Source: Streptomyces sp. CGMCC 4.7035 (lineage in GTDB: Bacteria; Actinomycetota; Actinomycetes; Streptomycetales; Streptomycetaceae). Taken from it: DNA of 64,000 bases. The notes below the pieces were generated by a model that was not told where the DNA came from, made no database searches, and saw nothing but the letters and a program-made list of their open reading frames with translations. Of the stretch, positions 1-64,000 are shown piece after piece. Numbering within the stretch: position 1 is the first letter of the stretch; the number at the start of each line of letters is the position of its first letter. The stretch is taken from assembly GCF_031583065.1 (NCBI RefSeq), contig NZ_CP134053.1:2666001-2730000 (forward strand), given 5' to 3'. The position numbers and the translations under genes were made by a program.

Positions 1-1
1 C

Positions 2-580
2 CCGGGCCGCTGGATCGGCAAGGTCGTCGCGCAGGCGCTGCCGAAGGACGACGTGCAGCGGTTCAAGGACTACGGCGTGCAGATCTACCACCCCAACTTC
101 GAGGTGTGGGACCGGCGTCTGTTCGAGCTGTACTGCCCGGGCAAGGAGCGGTACGTCGGCCGTGACGAGTGGCACAAGCGGATCCTCGACTCGGCGGAGA
201 TCTTCGGCGCGCGCAACGTGATCCCCAACTTCGTGGCGGGCGTGGAGATGGCCGAGCCGTTCGGCTTCACCACCGTGGACGAGGCGATCGCCTCCACCAC
301 CGAGGGCCTGCGCTTCTTCATGTCGCACGGCATCACGCCCCGCTTCACCACCTGGTGCCCGGAACCGACGACCCCGCTCGGCAAGGCCAACCCCCAGGGC
401 GCGCCGCTGGAGTACCACATCCGCCTGCTGGAGGCGTACCGCGCCACCATGGACGACTTCGGGCTCTCCTCGCCTCCCGGCTACGGCCCGCCCGGCCCCG
501 GCCGCGCGGTGTTCTCGGTCAGCTCCTTCATGGACAGCCTTCCGGCGGGGGAGGGGGCCGAGGAGCCGTCCCACGCGTAA
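2..580 (+). CDS. Radical SAM protein, C-terminal part
   Basis: The reading frame is open from the left edge, so the start and the CxxxCxxC iron-sulfur loop of a radical SAM protein lie outside; 192 residues are visible. I recognise the segment running from IYHPNFEVWD through FTTWCPEPTTPLGKANP to FSVSSFMDSL as the C-terminal half of a biotin-synthase-like radical SAM protein conserved in streptomycetes. Its reaction is not known to me. The end is supported by a stop at 578-580 followed within 15 bases by a strong hairpin. The family call rests on remembered sequence similarity, not on a visible cluster-binding motif. Confidence 0.6.
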   Translation, partial: PGRWIGKVVAQALPKDDVQRFKDYGVQIYHPNFEVWDRRLFELYCPGKERYVGRDEWHKRILDSAEIFGARNVIPNFVAGVEMAEPFGFTTVDEAIASTTEGLRFFMSHGITPRFTTWCPEPTTPLGKANPQGAPLEYHIRLLEAYRATMDDFGLSSPPGYGPPGPGRAVFSVSSFMDSLPAGEGAEEPSHA

Positions 581-594
581 CGATTTCGTCGCGT

Positions 595-621
595 GCCCCA
601 CTCGTCGAGTCGGAGTGGGGC
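595..621 (+). terminator. Hairpin after radical SAM gene
   Basis: GCCCCACTC pairs perfectly with GAGTGGGGC (9 bp, 9-base loop) 14 bases after the stop codon. No T-tract follows, which is usual for Streptomyces terminators. The rest of the gap to 801 is less GC-rich and presumably carries the promoter of the next gene; no clear -35/-10 pair was identified. Confidence 0.65.
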
Positions 622-801
622 CGCGATCCGTATATCAACTCAACAGAGTGCGACCACTGGTGACGGCATCTGAATAGGCAGCTTGTCAGTTGTGTGGGAA
701 CCGTGAAAGGCTCTGGGTCTGTCGTGAGACGACCCTCAACTCCCTTGTTTCACAGGTGAGTTGTCTTTGCTTTCTGGAAGCAGTTGATGCAGGAGCCCCC
801 C

Positions 802-2295
802 ATGCCCGACCTGCCGACCCCCCAGGACGCCGCCGAGGCCGCTCTGTTCTCGGAGTGCTGGGACGCGGTCCTGTCGTACGCCGACCTGTGCACCTCCGGG
901 TCTGCCGCAGGCAGGCACCTGGCCACCGAGGCGTTCACCCACGGCATCCATGAGGCCCGCATTGCCGAGGCCCAGGCGCGGACCACCGGGCGTCGCACCC
1001 CGCGGCTGCCCGGGATCCCCCTGCTGCTGACGTCGGTGCGCACCAGCGCCGCCGCGTGGGAGACCGAGGGCAAGGGGCAGTGGCTCGACCCCGAACTGCG
1101 CCTGTGGCTCAACTCCGAGAAGGCCGCGCGGTACACCGGACCGCCGCTCCTGCGTCCGCTGGCCCTGCGCGGGCTCAGGGACATGCAGGAGCCGGACGCG
1201 GCCCTGCTGTGGCTGGCGGAGGTGGAGGCGCTGCCGCTGCCCGACGTGGCCCGCCGGCTCGGTCTGGACCCGGCGGCCGTGGCCACGGAACTGGCCCAGG
1301 TACGGGCGCTGTTCCGGGACCGTTGCCAGCGCAACCACCTCGACACGCCCATGGACGTCGAGTGCCGCAGCTACTCCCGGCTCCTCGACGCGGTCACCCG
1401 CGCGCCGGGCGCCGAGACACCGGAGGATCTCTCCCGGCACCTCGCCGTCTGCGTGCAGTGCGCGGAGGCGGCGGCGTGCCTGCGGCTGCACGGCGGAGGC
1501 ACGCCCGCCGCGCTGGCGAGCGGAGTGATCGGCTGGGGCGGGCTCGCCTACCTGGAGCGGCGGCGCCGCGCGGCGGAATCCGGGCTGAGCGGCGGACGCG
1601 CCCACGCGGGTACGGACCGGGGCATCGCGCCGGGCATCGTGACGCGGCCCCGGATCGGCAAGACCGGGATCCTGGCCGCGGCCGTGATCGTGTCCGCGCT
1701 CGCGCTCACGGTCTCGCTGATGCAGCTCGGCGACTCGGGCGGACAGGCGAGCGCGAGCGGCGACTCGTCCGACCGGCCGGTCGCCGGGGCGACACCGTCC
1801 CTGCCGTCCCTCGGCACGGTCTCGGGCAACGCCGCGGTCGGCACCTCCTCGACCTCGCGCCCGTCCCACACGCACAACAGCACGAAGAACGACGACTCCG
1901 ACACGGAACCGCAGGGAAAGTCCACGTTGCCCGTGGACGTCTCGTCCGCCGCGTCGGGCTCCGCCGAGGACCCGCGGTCGACCTGCCGGGTGAAGTACGA
2001 GGTGGTCAACCAGTGGCCGGACGGCTTCCAGGCCACGGTCACGGTCACCACGACCGAGGCGCTCGACGACTGGAGCATCGGCTGGACGTTCAGGGACGGC
2101 CAGCACGTCACGCAGATGTGGGACGGCGCCTTCACCCAGAACGGCTCCAAGGTCACCGCCAGGGCCAACGACTACAACAAGAAGGTCGCCGCGAACGGCA
2201 GCTTCGCCGTCGGCTTCCTCTCCTCGTGGAGCGGCAGCAACTCTCAGCCGCGCGACTTCACGGTGAACGGGGACAGCTGCTCGACGGCGCGTTGA
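802..2295 (+). CDS. Membrane sigma-like/zinc-finger protein with exterior cellulose-binding CBM2 domain
   Basis: A 497-residue protein with three parts. Residues 1 to about 200 are helical and contain a sigma-region-4-like segment (LPDVARRLGLDPAAVATEL). Residues 213-220 form a zinc anti-sigma style motif (H213-x3-C217-x2-C220). One membrane helix lies at about 288-309, followed by a Ser/Thr/Pro linker and a family-2 carbohydrate-binding module from C395 to C493 with the expected paired cysteines and Trp residues (VNQW, DDWSIGW, SSWSG). The likely topology is cytoplasmic N-terminus and extracellular CBM. ATG 802 was chosen because AGGAG at 791-795 sits six bases upstream; ATG 787 and TTG 784 are in frame. 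The inferred role is a polysaccharide-sensing transmembrane regulator, analogous to clostridial RsgI. It could instead be a wall-anchored binding protein with a vestigial regulatory half. Confidence 0.7.
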   Translation: MPDLPTPQDAAEAALFSECWDAVLSYADLCTSGSAAGRHLATEAFTHGIHEARIAEAQARTTGRRTPRLPGIPLLLTSVRTSAAAWETEGKGQWLDPELRLWLNSEKAARYTGPPLLRPLALRGLRDMQEPDAALLWLAEVEALPLPDVARRLGLDPAAVATELAQVRALFRDRCQRNHLDTPMDVECRSYSRLLDAVTRAPGAETPEDLSRHLAVCVQCAEAAACLRLHGGGTPAALASGVIGWGGLAYLERRRRAAESGLSGGRAHAGTDRGIAPGIVTRPRIGKTGILAAAVIVSALALTVSLMQLGDSGGQASASGDSSDRPVAGATPSLPSLGTVSGNAAVGTSSTSRPSHTHNSTKNDDSDTEPQGKSTLPVDVSSAASGSAEDPRSTCRVKYEVVNQWPDGFQATVTVTTTEALDDWSIGWTFRDGQHVTQMWDGAFTQNGSKVTARANDYNKKVAANGSFAVGFLSSWSGSNSQPRDFTVNGDSCSTAR

Positions 2296-2340
2296 GCCGA
2301 CCGAGGTAAATGCGTTGACGCCCCGCCGACCGGCCGGGCT

Positions 2341-2346
2341 AAGGTG
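2341..2346 (+). promoter_or_regulatory. Candidate promoter for the rsgA leader
   Basis: TAAGGT matches the actinobacterial -10 consensus TAgrrT. TTGACG lies upstream at 2316-2321, giving a long spacer of about 19 bases. It precedes the small ORF at 2412 and rsgA. Confidence 0.4.
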
Positions 2347-2411
2347 GCGGTGTTCCACGCGGCGGCCGCCGGCCGCCGCTCGACTCACGTGGGAGAAGGA
2401 GGTGTTGACCG

Positions 2412-2483
2412 ATGACTGTCCTTGCGCTGGGCGCTGCCCGCATTCAGGAACTCATCAAGTCCACCTCCGTGGTCACCGGCTGA
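2412..2483 (+). CDS. Possible 23-residue leader peptide upstream of rsgA
   Basis: ATG at 2412 follows a near-consensus AGGAGG at 2397-2402, a better ribosome site than rsgA itself has, and opens a 23-codon frame ending TGA at 2481-2483. The peptide (MTVLALGAARIQELIK and seven more residues) is not obviously random: it has few Arg/Pro residues compared with most out-of-frame reading in this genome. It ends 61 bases before the rsgA start. It could be a regulatory leader ORF or a small protein; I do not recognise a family. Confidence 0.4.
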   Translation: MTVLALGAARIQELIKSTSVVTG

Positions 2484-2544
2484 CACCTCACTCTCCGGCG
2501 CACGCACGCGCCTGCCGGGGCCACCCTTCGACAAAGGGTCTCCC

Positions 2545-3657
2545 TTGACTTTCAGCTCTGCTTTCTCCGCCTCCGCCTCCGCCTTCTCCGCGCTCGTCCC
2601 CTACGGCTGGGACGACGCATGGGCTGAAGCGTTCGCCCCCTACGACACCGAAGGACTGGTCGCCGGACGGGTCGTCCGGGTCGACCGCGGCCAGTGCGAC
2701 GTGGTCACCGCCGACGGCCTGCTGCGCGCCGACACCGCCTTCGTCACCCCGCACGACCCGCTGCGGGTCGTGTGCACCGGCGACTGGGTCGCCGTCGAAC
2801 CCACGGGCAACCCCCGTTACGTGCGGACGTATCTGCCGCGCCGTACCGCCTTCGTGCGCTCCACCTCCTCCAAGCGGTCCGAGGGGCAGATCCTCGCGGC
2901 CAACGTCGACCACGCGGTCGTCGCCGTGTCGCTCGCCGTCGAGCTGGACCTCGGCCGCATCGAGCGCTTCCTCGCGCTGGCCTGGGAGTCCGGAGCGCAG
3001 CCGGTCGTGGTGCTCACCAAAGCCGACCTGGTGCCGGACGCGACGACACTCTCGTACCTCGTCCAGGACGTGGAGACGGCCGCGCCCGGGGTGCAGGTGC
3101 TGCCGGTCAGCTCGCAGCTGGGAGACGGGCTCGACGTCCTCGCCGCGATCCTCTGCGGCGGTACGTCCGTGCTGCTGGGGCAGTCCGGCGCGGGCAAGTC
3201 CACCCTCGCGAACGCGCTGCTCGGCGAGGACGTCATGGACGTGCAGGCCACCCGCGACATGGACGGCAAGGGCCGCCACACCACGACCACGCGCAATCTG
3301 CTCGCACTGCCCGGCGGTGGCGTCCTCATCGACACACCCGGGCTGCGCGGGGTGGGGCTGTGGGACGCCGAGACCGGTGTGAGCCAGGTGTTCTCCGAGA
3401 TCGAGAAACTGGCCGGGGAGTGCCGCTTCCAGGACTGCGCGCATGTCGCGGAGCCGGGGTGTGCGGTACTGGCCGCGGTGGACGACGGTGTGCTGCCGGA
3501 GCGGCGGCTGGAGAGCTACCGGAAGCTGCTGCGGGAGAACCAGCGGATCGTCGCCAAGACGGACGCCCGGGTGCGGGCGGAGTTGCGGCGGGAGTGGAAG
3601 CTGAGGGGAGCGCAGGGCCGCGCGGCCATGGAGGCGAAGCGGGGGCGGTGGGCGTAA
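2545..3657 (+). CDS. rsgA: Ribosome small subunit biogenesis GTPase RsgA
   Basis: A 370-residue circularly permuted GTPase that acts late in 30S subunit maturation. In order: an N-terminal OB-like domain (RGQCDVVTADGLLRAD), G4 motif LTKADL, G5-like PVSS, then the P-loop GQSGAGKST at about 212-220, a G2 threonine-rich stretch (GRHTTTTRN), G3 DTPGLRG, and a C-terminal zinc site C293-x4-C298-x-H300-x5-C306. The permuted G4-G5-G1-G2-G3 order is diagnostic. Start TTG 2545 is preceded by AAAGGG at 2533-2538; the frame is open further upstream, but no better start is present and homology begins after this point. A short ORF and a possible promoter lie directly upstream. Confidence 0.93.
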   Translation: MTFSSAFSASASAFSALVPYGWDDAWAEAFAPYDTEGLVAGRVVRVDRGQCDVVTADGLLRADTAFVTPHDPLRVVCTGDWVAVEPTGNPRYVRTYLPRRTAFVRSTSSKRSEGQILAANVDHAVVAVSLAVELDLGRIERFLALAWESGAQPVVVLTKADLVPDATTLSYLVQDVETAAPGVQVLPVSSQLGDGLDVLAAILCGGTSVLLGQSGAGKSTLANALLGEDVMDVQATRDMDGKGRHTTTTRNLLALPGGGVLIDTPGLRGVGLWDAETGVSQVFSEIEKLAGECRFQDCAHVAEPGCAVLAAVDDGVLPERRLESYRKLLRENQRIVAKTDARVRAELRREWKLRGAQGRAAMEAKRGRWA

Positions 3658-3807
3658 GGAGCTCAGGGGGCGGTGAGGGCCTCGGTTCTCGCCCCGCCGC
3701 CCCTGTCCTTCCCGACCCTGACCCTGGGGGCTGCGCCCCGAGCTCGCCGGGCTGGTCCTCAAGCCGCTCGGGCTGCCCGCCGTCCCTCCAGAGGTGTGCG
3801 CAACGCC

Positions 3808-5256
3808 ATGTCCGATTTCCGCCAGCCCCATCCCGGGACACGGCGGAGACTGGAAGGCGTGATCGACGAAGACGCCAGGTACGAGGCGGTGCGCGGCCGG
3901 GACGCCCGGTTCGACGGCGAGTTCTTCTTCGCTGTCGGGACGACCGGGATCTACTGCCGCCCCAGCTGCCCCGCCGTGACGCCCAAGCGGCACAACGTGC
4001 GGTTCTATCCGACGGCCGCCGCCGCGCAGAGCGCCGGGTTCCGGGCCTGCCGGCGTTGCCGTCCGGACGCCGTGCCCGGGTCCGCGGAGTGGAACGTGCG
4101 CGCGGACGTCGTCGGGCGCGCCATGCGCCTGATCAAGGACGGCGTCGTCGACCGCGAGGGCGTCGGCGGGCTCGCCGTGCACCTCGGCTACAGCGCCCGC
4201 CAGGTGCAGCGGCAGCTCACCGCCGAGGTCGGCGCCGGACCCGTCGCGCTGGCCCGCGCCCAGCGGGCCCACACCGCGCGGGTCCTGCTGGGGACCACGA
4301 CGCTGCCGGTCACGGAGATCGCCTTCGCGGCCGGGTTCGCCAGCGTGCGCCAGTTCAACGACACGATCAAGGCGGTGTACGCCGCCACCCCGAGCGAACT
4401 GCGCGCCGCCGCACCCCGCGGCGGGCCGGCCGTCCGCCGCGTGGCAGCCCCGTCCGCCGGGATCCCGTTGCGGCTCGCGTACCGCGGGCCGTACCAGGTC
4501 ACCGCCGTCTTCGACCTGCTCGCCGGTGAGGCGATCCCCGGCATCGAGGAGGTGGACGGCCCGCGCGGGCGGCGCACCTACCGTCGCATGCTCCGGCTGC
4601 CCCACGGCACCGCCGTCGCCGCCGTCGACGAGCGGCAGCCACCCCGTGGCCGGACCCGCCACCCCGGCGGCTGGCTCGACGCCCGGCTCCACCTCACCGA
4701 CCCCCGCGACCTCACCACGGCCGTGCAGCGGCTGCGGCGGCTGTTCGACCTCGACGCGGACCCGTACGCCGTCGACGAGCGCCTGGGCGCCGACCCACGG
4801 CTGGCCCCGCTCGTCGCCGCCCGTCCCGGTCTGCGCTCGCCGGGCGCGGCCGACCCGGAGGAGTTCGCCGTACGCGCGCTTGTGGGGCGGGCCGGGGCCG
4901 AGCTGCTTGTGCGGCGGTACGGGAAGGCGCTGGACTCCCCGTACGGCACCCTCACCCACCTCTTCCCGGAACCGGCCGCCATCGCCGAAGGCGAACCCCA
5001 CGGCACCCTGGCCGCCCTGACCTCCGCCCTCGCCGACGGCACTGTCCGCCTCGACGCCGGCGCGGACCGCGACGACGCCCACCAGGCGCTGCTCTCCTTG
5101 CCGGGTATGGACGCACGCACCGTGGCGGTCATCCGCGCCCGAGCCCTCGGCGACCCCGACGTTGCGCCGCCGGGCGAGGACGTCCCCGACGCCTGGCGCC
5201 CGTGGCGCTCGTACGCCCTCCAGTACCTCAGGACACAAGAACAGGAAGCACACTGA
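3808..5256 (+). CDS. alkA: Ada-type activator fused to AlkA DNA-3-methyladenine glycosylase
   Basis: A 482-residue fusion for alkylation damage. The N-terminus carries the Ada zinc/methyl-acceptor site C50, C54, C81, C84 with exactly the 4-27-3 spacing of E. coli Ada, then an AraC-type HTH (LAVHLGYSARQVQRQL and VTEIAFAAGFASVRQFND), then an AlkA_N domain and the HhH-GPD glycosylase fold (LSLPGMDARTVAVIRARALGDPD). It should take methyl groups from phosphotriesters, activate transcription and excise 3-methyladenine. The ogt gene begins two bases after its stop, so the two form an operon. The start is uncertain: ATG 3808 has only GAGG 13 bases upstream, and GTG 3859 is an alternative that keeps all domains. 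Confidence 0.9.
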   Translation: MSDFRQPHPGTRRRLEGVIDEDARYEAVRGRDARFDGEFFFAVGTTGIYCRPSCPAVTPKRHNVRFYPTAAAAQSAGFRACRRCRPDAVPGSAEWNVRADVVGRAMRLIKDGVVDREGVGGLAVHLGYSARQVQRQLTAEVGAGPVALARAQRAHTARVLLGTTTLPVTEIAFAAGFASVRQFNDTIKAVYAATPSELRAAAPRGGPAVRRVAAPSAGIPLRLAYRGPYQVTAVFDLLAGEAIPGIEEVDGPRGRRTYRRMLRLPHGTAVAAVDERQPPRGRTRHPGGWLDARLHLTDPRDLTTAVQRLRRLFDLDADPYAVDERLGADPRLAPLVAARPGLRSPGAADPEEFAVRALVGRAGAELLVRRYGKALDSPYGTLTHLFPEPAAIAEGEPHGTLAALTSALADGTVRLDAGADRDDAHQALLSLPGMDARTVAVIRARALGDPDVAPPGEDVPDAWRPWRSYALQYLRTQEQEAH

Positions 5257-5258
5257 AC

Positions 5259-5780
5259 ATGGCTCGGTACGACGACCGCGACGACCACGACGACGTCCAC
5301 TACACCTCCCTCGACAGCCCTGTCGGCCCGCTCCTCCTCACCGCCGACCCGTCCGGTGCCCTCACCTCCCTGTCCGTGCCCGGCCAGAAGGGCGGCCGCA
5401 CCCCGCGGCCGGAATGGCGGCACACGCCCGGACTCTTCCGCGAGGCCGAGCGGCAGCTCGCCGCCTACTTCGCCGGCGAACTCAAAGAGTTCCACCTCCG
5501 GTTCCGCACGAACGGCACCGCGTTCCGCGAGCGGGTGTGGGCCGCGCTCGACTCCGTGCCGTACGGCGCGACCACGACGTACGGTGACATCGCCGCCCGT
5601 GCCGGGGCCTCCCGTGCCGCCGTACGCGCCGTCGGCGGGGCGATCGGTGCCAATCCTCTGCTCATCGTCCGCCCCTGCCACCGCGTGATCGGCGCGGACG
5701 GCTCCCTCACCGGTTATGCGGGCGGTCTCGACCGCAAGGTGCTGCTGCTCACGATGGAGGGTGCGCTTCAGTCTTCCTGA
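5259..5780 (+). CDS. ogt: Methylated-DNA--protein-cysteine methyltransferase
   Basis: A 173-residue O6-alkylguanine-DNA alkyltransferase. It contains the active-site motif PCHRVIG with acceptor Cys140, preceded by the DNA-binding helix region VPYGATTTYGDIAARAGASRAAVRAVG. It repairs O6-methylguanine by suicidal alkyl transfer. AGGAAG at 5243-5248 serves ATG 5259, which lies two bases after the Ada-AlkA stop, so the pair splits the classical Ada functions over two co-transcribed genes. Its 3' end overlaps the convergent PPOX gene by 13 bases. Confidence 0.95.
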   Translation: MARYDDRDDHDDVHYTSLDSPVGPLLLTADPSGALTSLSVPGQKGGRTPRPEWRHTPGLFREAERQLAAYFAGELKEFHLRFRTNGTAFRERVWAALDSVPYGATTTYGDIAARAGASRAAVRAVGGAIGANPLLIVRPCHRVIGADGSLTGYAGGLDRKVLLLTMEGALQSS

Positions 5781-6151
5781 GGTTCCTCCTCCAACCCCCA
5801 GCTGTGGATCCGCCGCGGCCTGATCCGGATGACCTCCTCACTGAAGTGCGGCCCCAACTCATGAGGACCGGTGAGTAGTTCGGCCCCTCCGCGGATGTCG
5901 ACACCGCGCACCCGCCACGGCCGCAGGCTCGCGATGTCGTCGACGACCAGCGCCACCTTGGGGTTCTCCCGCAGGTTCCGCCACTTCTTGGTGGAGCCCA
6001 TCGCATAGCCGCCGATCAGGATCGTCCCGTCGTCCTGGAGGAAGAATCCGACCGGGTTGGCCTGCGGCTGTCCTTGCGGATCGACGGTGGCCAGCCGTCC
6101 GAGTCGCTGCGATCGCAGATACGCGCGTTCGGCCTCGCTGAATTCGGTCAT
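5768..6151 (-). CDS. PPOX-class F420/FMN split-barrel oxidoreductase
   Basis: A 127-residue protein of the pyridoxamine-phosphate-oxidase-like split beta-barrel family, close to F420-dependent reductases (LGRLATVDPQGQPQANPVGF, then KKWRNLRENPKVALVVDDI). Substrate unknown; the inferred role is a small flavin- or deazaflavin-dependent reductase. ATG 6151 was chosen because homology starts with TEFSEAERAYL; the frame is open to 6238 without matching sequence. It is convergent with ogt and overlaps it by 13 bases, so the two mRNAs have antisense 3' ends. Confidence 0.82.
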   Translation of the reverse strand: MTEFSEAERAYLRSQRLGRLATVDPQGQPQANPVGFFLQDDGTILIGGYAMGSTKKWRNLRENPKVALVVDDIASLRPWRVRGVDIRGGAELLTGPHELGPHFSEEVIRIRPRRIHSWGLEEEPQED

Positions 6152-6295
6152 GGCAGCAGCCAAACACTTCAGGACCCCCGTCCGCATCGGATCCTGGCCG
6201 TAGGCCCGTCGACCTAGGCGGCCCCCACGGGGGCGCAATGCCGGTGTCCGTACGTCCGTACGTCCAATGGTGTGACGGTGTGTTAGTTCTTCGGC

Positions 6296-6391
6296 GTGTC
6301 ACGGGAAGTCCGTGTCACGGGAAGTCCGTGTCAAGGGAAGTCCGTGTCAAGGGAAGTCCATGGCGCCGGAAGTCCATGGCACGGGACGTCA
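6296..6391. repeat. Six 16-bp tandem units
   Basis: Six consecutive units modelled on GTGTCACGGGAAGTCC start at 6296, 6312, 6328, 6344, 6360 and 6376. The first two are identical, the next two share one change (CAC to CAA), and the last two drift (ATGGCGCC, ATGGCACG). The period of 16 is not a multiple of three, so it is not protein-coding. It lies between the divergent PPOX and SGNH genes; a second short repeat, GTCCGTAC, is at 6246-6265. Confidence 0.85.
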
Positions 6392-6448
6392 TGGAGGGCT
6401 TCCTGGTCCCGCGCCCCGGGGCCGCCGGTGAGGAAAGGGTGCCTCCGT

Positions 6449-7681
6449 ATGATCCACCTGCCCCGTGCGCCCCGAACCCGGCGCCGCTGCTTCGCGGTTC
6501 TGGCTTTCACCGTCGTGTCGACCGCGGCCACCTTCCCGGGCACGGCGGCCCGGACCGAGACGGGTCCGCGGTGGACCGCCACCTGGGAGGCCGCCCCGTC
6601 CGGAACAGCCCCCGCCCTCCCGGGCGCCTCGATCCGCAACGTCGTGCACACCAGTGTCGGCGGCAGCGCCGCCCGGATCCGCGTCTCCAACCGCCTCGGC
6701 ACCGGCCCGCTCCGACTCGACGCCGTCACCGTCGCGTTGCGGCGGCCGCACGCGCCCACCACCCCCGACGCCGTCCCGGGCTCCCTGCGCACCGCCACCT
6801 TCGCCGGTGACACCTGCGTGACCGTCCCGGCGGGCCAGGACCGCGTCAGCGACCCGGTCCGCCTCCGGGTCCCGGCGGACGCCGATCTCCTGGTCAGCGT
6901 GCACACCCCCGACGACTCCGGTCCGGCGACCTACCACCGCACCGCCCTGCAGACCAACTTCCTCGCCAGGAACGGCAATCGGGCCGCCGACACCAACGGC
7001 GCCGCGTACACCCGCACAGCCTCCCATTGGTACTACGTGACCGGCGTCGACGTCCTGCGCCCGGCCGCCGCCGGGAGCATCGTCGCGTTCGGCGACTCCC
7101 TCACCGACGGCACCGGATCCTCGTACGGCGCCAACCACCGCTGGCCCGACCGGCTTTCGGAGCGTCTGCGCGCGCTGCCCGCGAGCCGCCGGCCCGGCGT
7201 CCTGAACGCCGGGATCTCCGGCAACCGCCTCCTCCTCGACGGCACGGGCCCGAGCGCCCTGGCCCGCCTCGACGCGGACGTCCTCTCCCGCGCCGGAGTG
7301 CGCACGGTGATCGTCCTGGAGGGTGTCAACGACCTCAAGGGCACCCCGCCGCAGACCGATCCCGGCGCCTTCGTGCGGGCGTACCGCCGGATCGTGGCCC
7401 GAGCGCACGCCCACGGCATCCGCGTCATCGGCGCCACCCTCACCCCGTACGGCGGCCACCGGGGCTGGACTCCGGCGCGCGAGTGGCTACGACACGCGGT
7501 CAACGCCCTCATCCGGGGCGGACTGTTCGACGGGGTCGCGGACTTCGATGCGGCCGTCCGCGACCCGGCCCACCCCGAACGCATCCTGCCCGCCTACGAC
7601 CCGGGCGATCATCTGCACTTCAACGACGCCGGGATGAAGGCGCTCGCCGACGCGATCGATCTCACGGGTCTCGTGGGATGA
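6449..7681 (+). CDS. Secreted SGNH/GDSL-family hydrolase
   Basis: A 410-residue exported lipase/esterase-like hydrolase. The N-terminus has an Arg-rich region (RTRRR), a hydrophobic stretch and a small-residue cleavage zone by about residue 30. The catalytic block I is FGDSLTDG at about 214-221, block III is GVNDLKG, and the C-terminal DHLHFNDAG supplies the Asp and His of the triad. The roughly 200-residue segment before the GDS block is a beta-rich accessory domain common in streptomycete SGNH enzymes. ATG 6449 follows AGGAAAGG at 6431-6438. Substrate unknown; acyl esters outside the cell are the likely target. Confidence 0.88.
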   Translation: MIHLPRAPRTRRRCFAVLAFTVVSTAATFPGTAARTETGPRWTATWEAAPSGTAPALPGASIRNVVHTSVGGSAARIRVSNRLGTGPLRLDAVTVALRRPHAPTTPDAVPGSLRTATFAGDTCVTVPAGQDRVSDPVRLRVPADADLLVSVHTPDDSGPATYHRTALQTNFLARNGNRAADTNGAAYTRTASHWYYVTGVDVLRPAAAGSIVAFGDSLTDGTGSSYGANHRWPDRLSERLRALPASRRPGVLNAGISGNRLLLDGTGPSALARLDADVLSRAGVRTVIVLEGVNDLKGTPPQTDPGAFVRAYRRIVARAHAHGIRVIGATLTPYGGHRGWTPAREWLRHAVNALIRGGLFDGVADFDAAVRDPAHPERILPAYDPGDHLHFNDAGMKALADAIDLTGLVG

Positions 7682-7802
7682 GGCGTGTCACGCCGACGCC
7701 GGGCCCGGGTGGCGACGAGGAGGAGACCCGGTGTACCGGCGATGCGTGCGATGTGCGGGCGATCCGAAATACCGGCGATCCGATGGCCCGTCGATTGATG
7801 CG

Positions 7803-8285
7803 TCAGCCCCAGATCACGGTGACGAGCCACGCCCCCGCGATCAGCAGGCAGGTGAACAGCTCCGTGAGCACGCTGGAGCCGCCGTTGCGCATGACCGTCC
7901 GCAGCGCCGTCATCGCCTCGCCGTGGCTGCCGAGGCGGAGGCGTTCGGACAGGTAGATGCCGCCCATGAAGCCGGGGATCGCGCCGACCACCGGTACGAG
8001 GAAGAAGCCGAGGAACGCCCCGGCTCCCGCGTACACACCCATCCGGGGGGTGGCGCCGCTCGCGCGCAGTCGCCGGGGCGGCAGGGCCCAGCGCATCACC
8101 TGGGAGAGGAAGAGGACCGCTGTGGCGCCGGCGAGGACGCCCCACGCCGGCGGGCGAGGGTCCGTCAACGCCCACCACAGGAGCGCGGCCCACACGAGCC
8201 ACGACCCCGGCACCCCGGGCACCAGCACTCCGCACAGGCCGAGCAGGATCACCAGGCCGACCAGCAGGAGCTCCCACACTCCCAT
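7803..8285 (-). CDS. DUF456 membrane protein
   Basis: A 160-residue integral membrane protein with about four hydrophobic helices and Gly-rich turns (LCGVLVPGVPGSWLVWAALL; FLVPVVGAIPGFMGGIYLSE) that match DUF456. Function unknown in the family. Start ATG 8285 is followed immediately by the first membrane segment. It lies 36 bases downstream of the next regulator gene on the same strand and may be co-transcribed with it. The 121-base gap to the SGNH gene is convergent; no clear terminator was seen. Confidence 0.85.
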   Translation of the reverse strand: MGVWELLLVGLVILLGLCGVLVPGVPGSWLVWAALLWWALTDPRPPAWGVLAGATAVLFLSQVMRWALPPRRLRASGATPRMGVYAGAGAFLGFFLVPVVGAIPGFMGGIYLSERLRLGSHGEAMTALRTVMRNGGSSVLTELFTCLLIAGAWLVTVIWG

Positions 8286-8321
8286 CTGCCCAGAGTGCCG
8301 GAGCGCCGGGGGAAGCGCAGG

Positions 8322-9302
8322 TCAGTCCCGCGCCACCCAGCCCCGCTCGTACGCGTGCCAGCCGAGCTGAAGCCGGGTCGTCACCCCGGTCAGCTCCATC
8401 AGCCGCTTCACCCGGCGCTGTACGGTCCGCAGGCCCAGGTCGAGCTGTTTGGCGACGCTCGCGTCCGTCAGTCCCGCGAGCAGGAGGGACAGGACCTCCA
8501 GATCGGTGTTGTCGGGGCCGTCCGGTCCCCGCTCGGTGACGCCGGACGCCCCGAGCCGCAGGGGCAGCGCGCCCCGCCACACCGACTCGAAGAGACCGCG
8601 CAGCAGCTCCAGCAGTCCGCTCGCGTGCACGACGAGCGCGGCCGGCTCCGCGGTGTGCGAGGTGAGCGGCACCATGGCCAGCGACCGGTCGGCCACCACC
8701 AGCTTGGTCGGCACCTCGTCGACGACCCGCACCTGTTCGTCGCGGCCGAGCGCGGCCGTCAGTTCCGTGATGCCGTCGGGCCGGTCGAGCACCGCCCGCT
8801 CGACCACCACCCGGTAGCGGACCCCGCGGTCGGTCGCCTGCTCCTCGGCGTCGTTCTCCATTCCGGTCACGACGACCGGGCTGCCGGTGACCAGGGCGCA
8901 CACCTCCTCGGCGGCGCCGAGCTGGAGCTGCAGGAAGCGCTGGGTGACCGCGGCCGCGCCGATCACCACCTCGACCAGGTCGTGCACCGCGGGCTCGGCG
9001 GCCGCCGCACGGTACTCGTCGGCGAGCAGCGCGGCCGCGAGCTCGGCCTTCTCCAGCTCGTGCCGGTGCTGGGTGAGCAGTGCGCCCAGGGCCACCCCGG
9101 GCGGTGCCGCGACCCAGCGGCCGGCCCGGGCCGACGACTGGGCCGCGAGGCCGTACCGCTCCAGCCGGCGCAGGGTGCGTTCCGTGTCGTGTTCGCCGAG
9201 CGTCAGCCGTCGTGCGAGATCGGGCACGTCGGCGGCGCCCACGGACACCAGTGCCCGGTACGCCGACTCGTGTGTCTCGTCCAGACCTATCGCTGCCAGC
9301 AT
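8322..9302 (-). CDS. TrmB/LuxR-like helix-turn-helix regulator
   Basis: A 326-residue regulator with a TrmB-type winged helix at the N-terminus (residues about 1-70: LDETHESAYRALVSVGAADV, RTLRRLERYGL) and a LuxR-type HTH at the C-terminus (LSLLLAGLTDASVAKQLDLGLRTVQRRVKRLM). The middle resembles the effector-like domain of the streptomycete family with both HTHs. The ligand is unknown. The start was placed at ATG 9302 because homology begins at LAAIGLDETHE, and GGGGAGAGG lies about ten bases upstream on this strand; the open frame to 9371 is not needed. It probably regulates itself or its DUF456 neighbour. Confidence 0.83.
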   Translation of the reverse strand: MLAAIGLDETHESAYRALVSVGAADVPDLARRLTLGEHDTERTLRRLERYGLAAQSSARAGRWVAAPPGVALGALLTQHRHELEKAELAAALLADEYRAAAAEPAVHDLVEVVIGAAAVTQRFLQLQLGAAEEVCALVTGSPVVVTGMENDAEEQATDRGVRYRVVVERAVLDRPDGITELTAALGRDEQVRVVDEVPTKLVVADRSLAMVPLTSHTAEPAALVVHASGLLELLRGLFESVWRGALPLRLGASGVTERGPDGPDNTDLEVLSLLLAGLTDASVAKQLDLGLRTVQRRVKRLMELTGVTTRLQLGWHAYERGWVARD

Positions 9303-9520
9303 CTGCCGTTGCCTCTCCCCGAAGACAGGACCCCGCGGTGCGTCGTGTGGCGGAAATCGGCCACGGCGCAAACCCGCCTCGGCACATCATCGCCGTACCG
9401 CCGGTGTCTCTGCCAAGGTGAGGCCACCGCAGCAAGAATTGCCGCCCGCAATGCCCGTATTGGGCCTTATCGGCCTGCGCGGACGCGGATGAGGGACCTT
9501 GGGAGGGGACTTGAGGGGGC

Positions 9521-9667
9521 TAGGCCCTGCCGTCAAACTCCCGCCTGCCCCGCGACGCCATGCACGCTCCCCCAAGCTCTACGAGCAGGGGGTACCCCCA
9601 GAGCACGCACCTGACGCCGCAGGGCCCGCCCTTCGGGCGAACGACGGGAGTTTGACGACAGGACCTA
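9521..9667. repeat. MITE-like element with imperfect 23-bp inverted ends
   Basis: TAGGCCCTGCCGTCAAACTC at 9521 and its near-perfect reverse complement at 9645-9667 (two mismatches in 23) flank about 100 bases containing a copy of the palindromic CTCCCCCAAG / GGGGGTACCCCC repeat. There is no coding potential. The whole 9303-9991 stretch has no gene. Its right part (9700-9990) is ordinary GC-rich sequence that presumably contains the promoter of the gene starting at 9992. Confidence 0.65.
9567..9600. repeat. Short palindromic repeat, copy 1
   Basis: CTCCCCCAAGCT at the left and GCAGGGGGTACCCCCA at the right can fold into a G/C hairpin. Further copies are at 23008-23053, 27452-27532 and (inverted) 30713-30749. 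Confidence 0.75.
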
Positions 9668-9991
9668 GGCCGCCGGCCGTCGCGGACCGCGACGCCGGTG
9701 AGCCGCGGCGGACCCTCAGGAAAGCGGGTCGCACTCGGGCCCACCAGGCCGAAGACGACTCGGCCCTCGAAGACGTGACGGGGCCCCGGTGGCGTGCCGG
9801 GCCCGGTCACTGCGGCGCCGCCGGGCGGTTCCCCTGTGGGGGGTGGGACCGTCCGGCGGCTTGCCTTCCGGTGGCCGGTTTCGTATCGCCGTTCGAGATG
9901 TCATCCGACACGGCGTTCAGCGGCCGCCCGCCTGGCCGGATTTTCCGGATGCCCCGTTTTCATACGGCCCGTGCGGTGGACAATTGGGGGC

Positions 9992-11716
9992 ATGAGTCAA
10001 CAGGGGGACAGGCCCACCGGCCGCGAGGACGACTGGTGGGCGCAGTTGTACGACGACTCCACCGGGGACACGGGACCGGCCCCCGCGGCCGACTCCCTCG
10101 ACGACCGCTTCGCCTCGGCGTCGGGGACGGTGGGCCAGGGAACCCCCCGGGACCGGGCCGAGGCACCGCTCCCTCCTGAGACACCACCGTCCGTACCGGA
10201 ACAACGCGGCGCGCGGCGGAACGGCGAGGCAGCGCCGCGGGGGAGCGGGGCCGCGCCCTTAGTAGGGGGCCACGAGGACGCCGTGTCGGGTGCGGATGCC
10301 CTGCCGGGTGGGGATGCCGGGGTGTCGGGTACGGATGCCGGAACGTCGGGTGCGGACACCGCCGTGTGGGGCAGGCACGCCGCTGTGTCGGGCGCGGACG
10401 CCGGCGCGCCGGATGATGCCCCCTTCGCTTCGCCGGCCATGGGTGCCGCCCCTGGCTCCGCGTCTCAAAGCCCGGGCGCGCCGGATGATGCTCCCTTCGC
10501 TTTACCGGCCATGGGTGCCGCCCCCGGCGACGCTCCCCAAGGCCTGAGTGCGCCGGATGATGCCCCCTTCGCTTCCCCGGCCATGGATGTCACCCCCGGC
10601 GATGCCCCTTTCGCTTCCCCGGCCATGGATGCCACCCCCGGCGATGCCCCTTTCGCCTCCCCGGCCATGAATGCCACCCCCGTCGCCACCCCCGTCGCCC
10701 ACCCACCCACGGAAGCCTCCCCAGCACCGCTCGGCGTCCCCCGTGTCCCACCCGCGGTCGGGCACGTCGGTACCGGGCCGCCCACCTACGATGCCGAGCC
10801 GACCGCCCTTCCGCTCGCCGATCCGGACGACCTCGACGAGCTGGTCGCCGACACCGTGCTGGACGGTGCGCGGTACGGGGTCTGCACGCTGCGTGCCGTG
10901 TCCGTGCGCGGGGACTCGGCCCGCTACCGGGGCGAGCCGCGCCGGGACTCCCTGCTCACCGCCCGCTTCGGCAGCGGCGAGCAGGGGCTCGTCCTGGTCG
11001 CGATGGCCACCGGCGCACGGGCCACGCCCGGGGCGCACCGGGCCGCCGCCGAGGTGTGTCACTGGATCGGGCGAGCCGTCGGTCGCAGTTATCTTCGCCT
11101 CGGCGAGGACATCCGGGCCGCCCGGCGCGGCGACCTCAAGTCGGGCCTGCACCGGCTGACCGACCGCAGCCTCGGCAAGCTCCGTGCCAGCGCCGCCGAA
11201 CAGGGCATCGAGCCCGAGGAGTACGCCGCCTCCCTCCGCTGTCTGCTGCTGCCGGCCGACCCCGCCTGCCGCACGCGCGTGTTCTTCGGTGTCGGGGCAG
11301 GCGGCCTGTTCCGGCTGCGGGACGGCGAGTGGCGCGACATAGAGCCACCCGCCGCCGAGGCGACCGGCGAGCCGGTGGTCGGTTTCGGCTCGCTCCCCTC
11401 CGAGACCCCCGAGGGCGACCGGCTCACCATGGATCTGGGCATCACGACGCCCCCGAGCCCGTACGAACCCGCCCCGGAACCGCCCCGTGTCCCCTTCCGC
11501 TTCCGCGCCTCGGTCGCCCACCCGGGTGACACGCTCCTGCTGTGCACGGGCGGCCTGGCCGACCCGCTGCGCGGCGAACCGCAGCTCGCCGAGCATCTGA
11601 CGGCCCGCTGGTCGGCGGGCGGACCACCGGGCCTCGCCGCCTTCCTCGCCGACACCCAGGTGAGGGTGAAGGGCTACGCCGACGACCGTACGGCGGCCGC
11701 CGTCTGGGAGGCGTGA
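9992..11716 (+). CDS. PP2C-like phosphatase-domain protein with repeat-rich N-terminus
   Basis: A 574-residue protein. Residues about 280-570 resemble a PP2C/SpoIIE-type serine/threonine phosphatase fold (GARYGVCTLRAVSVRGDSARY, LVLVAMATGARATPGAHRAA, DTLLLCTGGLADPLRGEPQLAEHL), although canonical metal-binding GDG/DG motifs are only partly evident, so catalysis is uncertain. Residues about 85-240 are low complexity: SGADAG-like units followed by units around APDDAPFASPAMGAAPGD. Two in-frame TTA codons (10259 and 10502) suggest dependence on the bldA leucyl-tRNA. ATG 9992 is preceded by GGGGG at 9986-9990. The family is often linked to Ser/Thr kinase or anti-anti-sigma signalling, but no partner is adjacent. 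Confidence 0.75.
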   Translation: MSQQGDRPTGREDDWWAQLYDDSTGDTGPAPAADSLDDRFASASGTVGQGTPRDRAEAPLPPETPPSVPEQRGARRNGEAAPRGSGAAPLVGGHEDAVSGADALPGGDAGVSGTDAGTSGADTAVWGRHAAVSGADAGAPDDAPFASPAMGAAPGSASQSPGAPDDAPFALPAMGAAPGDAPQGLSAPDDAPFASPAMDVTPGDAPFASPAMDATPGDAPFASPAMNATPVATPVAHPPTEASPAPLGVPRVPPAVGHVGTGPPTYDAEPTALPLADPDDLDELVADTVLDGARYGVCTLRAVSVRGDSARYRGEPRRDSLLTARFGSGEQGLVLVAMATGARATPGAHRAAAEVCHWIGRAVGRSYLRLGEDIRAARRGDLKSGLHRLTDRSLGKLRASAAEQGIEPEEYAASLRCLLLPADPACRTRVFFGVGAGGLFRLRDGEWRDIEPPAAEATGEPVVGFGSLPSETPEGDRLTMDLGITTPPSPYEPAPEPPRVPFRFRASVAHPGDTLLLCTGGLADPLRGEPQLAEHLTARWSAGGPPGLAAFLADTQVRVKGYADDRTAAAVWEA

Positions 11717-11823
11717 GCGCGGCCGCTGTGGATTGATGGATCCAAGGCACTGTCGCGCCCACCGGGCGGATGCCGGGCGTGCGACGACAGGACCCGCCGC
11801 AGACCGAAAGGGTGCATGGATCC

Positions 11824-13566
11824 ATGGCCAAGCAGAACGTCGCCGATCAGTTCGTCGACATCCTCGCCCGCGCAGGAGTCAAACGCCTGTACGGGGTGGT
11901 CGGCGACAGCCTCAACCCGATCGTGGACGCCGTCCGGCGCAACGCCGCCATCGACTGGGTCCATGTGCGGCACGAGGAGACCGCCGCCTTCGCGGCGGGC
12001 GCAGAGGCTCAGATCACCGGGAAGCTGACCGCGTGCGCCGGCTCCTGCGGCCCCGGCAACCTGCACCTCATCAACGGCCTGTACGACGCCCATCGCTCCA
12101 TGGCCCCGGTGCTCGCCCTCGCCTCCCACATCCCGTCCAGCGAGATCGGCCTCGGCTACTTCCAGGAGACCCACCCGGACCAGCTGTTCCGCGAGTGCTC
12201 CCACTACAGCGAGCTGATCTCCAGCCCGAAGCAGATGCCCCGTCTGCTGCAGACGGCGATTCAGAACGCGATCGGCCGCAGCGGAGTGAGCGTCGTCTCG
12301 CTGCCCGGGGACATCGCCGACCAGCCCGCCCCCGACAAGCCCGCCGAGACCGCCCTCGTCACCTCCCGGCCCACCGTCCGCCCGGGCGACGCCGAGATCG
12401 ACAGGCTGGTCGAGATGATCGACGCGGCGGAGCGGGTCACCCTCTTCTGCGGCAGCGGCACGGCGGGCGCGCACGCCGAGGTCATGGAGTTCGCCGGGAA
12501 GATCAAGTCCCCGGTGGGGCACGCCCTGCGCGGCAAGGAGTGGATCCAGTACGACAACCCGTACGACGTCGGCATGAGCGGCCTGCTCGGCTACGGCGCC
12601 GCGTACGAGGCCACCCACGAGTGCGACCTGCTGCTCCTGCTCGGCACCGACTTCCCGTACAACGCCTTCCTCCCCCACGATGTGACGATCGCTCAGATCG
12701 ACGTACGGCCGGAGAACCTGGGCCGCCGCTCCAAGCTGGACCTCGCGGTGTGGGGCGATGTGAAGGAGACCCTGAACTGTCTCATCCCGCGCGTGAAGAC
12801 CAAGAACAACCGGCGCTTCCTCGACAAGATGCTGAAGAAACACGCGGACGCTCTCGAAGGCGTGGTGAAGGCGTACACGCGCAAGGTCGACAAGCACGTC
12901 CCGATCCATCCCGAGTACGTGGCATCGGTCCTCGACGAGCTCGCCGACGAGGAGGCGGTCTTCACCGTCGACACCGGGATGTGCAACGTATGGGCCGCTC
13001 GCTATATCTCCCCCAACGGCCGCCGCCGCGTCATCGGTTCGTTCTCTCACGGCTCGATGGCGAACGCGCTGCCGATGGCGATCGGCGCGCAGTTCACCGA
13101 CCGGGGCCGGCAGGTCGTGTCGATGTCCGGTGACGGCGGGTTCTCCATGCTGATGGGCGACTTCCTGACCCTGGTGCAGTACGACCTGCCGGTGAAGGTG
13201 GTCCTGTTCAACAACTCGTCGCTCAGCATGGTGGAGTTGGAGATGATGGTCGCCGGACTGCCCTCGTACGGCACGGCCACCAAGAACCCCGACTTCGCGG
13301 CCGTGGCCCGCGCGTGCGGGGCGTACGGCATCCGGGTCGAGAAGCCCAAGCAGCTCGCGGGCGCCCTGAAGGACGCCTTCCGGCACAAGGGTCCGGCCCT
13401 GGTAGACGTCGTCACCGACCCGAACGCCCTGTCCATCCCACCGAAGATCAGCGCGGAGATGGTGACGGGCTTCGCGCTCTCCGCCTCGAAGATCGTGCTG
13501 GACGGCGGTGTCGGCCGCATGGTCCAGCTGGCCCGCTCCAACCTGCGCAACGTGCCGCGACCTTGA
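11824..13566 (+). CDS. poxB: PoxB-type thiamine-pyrophosphate-dependent pyruvate dehydrogenase/oxidase
   Basis: A 580-residue TPP enzyme with the three-domain arrangement of the acetolactate synthase/pyruvate oxidase family. The N-terminal pyrimidine-binding domain has the catalytic Glu (HVRHEETAAFAAGAEAQ), the centre is a FAD/Rossmann-like domain (RVTLFCGSGTAGAHAE), and the C-terminal domain has the TPP motif (SMSGDGGFSMLMGDFLTLVQYDLPVKVVLFNN). It is expected to decarboxylate pyruvate to acetate, passing electrons to quinone at the membrane. Start ATG 11824 has GAAAGGG about 11 bases upstream. It is monocistronic by spacing. Related pyruvate oxidases cannot be excluded from sequence alone. 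Confidence 0.88.
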   Translation: MAKQNVADQFVDILARAGVKRLYGVVGDSLNPIVDAVRRNAAIDWVHVRHEETAAFAAGAEAQITGKLTACAGSCGPGNLHLINGLYDAHRSMAPVLALASHIPSSEIGLGYFQETHPDQLFRECSHYSELISSPKQMPRLLQTAIQNAIGRSGVSVVSLPGDIADQPAPDKPAETALVTSRPTVRPGDAEIDRLVEMIDAAERVTLFCGSGTAGAHAEVMEFAGKIKSPVGHALRGKEWIQYDNPYDVGMSGLLGYGAAYEATHECDLLLLLGTDFPYNAFLPHDVTIAQIDVRPENLGRRSKLDLAVWGDVKETLNCLIPRVKTKNNRRFLDKMLKKHADALEGVVKAYTRKVDKHVPIHPEYVASVLDELADEEAVFTVDTGMCNVWAARYISPNGRRRVIGSFSHGSMANALPMAIGAQFTDRGRQVVSMSGDGGFSMLMGDFLTLVQYDLPVKVVLFNNSSLSMVELEMMVAGLPSYGTATKNPDFAAVARACGAYGIRVEKPKQLAGALKDAFRHKGPALVDVVTDPNALSIPPKISAEMVTGFALSASKIVLDGGVGRMVQLARSNLRNVPRP

Positions 13567-13752
13567 GCGGCAACGGCCGTGTCGTCCCGTGGTGCGACCG
13601 GTGCCGCGGGCCCTCGGACGGACCACCGGGCCCGTGCCGGTGACCCCATTCGCGATCGAACACCTGGTCGTTGACGAATCGACATGACTGTCGTCGGCCC
13701 GACGGGGCATGGATCCCCGTGAACGTGTTCGAGCCGAAGGGGAATCATCCAC

Positions 13753-14250
13753 GTGCGGGCGGGGGTCATGAAGAGGCGAGCACGAGGGGGCGGTCCCGTG
13801 GCGATCGGGGCCTCCTCGGCGAAGAAGACGGAGGAAGCGACCGACGGCGCGACGGGCCGGCCAGGGGGTACACAGCTCAGGCGAAGGCTGGGACGGGCCG
13901 ACTTACGCGCGGTACCCGAGGCGCGCAGGGCGCTGCGGGAGCTACTGACGCACTGGGGAAAACCGGGAAGATCCGAGATAGCCGAACTGCTCACCAGCGA
14001 ACTGGTCACCAACGCGCTCATCCACACCGACCGCGAGGCGGTCCTGACGGCCACGGTCTCCTCGCGCGGACTTCGCGTGGAGGTACGGGACTTCGTGGGG
14101 CGCAGGCCGCGGTTGCGGATGCCGAAGGTCGACGACGGTACGCACGGAAGGGGCCTGGTCCTCGTGCAGTCCCTCGCGGACGCGTGGGGCGTACGGGCGC
14201 ACAGCGTGGGGAAGTCGGTGTGGTTCGAACTCGACGCGGGAGCCGCCTGA
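13753..14250 (+). CDS. HATPase_c anti-sigma-type regulatory ATPase
   Basis: A 165-residue GHKL ATP-binding protein of the SpoIIAB/RsbW-like group abundant in Streptomyces. It shows the N-box (ELLTSELVTNALIHTD), a G1-like segment (LRVEVRDFVGRRPRLRM) and G2 (THGRGLVLVQSLADAWGV). The role is inferred as binding or phosphorylating an anti-sigma antagonist. An in-frame TTA codon at 13903 (residue 51) suggests bldA control. GTG 13753 has AAGGGG at 13738-13743; ATG 13768 is an alternative start and removes five residues. A 17-bp perfect hairpin follows the stop. The 186 bases upstream include TTGACG at 13671 as a possible -35. Confidence 0.85.
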   Translation: MRAGVMKRRARGGGPVAIGASSAKKTEEATDGATGRPGGTQLRRRLGRADLRAVPEARRALRELLTHWGKPGRSEIAELLTSELVTNALIHTDREAVLTATVSSRGLRVEVRDFVGRRPRLRMPKVDDGTHGRGLVLVQSLADAWGVRAHSVGKSVWFELDAGAA

Positions 14251-14254
14251 GGAA

Positions 14255-14292
14255 CTGGAAGGGGGCGCGGCATCCGCCGCGCCCCCTTCCAG
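14255..14292. terminator. Bidirectional terminator hairpin
   Basis: A perfect 17-bp stem (CTGGAAGGGGGCGCGGC with its complement) and a 4-base loop occupy the gap between two convergent genes, and can stop transcription from both sides. No T-tract. Confidence 0.9.
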
Positions 14293-14307
14293 TGACTGCG
14301 TTCGGTC

Positions 14308-15351
14308 TCAGCCGAACTGCTGCTCAAGGTCCTTGAGCTTGCGCTCCAGGGAGTCGAGCCGGGGCAGAGCCATGGTGTCGTCCTCCGCGGTGAGGTCGAC
14401 GGTGATCGGGTCAGCGGAGGATTTCCGGACGGGCTGGAGCGAGGGGCGGGTGCGCACGGGCAGTTCCGCCGCGGATATGGCAGGCTCCGAAGAGACCGGC
14501 GCGGTCGCCCGCTCGACGGTCTGCACCTCGACCTGACGCCCGCCGTTGCCGCCGGTCAGCGCGCGGTGGCCACGGCTGAGTGCCTTGAGCTGCGCACGCT
14601 CGACCCGCTGCTGCTCACGCCGGCGCAGCTTGTTCTGCTCCTTCTCGCGCCGGTCCTCGCGGACCTCCTCGACGGCCTCGTCCAGGCTGCGCACGCCCTC
14701 CAGGAGCATCAGCGACCAGGCCCTGTAGGTCTCGCGGGGCGCCCGCAGCCAGCGGACGACACGGATCTGCGGCAGCGGGCGCGGCACCAGACCCTGCTCG
14801 CGCAGTGCGGCGCGGCGGGTCTGCTTGAGCGCACGGTCGAACAGCACGGCCGCCGACAGCGACATGCCGGAGAAGAACTGCGGCGCGCCGTCGTGGCCCA
14901 GGCCCCTGGGCGCGTGCACCCAGTTGAACCAGGCGGCGGCACCCGCGAAGGTCCACACGAGTATCCGGGAGCCGAGCGCCGCGTCGCCGTGGCTGGCCTC
15001 ACGCACCGCGAGCACGGAACAGAACATCGCCGCGCCGTCCAGGCCGAAGGGAACCAGATACTCCCAGCCGCCGGAGAGGCCGAGGTTCTGTTCGCCGAAG
15101 CCGACCAGGCCGTGGAAGGACAGCGCCGCGGCGACCGCCGCACAGCAGAACAGCAGCACATAGGAGGCGGTGCCGTAGATGGCCTCCTTGCGCCGACGGC
15201 GCTCCTCGCTGCGCTCCCACGAGTCGTCCGCGCTCGTCTCCTTCCCCGAGGAGCGCTTGCCGCGCGCGAGCACCGCCATCGCCGCCAGCATGCCCAGGAG
15301 CAGTACGGCGCCCGGAAGCAGCCAGTTCAGCGATATGTCGGTCAATCTCAT
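14308..15351 (-). CDS. DUF2637 membrane protein
   Basis: A 347-residue protein with an N-terminal helix (NWLLPGAVLLLGMLAAMAVLA) and three further membrane helices at about 65-170 (YVLLFCCAAVAAALSFHGLVGFGEQNLG, EYLVPFGLDGAAMFCSVLAV, ILVWTFAGAAAWFNWVHA). A long charged cytoplasmic tail follows, containing a coiled-coil-like KLRRREQQRVERAQLKAL stretch. The SFHGLVGFG and PFGLDGAAM motifs are those of DUF2637, known from actinobacterial plasmid-spread (Spd-like) and chromosomal proteins; function unproven. Start ATG 15351 is preceded by AAGGGACC on this strand. No other plasmid-type gene is present. Confidence 0.8.
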   Translation of the reverse strand: MRLTDISLNWLLPGAVLLLGMLAAMAVLARGKRSSGKETSADDSWERSEERRRRKEAIYGTASYVLLFCCAAVAAALSFHGLVGFGEQNLGLSGGWEYLVPFGLDGAAMFCSVLAVREASHGDAALGSRILVWTFAGAAAWFNWVHAPRGLGHDGAPQFFSGMSLSAAVLFDRALKQTRRAALREQGLVPRPLPQIRVVRWLRAPRETYRAWSLMLLEGVRSLDEAVEEVREDRREKEQNKLRRREQQRVERAQLKALSRGHRALTGGNGGRQVEVQTVERATAPVSSEPAISAAELPVRTRPSLQPVRKSSADPITVDLTAEDDTMALPRLDSLERKLKDLEQQFG

Positions 15352-15524
15352 CTGGGGTCCCTTGCATTGGGATAGGGCGTAACGCCCGCCATAGTGGCCC
15401 ACTCCCGCCGGCCCTCAGGGGGTTTCGGGGCAAGAGGCCGCCAAGGAAGCGCAAGGGGATGCCCAGGACGGCGTTCTGCTCGAACTGCCGCTTGAGGGGC
15501 GGGAGTTGAGTTCGAATAAGACTA

Positions 15525-15598
15525 CCCGCACGGATGGTTCCACGGAAAGTTCCTGCGACTGGTGAGGAAGTTGTGAAACGTCTGTCATCCCGTGCGGG
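15525..15598. repeat. Spaced inverted repeat between DUF2637 and FhuF-like genes
   Basis: CCCGCACGGATG at 15525-15536 faces CATCCCGTGCGGG at 15586-15598 (one extra base). It lies upstream of the DUF2637 gene in the 315-base gap 15352-15666, where otherwise no gene is seen. It may be a two-site operator or part of a terminator for the fhuF-like gene. Confidence 0.4.
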
Positions 15599-15666
15599 AG
15601 CTCGTTCGGAGGGATCTTACGGTATGCGGCGCACGCACCCTGCCCGTCGGCGCCCCTGAGTGCACC

Positions 15667-16509
15667 TCAGCTCGCCGCTGCGGCCGTCAACTTGGCGACG
15701 CGGTCGGCGTCGCAGGTGCGCGGGCAGGTGGCACAAGTGTCCGCGGGGCGCAGCGTATAGAACATGCAGCAGCTCGCCCGGTCGCGGGTGGGCAGCGACT
15801 GCCCGTTCGGGCCGGTCAGTTCGCGGAACGCGGCCGAGCCGGCGTACGGCTTCGTCGCGCCCGGCAGCAACAGCTCCAACTCGCGCATGGCGCGCCGCTC
15901 CTCGCCGAGCAGATGGGCGACGTACCAGAGCCCCTCGACGACCTCGTCCGTCGCCATGCCCCACAGTGCCCGCCCGCGCCGCCGCATGCGCGGCCCGAAG
16001 CCCCCGAGGACCGGCTCCAGGTGCTCGGCCGCGGCCGCCCGCACCTCGGCCCGCAGCGCTTCCTCGTCCGCCACGACCCGGGCGCCGGGCAGCCGGGCCG
16101 CCGGATCGCCCGGCAGGCAGGCGAACGTCCCGGTGCGCACCGCCATGCGTCCGAGGGCGCGCTGGAACGTGACGTGCTCCACCGGGAAGCGCGGTACCCG
16201 GCGGTGCAGGAACCAGGGGACGGTGATCAGCAGGCAGGCCGGCCATGCGTACCGGTGCAGCCCGAAGCTCGCCACGACGTCCGGGCGGGCCCGTTGCCCG
16301 TAGTCGCGGAGCACCTGCGCCTCGTCCCATGCCAGGAAGGTGTCGAGCGCGGCCCCGCCCTCCGCGAGCCGGGCGGCCGGGGTCCAGCCCTCGCCCTGCG
16401 GGGTGGCCTCGCCGGGGCTCAGTTCCGTGACGGTCAGCCCAGGGAAGACCTCGGTGAGCCGGGCGTACGCGTCCGAGACGGGGGACGGGGGCGGGACGGA
16501 GAGGGGCAT
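15667..16509 (-). CDS. FhuF-type (2Fe-2S) siderophore-iron reductase
   Basis: A 280-residue protein ending with the FhuF cluster motif Cys-Cys-x10-Cys-x2-Cys (CCMFYTLRPADTCATC), which binds an unusual 2Fe-2S centre. FhuF-family proteins reduce ferric siderophores in the cytoplasm to release iron. The upstream part (WPACLLITVPWFLHRRVPRFP; VWGMATDEVVEGLWYVAHLLG-like) fits the family. A dyad iron box lies 29 bases upstream of the ATG, so DmdR/IdeR-type repression by iron is likely. It is divergent from the GntR gene. Confidence 0.85.
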   Translation of the reverse strand: MPLSVPPPSPVSDAYARLTEVFPGLTVTELSPGEATPQGEGWTPAARLAEGGAALDTFLAWDEAQVLRDYGQRARPDVVASFGLHRYAWPACLLITVPWFLHRRVPRFPVEHVTFQRALGRMAVRTGTFACLPGDPAARLPGARVVADEEALRAEVRAAAAEHLEPVLGGFGPRMRRRGRALWGMATDEVVEGLWYVAHLLGEERRAMRELELLLPGATKPYAGSAAFRELTGPNGQSLPTRDRASCCMFYTLRPADTCATCPRTCDADRVAKLTAAAAS

Positions 16510-16537
16510 GCGGGGACCGCCGTTTCACGACTTTTCA

Positions 16538-16554
16538 AAGGTAAGGCTTACCTT
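16538..16554. promoter_or_regulatory. Iron box (DmdR1/IdeR operator)
   Basis: AAGGTAAG-G-CTTACCTT is a perfect 8-1-8 dyad and matches most positions of the streptomycete iron-box consensus (TTAGGTTAGGCTCACCTAA). It sits immediately upstream of the fhuF-like gene, in the region it shares with the divergent GntR gene. Confidence 0.85.
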
Positions 16555-16672
16555 ATCCAAGGTGATCGGTGTTTGAACCGGAGCGTAAGGCGCCTATGGT
16601 GCTTTACGAGCGGTAACAAACCCCATGAATGACCCAAGACTGCCCAGCGCCGCCAGGACCGAGGAGGAGCCC

Positions 16673-17563
16673 GTGGAGCAGGCCCGTTCCCGCAGTGCGG
16701 AGGGCTCCGCCGAGACGGGCGTTCCCGACGTCCCCGGGGCGGCCGTCCGAGTGCCGGAGCAGCTCAGGGCGGGGGATGCCGTACGCGAAAGAGGCGCGGC
16801 CGAGGGTTCTACGCGCGGTGAGCACACGCACAGCGAACCGCCGATACCGCGGCCGCGCGCGGCGGGCCACGGCGGGGAGTCCGCCACCGGGGAGGGGCCG
16901 CACGACGGAGAGCCGTCCCACGTGGAGGGCGGACGTCCCGTCATCCAGCGGGCCTCCGTGCGCCGGCAGATACTCGACGCCCTGCGCACCGCGCTCGTCG
17001 CCGGGGAACTGACGCCGGGCGAGGTCTACTCGGCGCCGGCGCTGGGTGACCGGTTCGGGGTGTCCGCCACCCCCGTGCGCGAGGCGATGCAGCAACTCGC
17101 CCTGGAGGGCGCCGTCGAGGTGGTACCCAACCGCGGCTTCCGGGTCGCCGTGCGCGGCGCCCGCGAACTGGCCGAACTCGCGGAGATCCGGGCGCTGATC
17201 GAGGTCCCGGTGATGCTGCGGCTCGCCCGTACGGTGCCGGCCGAACGGTGGTCGGAGCTGCGCCCGTTGGCCGAGGCGACCGTACGGGCCGCGTCCTCCG
17301 GATGCCGGGCGACGTACGCCGAGTCGGACCGCGCCTTCCACCACGCGGTGCTCGCCCTCGCGGGCAACGAGCAGTTGGTGCGGATCGCGGAGGACCTGCA
17401 CCGCCGCGCCCAGTGGCCCCTCGTCGGCGGCCCCGTCTCCCGCGGCCGCGCCGACCTGATCGCCGACGCGGCCGAGCACACGGCCCTGCTGGACGCACTG
17501 GCCGCACAGGACCTGGCGGTGGTCCAGTCCCTGGTACGGGAACACTTCGCCGGAGCGTCCTGA
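16673..17563 (+). CDS. GntR-family (FCD/FadR-like) transcriptional regulator
   Basis: A 296-residue regulator. The winged helix lies after a disordered Glu/Arg/Pro-rich N-terminus of about 85 residues (QRASVRRQILDALRTALVAGEL, LGDRFGVSATPVREAMQQLALEGAVEV), followed by an FCD ligand-binding domain (LAELAEIRALIEVPVMLRLA, ESDRAFHHAVLALAGNEQLVRIAEDL). Starts: GTG 16673 is preceded by GGAGGAG and was chosen; ATG 16625 would add 16 residues but has no visible ribosome site. The ligand is unknown. It shares its upstream region, including the iron box, with the fhuF-like gene and may therefore also respond to iron. Confidence 0.85.
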   Translation: MEQARSRSAEGSAETGVPDVPGAAVRVPEQLRAGDAVRERGAAEGSTRGEHTHSEPPIPRPRAAGHGGESATGEGPHDGEPSHVEGGRPVIQRASVRRQILDALRTALVAGELTPGEVYSAPALGDRFGVSATPVREAMQQLALEGAVEVVPNRGFRVAVRGARELAELAEIRALIEVPVMLRLARTVPAERWSELRPLAEATVRAASSGCRATYAESDRAFHHAVLALAGNEQLVRIAEDLHRRAQWPLVGGPVSRGRADLIADAAEHTALLDALAAQDLAVVQSLVREHFAGAS

Positions 17564-17802
17564 CCGGAACGCGGGGCCGCAGGGTGCCGATGGTGTTTCG
17601 GGTGTCCGGTGTGGGGCGCGGTGGGTGAGCAGTGCGTGTCCGTCGCGTGTCGCCCGTCCGTGTGCGCGGTGCGTCCGCTTCCCCCTCCCGGTGTCACGGG
17701 CGTGTCCGCATCCCGCGACGACCGGCGGCGGAGGGAACTCCTCCGGCAGTCCCTCGCGTGCTGCCTGAAGAGGGACGACCGTCCCGACGGGGGTGACCGA
17801 CG

Positions 17803-18066
17803 ATGATGTTCGACCCGGGGCAGCGGGCCCCGCGGCAACAGCTGGAGTGGCTGAGCGGCAGCCGTGCCGACGAGTACGCGAACGAGGCCCGCAGGCGCTC
17901 TTCGCCGCAGAAGCGACAGAAGCGACAGAAGCGACAGAACCGGCAGTCCGGCTCGGGCGGCCTCGCCGGACTGCTGACGTACGTGGTCCTCGTCGCCGCC
18001 GTGGTCCTCCTCGCCCGCGATGCCGAATTCCGCACCGCCGCCTGGACGTTCATCCGCGGCCTGTGA
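17803..18066 (+). CDS. Small Lys/Gln-rich single-pass membrane protein
   Basis: An 87-residue protein with a charged N-terminal half, including a 9-bp DNA repeat that encodes QKRQKRQKRQNRQ, then one membrane helix (LAGLLTYVVLVAAVVLLA) and a short tail. No family recognised. ATG 17803 (or 17806) follows GGGGGTGA. It is convergent with the TPR gene 15 bases away. The 239 bases before it (17564-17802) hold G/T-rich sequence with no gene seen. Confidence 0.6.
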   Translation: MMFDPGQRAPRQQLEWLSGSRADEYANEARRRSSPQKRQKRQKRQNRQSGSGGLAGLLTYVVLVAAVVLLARDAEFRTAAWTFIRGL

Positions 18067-18081
18067 CGGCGCGCCCGGCGG

Positions 18082-18861
18082 TCAGGTCTGCGCCGCCGGT
18101 TGCACCGAGGCCAGCTGCCGCGCCAGCCATGTCGGTACGCCGCCGAGGAGGCGGAACAGCCGGCCCGCCTCGGCCCGCAGCCGGGACGCCTCCGGCTCGG
18201 CCTCCGCGTCCGCGAGCGACGCCAGCGCCGGCGCCGTACCGACGAGGTAGCCCAGCTCCTCGCGGATCCGCAGCGACTCGGCGAAACCCTGCCGGGCCTC
18301 CGTCATCTCGCCGTCGCGCAGGGCGAGCCCGGCGAGGTGCCGCCAGGTGAAGGAGAGCAGCAGCGCGTCGCCGTGCGCGGACGCGGCCGCGTGGGCGCGC
18401 CGGTAGGCGGCGCGGGCCGCCTGCGGGGAGCGGGCCAGGTTCTCGGCGAGCAGCCCGCGCCGGAAGTCCAGCAGCGCCCGGCCCGGGGCACCGGGCGGGA
18501 TCAGCGCGGCGGCCCGGCCGAGCGCGGCCCGCGCCTCGTCCGCCCGGTCGCGCACCCCGTGCAGCGTGGCCGCGTACGCCAGCTGCCCGCGCTCGCAGGC
18601 CGCGGCGCCCCGCTCCTCGTCGTCGTGGGCCTGCGCCTCGGCCGTGCGCAGCGCGTCCTCGGCCTCCTCCCAGCCCTGCTCCGTGTACAGGCACCGCTCG
18701 ACGAGCAGCGAGGCCCGCTGGAGCGAGGCCTCGGCCGTCTGTGGCCTCAGCAGCGCCGCCGCGTCGGCCCAGCAGGCGCGCGAGCGCAGCCGCCATACCG
18801 CGGTCTGGAGAGGATCGTCACCTTCGGTCGTTCCGGTACCAGACATGGCGGGATGCGCCAC
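18082..18861 (-). CDS. TPR-like repeat protein
   Basis: A 259-residue all-helical protein built of degenerate tetratricopeptide-like units rich in Ala, Leu, Arg and Glu (EEAEDALRTAEAQAHDDEERGAA, DEARAALGRAAALIPPGAPGRALLDF, AARAAYRRAHAAASAHGDALLL, EARQGFAESLRIREEL). Probably a protein-binding scaffold; partner unknown. GTG 18861 was chosen because GGGGAGG precedes it by five bases; ATG 18846 is in frame but too far from a ribosome site. No enzymatic motif is seen. Confidence 0.7.
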   Translation of the reverse strand: MAHPAMSGTGTTEGDDPLQTAVWRLRSRACWADAAALLRPQTAEASLQRASLLVERCLYTEQGWEEAEDALRTAEAQAHDDEERGAAACERGQLAYAATLHGVRDRADEARAALGRAAALIPPGAPGRALLDFRRGLLAENLARSPQAARAAYRRAHAAASAHGDALLLSFTWRHLAGLALRDGEMTEARQGFAESLRIREELGYLVGTAPALASLADAEAEPEASRLRAEAGRLFRLLGGVPTWLARQLASVQPAAQT

Positions 18862-19012
18862 ATTGCCCTCCCCGAGCACGCCATCGAGCTGTTGAGTGGT
18901 GGCGGCATTCCAGCACCAATCGCGGTACCGGGCCAAGGGGCTGGGTGAAGGATTTCACAAAGTCATGGTCGACGGGCGGCAGACGGTGCCGCCGGGCCAC
19001 ACCGCCGTGACC

Positions 19013-20734
19013 TCAGCTCATGCGCAATGCCAGGAAGAAGTCCAGCTTGTCCTCCAGGCGCGAGAGGTCCCGGCTCGTCAACTGCTCGATACGCCCCACC
19101 CGGTATCGCAGTGTGTTGACGTGCAGGTGCAGACGCGTGGCGCAGCGGGTCCAGGAGCCGTCTGACTCGAGGAACGCCTCCAGGGTCGGGATCAGCTCGG
19201 CCCGGTGCCGGCGGTCGTAGTCGCGCAGGGGGTCCAGGAGGCGGGCCGTGAAGGCACGGCGCACGTCGTCCGGGACGAACGGCAGCAGCAGCACGTGCGA
19301 GGCCAGCTCCTGGTGGCCGGCCGCGCAGACCCGTCCGGGGCGGGCTGCGGCGACCCTGCGGGCGTGCCGCGCCTCCTCCAGGGCGCCGCGCAGCCCCTCG
19401 GCGGAGTGCACCGCGGCGCTGACGCCCAGCGTGAGCCGCCCGTCGTCGTCGAGCCCCGCCGACAGCGGATCCCGTACGGCCTCCAGGAGACCGTCGGCGA
19501 GCAGGCCCGTCTCGGAGCCGTCGTGCTCCGAGGAGACCGCCGGAAGGGGAACCAGCGCGATCGCCTCGTCACCCATGTGGGCCACCGCGATGCGGTCGGT
19601 GTGCTCCGGACCGGTCGACTGGGGGTAGTCCCTGCCCGAAGAGCTCGGGGCGGGATCGGCCAGGATCTCCTCCAGCAGCGACTGGGCGACCGGCCCGCCC
19701 TCGATGTCTCCGCCGTCCCACTCGACCTTGGCGACGACCACTTGCCACTGCGGGGCCGCGCCGAGCCCGGGCAGCAGTACGGGTGCGGCGACCCGCAGCC
19801 GGGCCGCGATCTCGGCGGGCGCGGCCCCCGTCTGCACCAGTTCGAGCACCTCCTGTGCGAGCCGCCGCCGCACGGTGCGCGCCGTGTCCCGCCGGTCCCG
19901 CTCGACCGCGATCAGCTGGGTGACGCCCTGGAGCAGGTCGAGCCGCTCCGCGGGCCAGTCCCCGGCGTCCGCCTCGACCGCGAGCAGCCAGTCGGACAGC
20001 ACGGTCTCGCGCACGTCCCGCGCCGCGCCGCCGGCACGACCTGCCCCGGCTCCCGCCGGTCGGTGCCCCCAGCCGCGGATCGGGAAGAGCGAATACGTCG
20101 TCGTACCGACCGTCACCCGGTGCGGTCCGCGGCGGCCGGTGCGAGAGGCCGCCAGGTGCTCGGCGGCCAGCTCGGCGCACACGTCCGGCGCGAGCCCCGG
20201 CGTCGGACCCGCGATCGGCCGGCCGGTGGGGGAGAGCACCCAGGCGCGCAGGTCGAGGTCGGAACCGAGCAGGTCCAGGACCACGTCCGGGCCGCCGCCC
20301 GCCGGGCCCGAGGTCATCATCCGGCGGTGCCGGTCCACCACGGCCGCCAGATCCCCGGCCCGCTCGCCGGAGACCTGCCGTACGACGTGCTCGGTGATCG
20401 TGGCGAACGCCACCGACTCGTGGACGGCGAACAACGGAAGGCGGTGCCGGGCGCAGGCCATGATCAGATCGTCCGGGACGTCGCCCAGCTCGGCCTCGCC
20501 CGCGGCGAGCGCCGCGACGCCCGCACCTGCGAGAATACGGACGAAGGGCTCTGAGTCGGCGGCGTCGTGCCGCCACGCCAGGCCCGTGAGGACCAGTTCA
20601 CCGCCGGAGAGGTAACGGCTGGGGTCCTTGAGGTCCGTGGTCATGACACCGCGCACGCTGCGGTCCAGTTCGTCCTCGCCGCCGAGCAGCCGCAGCCCCA
20701 GCGCGTCGGTGTTCAGCAGTGCGCGCAGCCGCAT
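19013..20734 (-). CDS. pucR: PucR-family regulator of purine catabolism
   Basis: A 573-residue regulator. The N-terminal PucR ligand domain (LGLRLLGGEDELDRSVRGVMTTDLKDPSRYLSGGELVLTG, read in parts) is followed by a GGDEF-like central region and the C-terminal PucR-type HTH (ATRLHLHVNTLRYRVGRIEQLTSRDL, in parts). PucR proteins control purine and related nitrogen-source catabolism. It is divergent from the xanthine dehydrogenase operon across a 322-base gap, which strongly suggests it controls that operon. That gap is locally less GC-rich and contains a short dyad, GAGGT at 20849 and ACCTC at 20862. Start ATG 20734. Confidence 0.9.
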   Translation of the reverse strand: MRLRALLNTDALGLRLLGGEDELDRSVRGVMTTDLKDPSRYLSGGELVLTGLAWRHDAADSEPFVRILAGAGVAALAAGEAELGDVPDDLIMACARHRLPLFAVHESVAFATITEHVVRQVSGERAGDLAAVVDRHRRMMTSGPAGGGPDVVLDLLGSDLDLRAWVLSPTGRPIAGPTPGLAPDVCAELAAEHLAASRTGRRGPHRVTVGTTTYSLFPIRGWGHRPAGAGAGRAGGAARDVRETVLSDWLLAVEADAGDWPAERLDLLQGVTQLIAVERDRRDTARTVRRRLAQEVLELVQTGAAPAEIAARLRVAAPVLLPGLGAAPQWQVVVAKVEWDGGDIEGGPVAQSLLEEILADPAPSSSGRDYPQSTGPEHTDRIAVAHMGDEAIALVPLPAVSSEHDGSETGLLADGLLEAVRDPLSAGLDDDGRLTLGVSAAVHSAEGLRGALEEARHARRVAAARPGRVCAAGHQELASHVLLLPFVPDDVRRAFTARLLDPLRDYDRRHRAELIPTLEAFLESDGSWTRCATRLHLHVNTLRYRVGRIEQLTSRDLSRLEDKLDFFLALRMS

Positions 20735-21056
20735 GTCTCGTCGCCGCCGTTCTTGTCCGGAAATCCACGTTCGGTCAGGGAGGGTGCCCGCGGAGGCCGT
20801 GCTCGCGATTCCCCCTGGCCGTGCGCGGTGTTTCCAGAGGAAAGCGGAGAGGTTACTGATGACCTCCGTTCATACGAATCTACAAGATGGGCTCCCTGGC
20901 CAGCCAACTCCTTCATGGTTTCGGTGACTGACCCGGGTGGAGGACAGGGCGGTGTACTGACCCCACTCCCCGTCAACAGCACAGGAACGAGCCGGGCCCG
21001 CCGCACCGTATCTGGCTCGATCCGTACGACCCACGAGACGAAGAAGAGAGCCGGTC

Positions 21057-21947
21057 ATGGACTTCCTTCGCCCCGCCAGCTGGGAGGATGCGCTGGCCGC
21101 CAAGGCGGCGCATCCCACCGCTGTGCCGATTGCGGGTGGCACCGATGTGATGGTCGAGATCAACTTCGACCACCGGCGGCCCGAGTACCTGATGGACCTG
21201 GGCCGCATCGGAGATCTCTACGAGTGGGAGGTCGGCGAGGACAGCGTGCGGCTCGGGGCCTCGGTCCCCTACACGAAGATCATGGAAAACCTGCGCGTCG
21301 AGCTGCCCGGCCTGGCCCTCGCCTCCCACACGGTGGCCTCCCCCCAGATCCGCAACCGCGGCGGCGTCGGCGGCAACCTCGGCACCGCCTCCCCGGCCGG
21401 CGACGCCCACCCCGCCCTCCTCGCGGCCGGCGCCGAGGTCGAGGTCGAGTCCGTGCGCGGCGCGCGCCTCATCCCGATCGACGCCTTCTACACCGGCGTG
21501 AAGCGCAACGCGCTCGCCCCCGACGAGCTGATCCGGGCGGTGCGCATCAAGAAGGCCGACGGCCCCCAGCAGTTCTCCAAGGTCGGCACCCGCAACGCGA
21601 TGGTGATCGCGGTGTGCGCCTTCGGCCTGGCGCTGCACCCGAGGACCCGCACGGTCCGTACGGGCATCGGCTCGGCCGCGCCCACGCCCATCCGGGCCAA
21701 GGCCGCCGAGGAGTTCCTGAACGCGGCGCTCGAAGAGGGCGGCTTCTGGGACAACGGAAAGATCATCACCCCGTCGGTCGCCAAGCAGTTCGCGGATCTG
21801 TGCTCCGCCGCCTGCAACCCGATCGACGACGTCCGGGGCACGGCGAGCTACCGCCGCCACGCGGTCGGCGTCATGGCCCGCCGCACGCTGACCTGGACCT
21901 GGGAGTCGTACCGCGGCACCGCCCGCGCGACGGAGGGAGCCGCGTAA
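21057..21947 (+). CDS. Xanthine dehydrogenase FAD-binding subunit
   Basis: A 296-residue FAD subunit of the molybdenum hydroxylase family. FAD-binding motifs are AGGTDVMVEIN (residues about 25-35) and IRNRGGVGGNLGTASPAGDA, followed by the CO-dehydrogenase flavoprotein C-terminal domain. It transfers electrons from the iron-sulfur subunit to NAD+ or another acceptor. Its stop overlaps the next start as TAATG, so the three subunits are translationally coupled. First gene of the operon divergent from pucR; GAGAGCCGG precedes ATG 21057. Confidence 0.95.
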   Translation: MDFLRPASWEDALAAKAAHPTAVPIAGGTDVMVEINFDHRRPEYLMDLGRIGDLYEWEVGEDSVRLGASVPYTKIMENLRVELPGLALASHTVASPQIRNRGGVGGNLGTASPAGDAHPALLAAGAEVEVESVRGARLIPIDAFYTGVKRNALAPDELIRAVRIKKADGPQQFSKVGTRNAMVIAVCAFGLALHPRTRTVRTGIGSAAPTPIRAKAAEEFLNAALEEGGFWDNGKIITPSVAKQFADLCSAACNPIDDVRGTASYRRHAVGVMARRTLTWTWESYRGTARATEGAA

Positions 21948-22519
21948 TGCGCGTCAGTTTCACGGTCAACGGACGTCCGCAGGATGCCGACGACGTGTGG
22001 GAGGGCGAGAGCCTTCTGTACGTCCTGCGTGAGCGCCTCGGCCTTCCGGGGTCGAAGAACGCCTGCGAACAGGGCGAGTGCGGCTCCTGCACGGTCCGCC
22101 TGGACGGTGTGCCGGTGTGTTCGTGTCTGGTCGCGGCCGGTCAGGTGGAGGGCCGCGAGGTCGTCACGGTCGAGGGCCTGGCGGAGTACGCCGAGCAGCG
22201 TTCCTGCGGTACCGGCGGGTGCGGCACCTCCCTCGACGAGGCCAGACGGTGGGAAGCGAGGGGCTCCGACTCGCAGACCGGCGAAGGTGTTCGACTGTCG
22301 CCGATCCAGCAGGCGTTCATCGACGCCGGCGCCGTCCAGTGCGGCTTCTGCACCCCCGGTCTGCTCGTCGCCGCCGACGAGATGCTGGAGCGCAACCCGA
22401 ACCCGACCGACGCGGACATCCGCGAGGCGCTCTCCGGCAACCTGTGCCGCTGCACCGGCTACGAGAAGATCATGGACGCGGTCCGCCTGGCGGCCGCCCG
22501 GCAGGCCGAGGGGGTCTGA
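21947..22519 (+). CDS. Xanthine dehydrogenase 2Fe-2S subunit
   Basis: A 190-residue iron-sulfur subunit. The plant-type ferredoxin site is ACEQGECGSCTV plus VCSCLVAA, and the second, all-helical cluster domain is GAVQCGFCTPG with NLCRCTGYEKI. A Gly/Cys insert, SCGTGGCGTSLDEARRW, separates the domains, as in other streptomycete homologues. It passes electrons from the molybdenum centre to FAD. ATG 21947 overlaps the FAD-subunit stop by one base, and the stop at 22519 lies two bases before the molybdenum subunit. Confidence 0.95.
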   Translation: MRVSFTVNGRPQDADDVWEGESLLYVLRERLGLPGSKNACEQGECGSCTVRLDGVPVCSCLVAAGQVEGREVVTVEGLAEYAEQRSCGTGGCGTSLDEARRWEARGSDSQTGEGVRLSPIQQAFIDAGAVQCGFCTPGLLVAADEMLERNPNPTDADIREALSGNLCRCTGYEKIMDAVRLAAARQAEGV

Positions 22520-22521
22520 GG

Positions 22522-24942
22522 ATGCCCAACGGCGCTCCCACCAAGATCACGCAGGGCTCGGGGACCAAGGGCGGCATCGGCGAGTCCACGCTCCGCCCGG
22601 ACGGCACCCTCAAGGTCACCGGCGAGTTCGCCTACTCGTCCGACATGTGGCACGAGGACATGCTCTGGGGCCAGATCCTGCGCTCCACGGTCGCACACGC
22701 CGAGATCGTCTCCATCGACACGAGCGAGGCGCTCGCCACCCCCGGCGTGTACGCCGTGATGACGTACGACGACCTGCCGACCGATGTGAAGCACTACGGC
22801 CTGGAAATCCAGGACACCCCGGTCCTCGCCCACGGCAAGGTCCGCCACCACGGCGAGCCGGTCGCGATCGTCGCCGCCGACCACCCGGAGACCGCGCGCC
22901 GCGCCGCTGCCAGGATCAAGGTGGAGTACCGGGAACTTCCGCTCATCACGGACGAGGCGTCCGCCACCGCCCCGGACGCGGTCCTCGTCCACGAGAACCG
23001 CACCGACCTCCCCCAAGGGCCTCCGACAAGCTCCGGTCCAGGGGGGACCCCCATTTCGGGGCATGTCCCACACCCGAACATCGTCCACCGTCAGCCGATC
23101 GTGCGCGGTGACGTGGCGGAGGCCGCGAAAAGGGCCGACGTGATCGTCAAGGGCGAGTACACCTTCGGCATGCAGGACCAGGCCTTCCTCGGCCCCGAGT
23201 CCGGCCTCGCGGTCCCCGCCGAGGACGGGGGAGTCGACCTCTACGTCGCCACCCAGTGGCTGCACGCCGACCTCCGTCAGATCGCACCCGTCCTGGGCCT
23301 GCCCGAGGACAAGGTCCGGATGACCCTGGCGGGCGTCGGCGGAGCCTTCGGCGGCCGCGAGGACCTGTCGATGCAGATCCACGCCTGCCTGCTCGCCCTG
23401 CGCACCGGGAAGCCGGTCAAGATCGTCTACAACCGCTTCGAGTCCTTCTTCGGGCACGTCCACCGCCACCCGGCGAAGTTGTACTACGAGCACGGGGCCA
23501 CGAAGGACGGCAAGCTGACGCACGTCAAGTGCCGGATCGTCCTCGACGGCGGCGCCTACGCGTCCTCCTCCCCGGCGGTGGTCGGCAACGCGTCCTCGCT
23601 CGGGGTGGGCCCCTACGTCGTGGACGATGTCGACATCGAGGCCATCGCCCTCTACACCAACAACCCGCCCTGCGGCGCCATGCGCGGCTTCGGCGCGGTC
23701 CAGGCGTGCTTCGCGTACGAGGCCCAGATGGACAAGCTGGCGAAGAAGCTCGGCATGGACCCGGTGGAGCTCCGCCGGCTCAACGCCATGGAGCAGGGGA
23801 CGATCATGCCGACCGGACAGCGCGTCGACTCCCCGGCGCCGGTCGCCGAACTCCTGCGCCGCGTCAAGGCGATGCCCATGCCGCCGGAGCGCCAGTGGGA
23901 GAGCTCCGAGGGCGCGGACGTACGGCAGCTGCCCGGCGGTCTGTCCAACACCACCCACGGCGAAGGCGTCGTACGCGGTGTGGGCTACGCCGTCGGCATC
24001 AAGAACGTCGGCTTCTCCGAGGGGTTCGACGACTACTCCACCGCCAAGGTCCGCATGGAGGTCGTCGCGGGCGAGCCCGTCGCCACCGTGCACACCGCGA
24101 TGGCGGAGGTCGGCCAGGGCGGCGTCACCGTCCACGCGCAGATCGCCCGCACCGAGCTGGGCGTCACCCAGGTGGCCATCCAGCCGGCGGACACGCAGGT
24201 GGGGTCGGCGGGTTCGACGTCCGCGTCCCGCCAGACGTACGTCACCGGGGGCGCCGTGAAGAACGCCTGCGAGCTGGTGCGCGAGAAGGTCCTGGAGATC
24301 GGGCGCCGCAAGTTCGGTTCGTACCACCCCGCTTGGGCCACGGCCGAACTGCTGCTGGAGGGCGGCAAGGTCGTCACCGACGCCGGAGAGGTGCTCGCCG
24401 ACCTCGTCGACGTCCTCGGCGACGAGGCGGTCGAGATCGAGCGTGAGTGGCGGCACCGGCCGACCGAGCCCTTCGACCTGCGCACCGGCCAGGGCAACGG
24501 CCACGTCCAGTACTCCTTCGCCGCGCACCGCGCGGTCGTCGAGGTCGACACCGAGCTGGGCCTGGTCAAGGTCATCGAACTGGCCTGCGCCCAGGACGTC
24601 GGCAAGGCACTCAACCCGCTGTCCGTCGTCGGCCAGATCCAGGGCGGTACGACCCAGGGGCTGGGCATCGCGGTCATGGAAGAGATCGTCGTCGACCCGA
24701 AGACGGCCAAGGTGAAGAACCCCTCGTTCACGGACTATCTGATCCCCACCATCCTCGACACCCCGACCATCCCGGTCGACGTGCTCGAACTCGCCGACGA
24801 ACACGCCCCGTACGGGTTGCGCGGCATCGGCGAGGCCCCCACCCTGTCGTCGACTCCGGCCGTGCTCGCGGCGATCCGCAACGCGACGGGCCTGGAGCTG
24901 AACAGGACGCCGGTACGTCCGGAACACCTGACGGGAACCTGA
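22522..24942 (+). CDS. Xanthine dehydrogenase molybdopterin-binding subunit
   Basis: An 806-residue catalytic subunit for oxidising hypoxanthine and xanthine to urate. Molybdenum-cofactor motifs are present: GVGGAFGGRED, CGAMRGFGAVQ, AEVGQGGVTVHAQIA and the C-terminal GLRGIGEAPTLS with the catalytic Glu. One oddity: codons from about 23008 to 23053 (LPQGPPTSSGPGGTP) correspond to an in-frame copy of the palindromic repeat, inserted between the domain-1 HENRTD and GHVPHPNIVHRQ segments. The frame is kept and both flanks align to the family, so the protein is probably still functional with a surface loop extension. Confidence 0.93.
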   Translation: MPNGAPTKITQGSGTKGGIGESTLRPDGTLKVTGEFAYSSDMWHEDMLWGQILRSTVAHAEIVSIDTSEALATPGVYAVMTYDDLPTDVKHYGLEIQDTPVLAHGKVRHHGEPVAIVAADHPETARRAAARIKVEYRELPLITDEASATAPDAVLVHENRTDLPQGPPTSSGPGGTPISGHVPHPNIVHRQPIVRGDVAEAAKRADVIVKGEYTFGMQDQAFLGPESGLAVPAEDGGVDLYVATQWLHADLRQIAPVLGLPEDKVRMTLAGVGGAFGGREDLSMQIHACLLALRTGKPVKIVYNRFESFFGHVHRHPAKLYYEHGATKDGKLTHVKCRIVLDGGAYASSSPAVVGNASSLGVGPYVVDDVDIEAIALYTNNPPCGAMRGFGAVQACFAYEAQMDKLAKKLGMDPVELRRLNAMEQGTIMPTGQRVDSPAPVAELLRRVKAMPMPPERQWESSEGADVRQLPGGLSNTTHGEGVVRGVGYAVGIKNVGFSEGFDDYSTAKVRMEVVAGEPVATVHTAMAEVGQGGVTVHAQIARTELGVTQVAIQPADTQVGSAGSTSASRQTYVTGGAVKNACELVREKVLEIGRRKFGSYHPAWATAELLLEGGKVVTDAGEVLADLVDVLGDEAVEIEREWRHRPTEPFDLRTGQGNGHVQYSFAAHRAVVEVDTELGLVKVIELACAQDVGKALNPLSVVGQIQGGTTQGLGIAVMEEIVVDPKTAKVKNPSFTDYLIPTILDTPTIPVDVLELADEHAPYGLRGIGEAPTLSSTPAVLAAIRNATGLELNRTPVRPEHLTGT
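23008..23053. repeat. Palindromic repeat copy inside the xanthine dehydrogenase gene
   Basis: The left arm CTCCCCCAAG and the right arm GGGGGGACCCCCA of the repeat are present, with a divergent middle. About 45 bases, in frame with the host gene. Confidence 0.75.
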
Positions 24943-24972
24943 CCCCTCCGGGGGTTGAGCAGGTGATTTCCT

Positions 24973-24993
24973 CTGGGGGACTCCGTCCCCCAG
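24973..24993. terminator. Hairpin between xanthine dehydrogenase and permease genes
   Basis: CTGGGGGAC-TCC-GTCCCCCAG: a perfect 9-bp stem and 3-base loop, 31 bases after the molybdenum-subunit stop. It may terminate or attenuate read-through into the permease remnant and xdhC. Confidence 0.65.
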
Positions 24994-25103
24994 ACCCCCG
25001 ATGTTCGCCTCGGGCCGTCCCCCGGGTCGTGCAGATCCCAAATCCCGTACGTCGCCGAAGGCAACACGGACGGGTGCCCCTGTGAACCTTGGGAGATGGC
25101 ACC

Positions 25104-26188
25104 ATGACCCAGCAGTCAGTGGAGCCCAGGTCCGCCGCCGAGGACGCGGGCGCGGGAATCCGCGTCCCGGCCGACCGGACCTGGATCGACCGGTACTTCC
25201 ACATATCCCACCGGGGATCCACGCTCGCACGCGAAGTGCGCGGCGGCGTCACCACCTTCATGGCGATGGCGTACATCCTCCTGCTCAACCCGCTGATCCT
25301 GTCCGGCAAGGACGCGGCGGGGGACACGCTCGGCCAGAAGGCCCTGATCACCGCGACGGCGTTCGCGGCCGCGTGCACCACGCTGCTGATGGGCTTCGTC
25401 GGCAAAGTGCCGCTCGCCCTCTCAGTGGCACGGTCGTCGCCGCGATCCTCAACGCCGCCGGTGTCATCAAGCCCGGCGCCTGGGCCGGCGGCGCCCCCGA
25501 ACTGCACGGCAGCGCGGTCTCGATGCCCGACTTCTCGCTCTTCGGGAAGGTCGATTTCGGCGGCTGGGGCGAGGTCGGCGCGATGACCGTCGGCGTGATC
25601 GTCTTCACGCTGGTGCTCGCCGGTTTCTTCGACGCGATGGCCACCATCATCGGCGTCGGCACCGAGGCCGGGCTCGCCGACGACAAGGGCCGTATGCCGG
25701 GCCTGTCCAAGGCGCTGTTCATCGACGGCGCGGGTGGTGCGATCGGCGGTGTGGCGGGCGGTTCGGGCCAGACGGTGTTCATCGAGTCGGCGACGGGGGT
25801 GGGCGAAGGCGCCCGCACGGGCCTCGCCTCCGTCGTCACCGGTCTGCTCTTCGCGGCCTGCCTGTTCTTCAGCCCCCTGACGGCGATCGTGCCGCAGGAG
25901 GTGGCGTCGGCCGCCCTGGTCGTCATCGGCGCCATGATGCTGATGAACGCCCGTCATGTGGACTGGGGTGACCGCGCCACCGCGATTCCCGTCTTCCTGA
26001 CCGTGGTCCTCATGCCGTTCACGTACACCCTCACCGCTGGTGTCGCCGCGGGCGTCGTCTCGTACGTCGCCATCAAGGCGGCCCAGGGCAAGGCACGCGA
26101 GATCGGAGCCTTCATGTGGGGCCTGGCAGGCATCTTCCTCGTCTATTTCGCCCTCAACCCCATTGAGGACTGGCTGGGCGTGCACTGA
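25104..26188 (+). pseudogene. NCS2-family purine permease, broken by internal deletion and frameshift
   Basis: From ATG 25104 (GGGAG eight bases upstream) the frame encodes the start of an AzgA-like NCS2 transporter (DRTWIDRYFHISHRGST, GGVTTFMAMAYILLLNPLIL, LMGFVGKVPLAL) and then leaves the family at about 25424. In another frame the family resumes at GTVVAAILNAAGVIKPGAWAGG and runs to the normal end (FDAMATIIGVGTEAGL, SGQTVFIESATGVGEGARTG). About 107 plus 253 residues remain, so roughly 110-120 residues of a typical 470-480-residue transporter are missing and the deletion is not a multiple of three. The context, an xdh operon with xdhC downstream, points to hypoxanthine/xanthine/guanine uptake. 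Unless the sequence is in error, the cell lacks this permease. Confidence 0.85.
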
Positions 26189-26237
26189 CCGCTCCCCGAA
26201 AACCCCGCTACATGACCGCTGCTAAGGAGACCGAGAG

Positions 26238-27389
26238 ATGCTGGACATCGCCGAGGAGCTGAACCGGTGGGTCGGGCAGGGACGCGACTTCGCCGTGGCC
26301 ACCGTCGTGGCCGTCGGCGGCAGCGCGCCCCGTCAGCCGGGCGCCGCCCTCGCGGTGGACGCCGACGGCACGGCGATCGGCTCCGTCTCCGGCGGTTGTG
26401 TGGAGGGCGCGGTCTACGACCTGTGCCGGCAGGCCCTGCGGGACGGCGAGACCGTTCTGGAGCGCTTCGGATACAGCGACGAGGACGCCTTCGCCGTCGG
26501 ACTGACCTGTGGCGGCGTCATCGACATCCTCGTCACACCGGTCCGCGCGGCCCATCCCGCCCGTTCGGTGGTCGCCTCGGCGCTGGCCGCCGCGGCCTCG
26601 GGCTCGGCCGCGGCGCTCGCGCGGATCGTGGCGGGCCCGGCCGAGCTGCTGGGCCGGACGCTGCTCGTACGGCCCGACTGCGCGTACGAGGGCGGCTTCG
26701 GCGCCCACCCCGAACTGGACCGCACGGTGGCGGCCGAGGCGGGCGCCTTCCTGGACGCGGGCCGCACCGGAACCCTCGAGATCGGAGAGCAGGGCTCTCG
26801 CTGCGGAGCACCGCTCACGGTTCTGGTCGAGTCGTCCGTCCCGCCGCCCCGGATGATCGTCTTCGGCGCGATCGACTTCGCCTCCGCGCTGGTCCGTATC
26901 GGCAAGTTCCTTGGCTACCGCGTCACGGTGTGCGACGCGCGCCCCATCTTCGCCACCCGCACCCGCTTCCCGGAGGCCGACGAAATCGTCGTCGAGTGGC
27001 CGCACAAGTACCTGGAGCGCACGGAGGTCGACGGCCGCACCGTGCTGTGCGTACTCACCCACGACGCCAAGTTCGACGTACCCCTGCTCCGACTGGCGTT
27101 GAGGCTTCCGGTCGCGTACGTCGGCGCGATGGGCTCGCGCCGCACCCACCTGGACCGCAACGAGCGACTGCGCGAGGTCGGCGTCACCGAGCTGGAGCTG
27201 GCGCGCCTGAGGTCCCCGATCGGCCTCGACCTCGGCGCCCGCACGCCCGAGGAGACGGCCCTGTCCATCGCCTCGGAGATCGTGGCCAACCGGCGTGGCG
27301 GCAGCGGGGTTTCGCTCACCGGGGCGCACACCCCGATCCACCACGACACGGCGTCGCCGCCGGCGGGGCGGATCGGGTCCGTGGCCTGA
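26238..27389 (+). CDS. xdhC: XdhC/CoxI-family molybdenum-cofactor maturation factor
   Basis: A 383-residue protein that binds and sulfurates the molybdenum cofactor before insertion into xanthine dehydrogenase. Motifs: VVAVGGSAPRQPGAALAV and GSVSGGCVEGAVYD (N-terminal XdhC domain), LTCGGVIDILV, and the C-terminal Rossmann part (MIVFGAIDFASALVRIGKFLGY; THDAKFDVPLLRLAL; VGAMGSRRTHLDRNERL). Start ATG 26238, preceded by AGGAGA at 26225-26230. It is the last gene of the purine module, 49 bases after the broken permease. Confidence 0.93.
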   Translation: MLDIAEELNRWVGQGRDFAVATVVAVGGSAPRQPGAALAVDADGTAIGSVSGGCVEGAVYDLCRQALRDGETVLERFGYSDEDAFAVGLTCGGVIDILVTPVRAAHPARSVVASALAAAASGSAAALARIVAGPAELLGRTLLVRPDCAYEGGFGAHPELDRTVAAEAGAFLDAGRTGTLEIGEQGSRCGAPLTVLVESSVPPPRMIVFGAIDFASALVRIGKFLGYRVTVCDARPIFATRTRFPEADEIVVEWPHKYLERTEVDGRTVLCVLTHDAKFDVPLLRLALRLPVAYVGAMGSRRTHLDRNERLREVGVTELELARLRSPIGLDLGARTPEETALSIASEIVANRRGGSGVSLTGAHTPIHHDTASPPAGRIGSVA

Positions 27390-27451
27390 CCGGCGCCTAA
27401 GCGCTCCGCCGGCAGTCCGGTATGCCACCTGCGGTGCGTCGTGGCTCGTCG

Positions 27452-27532
27452 CTCCCCCAAGTTCTCGGCTTCTCCCCCAAGTTCTCGGCTTCGCTCGAGC
27501 AGGGGGACCCCCATGAGCAGGGGGGACCCCCA
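27452..27532. repeat. Nested double copy of the palindromic repeat
   Basis: The arm CTCCCCCAAGTTCTCGGCTT occurs twice in tandem (27452 and 27472) and the arm GCAGGGGGACCCCCA twice (27499 and 27517), as if one copy had inserted into or partly duplicated another. It fills part of the convergent gap 27390-27612, which holds no gene. A short GCGCC/GGCGC stem at about 27565-27582 may terminate the methyltransferase gene. Confidence 0.75.
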
Positions 27533-27612
27533 TCGCGGCGGAGCCGCACATCGATACAGCCCCGCGCCTCTTTGGGGCGCTGCCGAACCGCACCAGACTT
27601 CGCCGAGCCCGC

Positions 27613-28260
27613 TCAGACCGGTCTGCGGACCAGGATGTACGCCTGCGGTGTCTTCTCCCGCTCGTCGGCCGCGCGCACGAGCCGGGCCACCTCCTCGAAA
27701 CCGGCCCGGCCCAGCAGCTCGGAGACCAGCTCCGGTGGGAAGCGGTAGACGTCGAGGGACAGGTCGTGCCCGTACGCGTGGTCCAGGTGCACGCACTCGT
27801 CGCCCACCTTGAAGGCCAGCAGCAGGTACCCGCCGGGGGCCAGCACGCGATGGAACTCCTCGAACAGAGCGGGCAGTTCCTGCGGGGGCGTGTGCACGGT
27901 GGAGTACCAGGCGAGGGCTCCGGCGAGCGTGCCGTCCGCGATGTCGAGGCCGGTCATGGACCCCACCTCGAAGCGCAGTCCGGGGTAGGCCTGCCGGGCC
28001 ACAGCCACCATCCGCGGTGACAGGTCGATGCCGAAGGCGTCGAGGCCGAGCTTGTCCAGATAGGTGGTCACCCGCCCCGGACCGCATCCGAGGTCTCCGA
28101 CGGGCCCGCCCCCGCTGCCCAGCACCCGTTCGGCGAACACCCCCAACATGGCCCGGTCGAAGGGCATGTTGTCCAGCTCGCTTCTCGATAACCGGTCGTA
28201 GTCGACGGCGACGGTGTCGTACGACGCCCTGGTGGTTCGAAGATGCGCGGTCTCGGTCAT
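27613..28260 (-). CDS. Class I SAM-dependent methyltransferase
   Basis: A 215-residue methyltransferase with motif I VGDLGCGPGRVTTYLDKLG, acidic post-I residue (GIDLSPRMVAVARQ), motif II-like ALAWYSTVHTPP and motif III LAPGGYLLLAFKVGDE. Substrate unknown; small-molecule or quinone-like methylation is typical. Start ATG 28260 was chosen because homology begins with TTRASYDTVAVDYDRL; the open frame upstream (to 28413) lies over the next gene. It sits 12 bases downstream of the SRPBCC gene on the same strand and is probably co-transcribed. Confidence 0.88.
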   Translation of the reverse strand: MTETAHLRTTRASYDTVAVDYDRLSRSELDNMPFDRAMLGVFAERVLGSGGGPVGDLGCGPGRVTTYLDKLGLDAFGIDLSPRMVAVARQAYPGLRFEVGSMTGLDIADGTLAGALAWYSTVHTPPQELPALFEEFHRVLAPGGYLLLAFKVGDECVHLDHAYGHDLSLDVYRFPPELVSELLGRAGFEEVARLVRAADEREKTPQAYILVRRPV

Positions 28261-28271
28261 GGAAAAAGACC

Positions 28272-28769
28272 CTAGACCTCGCCACTGACATCGTGGCCCG
28301 GATCCCGTGCCAGCAGCCTGTCCACCGCACGCCCGAACGTCCACCGGGCCACCCGCCCGAGCGGCCGGTCCATGACCCGCGGCAGCGAGCGTACGGCCAG
28401 GTCCTCCCGCCACACCACGTGCGAGCGGCCCTCACCGTACGGACGCACCTCGATCTCCGCCCAGCCGGTGACGAAACCACCCCGCTTGACCAGCCGGCAC
28501 AGCGCCGGCGGACGCCAGACGGCCACCTCCATCGGGTCGTCGAAGGCGAGCGGGCCGACGCCGGAGCGGGCCACGAACACCGTGCCCTCGGCCGTCGGCG
28601 GCGGGGTGAGCACCGTGATCCGGGTGAGCGGCACCACGTCCGCGTGGCGCGGCCAGTCCGTGAGCCGTCGCCAGGCCTGCTCGGCGGAGAGCGGAGTGAC
28701 GCGTTCGAGGCGGAAGAGGACCACCGGGGGATCGTACGCAGAGGATGTCGCGCGTTGGCCCTCGGCCAC
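28272..28769 (-). CDS. SRPBCC-family (START-like) protein
   Basis: A 165-residue polyketide-cyclase/dehydrase-like fold protein (LFRLERVTPLSAEQAWRRLTDWPRHADVVPLTRI, in parts, at the N-terminus; RSHVVWREDLAVRSLP in the middle). Such proteins bind hydrophobic ligands; no catalytic residues can be assigned. GTG 28769 is the longest start but has no clear ribosome site. GTG at residue 16 is an alternative and leaves the conserved region intact. Confidence 0.75.
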   Translation of the reverse strand: MAEGQRATSSAYDPPVVLFRLERVTPLSAEQAWRRLTDWPRHADVVPLTRITVLTPPPTAEGTVFVARSGVGPLAFDDPMEVAVWRPPALCRLVKRGGFVTGWAEIEVRPYGEGRSHVVWREDLAVRSLPRVMDRPLGRVARWTFGRAVDRLLARDPGHDVSGEV

Positions 28770-28852
28770 GCGTCATCATGCGCCCGACCCTGATCCACTG
28801 CTCACCGGAGAGCCTGCGTCTGGCCTGGTGATCCGCCTCGGTCCGGCCGCCG

Positions 28853-29635
28853 TCAGGGCCGGTACACCTCACCCGGCTCGGCCTTGCCCGGCGCCAGCAG
28901 CTGGGGCACGGTCACGAACACGTATCCCCGCTCCTTGAGCGCGTCGATGATCCCGGGCACCGCGGGCACGGTGCCCGCGTAGATGTCGTGGAGCAGGATG
29001 ATCCCGTCCCGGGACGCCTGCTCCAGCACCCGCTTCTGGATCAGCTTCGAGTCGTTCGTCGTGTAGTCCTTGGCGGTCACGCTCCACAGCACCTCGGCGA
29101 GCCCCAGCTCGCGGCTGATCTTGTTGACCGTGTCGTTCGTACGGCCCTGGGGCGGGCGCATGAGGGTGGGCTTGCGCCCGGTGAGCTTCTCTATCGCCTC
29201 GTTCGGCTTTTCCAGTTCCTCGCGTATTTCCTTCGGCGATATCTCGGTGAGGATCTTGTGGTCCCAGGTGTGGCTGGCCACCTCGTGCCCCTCGGCGGCC
29301 ATCCGCTTGACCAGCTCCGGGTACTTCTCGATGTGCCGCTTGCCGAGCAGGAAGAAGGTCGCGGGGACCTTCTTCTCCTTGAGGATGTCCAGCAGCCGCG
29401 CCGAGTTCTCGCTCGGTCCTGCGTCGAAGGTCAGCGCGATGCACTTGGCCCGGCGGCAGTCCACGGTGCCGAACCGGGCCGGCGCGCCGGCGGCGACGGC
29501 GTGCGCGCGGACGGCGCTGGGCTCGGTGGTGTGTAGCGTGGTGCAGCCCGAGAGGGCCATGGTCGTCGTCGCGAACAAAGCGGCCGCGGTACGCAACCTG
29601 ACCGTACGCTTGTTCGTCTTCCCCTTCGAAGGCAT
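28853..29635 (-). CDS. Polysaccharide deacetylase (NodB/CE4) lipoprotein
   Basis: A 260-residue lipoprotein: basic N-terminus (KGKTNKRTVRLR), hydrophobic segment and lipobox LSGC with Cys31. The NodB domain spans about 65-255 with TFDAG (69-73), the metal histidines in SHTWDH (H122, H126), RPPQG at 160-164, and VTAKDY plus LLHDIY motifs. CE4 enzymes remove N- or O-acetyl groups from peptidoglycan, chitin or xylan. Motif 1 normally reads TFDDG; here the second, metal-binding Asp is Ala72, so activity may be altered or rely on other ligands. On this strand TATAGT (29642-29647) lies only six bases before the ATG, hinting at a leaderless transcript, within an inverted repeat CTATAC/GTATAG at 29643-29661. 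Confidence 0.87.
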   Translation of the reverse strand: MPSKGKTNKRTVRLRTAAALFATTTMALSGCTTLHTTEPSAVRAHAVAAGAPARFGTVDCRRAKCIALTFDAGPSENSARLLDILKEKKVPATFFLLGKRHIEKYPELVKRMAAEGHEVASHTWDHKILTEISPKEIREELEKPNEAIEKLTGRKPTLMRPPQGRTNDTVNKISRELGLAEVLWSVTAKDYTTNDSKLIQKRVLEQASRDGIILLHDIYAGTVPAVPGIIDALKERGYVFVTVPQLLAPGKAEPGEVYRP

Positions 29636-29690
29636 GCGGAGACTATACGCTCAGTGTATAGATGGCATGCGCCGCCCAAGCTGCTCGGCG

Positions 29691-29732
29691 GAAGCGGCAT
29701 TCAGACGTTCAGAAGCGGCATTCAGACGTTCA
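29691..29732. repeat. Exact 21-bp tandem duplication
   Basis: GAAGCGGCATTCAGACGTTC plus one base is repeated exactly (29691-29711 and 29712-29732), just outside the left end of the TnpB element and upstream of the deacetylase gene. Confidence 0.85.
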
Positions 29733-29874
29733 GCCTGTTCTTGCGAGGAACCCCGGGCGTTCACGCCCGGGAGGAATCGCATCCTGGGGTGGGCGGTGCG
29801 GAGCACCGCGGCGGCATCCGGCGCGGAGCGCCGGGACAGTCAGGCAATGAACCGGGGAGATTTTCCGTGTTCGA

Positions 29875-31191
29875 ATGCGGAAGGTCTGGAGGCCGGATAA
29901 CGTCGCGGGCGTGAAGCTGGTGGTACAGGTGAAGCTGCTGCCGACGTTCGTACAGGCGGCGGCACTTGAGGCGACCCTGTGCGCCTGCAACGAGGCCGCG
30001 ACCTGGGCCAGCCAGGTCGCCTTCGAAAAGAATGTGAAGAACAACTTCGCGCTGCGCAGGCTCACCTACGACGAAGTGAAGACGCGGTGGAACCTGGGGG
30101 CGCAGGCCGCCCAGCACGTGATCAAGAAGACCTGTGACGCCTACGCCACCCTCAAGGCCAACCTGAAGGCCGGGAACCTGGGCAGGCCCGGCTCAAAGCG
30201 GTACCGGAAAGCGACGGAGAAGCCGATCGGGTTCCGCCCGGAGGGTGCCCAGCCCTATGACGACCGGATGCTGTCCTGGCAGATTGCCGAGCGGCGCGTG
30301 TCCATCTGGACCGTGACCGGGCGAATGAAGGACGTGGCGGTCGCCGCGAGCCCCGAGCAGCTGGCCATCCTGGCGCTGTACCGCAGGGGCGAGTCCGACC
30401 TCGTCTGCCGGGACGGCATGTGGTTCCTGCAGGCCACCTGCGAGGTGCCCGAGGCCGAGCCGAACACGGACCCGGTGGACTTCCTCGGAATCGACCTGGG
30501 CATCGTCAACATCGCCACCACCAGCGACGGTGAGATCATGGCCGGGCGTGAGCTCAACCGCACCCGGGTCCGGGAACGCAAGCTGCGCGCCAAGCTGCAG
30601 AAGAAGAACACCCCGTCCGCCAAACGCCGCCTGAAGAAGCGCAGGCGCAAGGAGGCGCGGCGGGCGCGGGACATCAACCACAAGATCGCGAAGCATGTGG
30701 TGGCCGAGGCGATGGGGGTACCTCCCACGCCGTTAAGGCAGTGGGGGAGCACCGGTCGCGGGATCGCCCTGGAAGACCTGGGCGGCATCCGTGAGCGGGT
30801 ACGGCTTCGCAAGCCCCAACGGGCCACCCACTCCAGCTGGGCCTTCGCCCAGCTGGGGTCGTTCATCGCGTACAAGGCCCGCCGGGCGGGGGTGCCGGTG
30901 GTGTACGTCGATCCGGCGTACACCTCGCGCACCTGCGCCGAGTGCGGGCACATCGACAGGGCGAATAGGGTCTCCCAGGCCTGGTTCGCGTGCCGGAACT
31001 GCGGCGTCGTTGCGCACGCGGACCGGAACGGCTCCCGCAACATCCGCGCCCGCGCGCGGGAGTTGCGGCGACGCGGGGCCCAGTCGACGGCCCCTGCCCC
31101 ACCGCCGCGTCAGCGGGGCGGGGCTGGACGCAAACGCAGCATCACCGCCAGTGATGCCCGTTGTGCAAGCCCGGCGCTTAGCGCCGGGTAG
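29875..31191 (+). CDS. tnpB: TnpB RNA-guided nuclease of an IS200/IS605-type element
   Basis: A 438-residue TnpB. The RuvC catalytic acids are all present: D207 (FLGIDLGIVN), E300 (IALEDLGGI) and D383 (HADRNGSRNI). The zinc ribbon CAECGHIDRANR...CRNCG lies between the last two. A basic stretch (KKNTPSAKRRLKKRRRKEARR) precedes the insertion. Residues 280-292 (MGVPPTPLRQWGS) come from a 39-base in-frame copy of the palindromic repeat between the HKIAKHVVAEA helix and TGRGIALEDL. It includes a TTA codon (30733), which would make translation bldA-dependent. The start is uncertain: ATG 29875, or GTG 29911, where homology begins (KLVVQVKLLP). The last codons run through the right-end hairpin. Confidence 0.87.
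   Translation: MRKVWRPDNVAGVKLVVQVKLLPTFVQAAALEATLCACNEAATWASQVAFEKNVKNNFALRRLTYDEVKTRWNLGAQAAQHVIKKTCDAYATLKANLKAGNLGRPGSKRYRKATEKPIGFRPEGAQPYDDRMLSWQIAERRVSIWTVTGRMKDVAVAASPEQLAILALYRRGESDLVCRDGMWFLQATCEVPEAEPNTDPVDFLGIDLGIVNIATTSDGEIMAGRELNRTRVRERKLRAKLQKKNTPSAKRRLKKRRRKEARRARDINHKIAKHVVAEAMGVPPTPLRQWGSTGRGIALEDLGGIRERVRLRKPQRATHSSWAFAQLGSFIAYKARRAGVPVVYVDPAYTSRTCAECGHIDRANRVSQAWFACRNCGVVAHADRNGSRNIRARARELRRRGAQSTAPAPPPRQRGGAGRKRSITASDARCASPALSAG
30713..30749. repeat. Palindromic repeat copy (inverted) inside tnpB
   Basis: TGGGGGTACCTCCC at the left and GCAGTGGGGGAG at the right: the reverse complement of the repeat seen at 9567, 23008 and 27452. The insertion is in frame and brings a rare TTA codon at 30733. 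Confidence 0.8.
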
Positions 31192-31996
31192 TTGACAGGC
31201 TCGCCGCGTGGTCGGGTACGTAGGTCTGCAGATCGCGCGGTGTGCGCTCGTAGCCGGTCGACTCCGGCCGCTCGGGAAGTTCCAGGACCGGCGGCGGCAC
31301 CTCGTGGTACGGGATGGAGTCGAGCAGGTGAGCGATCATGTTCAGCCGCGCCCGGCGCTTGTCGTCACTCTCCACGACGTACCACGGCGCCTCCGCGATG
31401 TCCGTGTGCACCATCATCTCGTCCTTCGCCCGGGAGTAGGCCTCCCAGCGCGTGATCGACTCCAGGTCCATCGGCGACAGCTTCCAGCGCCGCGTCGGAT
31501 CCTCCAGCCGGCGCCGGAACCGCTCCTGCTGCACCTCGTCGCTCACCGAGAACCAGTACTTGCGCAGCAGGATCCCGTCCTCCACCAGCATCCGCTCGAA
31601 GATCGGGCACTGGCGCAGGAAGAGCTGGTGCTCCTCCTTCGTGCAGAAGCCCATGACGTGCTCGACGCCCGCCCGGTTGTACCAACTGCGGTCGAACAGC
31701 ACGATCTCCCCGGCCGCCGGCAGATGCTCCACATACCGCTGGAAGTACCACTGGGTGCGCTGCCGCTCGGTCGGCTTGGGCAGCGCCGCGATCTTCGCCA
31801 CCCGCGGATTGAGGTGTTCCGTGACCCGCTTGATCGTGCCGCCCTTGCCCGCCGCGTCCCGGCCCTCGAAGATCACGACCAGCCGGGCGCCCTCCGTGCG
31901 CACCCACTCCTGAAGTTTGACCAACTCCGTCTGGAGGCGGAGCAGTTCCTCTTCGTAGACCTTGCGCGGCACCTTCTCCACGTCCTTGCCGGCCAT
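31178..31996 (-). CDS. ppk2: Polyphosphate kinase 2, C-terminus rewritten by the TnpB element
   Basis: A 272-residue PPK2: Walker A FEGRDAAGKGGTIKR, Walker B/lid FDRSWYNRAGVEHVMGF, and conserved PTERQRTQWYFQRYVEHLPAAGE and DPTRRWKLSPMDL. It reversibly moves phosphate between polyphosphate and nucleotides, usually making GTP or ATP from NDP. ATG 31996 follows GGGGAGG. The final residues STTRR and the TAA stop (31178-31180) are encoded by the right end of the mobile element, the stop lying in the loop of its terminal hairpin. The native tail has therefore been replaced, but all catalytic motifs remain. Confidence 0.92.
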   Translation of the reverse strand: MAGKDVEKVPRKVYEEELLRLQTELVKLQEWVRTEGARLVVIFEGRDAAGKGGTIKRVTEHLNPRVAKIAALPKPTERQRTQWYFQRYVEHLPAAGEIVLFDRSWYNRAGVEHVMGFCTKEEHQLFLRQCPIFERMLVEDGILLRKYWFSVSDEVQQERFRRRLEDPTRRWKLSPMDLESITRWEAYSRAKDEMMVHTDIAEAPWYVVESDDKRRARLNMIAHLLDSIPYHEVPPPVLELPERPESTGYERTPRDLQTYVPDHAASLSTTRR

Positions 31997-32171
31997 GCCG
32001 CCGCCTCCCCACATCGATGACCCTCGCGGTCCTGCCCCGTTCACCACGACAGCAGCACCGTACTGATCGACGAAGAACCGCGCATCCCGGCCGGCCGCCC
32101 CCGGCCCATCCCCGGGGCCTCGTCAGGCATCCTGATGGTGGTCCGGCAAATGGAGAGGTGAGGGAGCTGTG

Positions 32172-33905
32172 GTGAACGAGCGGGCGCAGGGCCAGGGTGA
32201 CGGTGCTTCCGGGACGACTCCGCAACTGCGTCTGGACGAGCTGCTGGAGGGGCTGCAGCAGCACGTGCAGCAGGTGCGGGGGGCCCGCGACCGGATGCAC
32301 ACCCTGCTGGACGCGGTGCTGGCCGTCGGCTCCGACCTGGACCTCGAAGTGGTGCTGCGCAGCATCGTGGAGTCCGCGGCCACCCTGGTCGACGCCCAGT
32401 ACGGGGCGCTCGGCGTGCTCGGCGACGAAGGCACCATCAAGCAGTTCATCACGGTCGGCATGGACGAGGAGGACGTCGCCCGGATCGGGCCCTACCCGCG
32501 TGGCGAGGGCATATTGGGCCTGCTCATCCGCCACCCCGAGCCACTGCGGCTGGCGAATCTGGCGGAGCACCCGGCGTCCGTGGGCTTCCCGCCCGGGCAT
32601 CCGCCCATGTGCAGCTTCCTCGGCGCCCCGGTCCGGGTGCGCGACCAGATCTTCGGCAACCTGTACCTGACCAACAAGCAGGGCGCCGCGCAGTTCGACG
32701 CCGACGACGAGGCGGTGCTGCGCACCCTGGCCGCGGCGGCCGGTGTGGCCATCGACAACGCCCGGCTGTACGAGGACGCCCGCCGTAAGCACCGGTGGCT
32801 GGCGGCGAGCGACGAGCTGACCCGTGGTCTCCTGTCGGGCGGGGACCCCGCCGAGGTCCTGGAGTCGGTCGCCGCCACCGTGCGGGAGCTGGCCGGTGCG
32901 GACCTGGTCACCCTGGCGGTACCGGTGGGCGACAGCGGAGAGCTGGTCGTCGAGGTCGCCTCCGGTACGCAGGCCGCATCGCTGCGGGGCCTGGTGCTGC
33001 CGGTCACGACGCTGGCCGCGAAGGTCTACGCCTCCGGGGAGACGATCATGAGCGAGGCCGTCAGTGCGGACCCGCGCGCCGAGGGCGGCAGTGCCTCGGT
33101 GGTGGAGCTGGGGCCGGCCTTCCTCGTGCCGCTCGGCACGCGCGACCATGTGCGCGGAGTGCTGCTGGTGGCGAACGTTCCCGGCGGCCCGGTGTTCTCC
33201 GACGCGGTCGTCGACATGATCACCGGGTTCGGCAACCAGGCCGCGCTGACCCTGGACGTGGCCGAGCACCGGCGGGACGCCGAACGCATGCTGGTCCTCG
33301 GGGACCGCGACCGGATCGCCCGGGATCTGCACGACCTGGTCATCCAGCGGCTGTTCGCCGGGGCACTGTCGTTGCAGTCCACGCTCGGCCGGGTCGCCGA
33401 CCGGCCGCAGGTGGGCGAGCGGATCCAGCGGGTCGTGGATGACCTGGACGACACGATCAAGGTGATCCGCTCCACCATCTACGCCCTGCGGGAGAGCGAC
33501 CGTGCCCGCGGCAGCGGGCTGCGCGCCCGGCTGGTGACGGCCACCGACCGGGCCGCCGAGGCCCTCGGTTTCACCCCGGCGCTGCGCATGACCGGTCTGC
33601 TGGACACCGATGTGCCCGCCGAGTACGCCGGGCAGCTGCTGGCCGTGCTCGGTGAGGCCCTGTCCAACACGGCCCGGCACGCCCACGCGACCGCCGTCGA
33701 CGTCGGTGTCGAGGTGGGTGGCGCGACCCTGCGCCTGCGGGTGGCGGACGACGGCCGCGGCATCGACCCCGTCGTCACCCGCCGCAGCGGCCTGGCCAAC
33801 CTGAACAGGCGTGCCGAGGAACTGGGCGGCACGTGCACCGTGGCGGCGAACAGCCCGAGCGGCACCGTGGTCGAGTGGGTCGTGCCCCTGCCTGCCCTTG
33901 CGTGA
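32172..33905 (+). CDS. DosS/DevS-like sensor histidine kinase with two GAF domains
   Basis: A 577-residue cytoplasmic kinase: GAF-A (about 45-200, including GFPPGHPPMCSFLGAPVRVRD, read in parts, the region that carries the heme-ligating His in mycobacterial DosS), GAF-B (about 210-365), a HisKA_3 dimerisation helix with phospho-His387 in ARDLHDLVIQRLF, and a HATPase_c domain (GEALSNTARHAHA, VADDGRGID, SGLANLNRRAEELGG). It probably senses oxygen, NO or redox and phosphorylates a NarL-type regulator not in this window. GTG 32172 has AGGGAG five bases upstream. Neighbours (PPK2, PPOX, Acg-like protein) resemble a dormancy regulon. A perfect 13-bp hairpin follows. Confidence 0.9.
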   Translation: MNERAQGQGDGASGTTPQLRLDELLEGLQQHVQQVRGARDRMHTLLDAVLAVGSDLDLEVVLRSIVESAATLVDAQYGALGVLGDEGTIKQFITVGMDEEDVARIGPYPRGEGILGLLIRHPEPLRLANLAEHPASVGFPPGHPPMCSFLGAPVRVRDQIFGNLYLTNKQGAAQFDADDEAVLRTLAAAAGVAIDNARLYEDARRKHRWLAASDELTRGLLSGGDPAEVLESVAATVRELAGADLVTLAVPVGDSGELVVEVASGTQAASLRGLVLPVTTLAAKVYASGETIMSEAVSADPRAEGGSASVVELGPAFLVPLGTRDHVRGVLLVANVPGGPVFSDAVVDMITGFGNQAALTLDVAEHRRDAERMLVLGDRDRIARDLHDLVIQRLFAGALSLQSTLGRVADRPQVGERIQRVVDDLDDTIKVIRSTIYALRESDRARGSGLRARLVTATDRAAEALGFTPALRMTGLLDTDVPAEYAGQLLAVLGEALSNTARHAHATAVDVGVEVGGATLRLRVADDGRGIDPVVTRRSGLANLNRRAEELGGTCTVAANSPSGTVVEWVVPLPALA

Positions 33906-33936
33906 CCCGGTACGCGGGATCTGCGGATCCAGTGCG

Positions 33937-33966
33937 CCGGCCGCGGCAGCGCTCTGCCGCGGCCGG
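33937..33966 (+). terminator. Terminator hairpin after the GAF kinase
   Basis: CCGGCCGCGGCAG-CGCT-CTGCCGCGGCCGG: a perfect 13-bp stem, 32 bases downstream of the stop. Confidence 0.85.
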
Positions 33967-34047
33967 GCGAGGGGCCGACCCACCAGGCGGGCGCGTCTTC
34001 ATCCGTCGCCGTGCGCCCCGGCGAGGGGGCGCCCCGCCACCAGGCGC

Positions 34048-34086
34048 GTTGTCATCCGGAGTTGTCATCCGGGGTTGTCATCCGGA
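34048..34086. repeat. Three 13-bp tandem repeats
   Basis: GTTGTCATCCGGA (second unit ends GGG) occurs at 34048, 34061 and 34074, upstream of the PPOX gene, in the otherwise gene-free 33906-34247 interval. Possibly a multi-site operator. Confidence 0.8.
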
Positions 34087-34247
34087 GTTGCGTTCCCCTG
34101 CGGGGCGTCTTCCTCCACGGCGAGGGATACGTCCGCCGAGCCGGACCGGACGTCGCGGCCGCAAGGACGACGTACGGGCAGGTAGGACGGCCGAAGAGGG
34201 CCGACCGGCCCTAACGCCGTCGTGGCAGCCGCCGGGATGATGGACCG

Positions 34248-34670
34248 ATGCTCCAAGACAACGGCATGCGCGCACTGGACCGGCAGGAGTGCCTACGCCT
34301 GCTGGCCAAGGTGCCGGTCGGCCGCGTCGTGTACACCCGTCAGGCGCTCCCCGCCGTACTCCCCGTCAACTTCTCCCTCGACGCGGACTCCTCCGTCGTG
34401 CTGCACACCTCCGCGGCCTCCGGCCTCGTGCACGCCATCGACGGCGTCGTGGTCTCCTTCGAGGCGGACGAGTTCCATGCCCCGACCGAGTCCGGCTGGA
34501 GCGTGGTTGTCACCGGCCGGGCCCACGTGGTGACCGACCCGGTCGAGAACGAGCGCCTGCGGCGCACCGGACCCCGATCCTGGATGCGTGTAGGGGACGG
34601 AGTCTTCGTACGGATCGAGTCCGAGATGGTCACGGGGCGGGAACTCGCGGGCACATGCGGCAGCGACTGA
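34248..34670 (+). CDS. Pyridoxamine 5'-phosphate oxidase-family protein
   Basis: A 140-residue split-barrel flavoprotein-like protein (LDRQECLRLLAKVPVGRVVYTRQALPAVLPVNF, in parts; WSVVVTGRAHVVTDP). In mycobacteria and streptomycetes this subfamily commonly lies in DosR-type regulons. The substrate and whether it binds FMN or F420 are unknown. Start ATG 34248. It is convergent with the Acg-like gene 13 bases away. Confidence 0.85.
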   Translation: MLQDNGMRALDRQECLRLLAKVPVGRVVYTRQALPAVLPVNFSLDADSSVVLHTSAASGLVHAIDGVVVSFEADEFHAPTESGWSVVVTGRAHVVTDPVENERLRRTGPRSWMRVGDGVFVRIESEMVTGRELAGTCGSD

Positions 34671-34683
34671 ACGGGCCCGCGCA

Positions 34684-35712
34684 TCAGTCCGCCCGCTCGC
34701 CGCGCGCGCCGGGTGCCGTCGGTTCCCGACCGGCGGTCGAACGGGCCGTGAGGTGAGCGGACGCACGCGGTGTGCGTCCGCCGTCAGGGCCGTATCCGAA
34801 ACGGATCAGCAGCTGGGGGTAGTACCGCTGCCTGGCTCCGCCCATGGCCGTCCTCAGGTCCGGCCACTCCATGGCCTGGTGCAGCATCGACGTACGCACC
34901 CCGTGCCGGGTGGCCACCAGCAGTGCGTGCTCCATCGCCTGACCCGCCCGCAGCCAGTCCTCCTGCCGGTCGCGCACGGTCCACACCAGGGCGACCTGCG
35001 CGTGACGTTCGAAGCGCAGGGCGGGCAGGCGCAGGCCGGGCAGCGGGCCGGTGAAGTCCCGTACCGGCATCTGTCCGGCCGCCTCCCGGGGGCCCAGGGC
35101 GGTGACCGGGATTCCGTAGGGGGCGGGGGCCTGCGGGGCGGTGATCCATGTGCGGGCCTCGGCGGTACGGGCCGGGTGGGCGGCGTTGCGCGCCTCGGCC
35201 GCGGCGGTCAGACGCAGCAGACGACGGGTCCCGACGATGCCGGGGACGTCCAGGTGCGCGCCCTCGGCCCGCGCGGCAGTGATCATCTCCGTCACGATGT
35301 GCTCCGGAACCGGACGTCCGGTGAAGGGCATGCGGCTGGTGTGGCGCCGCTCGACGGCCTCGTACAGGTCACGGTACGACGGCTGCCCGTCCGGCCCGGG
35401 CCCGGTCAGGCGCACGGTGGCCAGCAGGTCGGGATCGCCCGGTTCGGGGAGCAGCCGTACGACGGGGTTCCAGCCCAGATGCGCCGCGGCCACGCGGAGG
35501 TTGAAGACGGCGGCGCCCACGGACAGGTGCAGGGCGCGTCGTTCCGGGTCGGCCAGCGCCAGCGGCCGCCCGCGGTCGGCGTGGACCTCGATCGACCGGG
35601 TGTCCGGGGCCATGCCGAACCGCCAGGGCTGCGTGTTGTGGATCGACGGCGCCGCCACGGCCGCTGACAGCAAGGTCTCCAGGGCAGCCCCGTCGACTTC
35701 CGGTGTCTGCAT
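34684..35712 (-). CDS. Acg-family FMN-binding nitroreductase-like protein
   Basis: A 342-residue protein with a tandem, degenerate nitroreductase fold (APSIHNTQPWRFGM, ERRHTSRMPFTGRPVP, DWLRAGQAMEHALLVATRHG). This matches mycobacterial Acg (Rv2032), a DosR-regulon member thought to sequester FMN rather than reduce nitro compounds. ATG 35712 was chosen because homology starts at the TPEVDGAALETLL segment and a ribosome-like GGAGCGGTG precedes it; upstream frame to 35844 is not conserved in character. It supports a hypoxia/dormancy role for this neighbourhood. Confidence 0.87.
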   Translation of the reverse strand: MQTPEVDGAALETLLSAAVAAPSIHNTQPWRFGMAPDTRSIEVHADRGRPLALADPERRALHLSVGAAVFNLRVAAAHLGWNPVVRLLPEPGDPDLLATVRLTGPGPDGQPSYRDLYEAVERRHTSRMPFTGRPVPEHIVTEMITAARAEGAHLDVPGIVGTRRLLRLTAAAEARNAAHPARTAEARTWITAPQAPAPYGIPVTALGPREAAGQMPVRDFTGPLPGLRLPALRFERHAQVALVWTVRDRQEDWLRAGQAMEHALLVATRHGVRTSMLHQAMEWPDLRTAMGGARQRYYPQLLIRFGYGPDGGRTPRASAHLTARSTAGREPTAPGARGERAD

Positions 35713-35862
35713 CACCGCTCCTTCATCGTGCTCCCTCGTCCAGCCCACCTTCCGCCGTCCCCCCGGTCCGGGGCGAGGGCTGAGTGGTCCATCCGAAGGG
35801 CCCGAAGCCGGGGTCCGACGGGCTTGCCGAACGCGGCCGCGCACGCCGCAACGACCGGAACG

Positions 35863-37149
35863 TCACGGCCGGCTGGGCTCCGCGACGACAGGGGGCCCGG
35901 CGGCGCCGCCCGTCGCGCTCGACGCATGCGCAGGGAGGCGACGCAGGGAAGGGACGCACAGCAGTGCCAGCGCGGCGGGAACCGCGACGAGCGTCATCGC
36001 GTACAGAGTGGGCCGCACACCGAGGAACGCGGACACCGGCCCGGCCAGGGCCAGACCGAGAGGCATGAGTCCTTCCGTCAGCAGGTGGTCGTAGGAGCTC
36101 ACACGGGACAGGGCACCTTCGGGCACGTGGGTCTGCAGGGCGGTCTCCCAGAGAACGAAGCAGAGGGAGACGGCCACGCCGGTGACCGCTTCGAGTGCCG
36201 CGATGAGGACGAGCGGTGCGCCGGAGCCGATGATCAGCGCCTGGCAGGAGGCCACGGCGAGCGCGGCGGCCGCCACTGCCATGGGCCGCGCGATCTTGAT
36301 CCGGTATGCGCACACGTCTCCCACGATGGAGCCGATGCCGAAGGCCGCGACCACCACCGACCAGCTTGCCGCACCGCCCCAGGCGTGTTCGGCCAGGACA
36401 GGTCCCAGCACGAACACCGATGGCAGCATGACCACGTGGTACACCGCTATGGCGGCCATGCCCGCCCAGACCCACGTCCGGGAACGCACCTGTGCCCAAC
36501 CCGCGCGCAGTTCCCCCAGGAACGCGCCACCGGTGACGACCTGAGCCGGCTCGGGCGTAGTGTCGCGGACGGTCAGCCGGGACAGGAACGCGGCACTGAC
36601 GGCGAAGGTCACGGCGTCCAGGGCCAGGGCGCCACCCGGACCGGCCACCGCCACCAGGCCACCCGCCAGGGCGGGCCCCACCACCAGCCCGGACGACTGG
36701 ACGAACCCTCGCAGGGCGTTCGCCTCCCGCAGCCGTTCGGGCGGGACGACCAGCGGTATCAGCCCGGTCGAAGCAGGCATGAAGAACGCGTCCGCGGTGC
36801 CGAACAGCACCATCAGCACGACGAGATACGGAACCTCGCACGCACCGGTCAGCAGCAGTACGGAAAGGATTCCCTGAGCGGCGAACCGCACCAGATCGGA
36901 GACGAGCATGATGCGGTGCCGCCGGAAACGGTCCGCCAGGACCCCGCCCACCAGGGTGAAGAGCAGCATGGGCAGCAGCCCCGCGGCCGCCACCAGCCCG
37001 ACGTCGGAAGCGGACCCGCCGATCGAGAGCACCGCGAAGGGCAGCGCCACGAACGACACACGATCGCCCAGCACGGACAGGGACTGCCCGACGAACAGGC
37101 GGGCGAACTGCGGCTCATCGCGCAGCACGGCAGGGATCAAGGGTTTCAC
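35863..37149 (-). CDS. MFS transporter (exporter type)
   Basis: A 428-residue 12-helix major facilitator of the MFS_3/enterobactin-exporter-like type. The signature loop 2-3 sequence is GGVLADRFRRHRIMLVSDLVRF, followed by GTADAFFMPASTGLIPLVVPPERL. The large C-terminal half has the usual six helices. Likely a drug or small-molecule efflux pump; substrate unknown. GTG 37149 starts the protein; no strong ribosome site is visible. It precedes no obvious operon partner, though the downstream Acg-like gene is on the same strand 150 bases on. Confidence 0.88.
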   Translation of the reverse strand: MKPLIPAVLRDEPQFARLFVGQSLSVLGDRVSFVALPFAVLSIGGSASDVGLVAAAGLLPMLLFTLVGGVLADRFRRHRIMLVSDLVRFAAQGILSVLLLTGACEVPYLVVLMVLFGTADAFFMPASTGLIPLVVPPERLREANALRGFVQSSGLVVGPALAGGLVAVAGPGGALALDAVTFAVSAAFLSRLTVRDTTPEPAQVVTGGAFLGELRAGWAQVRSRTWVWAGMAAIAVYHVVMLPSVFVLGPVLAEHAWGGAASWSVVVAAFGIGSIVGDVCAYRIKIARPMAVAAAALAVASCQALIIGSGAPLVLIAALEAVTGVAVSLCFVLWETALQTHVPEGALSRVSSYDHLLTEGLMPLGLALAGPVSAFLGVRPTLYAMTLVAVPAALALLCVPSLRRLPAHASSATGGAAGPPVVAEPSRP

Positions 37150-37259
37150 GCGATGACCGAATCAGTGACGAAGGACAGGGTGTGCAGCGCTCCATCCTAG
37201 GGAGGACGCCCCTGCCGGTCGCCTGAATTTCCCTCCAGCCGCAGTACCCGACGCCCTGC

Positions 37260-38471
37260 TCACCCCGTCAGCTGCCGGACGGCCTCAAGGGCCCGGCCCG
37301 TGCCGTCCTCGGCCGCCATGTGCCGTGCGGCGGTCGCGGCGGCGCGTGCGTATGCCTGCTGCCGCACGACGCGGTCCAGCGCGTCGGCGAGCCGCTCGGC
37401 GGTGAGGGAGCGGAAGGGGATCGGGTCGGTGGCGGCGCCGAGTGCGGCGAGTCGTCCCGCCCAGAACGGCTGGTCCGCTGCCACGGGTACGGTCACCGCG
37501 GGCACACCGGCGCGCAGGGCGGCCGCCGTGGTGCCCGCCCCCGCGTGGTGGACCACCGCGGCCAGGCGTGGGAACAGCAGGGCGTGCGGTACGTCCCCGA
37601 TGGTCAGGATGTCGTCGCCGTCGGCCGTGAGCCCGGCACTGCCGGACTGGAGAATCCCGCGCAGCCCGGCACGCCGCAGCGCTCGTACGGCGATCTCGCT
37701 CAACCGGTCCCCGTCTCCGGCCGCCATGCTGCCGAAGCCGATGAGCACGGGCCGCGGCCCGGCCTGAAGGAAGTCCTCCAGGTGCGCGGGCAGCCGCTCG
37801 GCCGGGTCGAGGTGGGGCCACCAGGTACCCACGACCTCCAGGCCGGGACGCCAGTCGGACGGGCGTGGCACCAGCGCCGTGCTGAAGCCGTGCAGGACGG
37901 GCCAGTTCGCCCGTTCCCGCCGTCGGCGCATCGCGGAGGCGGAGAGCGCGGGCAGCCGCAGACGGCGGCGCAGCTCCGCGACCGCCTGCTCGTAGACACG
38001 GTCGGCCATGCGGAGGGCGAAGCGCCCGGCCGCGCGGTTGCCGAGGCGGCCGAGCGAGCGGGAGCCCGTCACCACGGGCGGGAAGTCGCCGGTGGGCGCG
38101 GTGGGCTGGAGGTACACGCCCAGGCTCGGCGTGCCCGTGGCCTCGGTGAGATGCCAGCCGAGCTGGGCGGTGGTGGGCGACAGCAGGAGCAGATCCGTGC
38201 CGTCGGCCACCGCGTCGGCGAACCCCTGGCCCAGCTCGGTGACGAACGCGGTGGCGGCGCGCATCAATTCACGTTTGCCTGCCACGCTGCCGCGCCCCTG
38301 TGCGTCGGCGGGCAGACCGCGGAACTCCAGCCCGGCGTCGCGCACGAGGGGCGCGAAGGCGTCCGTGGTGGCGAGGGCGACGTCGTACCCGGCCCGGCGC
38401 AGTGCGGCGCCCAGGCCGGTGTAGGGCGCGACGTCGCCGCGCGATCCGGCCGCGGCGATCAGGATCCTCAT
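37260..38471 (-). CDS. UGT/macrolide-type glycosyltransferase (GT1)
   Basis: A 403-residue GT-B glycosyltransferase. The N-terminal acceptor domain begins MRILIAAAGSRGDVAPYTGL; the C-terminal donor domain carries the signature VVHHAGAGTTAAALRAGVPAV and ADQPFWAGRLAALGA, preceded by LIGFGSMAAGD. Such enzymes add sugars from nucleotide donors to macrolides, sterols or other hydrophobic acceptors, often for resistance. GAGGAGG lies just before ATG 38471, which overlaps the TipA-like stop by four bases (ATGA). The pair is translationally coupled, suggesting drug-induced glycosylation. Confidence 0.9.
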   Translation of the reverse strand: MRILIAAAGSRGDVAPYTGLGAALRRAGYDVALATTDAFAPLVRDAGLEFRGLPADAQGRGSVAGKRELMRAATAFVTELGQGFADAVADGTDLLLLSPTTAQLGWHLTEATGTPSLGVYLQPTAPTGDFPPVVTGSRSLGRLGNRAAGRFALRMADRVYEQAVAELRRRLRLPALSASAMRRRRERANWPVLHGFSTALVPRPSDWRPGLEVVGTWWPHLDPAERLPAHLEDFLQAGPRPVLIGFGSMAAGDGDRLSEIAVRALRRAGLRGILQSGSAGLTADGDDILTIGDVPHALLFPRLAAVVHHAGAGTTAAALRAGVPAVTVPVAADQPFWAGRLAALGAATDPIPFRSLTAERLADALDRVVRQQAYARAAATAARHMAAEDGTGRALEAVRQLTG

Positions 38472-39268
38472 CGGACCTCCTCGCAGTCGGCACGGCCGCC
38501 CGCGTGGCGGGCCGCGTTGGCGTGGACGGCCTTGCACGTATAGGCGGCCAGGCCCGGGCGTTGCTGCGACGGCGGCACGACCAGGGCGAAGGCGCGTGCG
38601 TCGGCGACGAAGTCGTCCGCGATGCGCCGGTGCATGGCGGACGGGCAGGAGGTGAACCAGCGCGATATGTGCAGGCGGTGCTCCTCGGCGAGGTCCATGG
38701 CCCGCTGGCCGTCACTCGGCTCCCCGTCGTCGAAGGCCGCGAGCAGCTCCGCGCGCCAGGCGGCGGCCTCGCCCATGAGCTGCCGCCAGTCCTCCTTGGT
38801 GTGCGCGGCCGCGCGCGCCATCGCCTCGCGCTGTCCCTCCGAGTGCGCCCACTTCAGCTCTGCCTGGGTGGCGTAGCTCAGGTCGAAGGTGATCTCACCG
38901 AAGACCTCGAAGCGTTCCTGAGGAGTCAGGGACACCCCGGTCTGCTGGACCTCGATGGCCCGTTCCGCCACCTCGGCGAGCTGCTGGAGCCTGGCGATCT
39001 CCTCACTCAACTGCCGCTGGCGGGCCCGCAGCTGCTCCAGTGCGTTCGCCTGCGGATCCTTGAGGATCGCGGCGATGTCGTCCAGGGAGAAGCCGAGCTC
39101 GCGGTAGAAGAGGATCTGCTGGAGACGGCCCAGGTCGGCGTCGTTGTAGAGCCGGTAGCCGGCGTGGCTGCGGCCGCTGGGTGAGAGCAGCCCGGCCTTG
39201 TCGTAGTGATGCAGCGTACGCACCGTCACGCCGGCAAAAGCCGAGACCTGCCCCACGGAGTAGCTCAT
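38468..39268 (-). CDS. TipA-like MerR regulator with antibiotic-binding domain
   Basis: A 266-residue regulator: MerR winged HTH (SVGQVSAFAGVTVRTLHHYDKAG, in parts), a coiled coil at about 78-112 (EQLRARQRQLSEEIARLQQLAEVAERA, in parts) and a TipAS-type domain (WRQLMGEAAAWRAELLAAF, HRLHISRWFTSCPSAMHR). TipAS in S. lividans binds thiopeptides through a cysteine; two cysteines (in TSCPS and YTCKA) are in the right general region, but the exact equivalence cannot be judged. Start ATG 39268. A palindrome in the upstream spacer suggests autoactivation. It drives an operon with a glycosyltransferase. Confidence 0.88.
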   Translation of the reverse strand: MSYSVGQVSAFAGVTVRTLHHYDKAGLLSPSGRSHAGYRLYNDADLGRLQQILFYRELGFSLDDIAAILKDPQANALEQLRARQRQLSEEIARLQQLAEVAERAIEVQQTGVSLTPQERFEVFGEITFDLSYATQAELKWAHSEGQREAMARAAAHTKEDWRQLMGEAAAWRAELLAAFDDGEPSDGQRAMDLAEEHRLHISRWFTSCPSAMHRRIADDFVADARAFALVVPPSQQRPGLAAYTCKAVHANAARHAGGRADCEEVR

Positions 39269-39301
39269 GAACCTGCCCTTTCGTCGGCCCACAGCTTCAA
39301 G

Positions 39302-39323
39302 CCTTACGTAAGGGGAGGGTCAA
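39302..39323 (-). promoter_or_regulatory. Candidate MerR-type operator/promoter of the TipA-like gene
   Basis: CCTTACGTAAGG (39302-39313) is a perfect 12-bp palindrome lying directly downstream (on this strand) of TTGACC (39318-39323), as expected for a MerR operator in an overlong promoter spacer. The -10 is weak (GAAGCT or TTGAAG), as in activator-dependent promoters. Confidence 0.6.
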
Positions 39324-39368
39324 CTCGGCTTCGCGGGCTGCGCGAGGTGGCTCGTGACAGCGCTCACG

Positions 39369-39412
39369 GGTGCGCCGCGGGTGACGCCAGGAGGCGCCCA
39401 CCGCGGCGCACC
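39369..39412. terminator. Long hairpin downstream of the aminopeptidase gene
   Basis: GGTGCGCCGCGG pairs perfectly with CCGCGGCGCACC (12 bp, 20-base loop), ten bases beyond the M1 peptidase stop. Confidence 0.75.
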
Positions 39413-39421
39413 GGTGCCGGG

Positions 39422-41281
39422 TCAGCCTTCGATGCGGTGAGTGGTCCAGAACGAGGTCAGGTCCGTGGTCGTGGCGGCCTGGGCGGCCGCCTTGAACTCG
39501 GCCGTGGTCGAGACGCCGTACCAGTGAGCGGTGGCGTAGTCCTTCAGCAACTTGGCCATGGCCGTGTCACCGAGGACGCGTCGCAGATCGTGCAGCGCGC
39601 ACTTGCCGTAGCCGTAGACGACGGTGGAGTACCGGGAGGAGTGGGCGTCCCAGTAGGCCATCGAGTTGGTGATCTTCTCGGCCGACGACGCCCAGGAGAC
39701 GCTGCTCCAGCAGTTGGTGCCCGTCTTGTTCAGGGCCAGGTCGGTGGCGTAGTCGGTGAACGCCTCATCGAGCCAGGGGCTGTTGTACTCGTCGTCGCCG
39801 ACGATTCCGTACCACCACTGGTGGCCGATCTCGTGGGTGAGGGCCGTGGTACTGACCAGGTCGAGGACGAAGCCCGGGTACTCCATGCCGCCGAACCAGA
39901 AGTTGTTGTCGAGCACCGCGTCCAGCTCGCCGTACGGGTAGGCGCCGAACCGTGACGCGTGGGCGTCCACGGCGGTCTTGGCGGTGGTGAGCATCGACTG
40001 TGCGTTGGCGGAGCTGATGCCCGAGACGGAGTAGACGTTGATCGGGGTGCCGGCGGTCGAGGTGCCGGAGATCTTGGTGAAGGGACCGGCCGCCCAGGCG
40101 AAGTCACGCACCTTGGAGGCGGTGGCCGTGGTGATCGTGCGTCCGCTGGAGCCGGGGGTGTCGACCGAGGTGCCGGTGGCCGGCACCAGCAGGGTGCTGG
40201 GATGGTCGAGGGTCACCTTGAAGTCGGCGGCCAGGGAGTAGAACGACTCGCCGTTGTTGGTGTACGGGTCCAGGTGCCAGCCCGCCCCGTCCTTGACCGC
40301 GAGAACGGGCAGGGCGTTGCCGATGAAGCTGTAGGCCCCGTCGTAGCCGAACCGGTCGGCGCCGCTCGGGACGGTGATGCCCAGGTCGAAGCCGATCGTG
40401 GCGGTCTGCCCCTGGGCGAGGGGCGTCGGCAGGTCGATGTGGAGGGCGGTGCAGGCGACGGACAGGGCACCGGCTGTCCCGCCGGTGACGTTGCTGACCG
40501 TGATCGGCGGGGCGGAGCAGGTGCCGTGGTAGTTGTCCCACAGCCGCAGATACACCTCGCTGAGCGCGGTGGAGGAGGCGTTGGTGAAGGCCACGCTCTC
40601 GTGGCCGGTCCAGACGGTGCCGCTCGTGTTGCCGCTCAGGCTGACGGTGTACGAGGGTGCGGCCGGGGTGCGGGTGGAGTCCGCCGGCGGGGTCGTGCCG
40701 CCCGAGGTGTCGAGGGCGACGTCGTCGACGACGAAACTCGTCTGGAGGCTGGAGTCCTCGGTACCGGTGAAGGCGACGGTCACGGTCTGGCCCGCGAACG
40801 CCGAGACGTCGAACGACTTCTGCGCGTACCCGGTGTTCTTGTCGAGGTTCGAGTACGTCGCCAGCGTCGTACTGCCGATCTTCGCCGTCAGCTTGTCGTA
40901 CGCGGTGGACGAGGTCGTCTCGGCGGTGTCGATGTGCAGCCAGAAGGTGAGGGTGGCGCTGCTGCACCCGGTGGGGATCGTGACGGACTGCGAGAGGGTG
41001 TCGGTGTGCGTGCTGCCGACACCGTCCAGCCAGGCGAAGCTGGTGCCGCCGTGGGCGGTCTGCCCCGAGCGGCTGGTGATCACGGTGGTCGCGGACTGGC
41101 TCCAGGGTGAAGTCCCGCTCTCGAAGCCGCCATTGGTGACCACTTGGGCCGGGGTGCAGGCGGCGGCCACGGGAGCCGCGTCCGGCGCGGCTGCCGCGGC
41201 GGCGACGGGGAGGGAGAAGGCAGCCGTCGCCGCGACGGCGAGTGCGCTCGCGGCGAGGGCGTTGCGGGGGGTTGGTCTCAC
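39422..41281 (-). CDS. Secreted M1-family aminopeptidase
   Basis: A 619-residue exported zinc metallopeptidase. A Sec signal peptide ends after an Ala-rich stretch at about 33. Residues about 40-195 form a jelly-roll, carbohydrate-binding-like domain (NGGFESGTSPW, LTFWLHIDTAE, FVVDDVALDTSG). The M1 domain follows, with substrate motif GGMEYPGFV and the catalytic site H483-E484-x2-H487-x18-E506 (HEIGHQWW then LDEAFTDYATD). It should trim N-terminal residues from extracellular peptides. GTG 41281 is preceded by AAAGGAG. The gene is divergent from the UvrA-like gene; 41282-41671 holds no other gene. The protein is shorter than Streptomyces PepN and lacks its C-terminal helical domain. Confidence 0.9.
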   Translation of the reverse strand: MRPTPRNALAASALAVAATAAFSLPVAAAAAAPDAAPVAAACTPAQVVTNGGFESGTSPWSQSATTVITSRSGQTAHGGTSFAWLDGVGSTHTDTLSQSVTIPTGCSSATLTFWLHIDTAETTSSTAYDKLTAKIGSTTLATYSNLDKNTGYAQKSFDVSAFAGQTVTVAFTGTEDSSLQTSFVVDDVALDTSGGTTPPADSTRTPAAPSYTVSLSGNTSGTVWTGHESVAFTNASSTALSEVYLRLWDNYHGTCSAPPITVSNVTGGTAGALSVACTALHIDLPTPLAQGQTATIGFDLGITVPSGADRFGYDGAYSFIGNALPVLAVKDGAGWHLDPYTNNGESFYSLAADFKVTLDHPSTLLVPATGTSVDTPGSSGRTITTATASKVRDFAWAAGPFTKISGTSTAGTPINVYSVSGISSANAQSMLTTAKTAVDAHASRFGAYPYGELDAVLDNNFWFGGMEYPGFVLDLVSTTALTHEIGHQWWYGIVGDDEYNSPWLDEAFTDYATDLALNKTGTNCWSSVSWASSAEKITNSMAYWDAHSSRYSTVVYGYGKCALHDLRRVLGDTAMAKLLKDYATAHWYGVSTTAEFKAAAQAATTTDLTSFWTTHRIEG

Positions 41282-41671
41282 ACGAAACTCCTTTGCGGCG
41301 GCCGGGTTCCGGCCTGCTCGGTGGCCGCCGGGCCGGCATGGGTGTGCCGGAGGCGGGCCGTGGCGTCGCGTATCGGTTGTGTGATCGTTGGGGAGAGATG
41401 TCCGCCGCGTCCGCCCGGAGACGGGGCGACGGCTGCCGGAAAGCCTGACAGATTTGACAAGGGCATGCCATCAAGTTGGGTAAAAGTGGTCCCGCTCCCG
41501 CTGCGGGCCAGGTGACCGGACCGATCAGGAATCGAGAAGCGCCGGCGGCCGAGCCGCACCTAGCCTGACAGTCATGGAGATCAGCCCCATGCCCACCGGA
41601 GCCACCCGTGTGGCCGACCGGTCCTACCGTGGGGTGCTGCGCAACCGGCCCGCCCGAGAGATGGAGACACG

Positions 41672-44062
<2,391 letters not shown>

Positions 44063-44232
44063 CCGGGGCCGTCGGGGACACCGTGGGACGGAGGAGGATG
44101 CCGGCACTACCCGGCATCACCGAGTGCATCGCTTCGATCCGGTGCCGGGGCGCCCCGCTCGAGGTGTGCGGGGCCGCCCTTCGGGAATGACGTTTCCTTC
44201 GGCTGCTTGTGGTGCAGGCGGCCGGCCATCGT

Positions 44233-45123
44233 CTATCGGCTCTTGCGCTGATGGCGTCGGATCACCAGGGCGAGTACGCAGGCGGCCAGGGCCGTGGCTG
44301 CGGCGGCTGCGGCGTAGAGGGGTGCGCGAGATCTGGCGGCCTTCTCCTTGGCAAGCGTCACGGTTGCCGTACTGGTCCGCTCCACTGTGCCGCTCCGCAG
44401 CGTCAGCTTGGCTTTCCAAGGACCGTCGGGCAGGCGTGGATCGAGGGGAACGGTGACGATGCCCGTTCCGTGCGGGGCGAGTGTGATACCGGAGGCCGCT
44501 CGGAACGGGCCCGCGCTGACGCCGCCGGGGCCGTCACGAAGGTCGAGTGTCCCGTTCAGATCCACCGCTCGCCTGCCCGGGTTGCGGACGGCCGCGACAA
44601 GGCTGGGGCGGCCTTGTTTGTCACGCGTGCCTTTCATCTTCTCGATCTCGAAGTCCGAGAGGGGCTCTCCGCCGGGCCCGATGTCCAGGTAGATCCGCAC
44701 CCCCACGCGGTTGATGCTGCCGATGTTGTGGGTGGCGTCCGCCGCCGCGCCGCTTTCGGCCCATACGACGGCGTAGCGCTCTCCGGCCTGTGCGGTCCGC
44801 GGCACCTTGATCGTGATTTTGGCCTTGGATTTCGAGTGCGGTTTCAGGACGGCGATGGCTGGTTTGACGCTGATCCACCCGGTCAGTTCGTTGGGTGTGC
44901 GCTTCGCGGCGAAGGTGAACCCGTTGTTCTTGATGGAGGCGGCGGCCGGATACAGGTCGATGCGGCGTGCGGCGGACGATTTGTTGGCGATCTCGATGCT
45001 GCGCTTGATCGTCATGCGCGGCTTGAGATGGTCGACGATGTACATCCGTGCCCGTGGGTCGTTCCGCCGCGCCACGGGCGCTTCGAGGAGCCGGATACCG
45101 ATGGATTCCGGCTTCCTGTCCAC
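44233..45123 (-). CDS. DUF916-type (WxL-interacting-like) surface protein, signal peptide frameshifted
   Basis: A 296-residue frame from GTG 45123. The body (MYIVDHLKPRMTIKRSIEIAN, then ERYAVVWAES, NRVGVRIYLDIGPGGEP) matches the N-terminal DUF916 (peptidoglycan-binding) type domain of WxL-interacting proteins, followed by a beta domain and a C-terminal membrane helix (AAAAAATALAACVLALVI) with RRHQRK tail. The expected signal peptide (IALGVLTPAGITSATA) is encoded just upstream in the same frame but has no start. A GTG at 45236, overlapping the preceding gene's stop, reads MNRRLSTGPSL in another frame and ends at 45201. A one-base shift at about 45200 would join them. Third gene of a leftward surface operon. 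Confidence 0.75.
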   Translation of the reverse strand: MDRKPESIGIRLLEAPVARRNDPRARMYIVDHLKPRMTIKRSIEIANKSSAARRIDLYPAAASIKNNGFTFAAKRTPNELTGWISVKPAIAVLKPHSKSKAKITIKVPRTAQAGERYAVVWAESGAAADATHNIGSINRVGVRIYLDIGPGGEPLSDFEIEKMKGTRDKQGRPSLVAAVRNPGRRAVDLNGTLDLRDGPGGVSAGPFRAASGITLAPHGTGIVTVPLDPRLPDGPWKAKLTLRSGTVERTSTATVTLAKEKAARSRAPLYAAAAAATALAACVLALVIRRHQRKSR

Positions 45124-45232
45124 TGCTGTCGCCGAGGTGATGCCGGCCGGAGTGAGGACACCCAGGGCGATCGCCGCCGCGGCAGGAGCCGCGGCGGCGA
45201 TCAGAGTGAAGGGCCGGTGCTGAGGCGACGGT

Positions 45233-46756
45233 TCACGCCACAGAATGGGTCACCGTCCCGGTGTAGATGCCGGCGACCGCGGCCGCGGGCACGGCGACGT
45301 CCAGGGTGGGGTTCCAGGTGACGGAGTTGTTGCCGGAACCGCTCGGCTTGCTGAACGCGGTCCGGGCGGAGGCGAGCGTTCCCGCCGTGCCCGGAGTGAA
45401 CGGCCCGTTGACGGAGGTGATGGCCGCTCCGGGTGTGTAGGTCGTCGCGCTGCCGGTGATGGGGCTGCCACCGGTGGTGGTGAAGGCATCGGTCAGGGAG
45501 GCGGTGGCCACCCAGCTGGCATCGGCCAGCGAACGCTCGTCGGTCACCGTGACCTGGCCGAGCTGACCGGTGGCGGTGTTGCCCGGAGTGACCTGGCTCA
45601 GGGTGGCCGACGTGGGAACGCCGATGGTCAGACCGTCCGTGGGGGAGACCTGGAAGGTGGTCACCGTGTCCCCCTGGTCCGGGGAGGCCGCCTCTCCGAG
45701 CGGACCGCCGCCGACGGTGAGCAGGGTGGGGCTGGCCGTGTCGGTGGAGGTGTCGATCACCGACACGTTGCCGGGGCCGGTGTTCGTGATGTACGCCTTG
45801 GCGCCGTTCGCGGTGATGGCCACCCCGCTCGGGCTGGCGCCGATGTTGGTGGTGATGGTGGAGGAGACGGCATCGGTGGTGGTGTTGATCACCGACACAC
45901 TGTTCGAGCCGTTGTTCACGACATAGGCCTTGGAACCGTTGGAGGTCACGGCCACCCCTCGGGGAGCCGTGCCGACAGCGATGGGGGTACCGGCAGTGTC
46001 GGTGGCCGTATCGACCACCGATACGTCGTTCGACGTGTTGTTCGTGACGTAGGCCTTGGCGCCGTTGGGGGTGATGGCGATCGTGGAGGGATTCTGGCCG
46101 ACGGGGACGGTGCCGGTGACGGTGTCGGTGGCGGTGTCGATCACCGACAGGTTGTTGGCGTTGAGGTTGGCGACGTAGGCCTTGGCACCGTTGGGGGTGA
46201 CGGCCACCCCCACGGGGGTGTTGCCGACGGTGATGGTGCCGGTGACGGCATTGGTGGCCGTGTTGATCACCGAGACGGTGCCGTCGAGGGTATTGACCAC
46301 GTAGGCCTTCGTGCCGTCAGGGGTGAAGGCCACCCCTCGGGGTTCGTCGCCGACGGCGATGGTGGCGCTGACGGTGTTGTCCGCGGTGTTGATCACTGAC
46401 ACGTCGTCGGAGCCGCTGTTCGTGACATAGGCCTTGGTGCCGTTCGGCGCGATCGCCACCCATGTCGGAGTGGTGCCGACAGCGATGGGAGGGGCACCGA
46501 CGGTGTCGTTCGTGGTGTTGATCACCGAAACTGTGTCGTCGGTGGAATTGACCACATAGAGGTAGTTCGACGGGGCGGCGGCTGCGGGAGGCGCGGCGAC
46601 GACGGGCAGCGTCAGCGAGGCCATCGCCGTCAAACCCACCATGGCCCGTCGCCTGGCCGGTGCGGGTTTACCCCCCTTTCGCCGTCCGAACCATCTCCCG
46701 GGCCGCCCCTCGGGGCGGCCACCCAATTCCGGCCGATAAGCCCGGTGTCCGAGCAA
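45233..46756 (-). CDS. Exported YVTN beta-propeller protein with WxL-like C-terminal module
   Basis: A 507-residue protein. A long basic N-region (GRRKGGKPAPARRR) and hydrophobic stretch form a signal peptide ending in PPAAAA near residue 61. Seven repeats of about 42 residues follow (KAYVTNSGSDDVSVINTADN-type), giving a seven-bladed YVTN propeller. The C-terminal roughly 170 residues resemble a WxL-type wall-binding domain (VTVTDERSLADASW, NSVTWNPTLDVAVPA, ending GTVTHSVA). The same module forms the neighbouring 199-residue protein. TTG 46756 is supported by GGAGG seven bases upstream. Its stop overlaps the start of the next gene (GTGA). Likely a cell-surface adhesin or scaffold. Confidence 0.85.
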   Translation of the reverse strand: MLGHRAYRPELGGRPEGRPGRWFGRRKGGKPAPARRRAMVGLTAMASLTLPVVAAPPAAAAPSNYLYVVNSTDDTVSVINTTNDTVGAPPIAVGTTPTWVAIAPNGTKAYVTNSGSDDVSVINTADNTVSATIAVGDEPRGVAFTPDGTKAYVVNTLDGTVSVINTATNAVTGTITVGNTPVGVAVTPNGAKAYVANLNANNLSVIDTATDTVTGTVPVGQNPSTIAITPNGAKAYVTNNTSNDVSVVDTATDTAGTPIAVGTAPRGVAVTSNGSKAYVVNNGSNSVSVINTTTDAVSSTITTNIGASPSGVAITANGAKAYITNTGPGNVSVIDTSTDTASPTLLTVGGGPLGEAASPDQGDTVTTFQVSPTDGLTIGVPTSATLSQVTPGNTATGQLGQVTVTDERSLADASWVATASLTDAFTTTGGSPITGSATTYTPGAAITSVNGPFTPGTAGTLASARTAFSKPSGSGNNSVTWNPTLDVAVPAAAVAGIYTGTVTHSVA

Positions 46757-46942
46757 CGGAGACCTCCGCGTTCATGACGATGGCGCCCGCGCATGGCAAG
46801 GCGCCGAGATCATCTGCGATGACTCGGAGATCAATTTATGGGGATTGTTACTGCAATAACCGAAATAGAGAAATAACGCGTGTCGTATTCGTCTTATATG
46901 CCGAATAAGTCCCTGGGAATAGGGGCGGTCTGCCTGCGGGCC
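46757..46942. other. Low-GC intergenic pocket in the surface operon
   Basis: About 46820-46920 is strikingly A/T-rich for this genome (for example AATTTATGGGGATTGTTAC). It contains the near-palindrome GTTACTGCAATAAC at 46847-46860. No gene is seen; a promoter or operator for the propeller gene is likely, or the pocket marks foreign origin. Confidence 0.5.
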
Positions 46943-47542
46943 TCAAGCCACTGAATGCGTGACCGTGCCGCGATAGACGTCGGCCACCCCGGCGGCGGGC
47001 ACATGGACGATCAGGGTGGGGTTCCAGGTGACGGAGTTGCTGCCGGAACCGCTCGGATGGCTGAACGCCATGCGGAAGGTGGTCAGGCGCCCGGGGTGAC
47101 CCGGCGTGAATGGCCCGTTGAACGCATCGATCGCCGCTCCGGGGCGGTAGACCACGTGACTTCGGGAGATCGTCTCATCGGAGTCAGGTGAACCGGCCGT
47201 GAAGTCCTGGCTCACGGTGACGGTGGCTGTCCAAGCGGCATCCCGCGCGGCCCGCTCGTCGGTGACGCGAACCTCGCCGAGGCGGCCATGGGCCATGTGT
47301 CCCGGCCATGCATCGGACAGTGCGGCGGCGCAGGGAGCCGATACATACAGGCCCCCCGGCGCGACCACCTCGAAACCCACCCAGGTGTCCGCGCTGTCCA
47401 CACCATCCACGCCGTCCGCGGTGCCGCCTGCGCCGGCCGGCGTGGCACCGAGCGCGGCGACCGCACCCGCCGCGAGGATGGCGCATCTCGCCAGTGACAT
47501 TCCAGTGCTGTTGCCGCTTGTCATACGCGCACGATATGTCAT
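46943..47542 (-). CDS. Small exported WxL-like surface protein
   Basis: A 199-residue protein with a signal peptide (SLARCAILAAGAVAALGATPAGAGG) and one domain homologous to the C-terminus of the YVTN protein: RVTDERAARDAAWTATV, AIDAFNGPFTPGHPGRL, SGSNSVTWNPTLIVHVPAAG, ending GTVTHSVA. In WxL systems small WxL proteins and larger multidomain ones bind peptidoglycan together. The canonical C-terminal TWTL pattern is absent. The start is uncertain: ATG 47542, 47524 or 47500; the last fits a typical signal-peptide length best. First gene of the leftward set. Confidence 0.78.
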   Translation of the reverse strand: MTYRARMTSGNSTGMSLARCAILAAGAVAALGATPAGAGGTADGVDGVDSADTWVGFEVVAPGGLYVSAPCAAALSDAWPGHMAHGRLGEVRVTDERAARDAAWTATVTVSQDFTAGSPDSDETISRSHVVYRPGAAIDAFNGPFTPGHPGRLTTFRMAFSHPSGSGSNSVTWNPTLIVHVPAAGVADVYRGTVTHSVA

Positions 47543-47724
47543 AAAAGCTGATTATTCGTGACTCGGGTCGGCGTGGAGGTGTCGACCACGCACCGGTAGC
47601 GCACGTCGGAGGCGAGGACGCGCTCGAACGCTTCGCTGATCCTGTCTGCGAGAGCGTCGACGACGCAGGTGTTGGGGTCGGCGCAGGACATGAGCTGGGT
47701 GGAAGCGCGGTGGGGCCCGGTCAT
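47539..47724 (-). pseudogene. Probable 3' remnant of an NAD(P)-dependent alcohol dehydrogenase
   Basis: The 61-codon frame contains ALADRISEAFERVLASDVRY followed by RCVVDTSTP, which closely resembles the extreme C-terminus of YjgB/AdhA-type zinc alcohol dehydrogenases (helix, then DVRYRFVID). Nothing else of the enzyme is recognisable upstream. It is interpreted as a decayed tail. Confidence 0.4.
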
Positions 47725-47760
47725 GCCCCCGAAAGCACTCCCCGGCCGACCATCGCGCCG

Positions 47761-48708
47761 CTACCTGGAGCGCACCGAGGTGGACGGGCGTGCCGCCGCG
47801 CCCTGGCGATCCGTATCCGTGATGTCCATGGCGGCAACGTCACGGGGCCGCAGGCCCCCGACCAGACCGGCGATCACCACGGCGATGCCCAGCCATACCG
47901 ACCGCCCTGGCGCGCCGCTGCCCGAGACGGCTCCGGCGGCCGCCGCGGCGAGTGGCGCGATGCCTGTGAGCAGCCCGGCCCGCCCGGCCCCGACGGTGCG
48001 CACCGTCGAGTACCAGAGCACGAAGGCGACCGCCGTCACCAGCAGCGCCAGGTAGCCGACGGCCGCCCACTGTGCCGCGGACAACTCCCGTGCGGCCGAC
48101 GGCCCTTCCACCGTCCAGCCGAGGACGGCCAGCATCACGCCACCCAGCCAGACCGTGTGCACGGACACCCCCCACGAGCCGTGCCGCCGCAGCACCGGCA
48201 CCGCGAGCAGCGTGAACGCGGCCTCGCAGCCAAGGGCCAGCGCCGCCCAGGCCACCCCGACGGCGTCGGTCCGGCCGGTCCCCTCCACCAGCACCGCGCC
48301 TGCCACGACGACGGGCGCTGCCAGCAGGACCTGCCGGCTCGGCCTCCGACGCTCCAGCAGCGGGCCGGCCACACCGAGCACCACCGGCGCGCAGGCCACC
48401 GCGACGGCGACCACCGCGGGCTCCGCGTGTGCGACGCCCCGGACCACGGCCACGTTGAACAGGGCCAGCCCGGTGACCGCGATTCCGGCCAGCCACAGCC
48501 ATTCCCGGCCTCGCGGCCAGACCATACGGGCCCCCGCGAGCCGGGCCATGACCAGCAGGATCACGGCGGCGGCCGCGTACCGGACGGCCTGGGCGGTGAA
48601 CAGCGGGGCATCGACGAGGGTGTGCGAAATGGTGACGCTGCTGCCGACGAGCACCATGCCGACCATGCCGGGGACGAGCGGGGCGAACGAAGCGGAAGGT
48701 GTGTCCAT
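47761..48708 (-). CDS. EamA/DMT-family transporter
   Basis: A 315-residue membrane protein with ten predicted helices in two EamA halves (SSVTISHTLVDAPLFTAQAVRYAAAAVILLVMARL in parts; GVAWAALALGCEAAFTLLAVPVL). The family exports metabolites such as amino acids. It is divergent from a MocR-type regulator with only 21 bases between start codons; the regulator presumably controls it. Start ATG 48708. The last residues (GAAARPSTSVRSR) run antisense across a scrap that resembles xdhC, so the 3' end may be rearranged. Confidence 0.88.
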   Translation of the reverse strand: MDTPSASFAPLVPGMVGMVLVGSSVTISHTLVDAPLFTAQAVRYAAAAVILLVMARLAGARMVWPRGREWLWLAGIAVTGLALFNVAVVRGVAHAEPAVVAVAVACAPVVLGVAGPLLERRRPSRQVLLAAPVVVAGAVLVEGTGRTDAVGVAWAALALGCEAAFTLLAVPVLRRHGSWGVSVHTVWLGGVMLAVLGWTVEGPSAARELSAAQWAAVGYLALLVTAVAFVLWYSTVRTVGAGRAGLLTGIAPLAAAAAGAVSGSGAPGRSVWLGIAVVIAGLVGGLRPRDVAAMDITDTDRQGAAARPSTSVRSR

Positions 48709-48729
48709 GCCGTCCACCCTGCCGTCACA

Positions 48730-50379
48730 ATGGACGTCATGGGCAGGTCCACAACCCCGCCGAGCGAGGGGTCCAAACGCCCCGGCCCGATGCCTGATCC
48801 GGCCCCCGGACCGGTGTCGCACGCGTGCCCCGCGAGCACGCCGCCGGCCCTGGATGAGCCGCGGGCCTCGGGGTCGACGGCGGCCCCGCGCACCCCGGCG
48901 GACGGCACGCCGACCCCCGGTTCGGACTTCCTCCAGCTGGACATCGGCCAGGCGCCGCCCGGTGGACGCACCGCCTGGCTCGCCGACCGGCTGCGGTCGG
49001 CCATCGCCGACGGCCGGCTGCCCGTCGGAGCGCGGCTGCCGGCCAGCCGGGTGCTCGCCGACGAGCTGCGCGTCACCCGGGGCGTGGTCACCGAGGCCTA
49101 CCGGCGGCTCGCCGAGTCCGGACAGATCGCCGGCCGCGGCAGGCTCGGCACGGTGGTCGTGGCGGCGCCCGCCGCGTCCCGGGGCGGCCCCGCCCCCGGC
49201 ACGGGGCCCGGGCCCGCGCTCTTCGGCTCGGCCGACCGCGAGGGCGTGGTCGACGCCCTGCGCGCACTGCCTTGCCGGATCGATCTCTCCCCGGGCGTCC
49301 CCGACCTTGCCGCCTTCCCCCGCGCCGGCTGGCTGCGCGCCGAACGCGCCGTCCTTGCGAGCGTCACCCCGGCCGACTTCGGCTACGGCGACCCCCAGGG
49401 CGCCCCCGCCCTCCGCCGGGCCGTCGTCGGCTGGCTGGCCCGCAACCGTGGCATCCGCGCCGACCCGGCCGAGGTCGTGGTGGTCGCGGGTGTGGCGCAG
49501 GCCCTGGGCCTGCTCGGCCAGATCCTGCGGGAGGACGGAATCCGCCGCATCGCCGTCGAGGACCCCGGATCGCTCGGGGCGCGCCAGCAGTTGGAGTACG
49601 GCGGCCACACGGTCGTGCCCGTTCCCGTGGACGCCGGCGGCCTCGACGTCGGTGCGCTGCGCGCCAGTGGCGCCCGGGCGGTGCTGCTGACTCCGGCCCA
49701 TCAGTTCCCCACCGGCGTCGTCCTCGACGGGGAACGCCGCCGCGAGCTGCTGAGCTGGGCGGCCGACGGCGGGGTGGTGATCGAGGACGACTACGACGCC
49801 GAGCACCGCTACGACCGGCCGCCGGTGCCGGCGCTGCGCTCGCTCATGCCCGAAGGCGTCTGCTACGCGGGCAGCGTCTCCAAACTGCTCGCGCCCGCGC
49901 TCCGGGTCGGGTGGCTCCTCGTACCACCGGACCGGCTGGACGCCGTCGTGGCCGCCAAGCGGTACGCCGACCTGGGCAACGGCATCCTCACCCAGCTCGT
50001 CCTCGCCCGACTGATGGACTCGGGGGAGCTGGAACGGCACCTGCGCCATGTCCGGCGGCGCCACCGTCGGCGCCGGGACGTGATGCTGCGGGCCGTCGAG
50101 GAACACCTGCCCGGTGCCCGCGTGCACGGGGCGGCCGCCGGACTGCACCTCATGGTCACCTTCGAAGACCGGCCTGGCGGGGTGCGCGGCCGTGGCTTCG
50201 ACGACGTCGACCTCGCCGCGGCTGCCCTCGACCGGGGCGTCAAGGTGCACCCGCTGTCCTGGCACCGGATCAGCCCGGGCCCGCCCGGCCTGGTACTCGG
50301 CTACGCGGCGGGCCCCGCCCACGAGATCGAGGAGGGCATCGCTCTCCTCGGTGCCGCCCTGCGAGGCCGACTTTCATGA
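48730..50379 (+). CDS. MocR/PdxR-type regulator (GntR HTH plus aminotransferase-like domain)
   Basis: A 549-residue regulator. After a disordered Pro-rich N-terminus, a GntR winged helix lies at about 78-145 (WLADRLRSAIADGRLPVGARLPASRVLADELRVTRGVV in parts), then a fold-type-I aminotransferase domain with PLP lysine K385 in YAGSVSKLLAPALRVGW and VIEDDYDAEHRYD upstream. MocR proteins sense PLP-amino-acid adducts and often control neighbouring transport or vitamin B6 genes. Start ATG 48730 (or 48739) with little leader. Its stop overlaps ATG 50376 of the truncated amidohydrolase. Confidence 0.9.
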   Translation: MDVMGRSTTPPSEGSKRPGPMPDPAPGPVSHACPASTPPALDEPRASGSTAAPRTPADGTPTPGSDFLQLDIGQAPPGGRTAWLADRLRSAIADGRLPVGARLPASRVLADELRVTRGVVTEAYRRLAESGQIAGRGRLGTVVVAAPAASRGGPAPGTGPGPALFGSADREGVVDALRALPCRIDLSPGVPDLAAFPRAGWLRAERAVLASVTPADFGYGDPQGAPALRRAVVGWLARNRGIRADPAEVVVVAGVAQALGLLGQILREDGIRRIAVEDPGSLGARQQLEYGGHTVVPVPVDAGGLDVGALRASGARAVLLTPAHQFPTGVVLDGERRRELLSWAADGGVVIEDDYDAEHRYDRPPVPALRSLMPEGVCYAGSVSKLLAPALRVGWLLVPPDRLDAVVAAKRYADLGNGILTQLVLARLMDSGELERHLRHVRRRHRRRRDVMLRAVEEHLPGARVHGAAAGLHLMVTFEDRPGGVRGRGFDDVDLAAAALDRGVKVHPLSWHRISPGPPGLVLGYAAGPAHEIEEGIALLGAALRGRLS

Positions 50380-51738
50380 GGGGGCGCCGCCGGGGGAGTA
50401 AGCAACACCGTGCCACCGTGATCGACGCAGCCGGGGCCCTGTTGTTGCCCGGCTTCGTCAACACCCACCAGCACATGTGGCAGGCCGCGATGCGGAGCGT
50501 GGGGGCGGGCTGGACCCTGGCCCGGTACGTGGAGTGGATGCTCATGAAGTGGGGGCCGCTGTTCCGTCCGGAGGACATCTACGCGGCCAACTACCTGGGC
50601 ATGGTCGAGGCCGTCAACGACGGGGTGACCACGATCACGGACTGGTCGCACGGACTGCGCACCCCCGAGCACGCCGACGCCGCAGTGGACGCGCTGTTCG
50701 CCGTACCGGGACGCGCCCGGTTCGGCTGCAGCAACGCCTTCGCCCCCGATCTGAGCTGGGTGTACGACGGGCGCATCGACAAGATGCTCAAGGAGCGGTT
50801 CGCCGATACCGACCAACTCGTCACCATGCAGGTGGCCTTCGACATCTACGCCAACACCGACGACGCCCGTCAGCGCCCTGAAGCACACCCGCGACCTCGA
50901 CCTGCCGTTCAGTACCCACGCCGGCCTGTTCGGGTTCGTCGGCGACGACAACATACGCTTTCTGGAGGAGAACAAGGCGCTGGCACCGTCGACCACCCTG
51001 GTCCACGCCGCCTCGCTGAGCGACGACTCCTACCGGCGCATCGCCGACAGCGGCGCCCACCTGTCCCTCTCGGCGGAGAGCGAACTCAACGCCGGGCAGG
51101 GATACCCGCCCACCGCGAAGGCACGCCAGTACGGCATCCCCGTCTCGCTGTCCCAGGACACCGTGGTGTGGTGGAGCAGCGACATCTTCTCCGCCATGCG
51201 TGCCACCCTGAACGCCGGCCGGGGACTTGCCCACCTGCGCGCCCACGAAGCCGAGAAGTCACTGACCAGCAACGCACTGCGCGCCCAAGACGTGCTTGAG
51301 TACGCCACGATCGGCGGCGCACGGACACTCGGCCTGGACCGCCCCATCGGTTCGATCGCCCCGGGCAAGCGCGCGGACCTCGTCCTGCTCCGCACCGGCA
51401 CACCGACGATGACCCCCGTCAACAACCCGGCCGGTCACATCGTCTTCCAGGCCGAACGCGCCGATGTGGACACGGTGCTGGTGAACGGGCGGGTACTCAA
51501 GCACCGCGGCACCCTCATCGGTGTGGACGCGCGCCGCCGCGCCCGGCACCTGGTCGAGCAGTCCCTGGAGTACCTGCGCTCGAAGATCCCCGCCAAGGAC
51601 TGGCAGCAGGCGATGAACCCGGTCGGCCCGGGTCGGCCGCTGCCTGCGATCAGCGTTCCGACAGCGGCGACACCGGGTCTGCCGAGCGGACTCCAGTTCG
51701 CCGGGCGCCTCTTCGTATGCGGAGGTGGCATCGAGTAG
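50376..51738 (+). pseudogene. Amidohydrolase (AtzA/TrzN-like), 5'-truncated and frameshifted, with foreign 3' tail
   Basis: Family sequence begins abruptly at ATVIDAAGALLLPGFVNTHQHMWQ; the usual first 40-50 residues are absent and replaced by MRGRRRGSKQHR. Metal-site pieces are present: HQH, FSTHAGL, LVHAASLSDD and LSQDTVVWW. The frame shifts at about 50868: AFDIYANTDDA is in one frame and VSALKHTRDLDLPFSTHAG in another, so one extra base (or two lost) separates them. The end, from about 51604 (GPGRPLPAISVP, TPGLPSGLQFAGRLF), resembles an amidase-signature C-terminus rather than an amidohydrolase. Once probably a deaminase of a heterocyclic compound; now non-functional as read. Confidence 0.8.
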
Positions 51739-51845
51739 TACGCCGGCGCGATCACCAACGAGCCGGTCCGGTGCAGCAACGGAGAGCAGGTGTCGCCTAA
51801 TGGGCTCACCCGCGCACGGCTTGGGGCCTCCACTCGGCCCCGTGC

Positions 51846-52010
51846 CTGATTTACTCAGTCGACTCTGCTGAGATCGAACAACTCCAGGTTCGAGGCCGCT
51901 GGTCAGAGGCCGGAGAGGCGCTGGCCAGGGCTGCTCGGTCGCTGGAGGTGGCCGGCGCCGATCTGGTGCTCATCGGTGCCGATGTCATACATCAGTGGCC
52001 GCTGGTCCAA
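51846..52010 (+). pseudogene. Aspartate/glutamate racemase remnant
   Basis: One frame reads LIYSVDSAEIEQLQVRGRWS then EAGEALARAARSLEVAGADL then VLIGADVIHQWP. The pattern YSVDFAEIE-x-LQ ... ALARAARSLEAAGADFLVLCTNTMHK is that of Asp/Glu/hydantoin racemases, with the catalytic CTNTMH degraded to GADVIH. There is no start, and the frame runs into the toxin region. The rest of 51739-52042 shows nothing else. Confidence 0.55.
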
Positions 52011-52042
52011 AAAAATGCTGCGCTTATGACGAGGGGACCGGG

Positions 52043-52456
52043 TCAGATCTTGACCACGGTGGCCCGTCCGCCGCACAGCGCGGTCAGGTCCTCGGGATCC
52101 GAGGTGAGGATTGTGGCTGGGCCGGGGGCGGCGAGGGCGGTGGCGCTGAGCATGGCGTCGATGGCGTACTTGTGGCCGTGCAGGCCGGCGTCGGCGAGGA
52201 GGGCGGCGGCATGGCGGGCGATGGGCTCAGAGACCGGTTCGACGACGAGTCGGGACAGTGTCCATTCCAGGGCCGGGCGGTTGATCCGGGGGTGGACCAC
52301 TTCCACAAGGGTGGCCGCGGAGGTGACCACTCGGAGGTCGTCGGCGCGGGCGAGGGCGAGCCAGGCAGTGACCGTGCGGTCGCGCAGGACGGCCTTGGCC
52401 AGTCCTTCGCTGTCGAGGACGAGGGTGCCGCCGGGGACGGCGGGGGAGCGGGTCAC
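52043..52456 (-). CDS. PIN-domain toxin (VapC-like)
   Basis: A 137-residue PIN nuclease: acidic residues in LVLDSEGLAK, ATLVEVVHP, YAIDAMLSATA and LTSDPEDL fit the four-acid metal site. VapC-type toxins cleave tRNA or rRNA. Its GTG/ATG start region overlaps the antitoxin stop by four bases (start at 52456), a standard antitoxin-first operon. Confidence 0.87.
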   Translation of the reverse strand: MTRSPAVPGGTLVLDSEGLAKAVLRDRTVTAWLALARADDLRVVTSAATLVEVVHPRINRPALEWTLSRLVVEPVSEPIARHAAALLADAGLHGHKYAIDAMLSATALAAPGPATILTSDPEDLTALCGGRATVVKI

Positions 52457-52716
52457 GCTGCGTTCGCCCCGCCCTTTGTCTGCTGCTCTCGGGCCTGGTG
52501 GAGCTGATCGCGCAGGGCCTGGATCTCCTCGTCCGTGACGGGCCCGTGCTCGGCCTCGGCGACCTGGATGAGTTCGTTGAGGTTGTCGCGTTCGATCTGT
52601 CGCGCGACGGCGGCGGCAACGTAGGCGGACAGGCCGGAGGGGCCGCTGCGGGCCTTGGCGGCCTCGGCGATGTCGCGCGGCATGGTGATCGAATACTTGC
52701 CGGTAGGCTCGCTCAT
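52453..52716 (-). CDS. Ribbon-helix-helix antitoxin
   Basis: An 87-residue protein with an RHH N-terminus (KYSITMPRDIAEAAKARSGPSGLSAYVAAAVARQIE in parts) and an acidic helical tail (AEAEHGPVTDEEIQALRDQL) that should bind the PIN toxin. ATG 52716 was chosen because homology begins there; AGGTGG precedes it, and TAGGAT (52722-52727 region) may be the -10. The operon is probably autoregulated by the RHH dimer. Confidence 0.85.
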   Translation of the reverse strand: MSEPTGKYSITMPRDIAEAAKARSGPSGLSAYVAAAVARQIERDNLNELIQVAEAEHGPVTDEEIQALRDQLHQAREQQTKGGANAA

Positions 52717-52998
52717 GCCACCTATCCTACCTTGCATCCTCCGGAGGGCCGACCTCCCGGTCATGTCGAAGCGAACACGGAAGTCGGTTTCGCGGGTTGA
52801 GTGGACTCCTGCTTACGCCGCGCACCAGGGTGTCTCCGGCGGCCGCCGGTATGGTCGCCGGCCGGTGAAGGCGCAGGTGCCGTCCTGGGAGGCACAGGCG
52901 GTCGCCGGCCGGGGCGGTGTAGCAGGCCTTGGTCTGGCCGTTGACGGCACCGAACATCACGTCAGCGCGCCGGAAGCATTCGCGATCAATCAGGTCGG

Positions 52999-53155
52999 AT
53001 GCGGGCCGAGCGACTATCTGCAGGTCACTGCCACCAGGCCGGCCGGCCCACCTACGATCTGTGTTTCGCCAACGCCGGAACCGTGTCCCTGCCCCTCGAC
53101 ACCTGGGCGAACCACCCGGGTGGGGTCAGCGCGAGCTGGATCAGGATCCTCTGAA
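52999..53155 (+). pseudogene. Possible C-terminal remnant of an unknown protein
   Basis: The frame ends GRPTYDLCFANAGTVSLPLD then TWANHPGGVSASWIRIL and a stop, followed after 13 bases by a strong hairpin. This looks like a genuine protein end (low Arg/Pro, balanced residues), but an upstream stop at 52940-52942 leaves only about 70 codons. No family recognised. The remaining 52717-52998 holds no supportable gene. Confidence 0.25.
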
Positions 53156-53168
53156 CCACCAGTGGCCC

Positions 53169-53198
53169 GGGACGGCGATCCGGTGTGATCGCCGTCCC
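53169..53198. terminator. Terminator hairpin next to the LAL regulator
   Basis: GGGACGGCGATC-CGGTGT-GATCGCCGTCCC: a perfect 12-bp stem and 6-base loop, 11 bases past the stop of the LAL gene on the other strand; it can act in both directions. Confidence 0.85.
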
Positions 53199-53208
53199 GC
53201 GGCGAAGG

Positions 53209-55992
53209 TCAGCTCGGGGCGCCGACACCCGACAGGGTGCCTTCCAGCACGTCGCGGAGCTGCGATCGGGCGGTGATGCCCAGCTTGGGGAACACCCGAT
53301 AGAGGTGGGAGCCGACCGTACGCGGGGAGAGGAACAGTTTCTCGCCGATCTCACGGTTTGTCAGGCCACGGGCCGCGAGCTGGACGATCTGCTGCTGTTG
53401 CGGGCTGAGTTCGGCGAACGCACTGGGCACGGCACCGCTCGCTTCGATGCCGGCGGCTCGCAGCTCCGCCTTCGCCCGTTCGATCCAGGGCCGCGCGCCG
53501 AGTCGCTGGAAGGTGTCGAGTGCCGCGTTCAGCAGCGGGCGGGCCTCGGCGATGCGGCGCTGCCTGCGCAGCCACTCGCCGTAGTCCAGCCGGGTCTGCG
53601 CCCGTTCGAACGGCCATTGCTCGCCCGTGGTGTCCGCCAGCGCCGCCCGGAAGTACGGTTCGGCGTGCTCCGGTTCCGCGAGCAGCGCGCGGCCCCGGCC
53701 GACCAGTGCGGTGACCCGGGCCGACATGCCGCTGCCCAGGCGCCGCCCCGCACGCTCCAGCAGTTCGGCGGCGTGTTCCCGCTGGCCCCGGCGGACGGCC
53801 GCCGCGGCAAGTTCGGCCAGCACGGTGTACGAGACGTGGTAGTGCACCGGGTCGCCGTCGTCGGTGAAGGCCGAGCGGAACTGCGTGTACGCGGTGTCGT
53901 AGTCGCCCTCGGCCACTGCGGCCAGACCCAGGGCCCGGCGGGCGAAGACCGCGACCGACCGGCTTTCCAGCGGATCCACCAGGGCCAGTGCCTGCTCGGC
54001 ATTCCGGCGTGCGTCGCCCGTCTCGCCGAGCAGGGCGAGGACTGTCGCGTCGAGCGCACGCGCGCACGCCTCGGCGTGGTCCAGTCCGGCCTGCGAGGCC
54101 ACCACCGCGATCTCGGCGGCCACCGAGCGGGCCTCCGCCCACCGGCCCTGTTCCAGATAGGCCCAGCCGGCGGCACAGCCCAGTCCGGCCGGCAGCGGGC
54201 CATGGGCCTGCCAACGACCGAACGCCTCGTCGAAGGTCCTGGTGGCGAGGGTGGTCTGGTCGAGGAGCCAGGCCACAATGGCGAGCGCGGTCAGAGTCCT
54301 GGGGTCGTCCTTGGCCTCGGCGATGAGCCCTGGCAGCGCCGGGGCGAGGGACGCTCCCGCGCCGCCGGGGTCGGACACGGCCAGTACCCAGGCGCGCAGC
54401 GCACCCCCGGCAGGAGAGCCTGGCATACCGGAGAGCAGGGCCTCGATCCGCTGCCGTTGGGACTCCTCCCCCGAGTAGTAGCGGACCACCGCCGCCGCGG
54501 CGAGGGCGTCCAGCAGGCGGGGTGACCGGGCGCTCGCTGCCTCGTCGGCGATCCGCGCCAGCAGCGCGAAGGCCGCCGAGTGGTGTGGGCCCATGGTCAT
54601 GAGCTGTCCCGTGGCCAGTGCGGCCCTGCTGATCAACGCCGGGTCGTCACTGCGCTTGCGTACCTCGCCCGCCAGGTGTTCCACCCAGCCGAGCTGACCG
54701 GTGAAGACGGCCATGTCCGCGGCATCGGCCAGCAGCCGTGCCTGGTCCACGCGGCGCGGGCTGAGTTCTGCGGCGCGCTCCAGAGCGGCGGCTGCGGCCG
54801 CATGGCCGCCCCGGCGCCGGGCTCGGCCGGCCGTCTCCAGGAGGACCGCCGACACCTCCTCGTCAGGACGCACGGTCGCGGCGGCGAGATGCCAGGCGCG
54901 GCGGTCGGGTTCCTCACCCAGCAGCCGGGCGAGCGCGAGGTGTGCTTGCCTGCGTTCCTCGAAGGACGCGGCGTGGTAGACCGCCGAGCGGATGAGCGGG
55001 TGACGGAAGGAGATCCCGGCGCTGTCCTGTCGTACGAGACCGGCCTGTTCGGCGGGCAGCCACACCGTGTCCTCCGCCTCGGGCAGACCCCGCGAGGCCA
55101 CCGGCGCATCTGCCGCGTCAGCGGCCGCGAGCAGCAGCAGGGCGCGGCGGGTCGCTTCCGGAAGGAGCTCCACGTGCCGCGCGAAGATCCCTTCCAGCCG
55201 GTCGGTGACGGGCAGCGGTCCCTCCACTCCGCTGCCTGCGACCTGCCGGCTCGCGGTGGCGCGGGCGAGCTCGACCAGGGCCAGCGGATTGCCCGCCGCC
55301 TCCTGGAGGATGCGCACGCGGGTGCGGCCAGTGGGTCGGTCGGGCTGCTCATCGAGCAACCGGTTCGCCGCCTCACCGCTCAGCGGCCCGAGCTCCAGGC
55401 GCTCGTATCCCTTGTCGAACCCGGGCAGCGCGTCCGCGGCACGCACCCCCACCAGCAGCGTGACGGGCTCACTGTCCATGCGCCGGGCCACGAAGGAGAG
55501 AGCGTCCAGTGACGCACGGTCGATCCACTGGGCGTCATCGACCACCACGAGCAGCGGTGCCGGTTCCGCCAGATCCGACAGCAGGGTCAGCACCGCCAGA
55601 CCGACGAGCATGGCATCGGGCGTCTCTGCGTGTTCATCCAGCCCCAGCGCGGCCCGCAGCGAGGAGCGCTGCCGTGACGGCAGGCTGTCCAACTCGCCGA
55701 GCACCGGGCGGAGCATCTGGTGAAGGCCGGCGAACGCGAGGTGCGACTCGGACTCACTGCCGACCGCGCGCAGCACCCGATGGCCCGCACTCCGCGTACG
55801 TTCCACCGCGAGGTCGAGCAGTATGCTCTTGCCGGCACCGGGGTCGCCCGTGAGGACAAGTACCTCGCTGTGGGACCGGTCAGCGGCGATACGCCGCATG
55901 ATTTCCGCAGTCTCGGTTTCCCGGCCCACCACCGGCAGTCCGAGATCGTGATTCGGGCGCCAGTTCCCTTGAGCGCGTCCACCATTTTTCAC
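53209..55992 (-). CDS. Large ATP-binding LuxR-family (LAL/MalT-type) regulator
   Basis: A 927-residue regulator: AAA/NACHT-like ATPase at the N-terminus (VVGRETETAEI; Walker A GDPGAGKS at 49-56; Walker B LLVVVDDAQWID), winged-helix and TPR-like middle (repeated ALERAAEL, AYLEQGRWAEA, ALGLAAVAEGDYDTAYTQF), and a C-terminal LuxR HTH (LSPQQQQIVQLAARGLTNREIGEKLFLSPRTVGSHLYRVF in parts). LAL proteins are ligand- and ATP-dependent activators, often of catabolic or antibiotic genes. GTG 55992 has GGAGC seven bases upstream. It is divergent from a gene set that shares a 20-bp motif, the nearest copy lying 115 bases away, and is the obvious candidate activator. Confidence 0.92.
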   Translation of the reverse strand: MKNGGRAQGNWRPNHDLGLPVVGRETETAEIMRRIAADRSHSEVLVLTGDPGAGKSILLDLAVERTRSAGHRVLRAVGSESESHLAFAGLHQMLRPVLGELDSLPSRQRSSLRAALGLDEHAETPDAMLVGLAVLTLLSDLAEPAPLLVVVDDAQWIDRASLDALSFVARRMDSEPVTLLVGVRAADALPGFDKGYERLELGPLSGEAANRLLDEQPDRPTGRTRVRILQEAAGNPLALVELARATASRQVAGSGVEGPLPVTDRLEGIFARHVELLPEATRRALLLLAAADAADAPVASRGLPEAEDTVWLPAEQAGLVRQDSAGISFRHPLIRSAVYHAASFEERRQAHLALARLLGEEPDRRAWHLAAATVRPDEEVSAVLLETAGRARRRGGHAAAAAALERAAELSPRRVDQARLLADAADMAVFTGQLGWVEHLAGEVRKRSDDPALISRAALATGQLMTMGPHHSAAFALLARIADEAASARSPRLLDALAAAAVVRYYSGEESQRQRIEALLSGMPGSPAGGALRAWVLAVSDPGGAGASLAPALPGLIAEAKDDPRTLTALAIVAWLLDQTTLATRTFDEAFGRWQAHGPLPAGLGCAAGWAYLEQGRWAEARSVAAEIAVVASQAGLDHAEACARALDATVLALLGETGDARRNAEQALALVDPLESRSVAVFARRALGLAAVAEGDYDTAYTQFRSAFTDDGDPVHYHVSYTVLAELAAAAVRRGQREHAAELLERAGRRLGSGMSARVTALVGRGRALLAEPEHAEPYFRAALADTTGEQWPFERAQTRLDYGEWLRRQRRIAEARPLLNAALDTFQRLGARPWIERAKAELRAAGIEASGAVPSAFAELSPQQQQIVQLAARGLTNREIGEKLFLSPRTVGSHLYRVFPKLGITARSQLRDVLEGTLSGVGAPS

Positions 55993-56106
55993 GGATGCTC
56001 CAGGAATTGAGATTCCTCAGATAATAGCGTGCGCTTACCTCTGCCCCGCCCCACGGGGGCGTGTGCGATCGGTCCTGCGCTGTGTTTTCGGACCCAGGCG
56101 CACGGT

Positions 56107-56127
56107 GCAGTCACGTGACGCATACCG
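56107..56127 (+). promoter_or_regulatory. TCACGTGA-type regulon motif, copy 1
   Basis: GCAG followed by TCACGTGACGCATACCG. Lies between the LAL gene and the small gene at 56193, 65 bases before its start. Confidence 0.7.
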
Positions 56128-56192
56128 GTGCCGCGCGGCCGCGGCCAGAATCGAGAGGCGAGGCCGGAAATCTTCTTGGGAAGGGGCTTCCC

Positions 56193-56525
56193 ATGGTCAC
56201 CGAAGGGTCATGGCTGGTAGGGCTCGCGTTCCACACTTCGTGCGGTCGGCTCGTACAGCACTTCTATGTCATCGATGGCACAGCCGATCCCGCCCACGCC
56301 CGGCAGGCGGCTCTCGCGAGGAGCACGGCCCCGGGTGAACGAGCCGCCCAAGGAAACCTCCGGCCCGCCGACGGATGCGTCGAGATACGCCGGGTGATGC
56401 ACGACCCGCTGGGCAACCGGCGGCTCTCCGCCCCCAGTCCGTGCTCTGCCCCCGGCCGGCCGGACCTGCCGCCTTACCCGCACACTTCGGTCCTCAGCTG
56501 CCCGCCCTGCAGAGGGGTCTCGTAG
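56193..56525 (+). CDS. Small unknown protein, first gene of the motif-linked set
   Basis: A 110-residue frame starting ATG 56193 behind GGGAAGGGG (seven bases). The first 70 residues (TEGSWLVGLAFHTSCGRLVQ, HFYVIDGTADPAHARQAAL, then GCVEIRRVMHDPLG) look protein-like. The last 40 are Pro/Ser-rich and may be out-of-frame decay, so the gene could be truncated. No family recognised. It lies downstream of motif copy 1 and divergent from the LAL gene, which suggests coregulation. 56526-56703 shows nothing. Confidence 0.45.
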   Translation: MVTEGSWLVGLAFHTSCGRLVQHFYVIDGTADPAHARQAALARSTAPGERAAQGNLRPADGCVEIRRVMHDPLGNRRLSAPSPCSAPGRPDLPPYPHTSVLSCPPCRGVS

Positions 56526-56703
56526 GCACGACGGCTGCTGAGCAGACCGCGCAGTCCCCTTGCGCAATGTACCGGCCGTACTCGATGCCCCAGTGGCCAA
56601 GTGACCTCGACGGCCGGTCGTCTCACCGCCGAGCTGACGGGCACGAGGAAGGCGCCGTCGGCGGACCGGCAGGGGCGCGGGGTGGCGGGCGATCACCCGG
56701 CCG

Positions 56704-56955
56704 TCAAGTCCAGCATGCCGCCGTGTCCGTCTCCGTGCGGCCCAGCGACGTCTGCATGACGGTGGCCACCGTCCGGTTCAGCGTGCTCTTGCCCGCCCCG
56801 TTGGGGCCCAGCAGCCCGTGTATGCCGGTACCCAGCGCCAGTTCGAGCTCGTCGACGGCCATCCGTTTCCTGTCGGCCCTCACCTTCAGCCAGGCGGCCC
56901 GGATCTCCCGGACGTAGGGCATCGGTGCGATCTCGGCCGCGCTCAACGCGGGCAT
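56704..56955 (-). pseudogene. Truncated ABC-transporter ATPase remnant
   Basis: The frame from ATG 56955 encodes the start of an ABC ATPase (VDELELALGTGIHGLLGPNG then AGKSTLNRTVATVMQTSLGR), with an intact Walker A at about 56811-56834, but it stops about 20 residues later. Signature and Walker B are missing. Upstream on the same strand (about 56980-57340) are scraps resembling a permease: MWTIAARRLVDAFRRRAHH in one frame and LGTGVVIARRYAYSVLGAHR ending at a stop in another. An ABC export operon appears to have decayed here. Confidence 0.6.
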
Positions 56956-57406
56956 ACTCCGATGTTCCGTTCCGATGGTCAACGATGGGCTCCCAGCACG
57001 GAGTACGCGTACCTGCGAGCGATCACGACACCTGTGCCGAGCACGAAGACAAGCCCCCACACGGGCAGGTCCTCCGCCCGCAGGGCCAAGGGGGGCGTCC
57101 TCCGCATCTCGATCCTGGCCCGTCGAGCACCATGGCCTGCTGTACGTCTCTCAGTTCCAGTTCCGGCGCCAGCAGTCGCAGCGCGTCACCGGGTCATCGG
57201 GTCACCGGTGACGGCAGCCGCAAGCAACGCCTCCTCGGCTGCGGACGGCGCGGCGGCCCGCGGTCGCGTGGTGCGCCCGGCGCCGGAACGCGTCCACGAG
57301 CCGGCGCGCAGCGATCGTCCACATGCCTCCGAAATATTCCCCGACGATCAAGTGGCCGTGTCGGTAAGCAGGCGGCTTCTGTGCGACTTCAACGGCGTTT
57401 CCCTCT

Positions 57407-57426
57407 CAGTCACGTGACTGATACCG
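57407..57426 (+). promoter_or_regulatory. TCACGTGA-type regulon motif, copy 2
   Basis: CAGTCACGTGACTGATACCG; differs from copy 1 at two positions. About 150 bases upstream of the Tat-exported MBL gene. A GCACCATGG stretch follows 18 bases later, as it does after copy 4. Confidence 0.7.
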
Positions 57427-57559
57427 GCCGCCGCTTTCATTACGCACCATGGTGATATCCGGCCGCGGTGATCCAGAAGCGGCCTATCACGGTCCTGGCC
57501 TCCCTGGCTCGCAGGTGTTGCAGGACGTGATGAGTTATTCCATCGGAGTGCGAAGAAAA

Positions 57560-58609
57560 ATGGACAGCGAAAATTCTGCACGATCCCTGACCCGGCGCGG
57601 CTTCGTCGGAGTCACCGCGGGCATCGGCGCCGCTGGGCTGTGGGGCAGCCAGATGGTCCAGCCGGCCAACGCCTCCGCCTTGACGAGGGCCGAGCGCCGG
57701 ACACGCGTCGAGACCATCCAGTTGGGCAAGGTCACCGTCACCCGTGTCGTGGAGTTCAGCGGTCCGGTGGGCCTGACGTCACGCCAGTTCTTCCCGGAGA
57801 GTCCGAAGGAACTGTGGGAGGAGAACAGGGACTGGCTCAGCCCGGACTTCTGGAAGCCGAGCACCGACATGGTCAACTCCGCCCTGCAGACCTGGGTCCT
57901 GCGCAGTGAGGGCAGAACGATCCTGATCGACACGGGCGCCGGCAACGACAAGTTCCGTCCGTACGCAAAGCAGTGGCAGTACATGGATACTGATTTCCTG
58001 CGCCGTCTGGCCCGTGCCGGAGTCCGTCCACAGGACGTCGATGTCGTCGTCAACACCCACCTGCACAACGACCATGTCGGCTGGAACACCCGACGTGAGG
58101 GCCGGGACTGGGTACCCACCTTCCCCAACGCCACCTATCTGATCCCCAAGATCGAGTTCGACTTCTGGAACCCGCAGGGCCCCGTACGTCCGAAGTACTG
58201 GCAGGGCAACCAGAACGTATGGGAGGACAGCGTGCTCCCGGTCCACGAGGCGGGCCTGGTGAAGCTGTGGGAGGGCTCGTACACCCTCGACTCCAGCCTG
58301 GAGTTGCGCCTCGCAGCCGGGCACACTCCCGGCTCGTCCGTCATCCGGCTGGAGTCAGGGCGTGACCGAGCGGTGTTCATCGGCGACCTGCTTCACACCC
58401 CGCTGCAACTCGAACACCCCGAGTTCAACAGCTGCTTCGAGGAGGACGAGAAGATGGCGCTCGCCACCCGGCGCCGCGAATTGGAGTGGGCAGCGGACCA
58501 CAGGGCCCTCGTCCTGCCCGCGCATCTGCCCGGCCACGGCGCCGCCGAGGTGGAGCGCGACGGCAGCAACTTCAAGATCAAGGACTGGGCCGGATTCAGC
58601 CGCAGCTGA
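57560..58609 (+). CDS. Tat-exported MBL-fold metallohydrolase
   Basis: A 349-residue metallo-beta-lactamase-fold hydrolase with a twin-arginine signal (SLTRRGFVGVTAGIGAAG; R12 and R13) and cleavage near NASA. Zinc ligands: H167-x-H169-x-D171-H172 (NTHLHNDHVGWN), a further His in AAGHTPGSSV, Asp in FIGDLLHTPL and His in PAHLPGHGAAE. The fold and motif resemble lactonases such as the AHL-lactonase group, so an ester or lactone substrate outside the membrane is plausible. Start: ATG 57560 gives a normal Tat signal; ATG 57530 (AGGA four bases upstream) adds ten residues. It is a close paralogue of the cytosolic enzyme at 61904. Confidence 0.87.
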   Translation: MDSENSARSLTRRGFVGVTAGIGAAGLWGSQMVQPANASALTRAERRTRVETIQLGKVTVTRVVEFSGPVGLTSRQFFPESPKELWEENRDWLSPDFWKPSTDMVNSALQTWVLRSEGRTILIDTGAGNDKFRPYAKQWQYMDTDFLRRLARAGVRPQDVDVVVNTHLHNDHVGWNTRREGRDWVPTFPNATYLIPKIEFDFWNPQGPVRPKYWQGNQNVWEDSVLPVHEAGLVKLWEGSYTLDSSLELRLAAGHTPGSSVIRLESGRDRAVFIGDLLHTPLQLEHPEFNSCFEEDEKMALATRRRELEWAADHRALVLPAHLPGHGAAEVERDGSNFKIKDWAGFSRS

Positions 58610-58725
58610 CCCGGCCGCACCTCCGGTAGCTGTGGACGATCTCCGGAAAGTCCGGTCCCGGCAGAGTCGTTGTCACAGAACGCCACTACGTGCCACGGGC
58701 TGACCGGCCGCGCGCACTGCGAGAG

Positions 58726-58745
58726 CAGTCATCTGACGCATACCG
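58726..58745 (+). promoter_or_regulatory. TCACGTGA-type regulon motif, copy 3 (degenerate core)
   Basis: CAGTCATCTGACGCATACCG: the core is TCATCTGA, while the right part CGCATACCG is identical to copies 1 and 4. Upstream of the FUSC gene. Confidence 0.65.
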
Positions 58746-58938
58746 GACGGAAGACCGGCTTGCCGAGACTGGTGACGAGGCGCTGGTCCTTACAGGGCCT
58801 CCGATGCTCTCTCTCACACTCACAACCCGGCTTGCCGCGGTCCGAAGGAGCTTACGCGGACACCTGGGTAAGTCATGGCCGCAGTCCGCCGACCGGCGAA
58901 CGCACCATGCGCGCGCGAATGGACGTATGGAGACCCTC

Positions 58939-61272
58939 ATGGTGGCAAGGAAGACGGCATGGCTGTGGGACCGTTTCGCCGCCGTCGACCCGGGGCTGAT
59001 GCGTCTGGCCTCCGCGATGCGCGCCGTGCTCGGCGCCGCCGCGTCCCTCGCTGTCCTGGCTGCCCTTCGGCAGTCCGACACGGACTTGCTGGTCGGCGGC
59101 TTCACCGCGATGGTGACCTCTCTGGCGATCAGTGACCTGCACCCACGCAACCAGCTGATCACGCTGGGACTCGGAGCTCCGCTCTCCCTCACGGCGCTGA
59201 CCGCCGGAGCCGTGCTCACGCCGTACCCAGTGGCGGCCAGGATCGTGTTCCTGCTGCTGATCTACGTCGCCGTCCACGTCCGCCGGTACGGCCCCAGGGG
59301 GCAGGGCCTGGGCATCTTCGGCTTCATGGCCTTCTTCCTGTCACAGTTCACCGGGGCACGAGCGGCCCAGCTGCCGCAGATGGGCGCAGCTGTCCTCGTC
59401 GCGTTCGGGGCCGTCGCGGCCGTCTGGTACGGTCCGGGATTCATGACGGGGGCCCGTGTCCTCGTCCGGCTGCGACGCACGTTCGACGGGCGGCTGCGCG
59501 ACGTCCTGCGGGACATGGCCACCCTGCTCAGCGCCGGGCAGGACGACGACACGGTGAGTCAGTCGCTGGAGAGGCGTCTGGACAGGCTCCACACGGCCGT
59601 GCTCCTGATCGAGGACTTTCTTGACGAGCACGTCGTCGACGAGGCCACCGACAGCTGCCTGTTGCGGCACCTCTCGCGAGTGGAGGTGGCCGCACAGCGG
59701 CTCGCTGTGCTCACGGTCCGCGCGGTCCACACGTCCCTGGCCGTCGACGATCTCGCGGGACGGACCGCACGGCAGCAGCTCGCTGGACGGATCCGTCTGC
59801 TGCATCACCAGGTCGCCCTGGGAACGGCCTTTGCCCCCGAGGCGCAGGCGGTAGCGCCCGAAGCCGAGCGGTCGATCCGGCCGGGCGAACGGACGCCGGT
59901 GCAGGACTGTTTCCAAGCGGTCGACGATCTGGCAATGGCCGTGAGCTCGTTGGGGCCGGGTCGTGTCAGCTCCCCGACACGACCCGGCCCCGCTCCGCAG
60001 GAGCCCACCGCACGGCGGGTTCGGGCATTTGACGTCAAGCGGTACTGGAAAGCGGACGACGCAGACCGCAAGCGCGGAACGACCCGGCAGGCCGTCCAGG
60101 TGACCGTCGCCTCCGCGCTCTCCGTGTTCGGCGGTCACCTGCTGTCTCCGGACCACTGGTACTGGGCCGTCGCGGCAACATGGGTCGTGTTCATCAACAC
60201 CGAGAGCACCGGCGAAGTCCTGCTGCAAAGCGTCCGGCGGCTGGCAGGCACGGTCCTGGGCGTGGTGTTCGGCTACGGCCTCGCGACCCTGGTCGGACCG
60301 GACGGGTCGCTGCTCCTGGCCCTGCTGCTGGTGTGCATGTTCGGGATGTTCTACACCCCGTCCGATGCCTACTGGGCGGTGACGTTCTTCATCACCGGCA
60401 TGCTGAGCATGCTGCTGGCGCTGCTGGACACGTTCTCGACGGACGTGCTCGTCCTGCGGGTGCAGGAGACCGCGCTGGGGGTCTCCTGCGGTGTTCTTGC
60501 CGCCGTACTCGTACTTCCCGTCACGGTCCGCCGGGCCAGTGACGAGGAGCTGGTCGACTTTCTGCTGGCCCTCAGGCGCCTGCTGCACGAGACGACGCGG
60601 ATCCCTGGCACCGGCACCAAGACGAGCCTGGTGCGCGCGACCCATGATCTCGATCAGGCGCTGGAGTCCTTCCGCAGAGCCTGCCTGCCGCTCACCCACC
60701 CGCTCAATCTCCAGCGGGGCCGTCGTGATCGGGCCCGCCACCTCTTGGAACTGCTGGAAGCCGGTGCCTACCACGCACGGAGCCTGGCCGCCGTGGCTGG
60801 GCGGCTCCCAGAGAGCGACGGGATCGAGTACGCGCCCCGGATCGCCGACGCGGCCGACCGTGTGCAGGAGACCGTGACGCACCTGATCCGCGTTACGCGG
60901 CACCGACGGGGAACGGCCCCCCGCACGGCACGCCCGAGGGTCACCAGGGCACTGTCCCTGCTCTCCGACGAGCAGCGCATGCGTCGCGGCCGGCCGTCGC
61001 CCGAGCAGCGCCTGCTGCTCCACATCGGCCGTCTCGACACGACCCTGACCGCACTCGTACGCGCCTGGGACCCGCCCGTGCCGGGCGTCGGACACACCGT
61101 GGTGTCGTCCGGGGGCGGTGATGTCTCCTCGCCGCCCAGTCAGGCCACGCCCGCCGCCGATCAGATCCCACCGGCCGACACGCACACACACCCGTCGGTC
61201 AGGCCCTGCCGGGCCGGTCGTGCGACAGGCGTCACCGAGCCCGCGACCAGCCCGGGGCGGGCTGCCTGCTGA
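58939..61272 (+). CDS. FUSC-family membrane protein (aromatic-acid-exporter/YccS-like)
   Basis: A 777-residue inner-membrane protein with two membrane bundles: residues about 20-170 (LASAMRAVLGAAASLAVLAAL, LFLLLIYVAVHVRRYG region) and about 390-560 (HWYWAVAATWVVFINTEST, LAGTVLGVVFGYGLATLV, LLVCMFGMFYTPSDAYWAVTFFITGML in parts). Each is followed by a soluble helical domain. The AATWVVF...RLAGTVLGV signature is that of FUSC proteins, which include fusaric-acid and aromatic-acid efflux pumps. Start ATG 58939 has GGAG six bases upstream; ATG 58927 and 58804 are in frame, and the latter would include a TTA codon at 58852. Motif copy 3 lies upstream. Inferred role: export of a toxic acid or related product. 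Confidence 0.87.
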   Translation: MVARKTAWLWDRFAAVDPGLMRLASAMRAVLGAAASLAVLAALRQSDTDLLVGGFTAMVTSLAISDLHPRNQLITLGLGAPLSLTALTAGAVLTPYPVAARIVFLLLIYVAVHVRRYGPRGQGLGIFGFMAFFLSQFTGARAAQLPQMGAAVLVAFGAVAAVWYGPGFMTGARVLVRLRRTFDGRLRDVLRDMATLLSAGQDDDTVSQSLERRLDRLHTAVLLIEDFLDEHVVDEATDSCLLRHLSRVEVAAQRLAVLTVRAVHTSLAVDDLAGRTARQQLAGRIRLLHHQVALGTAFAPEAQAVAPEAERSIRPGERTPVQDCFQAVDDLAMAVSSLGPGRVSSPTRPGPAPQEPTARRVRAFDVKRYWKADDADRKRGTTRQAVQVTVASALSVFGGHLLSPDHWYWAVAATWVVFINTESTGEVLLQSVRRLAGTVLGVVFGYGLATLVGPDGSLLLALLLVCMFGMFYTPSDAYWAVTFFITGMLSMLLALLDTFSTDVLVLRVQETALGVSCGVLAAVLVLPVTVRRASDEELVDFLLALRRLLHETTRIPGTGTKTSLVRATHDLDQALESFRRACLPLTHPLNLQRGRRDRARHLLELLEAGAYHARSLAAVAGRLPESDGIEYAPRIADAADRVQETVTHLIRVTRHRRGTAPRTARPRVTRALSLLSDEQRMRRGRPSPEQRLLLHIGRLDTTLTALVRAWDPPVPGVGHTVVSSGGGDVSSPPSQATPAADQIPPADTHTHPSVRPCRAGRATGVTEPATSPGRAAC

Positions 61273-61594
61273 GCGGGGCCGTATCGGCCGCCGTCGACGA
61301 ACCGCTGACCGTCTGTCTTCCCACCGTGGCGAACCGGCCGCAGCCGCCGGCGCACTTCCGCAACCACCGGGGCGGCGCCGGGGCCCTGCTGCTCGTGCGC
61401 TCCGGCACCGGGGAGGCTCCTGGTCGTCCGACAGAGCCGCAAGGGTCAGGATCCGCGCTTCCCTCGGACAGGAGCAACGCGGACAGCGGCCCCACGCCCT
61501 GGTCGGCACAGGGCCACCACCGCCTGGGCCGACGCGTGGCCTCACCGATCTCTCCGCGGTGTCAGGGCCAGTCCATGACCGTGGTGTCCAGGTG

Positions 61595-61614
61595 CAGTCA
61601 CGTGACGCATACCG
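61595..61614 (+). promoter_or_regulatory. TCACGTGA-type regulon motif, copy 4
   Basis: CAGTCACGTGACGCATACCG, identical to the core of copy 1. It lies 289 bases before the cytosolic MBL gene in the 61273-61903 gap. GCACCATGG at 61633 repeats the arrangement after copy 2. A frame from ATG 61638 to 61877 exists but has no support beyond its length. Confidence 0.7.
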
Positions 61615-61903
61615 CGGCACATCCCAGGCGGCGCACCATGGTTGAGCAGGGCCGTTCACGGAACGGACTCGAGCTGGGGGCGGCCCTGATTCCACCGGCG
61701 AAGACCCGAAGCCCGGCGCCCGCTCCGACCTCGGCGGCGGGACCGACGAGGTCGGCCGAAGATGCCGCAGCCCCGGTTGCGGCGCCCCCGGTGCTCCGGC
61801 CCACAGCGGCCAGGCACCCCAGTACCCGTCTTGAGCACCCGCTCATCCGCATCCGCCCGCGCCTGCGGCCTGAGTAGCGGAAATGATCGAAGTGGAGAGA
61901 ACC

Positions 61904-62818
61904 GTGGACACCATCACCCTGGGCGATGTCACCGTGACCCGAGTCTGGGAGTACTACGGTCCTGTTGACCTGACGCCCGAAGCGTTCGTCCCGGAGAGCC
62001 CTGCCGAGGCGTGGGAGACCCACCGTTCCTGGCTGGTGCCGGACTTCCTGGACGCCGAGACCAACATCGTGAGTTCCGCGATCCAGACCTGGGTACTGCG
62101 CAGTGAGGGCAAGACCATCCTGGTCGACACCGGTGTCGGCAACCACAAGGACCGTCCGTACGCGCCCGTGTGGAGCCGCCTGAACACCGACTTCCTGGGC
62201 AACCTCGCCCGTGCCGGGGTCCGTCCCGAGGACGTCGACATCGTGATCAACACGCACCTGCACGTCGACCACGTCGGCTGGAACACCTACCTCGACGGCC
62301 GCACCTGGGTGCCGACGTTCCCCAACGCCACTTACCTCATGGCCAAGGCGGACTTCGACTACTGGAACCCCGCCAACGAGATCAAGACCCTGCTCGGGCG
62401 CGGCAACCAGAACGTCTTCGAGGACAGCGTCGCCCCCGTGCACGAGGCCGGCCTGACCCAGCTCTGGGAGGGCAGCCACCGGATCGACGGCAACCTGCGC
62501 CTCGACCTCGCACCCGGCCACACCCCCGGCTCGTCGGTGCTGAGGCTGGAGTCCGGATCCGACCGGGCCCTGTTCGTCGGCGACCTGATGCACAGCCCGA
62601 TCCAGATCCACGAGCCCGACGCCAACAGCTGCTTCTGCGAGGACCCCGCTGAAGCCCGCGCCACCCGCCGCAAGCTCCTGGGCTCGGCGGCCGACAGCAA
62701 CGCCCTCGTCTTCCCCGCGCACCTCGGCGGCCACGGCGCCGCCGAAGTCGTCCGCGAGGGAGACAAGTTCGCCGTCAAGGGCTGGGCGCCCTTCTCCAAG
62801 TACACCGAGCAGGCCTGA
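61904..62818 (+). CDS. Cytosolic MBL-fold metallohydrolase, paralogue of the Tat-exported enzyme
   Basis: A 304-residue protein without a signal peptide, alignable along its whole length with the gene at 57560 (shared SSAIQTWVLRSEGKTILVDT-like, DWVPTFPNATYL-like, HEAGLTQLWEGS, APGHTPGSSVLRLESG). Zinc motif H118-x-H120-x-D122-H123, Asp in FVGDLMHSPI and His in PAHLGGHGAAE. The substrate is inferred to be the same class as its exported paralogue. GTG 61904 has GGAG six bases upstream and was preferred to ATG 61883. The carboxylesterase gene starts 22 bases after the stop, forming an operon. Confidence 0.87.
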   Translation: MDTITLGDVTVTRVWEYYGPVDLTPEAFVPESPAEAWETHRSWLVPDFLDAETNIVSSAIQTWVLRSEGKTILVDTGVGNHKDRPYAPVWSRLNTDFLGNLARAGVRPEDVDIVINTHLHVDHVGWNTYLDGRTWVPTFPNATYLMAKADFDYWNPANEIKTLLGRGNQNVFEDSVAPVHEAGLTQLWEGSHRIDGNLRLDLAPGHTPGSSVLRLESGSDRALFVGDLMHSPIQIHEPDANSCFCEDPAEARATRRKLLGSAADSNALVFPAHLGGHGAAEVVREGDKFAVKGWAPFSKYTEQA

Positions 62819-62840
62819 GGCCCGCGGAAAGACACGAGAC

Positions 62841-64000
62841 ATGAACCACCACCCCGACCCTGTCGTGACCACCGCTCAGGGCGCCGTTCGCGGTCTGCGC
62901 CAGGGCGGCGCCCTGACCTTCCTGAACATCCCGTACGCCGCCCCGCCCCGCGGCGCCGGCCGGTTCGCGCCGCCGCGGCCGCACGAGCCGTGGGACGGTG
63001 TACGGGACGCCACCGTGCCGGGCCCAAACGCCCCGCAGTCCGAACGCAAGCTCGGCAACGTGGACATGACCCCCTACTTCGGCACCGGCTGGAGCCGCGG
63101 CGAGGACTACCTCACCGTCAACGTCTTCACGCCCGCCGTCGGCGGTGACGAGCTGCCGGTCATGGTGTTCGTCCACGGCGGCGGTTTCGTCGCCGGCTCG
63201 ACCCGGTCCACCATGTACGACGGCTCCGCGTTCGCCCGTGACGGCGTCGTCCTCGTCACCCTCAACTACCGGCTCGGCATCGCTGGGTTCCTCGACATCC
63301 CCGGCGCCCCGGCCAACCGCGGCCTGCTCGACGTCGTCGCCGCGCTGCGCTGGGTGCGGGAGAACATCGCCGCCTTCGGCGGCGACCCGCACAACGTCAC
63401 GCTCTTCGGCCAGTCGGCCGGGGCGACCATCGTCGGCGGCGTCCTCGCCACCCCCGACGCCGCCGGCCTGTTCCGGCGGGCGATCGTGCAGAGCGGCAGC
63501 GGCCTGGGCGCGTTCACCACCGAGCAGGCTGCTCGCGTCACCAAGGCGGCGGCCGAGACCCTGGGCATCGAACCCCACGTCGACGCCTTCGCCGACATCT
63601 CGGACGAGCGCCTGGTCGAGGCCGCCTCCCGGCTCGCGGGCATCGATCTGCAGACCGAGACCCACGGTGACCCGCTGATCGGCCTCAGCCCCTTCAGCCT
63701 GGTACTCGACACCCAGCCCGCCGAATCCGTCGCCGCCGGCCTGAGCGCCCACGTCGACCTGCTCGTCGGCACCAACACCGAAGAGGGCAACCTCTATCTG
63801 GTCCCGGTGGGCAAGTACGCCACCTCGACCGCCGCCGACGTCGACGAGGCGGCGGCGCGCTCGCACCCGAATCCGGCGCAGCTCGTCGAGACCTACCGCA
63901 AGTCGCGCCCGGAGGCGTCCTTCGCGGAACTGCGCTCCGCCATCATGGCCGACGCCCTGTTCGGCGCGGGCAGCCGCGCACTGGCCGGCGCCCATGCAGC
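62841..64000 (+). CDS. Type-B carboxylesterase, 3' end cut by the window
   Basis: The first 386 residues of a carboxylesterase/lipase (about 500 in the family). Visible motifs: FLNIPYAAPPRGAGRFAPP, EDYLTVNVF from E88, oxyanion hole HGGGF at about 111, nucleophile elbow GQSAGA with Ser192, and a likely acid residue in TNTEEGNLYL. The catalytic His lies beyond the edge. It hydrolyses carboxylic esters. There is no signal peptide, so it acts in the cytoplasm. It follows the MBL gene by 22 bases, so both may work on the same substrate in sequence. The frame is open to the last base of the window. Confidence 0.93.
   Translation, partial: MNHHPDPVVTTAQGAVRGLRQGGALTFLNIPYAAPPRGAGRFAPPRPHEPWDGVRDATVPGPNAPQSERKLGNVDMTPYFGTGWSRGEDYLTVNVFTPAVGGDELPVMVFVHGGGFVAGSTRSTMYDGSAFARDGVVLVTLNYRLGIAGFLDIPGAPANRGLLDVVAALRWVRENIAAFGGDPHNVTLFGQSAGATIVGGVLATPDAAGLFRRAIVQSGSGLGAFTTEQAARVTKAAAETLGIEPHVDAFADISDERLVEAASRLAGIDLQTETHGDPLIGLSPFSLVLDTQPAESVAAGLSAHVDLLVGTNTEEGNLYLVPVGKYATSTAADVDEAAARSHPNPAQLVETYRKSRPEASFAELRSAIMADALFGAGSRALAGAHA

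Follow-up and report, generated by a model that had tools for sequence, protein, structure and literature searches.

Genes of the locus

The window (the whole stretch of DNA that was analysed, 64,000 nucleotides of Streptomyces sp. CGMCC 4.7035) carries a LAL regulator gene, a cluster of hydrolase and transporter genes and four copies of a 20-bp motif (Table 1). The LAL protein is 927 aa in length, within the usual range of LAL regulators (about 800–1000 residues), with an N-terminal ATP-binding domain (PF13191, AAA_16; residues 21–179; 67.8 bits, cut-off 32.6) and a C-terminal LuxR/GerE helix-turn-helix (HTH) domain (PF00196; residues 861–913; 50.4 bits, cut-off 23.5). The small protein matches no Pfam or NCBIfam family. 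The two MBL-fold hydrolases, MBL1 and MBL2, are paralogues (64%), score 84.2 and 121.7 bits against PF00753, and read THLHNDH and THLHVDH at the HxHxDH metal motif. Among solved structures, the closest to MBL2 in sequence are 4le6 (82 bits) and 5hif/6c2c (80 bits). Substrate assignment of MBL2 by family models failed: scores against the NCBIfam lactonase equivalogs are far under the cut-offs (AidB 95 of 360 bits, YtnP 67 of 425, AiiA 33 of 375), so the substrate is not assignable from them. Taken together, the cluster genes look like a module for lactone or ester hydrolysis and acid efflux.

The starts given by the ORF finder for MBL1 and FUSC precede the predicted transcription starts and should move downstream. 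For MBL1, alternatives past the predicted transcription start are found at 57515–57548; 57449 is excluded.

Table 1. Genes and predicted regulatory features of the locus (window coordinates)
Feature	Position	Strand	Basis and remarks
LAL regulator, 927 aa	53209..55992	-	Domain search; proposed to bind the operator
Operator copy 1 (P1), CAGTCACGTGACGCATACCG	56108..56127	+	Motif scan; ahead of small-protein gene
Predicted -10 of P1, CAGAAT	56146..56151	+	18 nt past motif; predicted start near 56158
Small conserved protein, no known family, open frame 110 aa	56193..56525	+	Eight relatives, 84–99 aa
Operator copy 2 (P2), CAGTCACGTGACTGATACCG	57407..57426	+	Motif scan; ahead of Tat-type MBL hydrolase MBL1
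Predicted -10 of P2, CACCAT	57445..57450	+	18 nt past motif; predicted start near 57457
MBL1, MBL-fold hydrolase with Tat-like signal	57560..58609	+	Domain search; start 57560 (MDSENSARSLTRRGF)
Operator copy 3 (P3), CAGTCATCTGACGCATACCG	58726..58745	+	Motif scan; ahead of FUSC
Predicted -10 of P3, GAGACT	58765..58770	+	19 nt past motif; predicted start near 58777
FUSC-family transporter	58804..61272	+	First ATG past predicted start of P3; 58927 also possible
Operator copy 4 (P4), CAGTCACGTGACGCATACCG	61595..61614	+	Motif scan; ahead of MBL2-esterase unit
Predicted -10 of P4, CACCAT	61634..61639	+	19 nt past motif; predicted start near 61646
MBL2, MBL-fold hydrolase	61883..62818	+	ATG 61883, or GTG 61904 by comparison with relatives
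Type-B carboxylesterase, 496 aa	62841..64000	+	Continues beyond window to about 64329

Operator copies and consensus

At up to three mismatches, CAGTCACGTGACGCATACCG occurs at exactly four places in the whole 8.09 Mb genome (one contig of 8,088,797 bp), all inside the window and all on the + strand; the reversed-pattern control gives 0. In the window scan, 0.01 copies were expected from shuffles against four observed. Copies 1–4 carry 0, 2, 2 and 0 mismatches, and the promoters P1–P4 lie within 5.5 kb. The original prediction, four copies each ahead of one rightward unit and none elsewhere in the window, is borne out in number, place and arrangement, except that copy 1 begins at 56108 and not at 56107; nor do unrelated copies occur past these four anywhere in the genome at this threshold. 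Four extra genome matches to the 17-bp core (one mismatch) have no -10 at the correct place.

Over 72 non-redundant sites, drawn from this and other genomes, the most constant form of the right part is TGAC-n-(C/G)-ATACC, with every named base in at least 95% of sites. The two central bases of the palindromic part are variable; an E-box-like CACGTG palindrome was for this reason dropped as the core. The left part TCACGTGA, first described as a palindrome, has a central CG that is not conserved (copy 3 has TCATCTGA), and the right part CGCATACCG, called fixed, reads CTGATACCG in copy 2. Around this nearly invariant motif, the flanking sequences of the 72 sites fall below 70% identity. Origin by chance or as a local repeat was dropped on the shuffle and genome counts and on these divergent flanks around a near-invariant motif.

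Promoter geometry

A -10-like hexamer stands 18 or 19 nt past the motif in 68 of the 72 sites, and at 17 or 20 nt in none. The -10 pattern was set after the alignment was seen; controls scored with the identical pattern give 3.0% at random and 1 of 25 at sites away from these genes. The -10 sequences are diverse (21 hexamers). No -35 hexamer is found in the 68 promoters, the best match to TTGACA being 2/6 in 67 of them and 3/6 in one. The 72-site set is without ten non-actinomycete loci (-10 present in 1/10), the short loci L001–L034 and L073–L102, and L070–L072, three Streptomyces loci where the site has two mismatches and neither homologues nor a -10 are present; with these three included, the count is 68/75.

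For each of the four window promoters, the motif centre computed from the predicted -10 is expected at -43.5 or -44.5. Class II activator sites overlap the -35 region and are centred at about -40 to -45. On the predicted starts, the window promoters show the same features: a site over the -35 region, a recognisable -10 and a poor -35. The phased -10 at 18 or 19 nt and the missing -35 point to a class II activator operator as the most likely identity of the motif, whose near-palindrome has its centre near -44 and its right arm over the -35 region.

Distribution and co-inheritance with the LAL gene

Exact matches to CAGTCANNTGACGSATACCG were sought in a species-genome collection; 92 stretches came up, with 80 loci listed. 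Among the matches listed, homologues of LAL, MBL, esterase or FUSC are carried by all 70 of the 70 actinomycete loci and by none of the other 10, non-actinomycete loci; sites at these genes are present in at least 12 named genera among the same matches. Some motif match at up to three mismatches occurs in 99 of 295 genomes. From these matches 36 loci were hand-picked, with a homologue in 32 and none in L067 and L070–L072. Six further matched genomes were examined over 3 kb each: two (G000, G620) have the genes and a -10, four have neither. Gene calling around the loci was rough and served for orientation only. A general Streptomyces element was dropped: at the single-match loci L005–L034, a -10 is present in 1/25 without the genes and in 5/5 with them.

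The MBL comparison comprises 79 homologues at 57% identity or more, with up to seven candidates scored per genome, so that homologues may be missed; G278:C150 (partial), G040:C1:849063 (short) and G166:C1:8966352 (same score as G166:C1:157116) were left out. A site lies within 450 nt in all 27 homologues with an adjacent LAL, against 10 of the 52 without one (no site in 42; Fisher p = 3e-13). The ten exceptions have the LAL at a greater distance in the cluster, at another place in the genome, or truncated by a contig end. Sixteen homologues at 70% identity or more have no scored LAL at the locus; 15 are without a site, the contig-end case being the only one that has it. A whole-genome check for absence of the LAL covered 18 genomes and used the C-terminal third of the protein. 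In three genomes (G118, G136, G245) FUSC keeps its site though the LAL is about 3–4 Mb away, and in G118 a second MBL-esterase pair also keeps a site at such a distance. Five MBL homologues (57–66% identity) are without a site despite a site-type LAL in the genome; the regulon thus excludes some paralogues. Conservation of the genes without the motif in relatives does occur, though in loci without the LAL. The site tracks the LAL gene, not the enzyme genes.

LALs encoded at site-bearing loci keep the HTH core FLSPRTVxSHLYRxFPKLG near-constant, even where overall identity falls to 48%. In G109, G212 and G175 the LALs instead read VGFHLYR, VGYHLHK and VGHHLYK at this place. The comparative evidence supports the putative LAL regulon as first proposed, in which the LAL would itself bind the sites.

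Other observations are as follows. A 47-residue LAL remnant lies beside the remote FUSC site of G245, so this locus may once have been complete. In G133, a one-mismatch site (relaxed consensus) that has no -10 at 18 or 19 nt lies 2.2 kb from a LAL; this LAL is 47% identical and its recognition helix is different. One site in another genome stands ahead of a RidA-like gene in place of MBL2; one two-mismatch site stands ahead of a GntR gene, without a -10; two sites lie past the 3' end of the LAL gene and have no evident target.

Proposed mechanism and alternatives

The motif is probably (about 0.85) the operator of the adjacent LAL regulator, most likely acting as a class II activator. The sequence itself gives the sites, the geometry of the promoters, the joint inheritance of site and LAL, and the near-constant recognition helix; binding by the LAL, its dimeric state, activation as opposed to repression, and the nature of the inducer are what we infer. 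The LAL, probably a dimer, would bind the near-palindrome GGTGCAGTCA-NN-TGACNSATACC through the LuxR-type HTH at its C-terminus. The site centre would be 43–45 bp upstream of the predicted transcription start, so that the right arm ATACCG would stand in for the -35 element, and bound LAL would recruit RNA polymerase to the -10 hexamer 18 or 19 nt downstream. The predicted regulon consists of four promoters, serving the small protein, the MBL hydrolase with Tat-like signal, the FUSC efflux protein and the MBL hydrolase-carboxylesterase operon. The ligand sensed by the ATPase part would be a small molecule; gene content suggests a lactone or ester, which would be opened by the enzymes and exported by FUSC as the acid. 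Degradation of lactone signals or toxins is a possible role of the enzymes. A wider reading is offered tentatively: an actinomycete LAL regulon in which one ATPase receptor would detect a lactone or an aromatic ester and turn on a hydrolase-esterase-efflux module for detoxification or signal quenching via a long phased operator.

Repression by the bound LAL, with a dimer over the -35 region blocking polymerase until a ligand releases it, is unlikely. The site overlaps the -35 region, a position that repressors also use; but no usable -35 hexamer is present (TTGACA 2/6 in 67/68), the distance from motif to -10 varies by no more than one base pair, a constraint needless for a blocking repressor, and LAL proteins are mostly reported as activators. 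SCO6993, itself a LAL, is however reported as a repressor in the accessible part of PMC9628970. The fixed spacing would also be expected of an alternative (ECF-type) sigma factor, with motif and -10 together as its promoter, ATACC as the -35 and the LAL link secondary. This is very improbable, as the -10 sequences fall into 21 hexamers, a motif of 20 bp that holds two TGAC half-sites is long for a -35, and the site tracks the LAL gene.

Binding by another regulator encoded elsewhere, the LAL being merely linked, would agree with the ten of 37 site-bearing MBL genes at which the LAL is not adjacent. It is hardly probable given the position of the LAL in those ten (further along the cluster, elsewhere in the genome, or truncated by a contig end), the 15 of 16 closer homologues that lack both scored LAL and site, and a recognition helix near-constant in the site-bearing group and different in the other LALs seen. 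Paralogy of MBL1 and MBL2 means that part of the cluster may have duplicated; even so, the copies are extremely unlikely to be functionless remnants of a local duplication or mobile repeat, since their flanks diverge around a near-invariant motif, the phased -10 recurs in unrelated genes, and sites stand at these genes across 12 named genera.

Comparison with known systems

Methyl parathion/organophosphorus hydrolases and dihydrocoumarin/AHL lactonases are the nearest solved kin of MBL2 and share the MBL fold and HxHxDH, whereas MBL2 differs from the AidB and YtnP equivalogs in scoring far below their cut-offs. MalT of Escherichia coli is a large activator that binds ATP and ends in a LuxR-type HTH; it uses repeated short asymmetric boxes and has maltotriose as its inducer. 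In contrast, one near-palindrome per promoter is found here, and the MalT family model does not reach its cut-off with the window LAL (19.3 bits, cut-off 537). SARP-LAL regulators, PimR among them, regulate actinomycete promoters and resemble LALs in their C-terminal half (PMC3367932, in part); according to the accessible text of PMC5930380 and PMC11784345 they bind heptameric direct repeats, unlike the near-palindrome here. The palindrome of pIJ101 sps, met in a text search, was set aside; in the text retrieved it belongs to a plasmid stability protein. Passages of PMC10100954 deal with different regulators and were likewise set aside.

LAL regulators are called a poorly studied family, several being from antibiotic clusters, and SCO0877 and SCO7173 are described as pleiotropic, in the available portion of PMC3282765; compared with these two, the regulon here looks local. 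LALs such as SCO6993 have, like the window LAL, an N-terminal AAA ATPase and a C-terminal LuxR-type HTH. SCO6993 protects palindromic DNA in footprints, which recalls the near-palindromic site here; its authors state that no consensus site was predictable and that two of its footprints lack homology to each other (accessible part of PMC9628970). The site here, by comparison, is long, nearly invariant and phased to the -10.

No description of such a regulon was found in titles or abstract starts in a partial search of the open literature. If the proposed reading is true, the binding code of this LAL family would predict targets genome-wide, as found for no LAL in the part of the literature examined. 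With the site model, more targets could be located, the RidA-like gene being one example. Loci from 12 named genera allow regulator, operator, promoter geometry and targets to be read together; binding, activation and inducer are therefore testable with four promoters and one protein.

Gene cluster and copies of the site

The 927-residue LAL regulator combines an ATPase domain (AAA_16) with a helix-turn-helix (HTH) of the LuxR/GerE type. It is divergent from four units, each 3' of one copy of the site: a small protein; MBL1; a FUSC protein; MBL2 followed by a type-B carboxylesterase. The four copies of the 20-mer claimed in the original prediction were all recovered (0.01 expected in shuffled sequence versus 4 observed). 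In the source genome (single contig, 8.09 Mb), matches at up to three mismatches are confined to these places, without the genome-wide excess that the original prediction had considered; the reversed pattern gives zero matches in the whole genome. The 17-bp core GTCANNTGACNSATACC at one mismatch has four extra places elsewhere in the genome, none of them followed by a -10-like hexamer at 18 or 19 nt.

The signal of MBL1 is Tat-like (RR motif read from sequence); identity to MBL2 is 64%. By sequence, MBL2 comes closest among solved proteins to an organophosphorus hydrolase and to a reconstructed lactonase/dihydrocoumarin hydrolase ancestor (about 80 bits). None of the lactonase equivalog cut-offs of the family models is reached, so a substrate is not assignable. 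The small protein matches no known family. It is conserved in several loci with the regulon, has eight database relatives (84–99 residues) and here extends 24 residues beyond residue 86, where most relatives roughly end. The MBL2 leader is long here (about 240 nt), begins GCAGGGCCG...CGGCCCTG and could form a hairpin, partly kept, as judged by eye, in nine sequences (window and eight relatives).

Coordinates of the cluster features and of particular sites in other loci (mismatches are to the 20-mer)
Feature	Sequence	Position	Strand	Remark
LAL	window	53209..55992	-	
Site P1	window	56108	+	0 mismatches
Small protein	window	56193..56525	+	
Site P2	window	57407	+	2 mismatches
MBL1	window	57560..58609	+	
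Site P3	window	58726	+	2 mismatches
FUSC	window	58804..61272	+	
Site P4	window	61595	+	0 mismatches
MBL2 leader	window	61646-61880		
MBL2	window	61883..62818	+	
Type-B carboxylesterase	window	from 62841	+	
Two tandem sites	L172	2019-2071		33 bp apart
Weak site	L143	4424		CAGGCT -10
Weak site	L160	4456		CAGGCT -10
Region of site and RidA-like gene	L043	11783-12529		
Site beyond LAL 3' end	L042	14631		CAGATT -10
Site beyond LAL 3' end	L208	2666		CAGATT -10
Site oriented towards LAL	L222	4892		CAGATT -10

Distribution of the site

Matches at up to three mismatches are present in 99 of 295 Streptomyces genomes. Of 36 stretches taken around strong and clustered matches, 32 hold a homologue of the cluster genes, 24 LAL (50–84% identity) and 23 both LAL and MBL2; four (L067, L070–L072) hold none of the cluster genes. 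In most homologue-bearing stretches the site separates LAL from a divergent MBL2-esterase pair or precedes FUSC or the small protein. An exact scan for CAGTCANNTGACGSATACCG over a collection of species genomes hit 92 stretches, and 80 of these were listed. Among the matches listed, 70/70 actinomycete loci and 0/10 loci from other bacteria show, in the DNA examined, a homologue of LAL, MBL, esterase or FUSC. The named actinomycete genera are Streptomyces, Kitasatospora, Embleya, Nonomuraea, Actinomadura, Microbispora, Actinoallomurus, Nocardiopsis, Streptomonospora, Actinorugispora, Glycomyces and Arthrobacter. Six of 396 genomes sampled from the phylum match at up to one mismatch: the source genome and G620 have cluster genes and the -10, and four have neither within the 3 kb stretch examined.

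Association of the site with the regulator gene

MBL2 homologues were found in 112/295 genomes. Upstream stretches of 450 nt were checked for the site, allowing three mismatches, at 79 of the 82 MBL places that reach 57% identity. Where LAL is adjacent (within 2.5 kb), the site is present in 27/27. Conservation of the genes without the motif, which the original prediction had set against a regulon, does occur, at 42 of 52 homologues without adjacent LAL, and in 0/27 with it (Fisher p 3e-13). Of the ten site-bearing exceptions, three (source genome, G223, G291) have LAL further off in the cluster, six (G125, G118, G096, G055, G150, G165) have it elsewhere in the genome, in other examined loci, and in the tenth (G213, locus L069) a contig end truncates the LAL, which is 55% identical. 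Counted per genome, the site stands at 36/41 MBL genes where the examined loci include LAL, versus 1/38 in other genomes (the G213 case; p 8e-16). The five siteless genes in LAL-holding genomes are paralogues (57–66% identity). At 70% identity or more, 15 homologues without LAL in the examined loci are siteless (best match 7–9 mismatches). A search with the LAL C-terminal third in 18 genomes with a siteless homologue gave no match above 59%; the three best are LALs of 46–48% full-length identity with different recognition helices. The site is retained 3–4 Mb from LAL at FUSC in G136, G245 and G118, and in G118 also at a second MBL-esterase pair; a 47-residue LAL remnant lies beside the remote FUSC site of G245. 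By these sequence comparisons, the site follows the regulator gene.

Promoter structure and mode of regulation

From 135 unique sites, 72 with flanks below 70% identity were kept. They conserve an element close to GRTG-CAGTCA-NN-TGACNSATACC. It forms an imperfect inverted repeat of a left arm GGTGCAGTCA and a right arm TGACGSATACC, the right arm exceeding the left by one base. A hexamer (T/C/G)ANNNT follows the 20-mer at 18 nt in 27 sites and at 19 nt in 41 (68/72), at 17 or 20 nt in none. Controls gave 3.0% of 21,000 random positions, 1/25 sites (up to three mismatches) away from cluster genes, 1/10 exact matches outside actinomycetes and 0/3 further gene-less Streptomyces sites outside the 72. 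Of the four sites without a -10 at this distance, two are overlapping or tandem readings in G223, one is a decayed copy in G051 and one precedes a GntR gene. None of the promoters carries a -35 hexamer; the best match to TTGACA is 2/6 in 67/68 promoters and 3/6 in one.

Numbering the predicted -10 as -12 to -7 puts the middle of the near-palindrome at -43.5 or -44.5 in each of the four window promoters. In some relatives (L060, L062, L063) the ATG comes 6 nt behind the -10, as in leaderless messages, a spacing that fits this numbering. The right arm may stand in for a -35, which would explain the directionality of the motif remarked on earlier. Class II activation by LAL is most likely; that LAL represses from these sites instead is quite improbable. 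LALs of site loci share a nearly constant HTH core, FLSPRTVxSHLYRxFPKLG, down to 48% overall identity; the exceptions noted are single changes such as SQRTV (L208), RTISS (L178), YLSPRTV (L130, L131), FVSPRTV (L219) and FPRLG (L184). The helix interior differs in LALs of G109, G212, G133 and G175 and in one paralogue of the source genome. In G133, a one-mismatch site (relaxed consensus) lies 2.2 kb from its distant LAL and lacks a -10 at 18 or 19 nt.

In G136 one copy of the site is followed, where MBL2-esterase would otherwise stand, by a gene judged RidA-like by eye, a possible further regulon target. The two sites past the 3' end of LAL (L042, L208) have no clear target; a third (L222) faces LAL itself and may serve autoregulation. 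All three have a phased -10. Tandem sites precede MBL1 in Streptomyces griseoaurantiacus JCM 4763 (L172), and L037 shows the same arrangement. Weak sites with a -10 at the usual place precede MBL genes without nearby LAL in L143 and L160, perhaps with a diverged regulator.

Under class II activation, LAL would bind the site, activate the cluster promoters and respond to a lactone or ester. This would be hydrolysed and the resulting acid exported by FUSC, a scheme that fits the export of aromatic acids by FUSC relatives.

Comparison with known regulators

No paper listed in the searches of open literature describes this operator or gene set in its title or abstract beginning. SCO6993, a LAL, protects palindromes whose consensus is not predictable (PMC9628970), and heptameric direct repeats are reported as the binding sites of SARP-LAL regulators (PMC5930380; PMC11784345).
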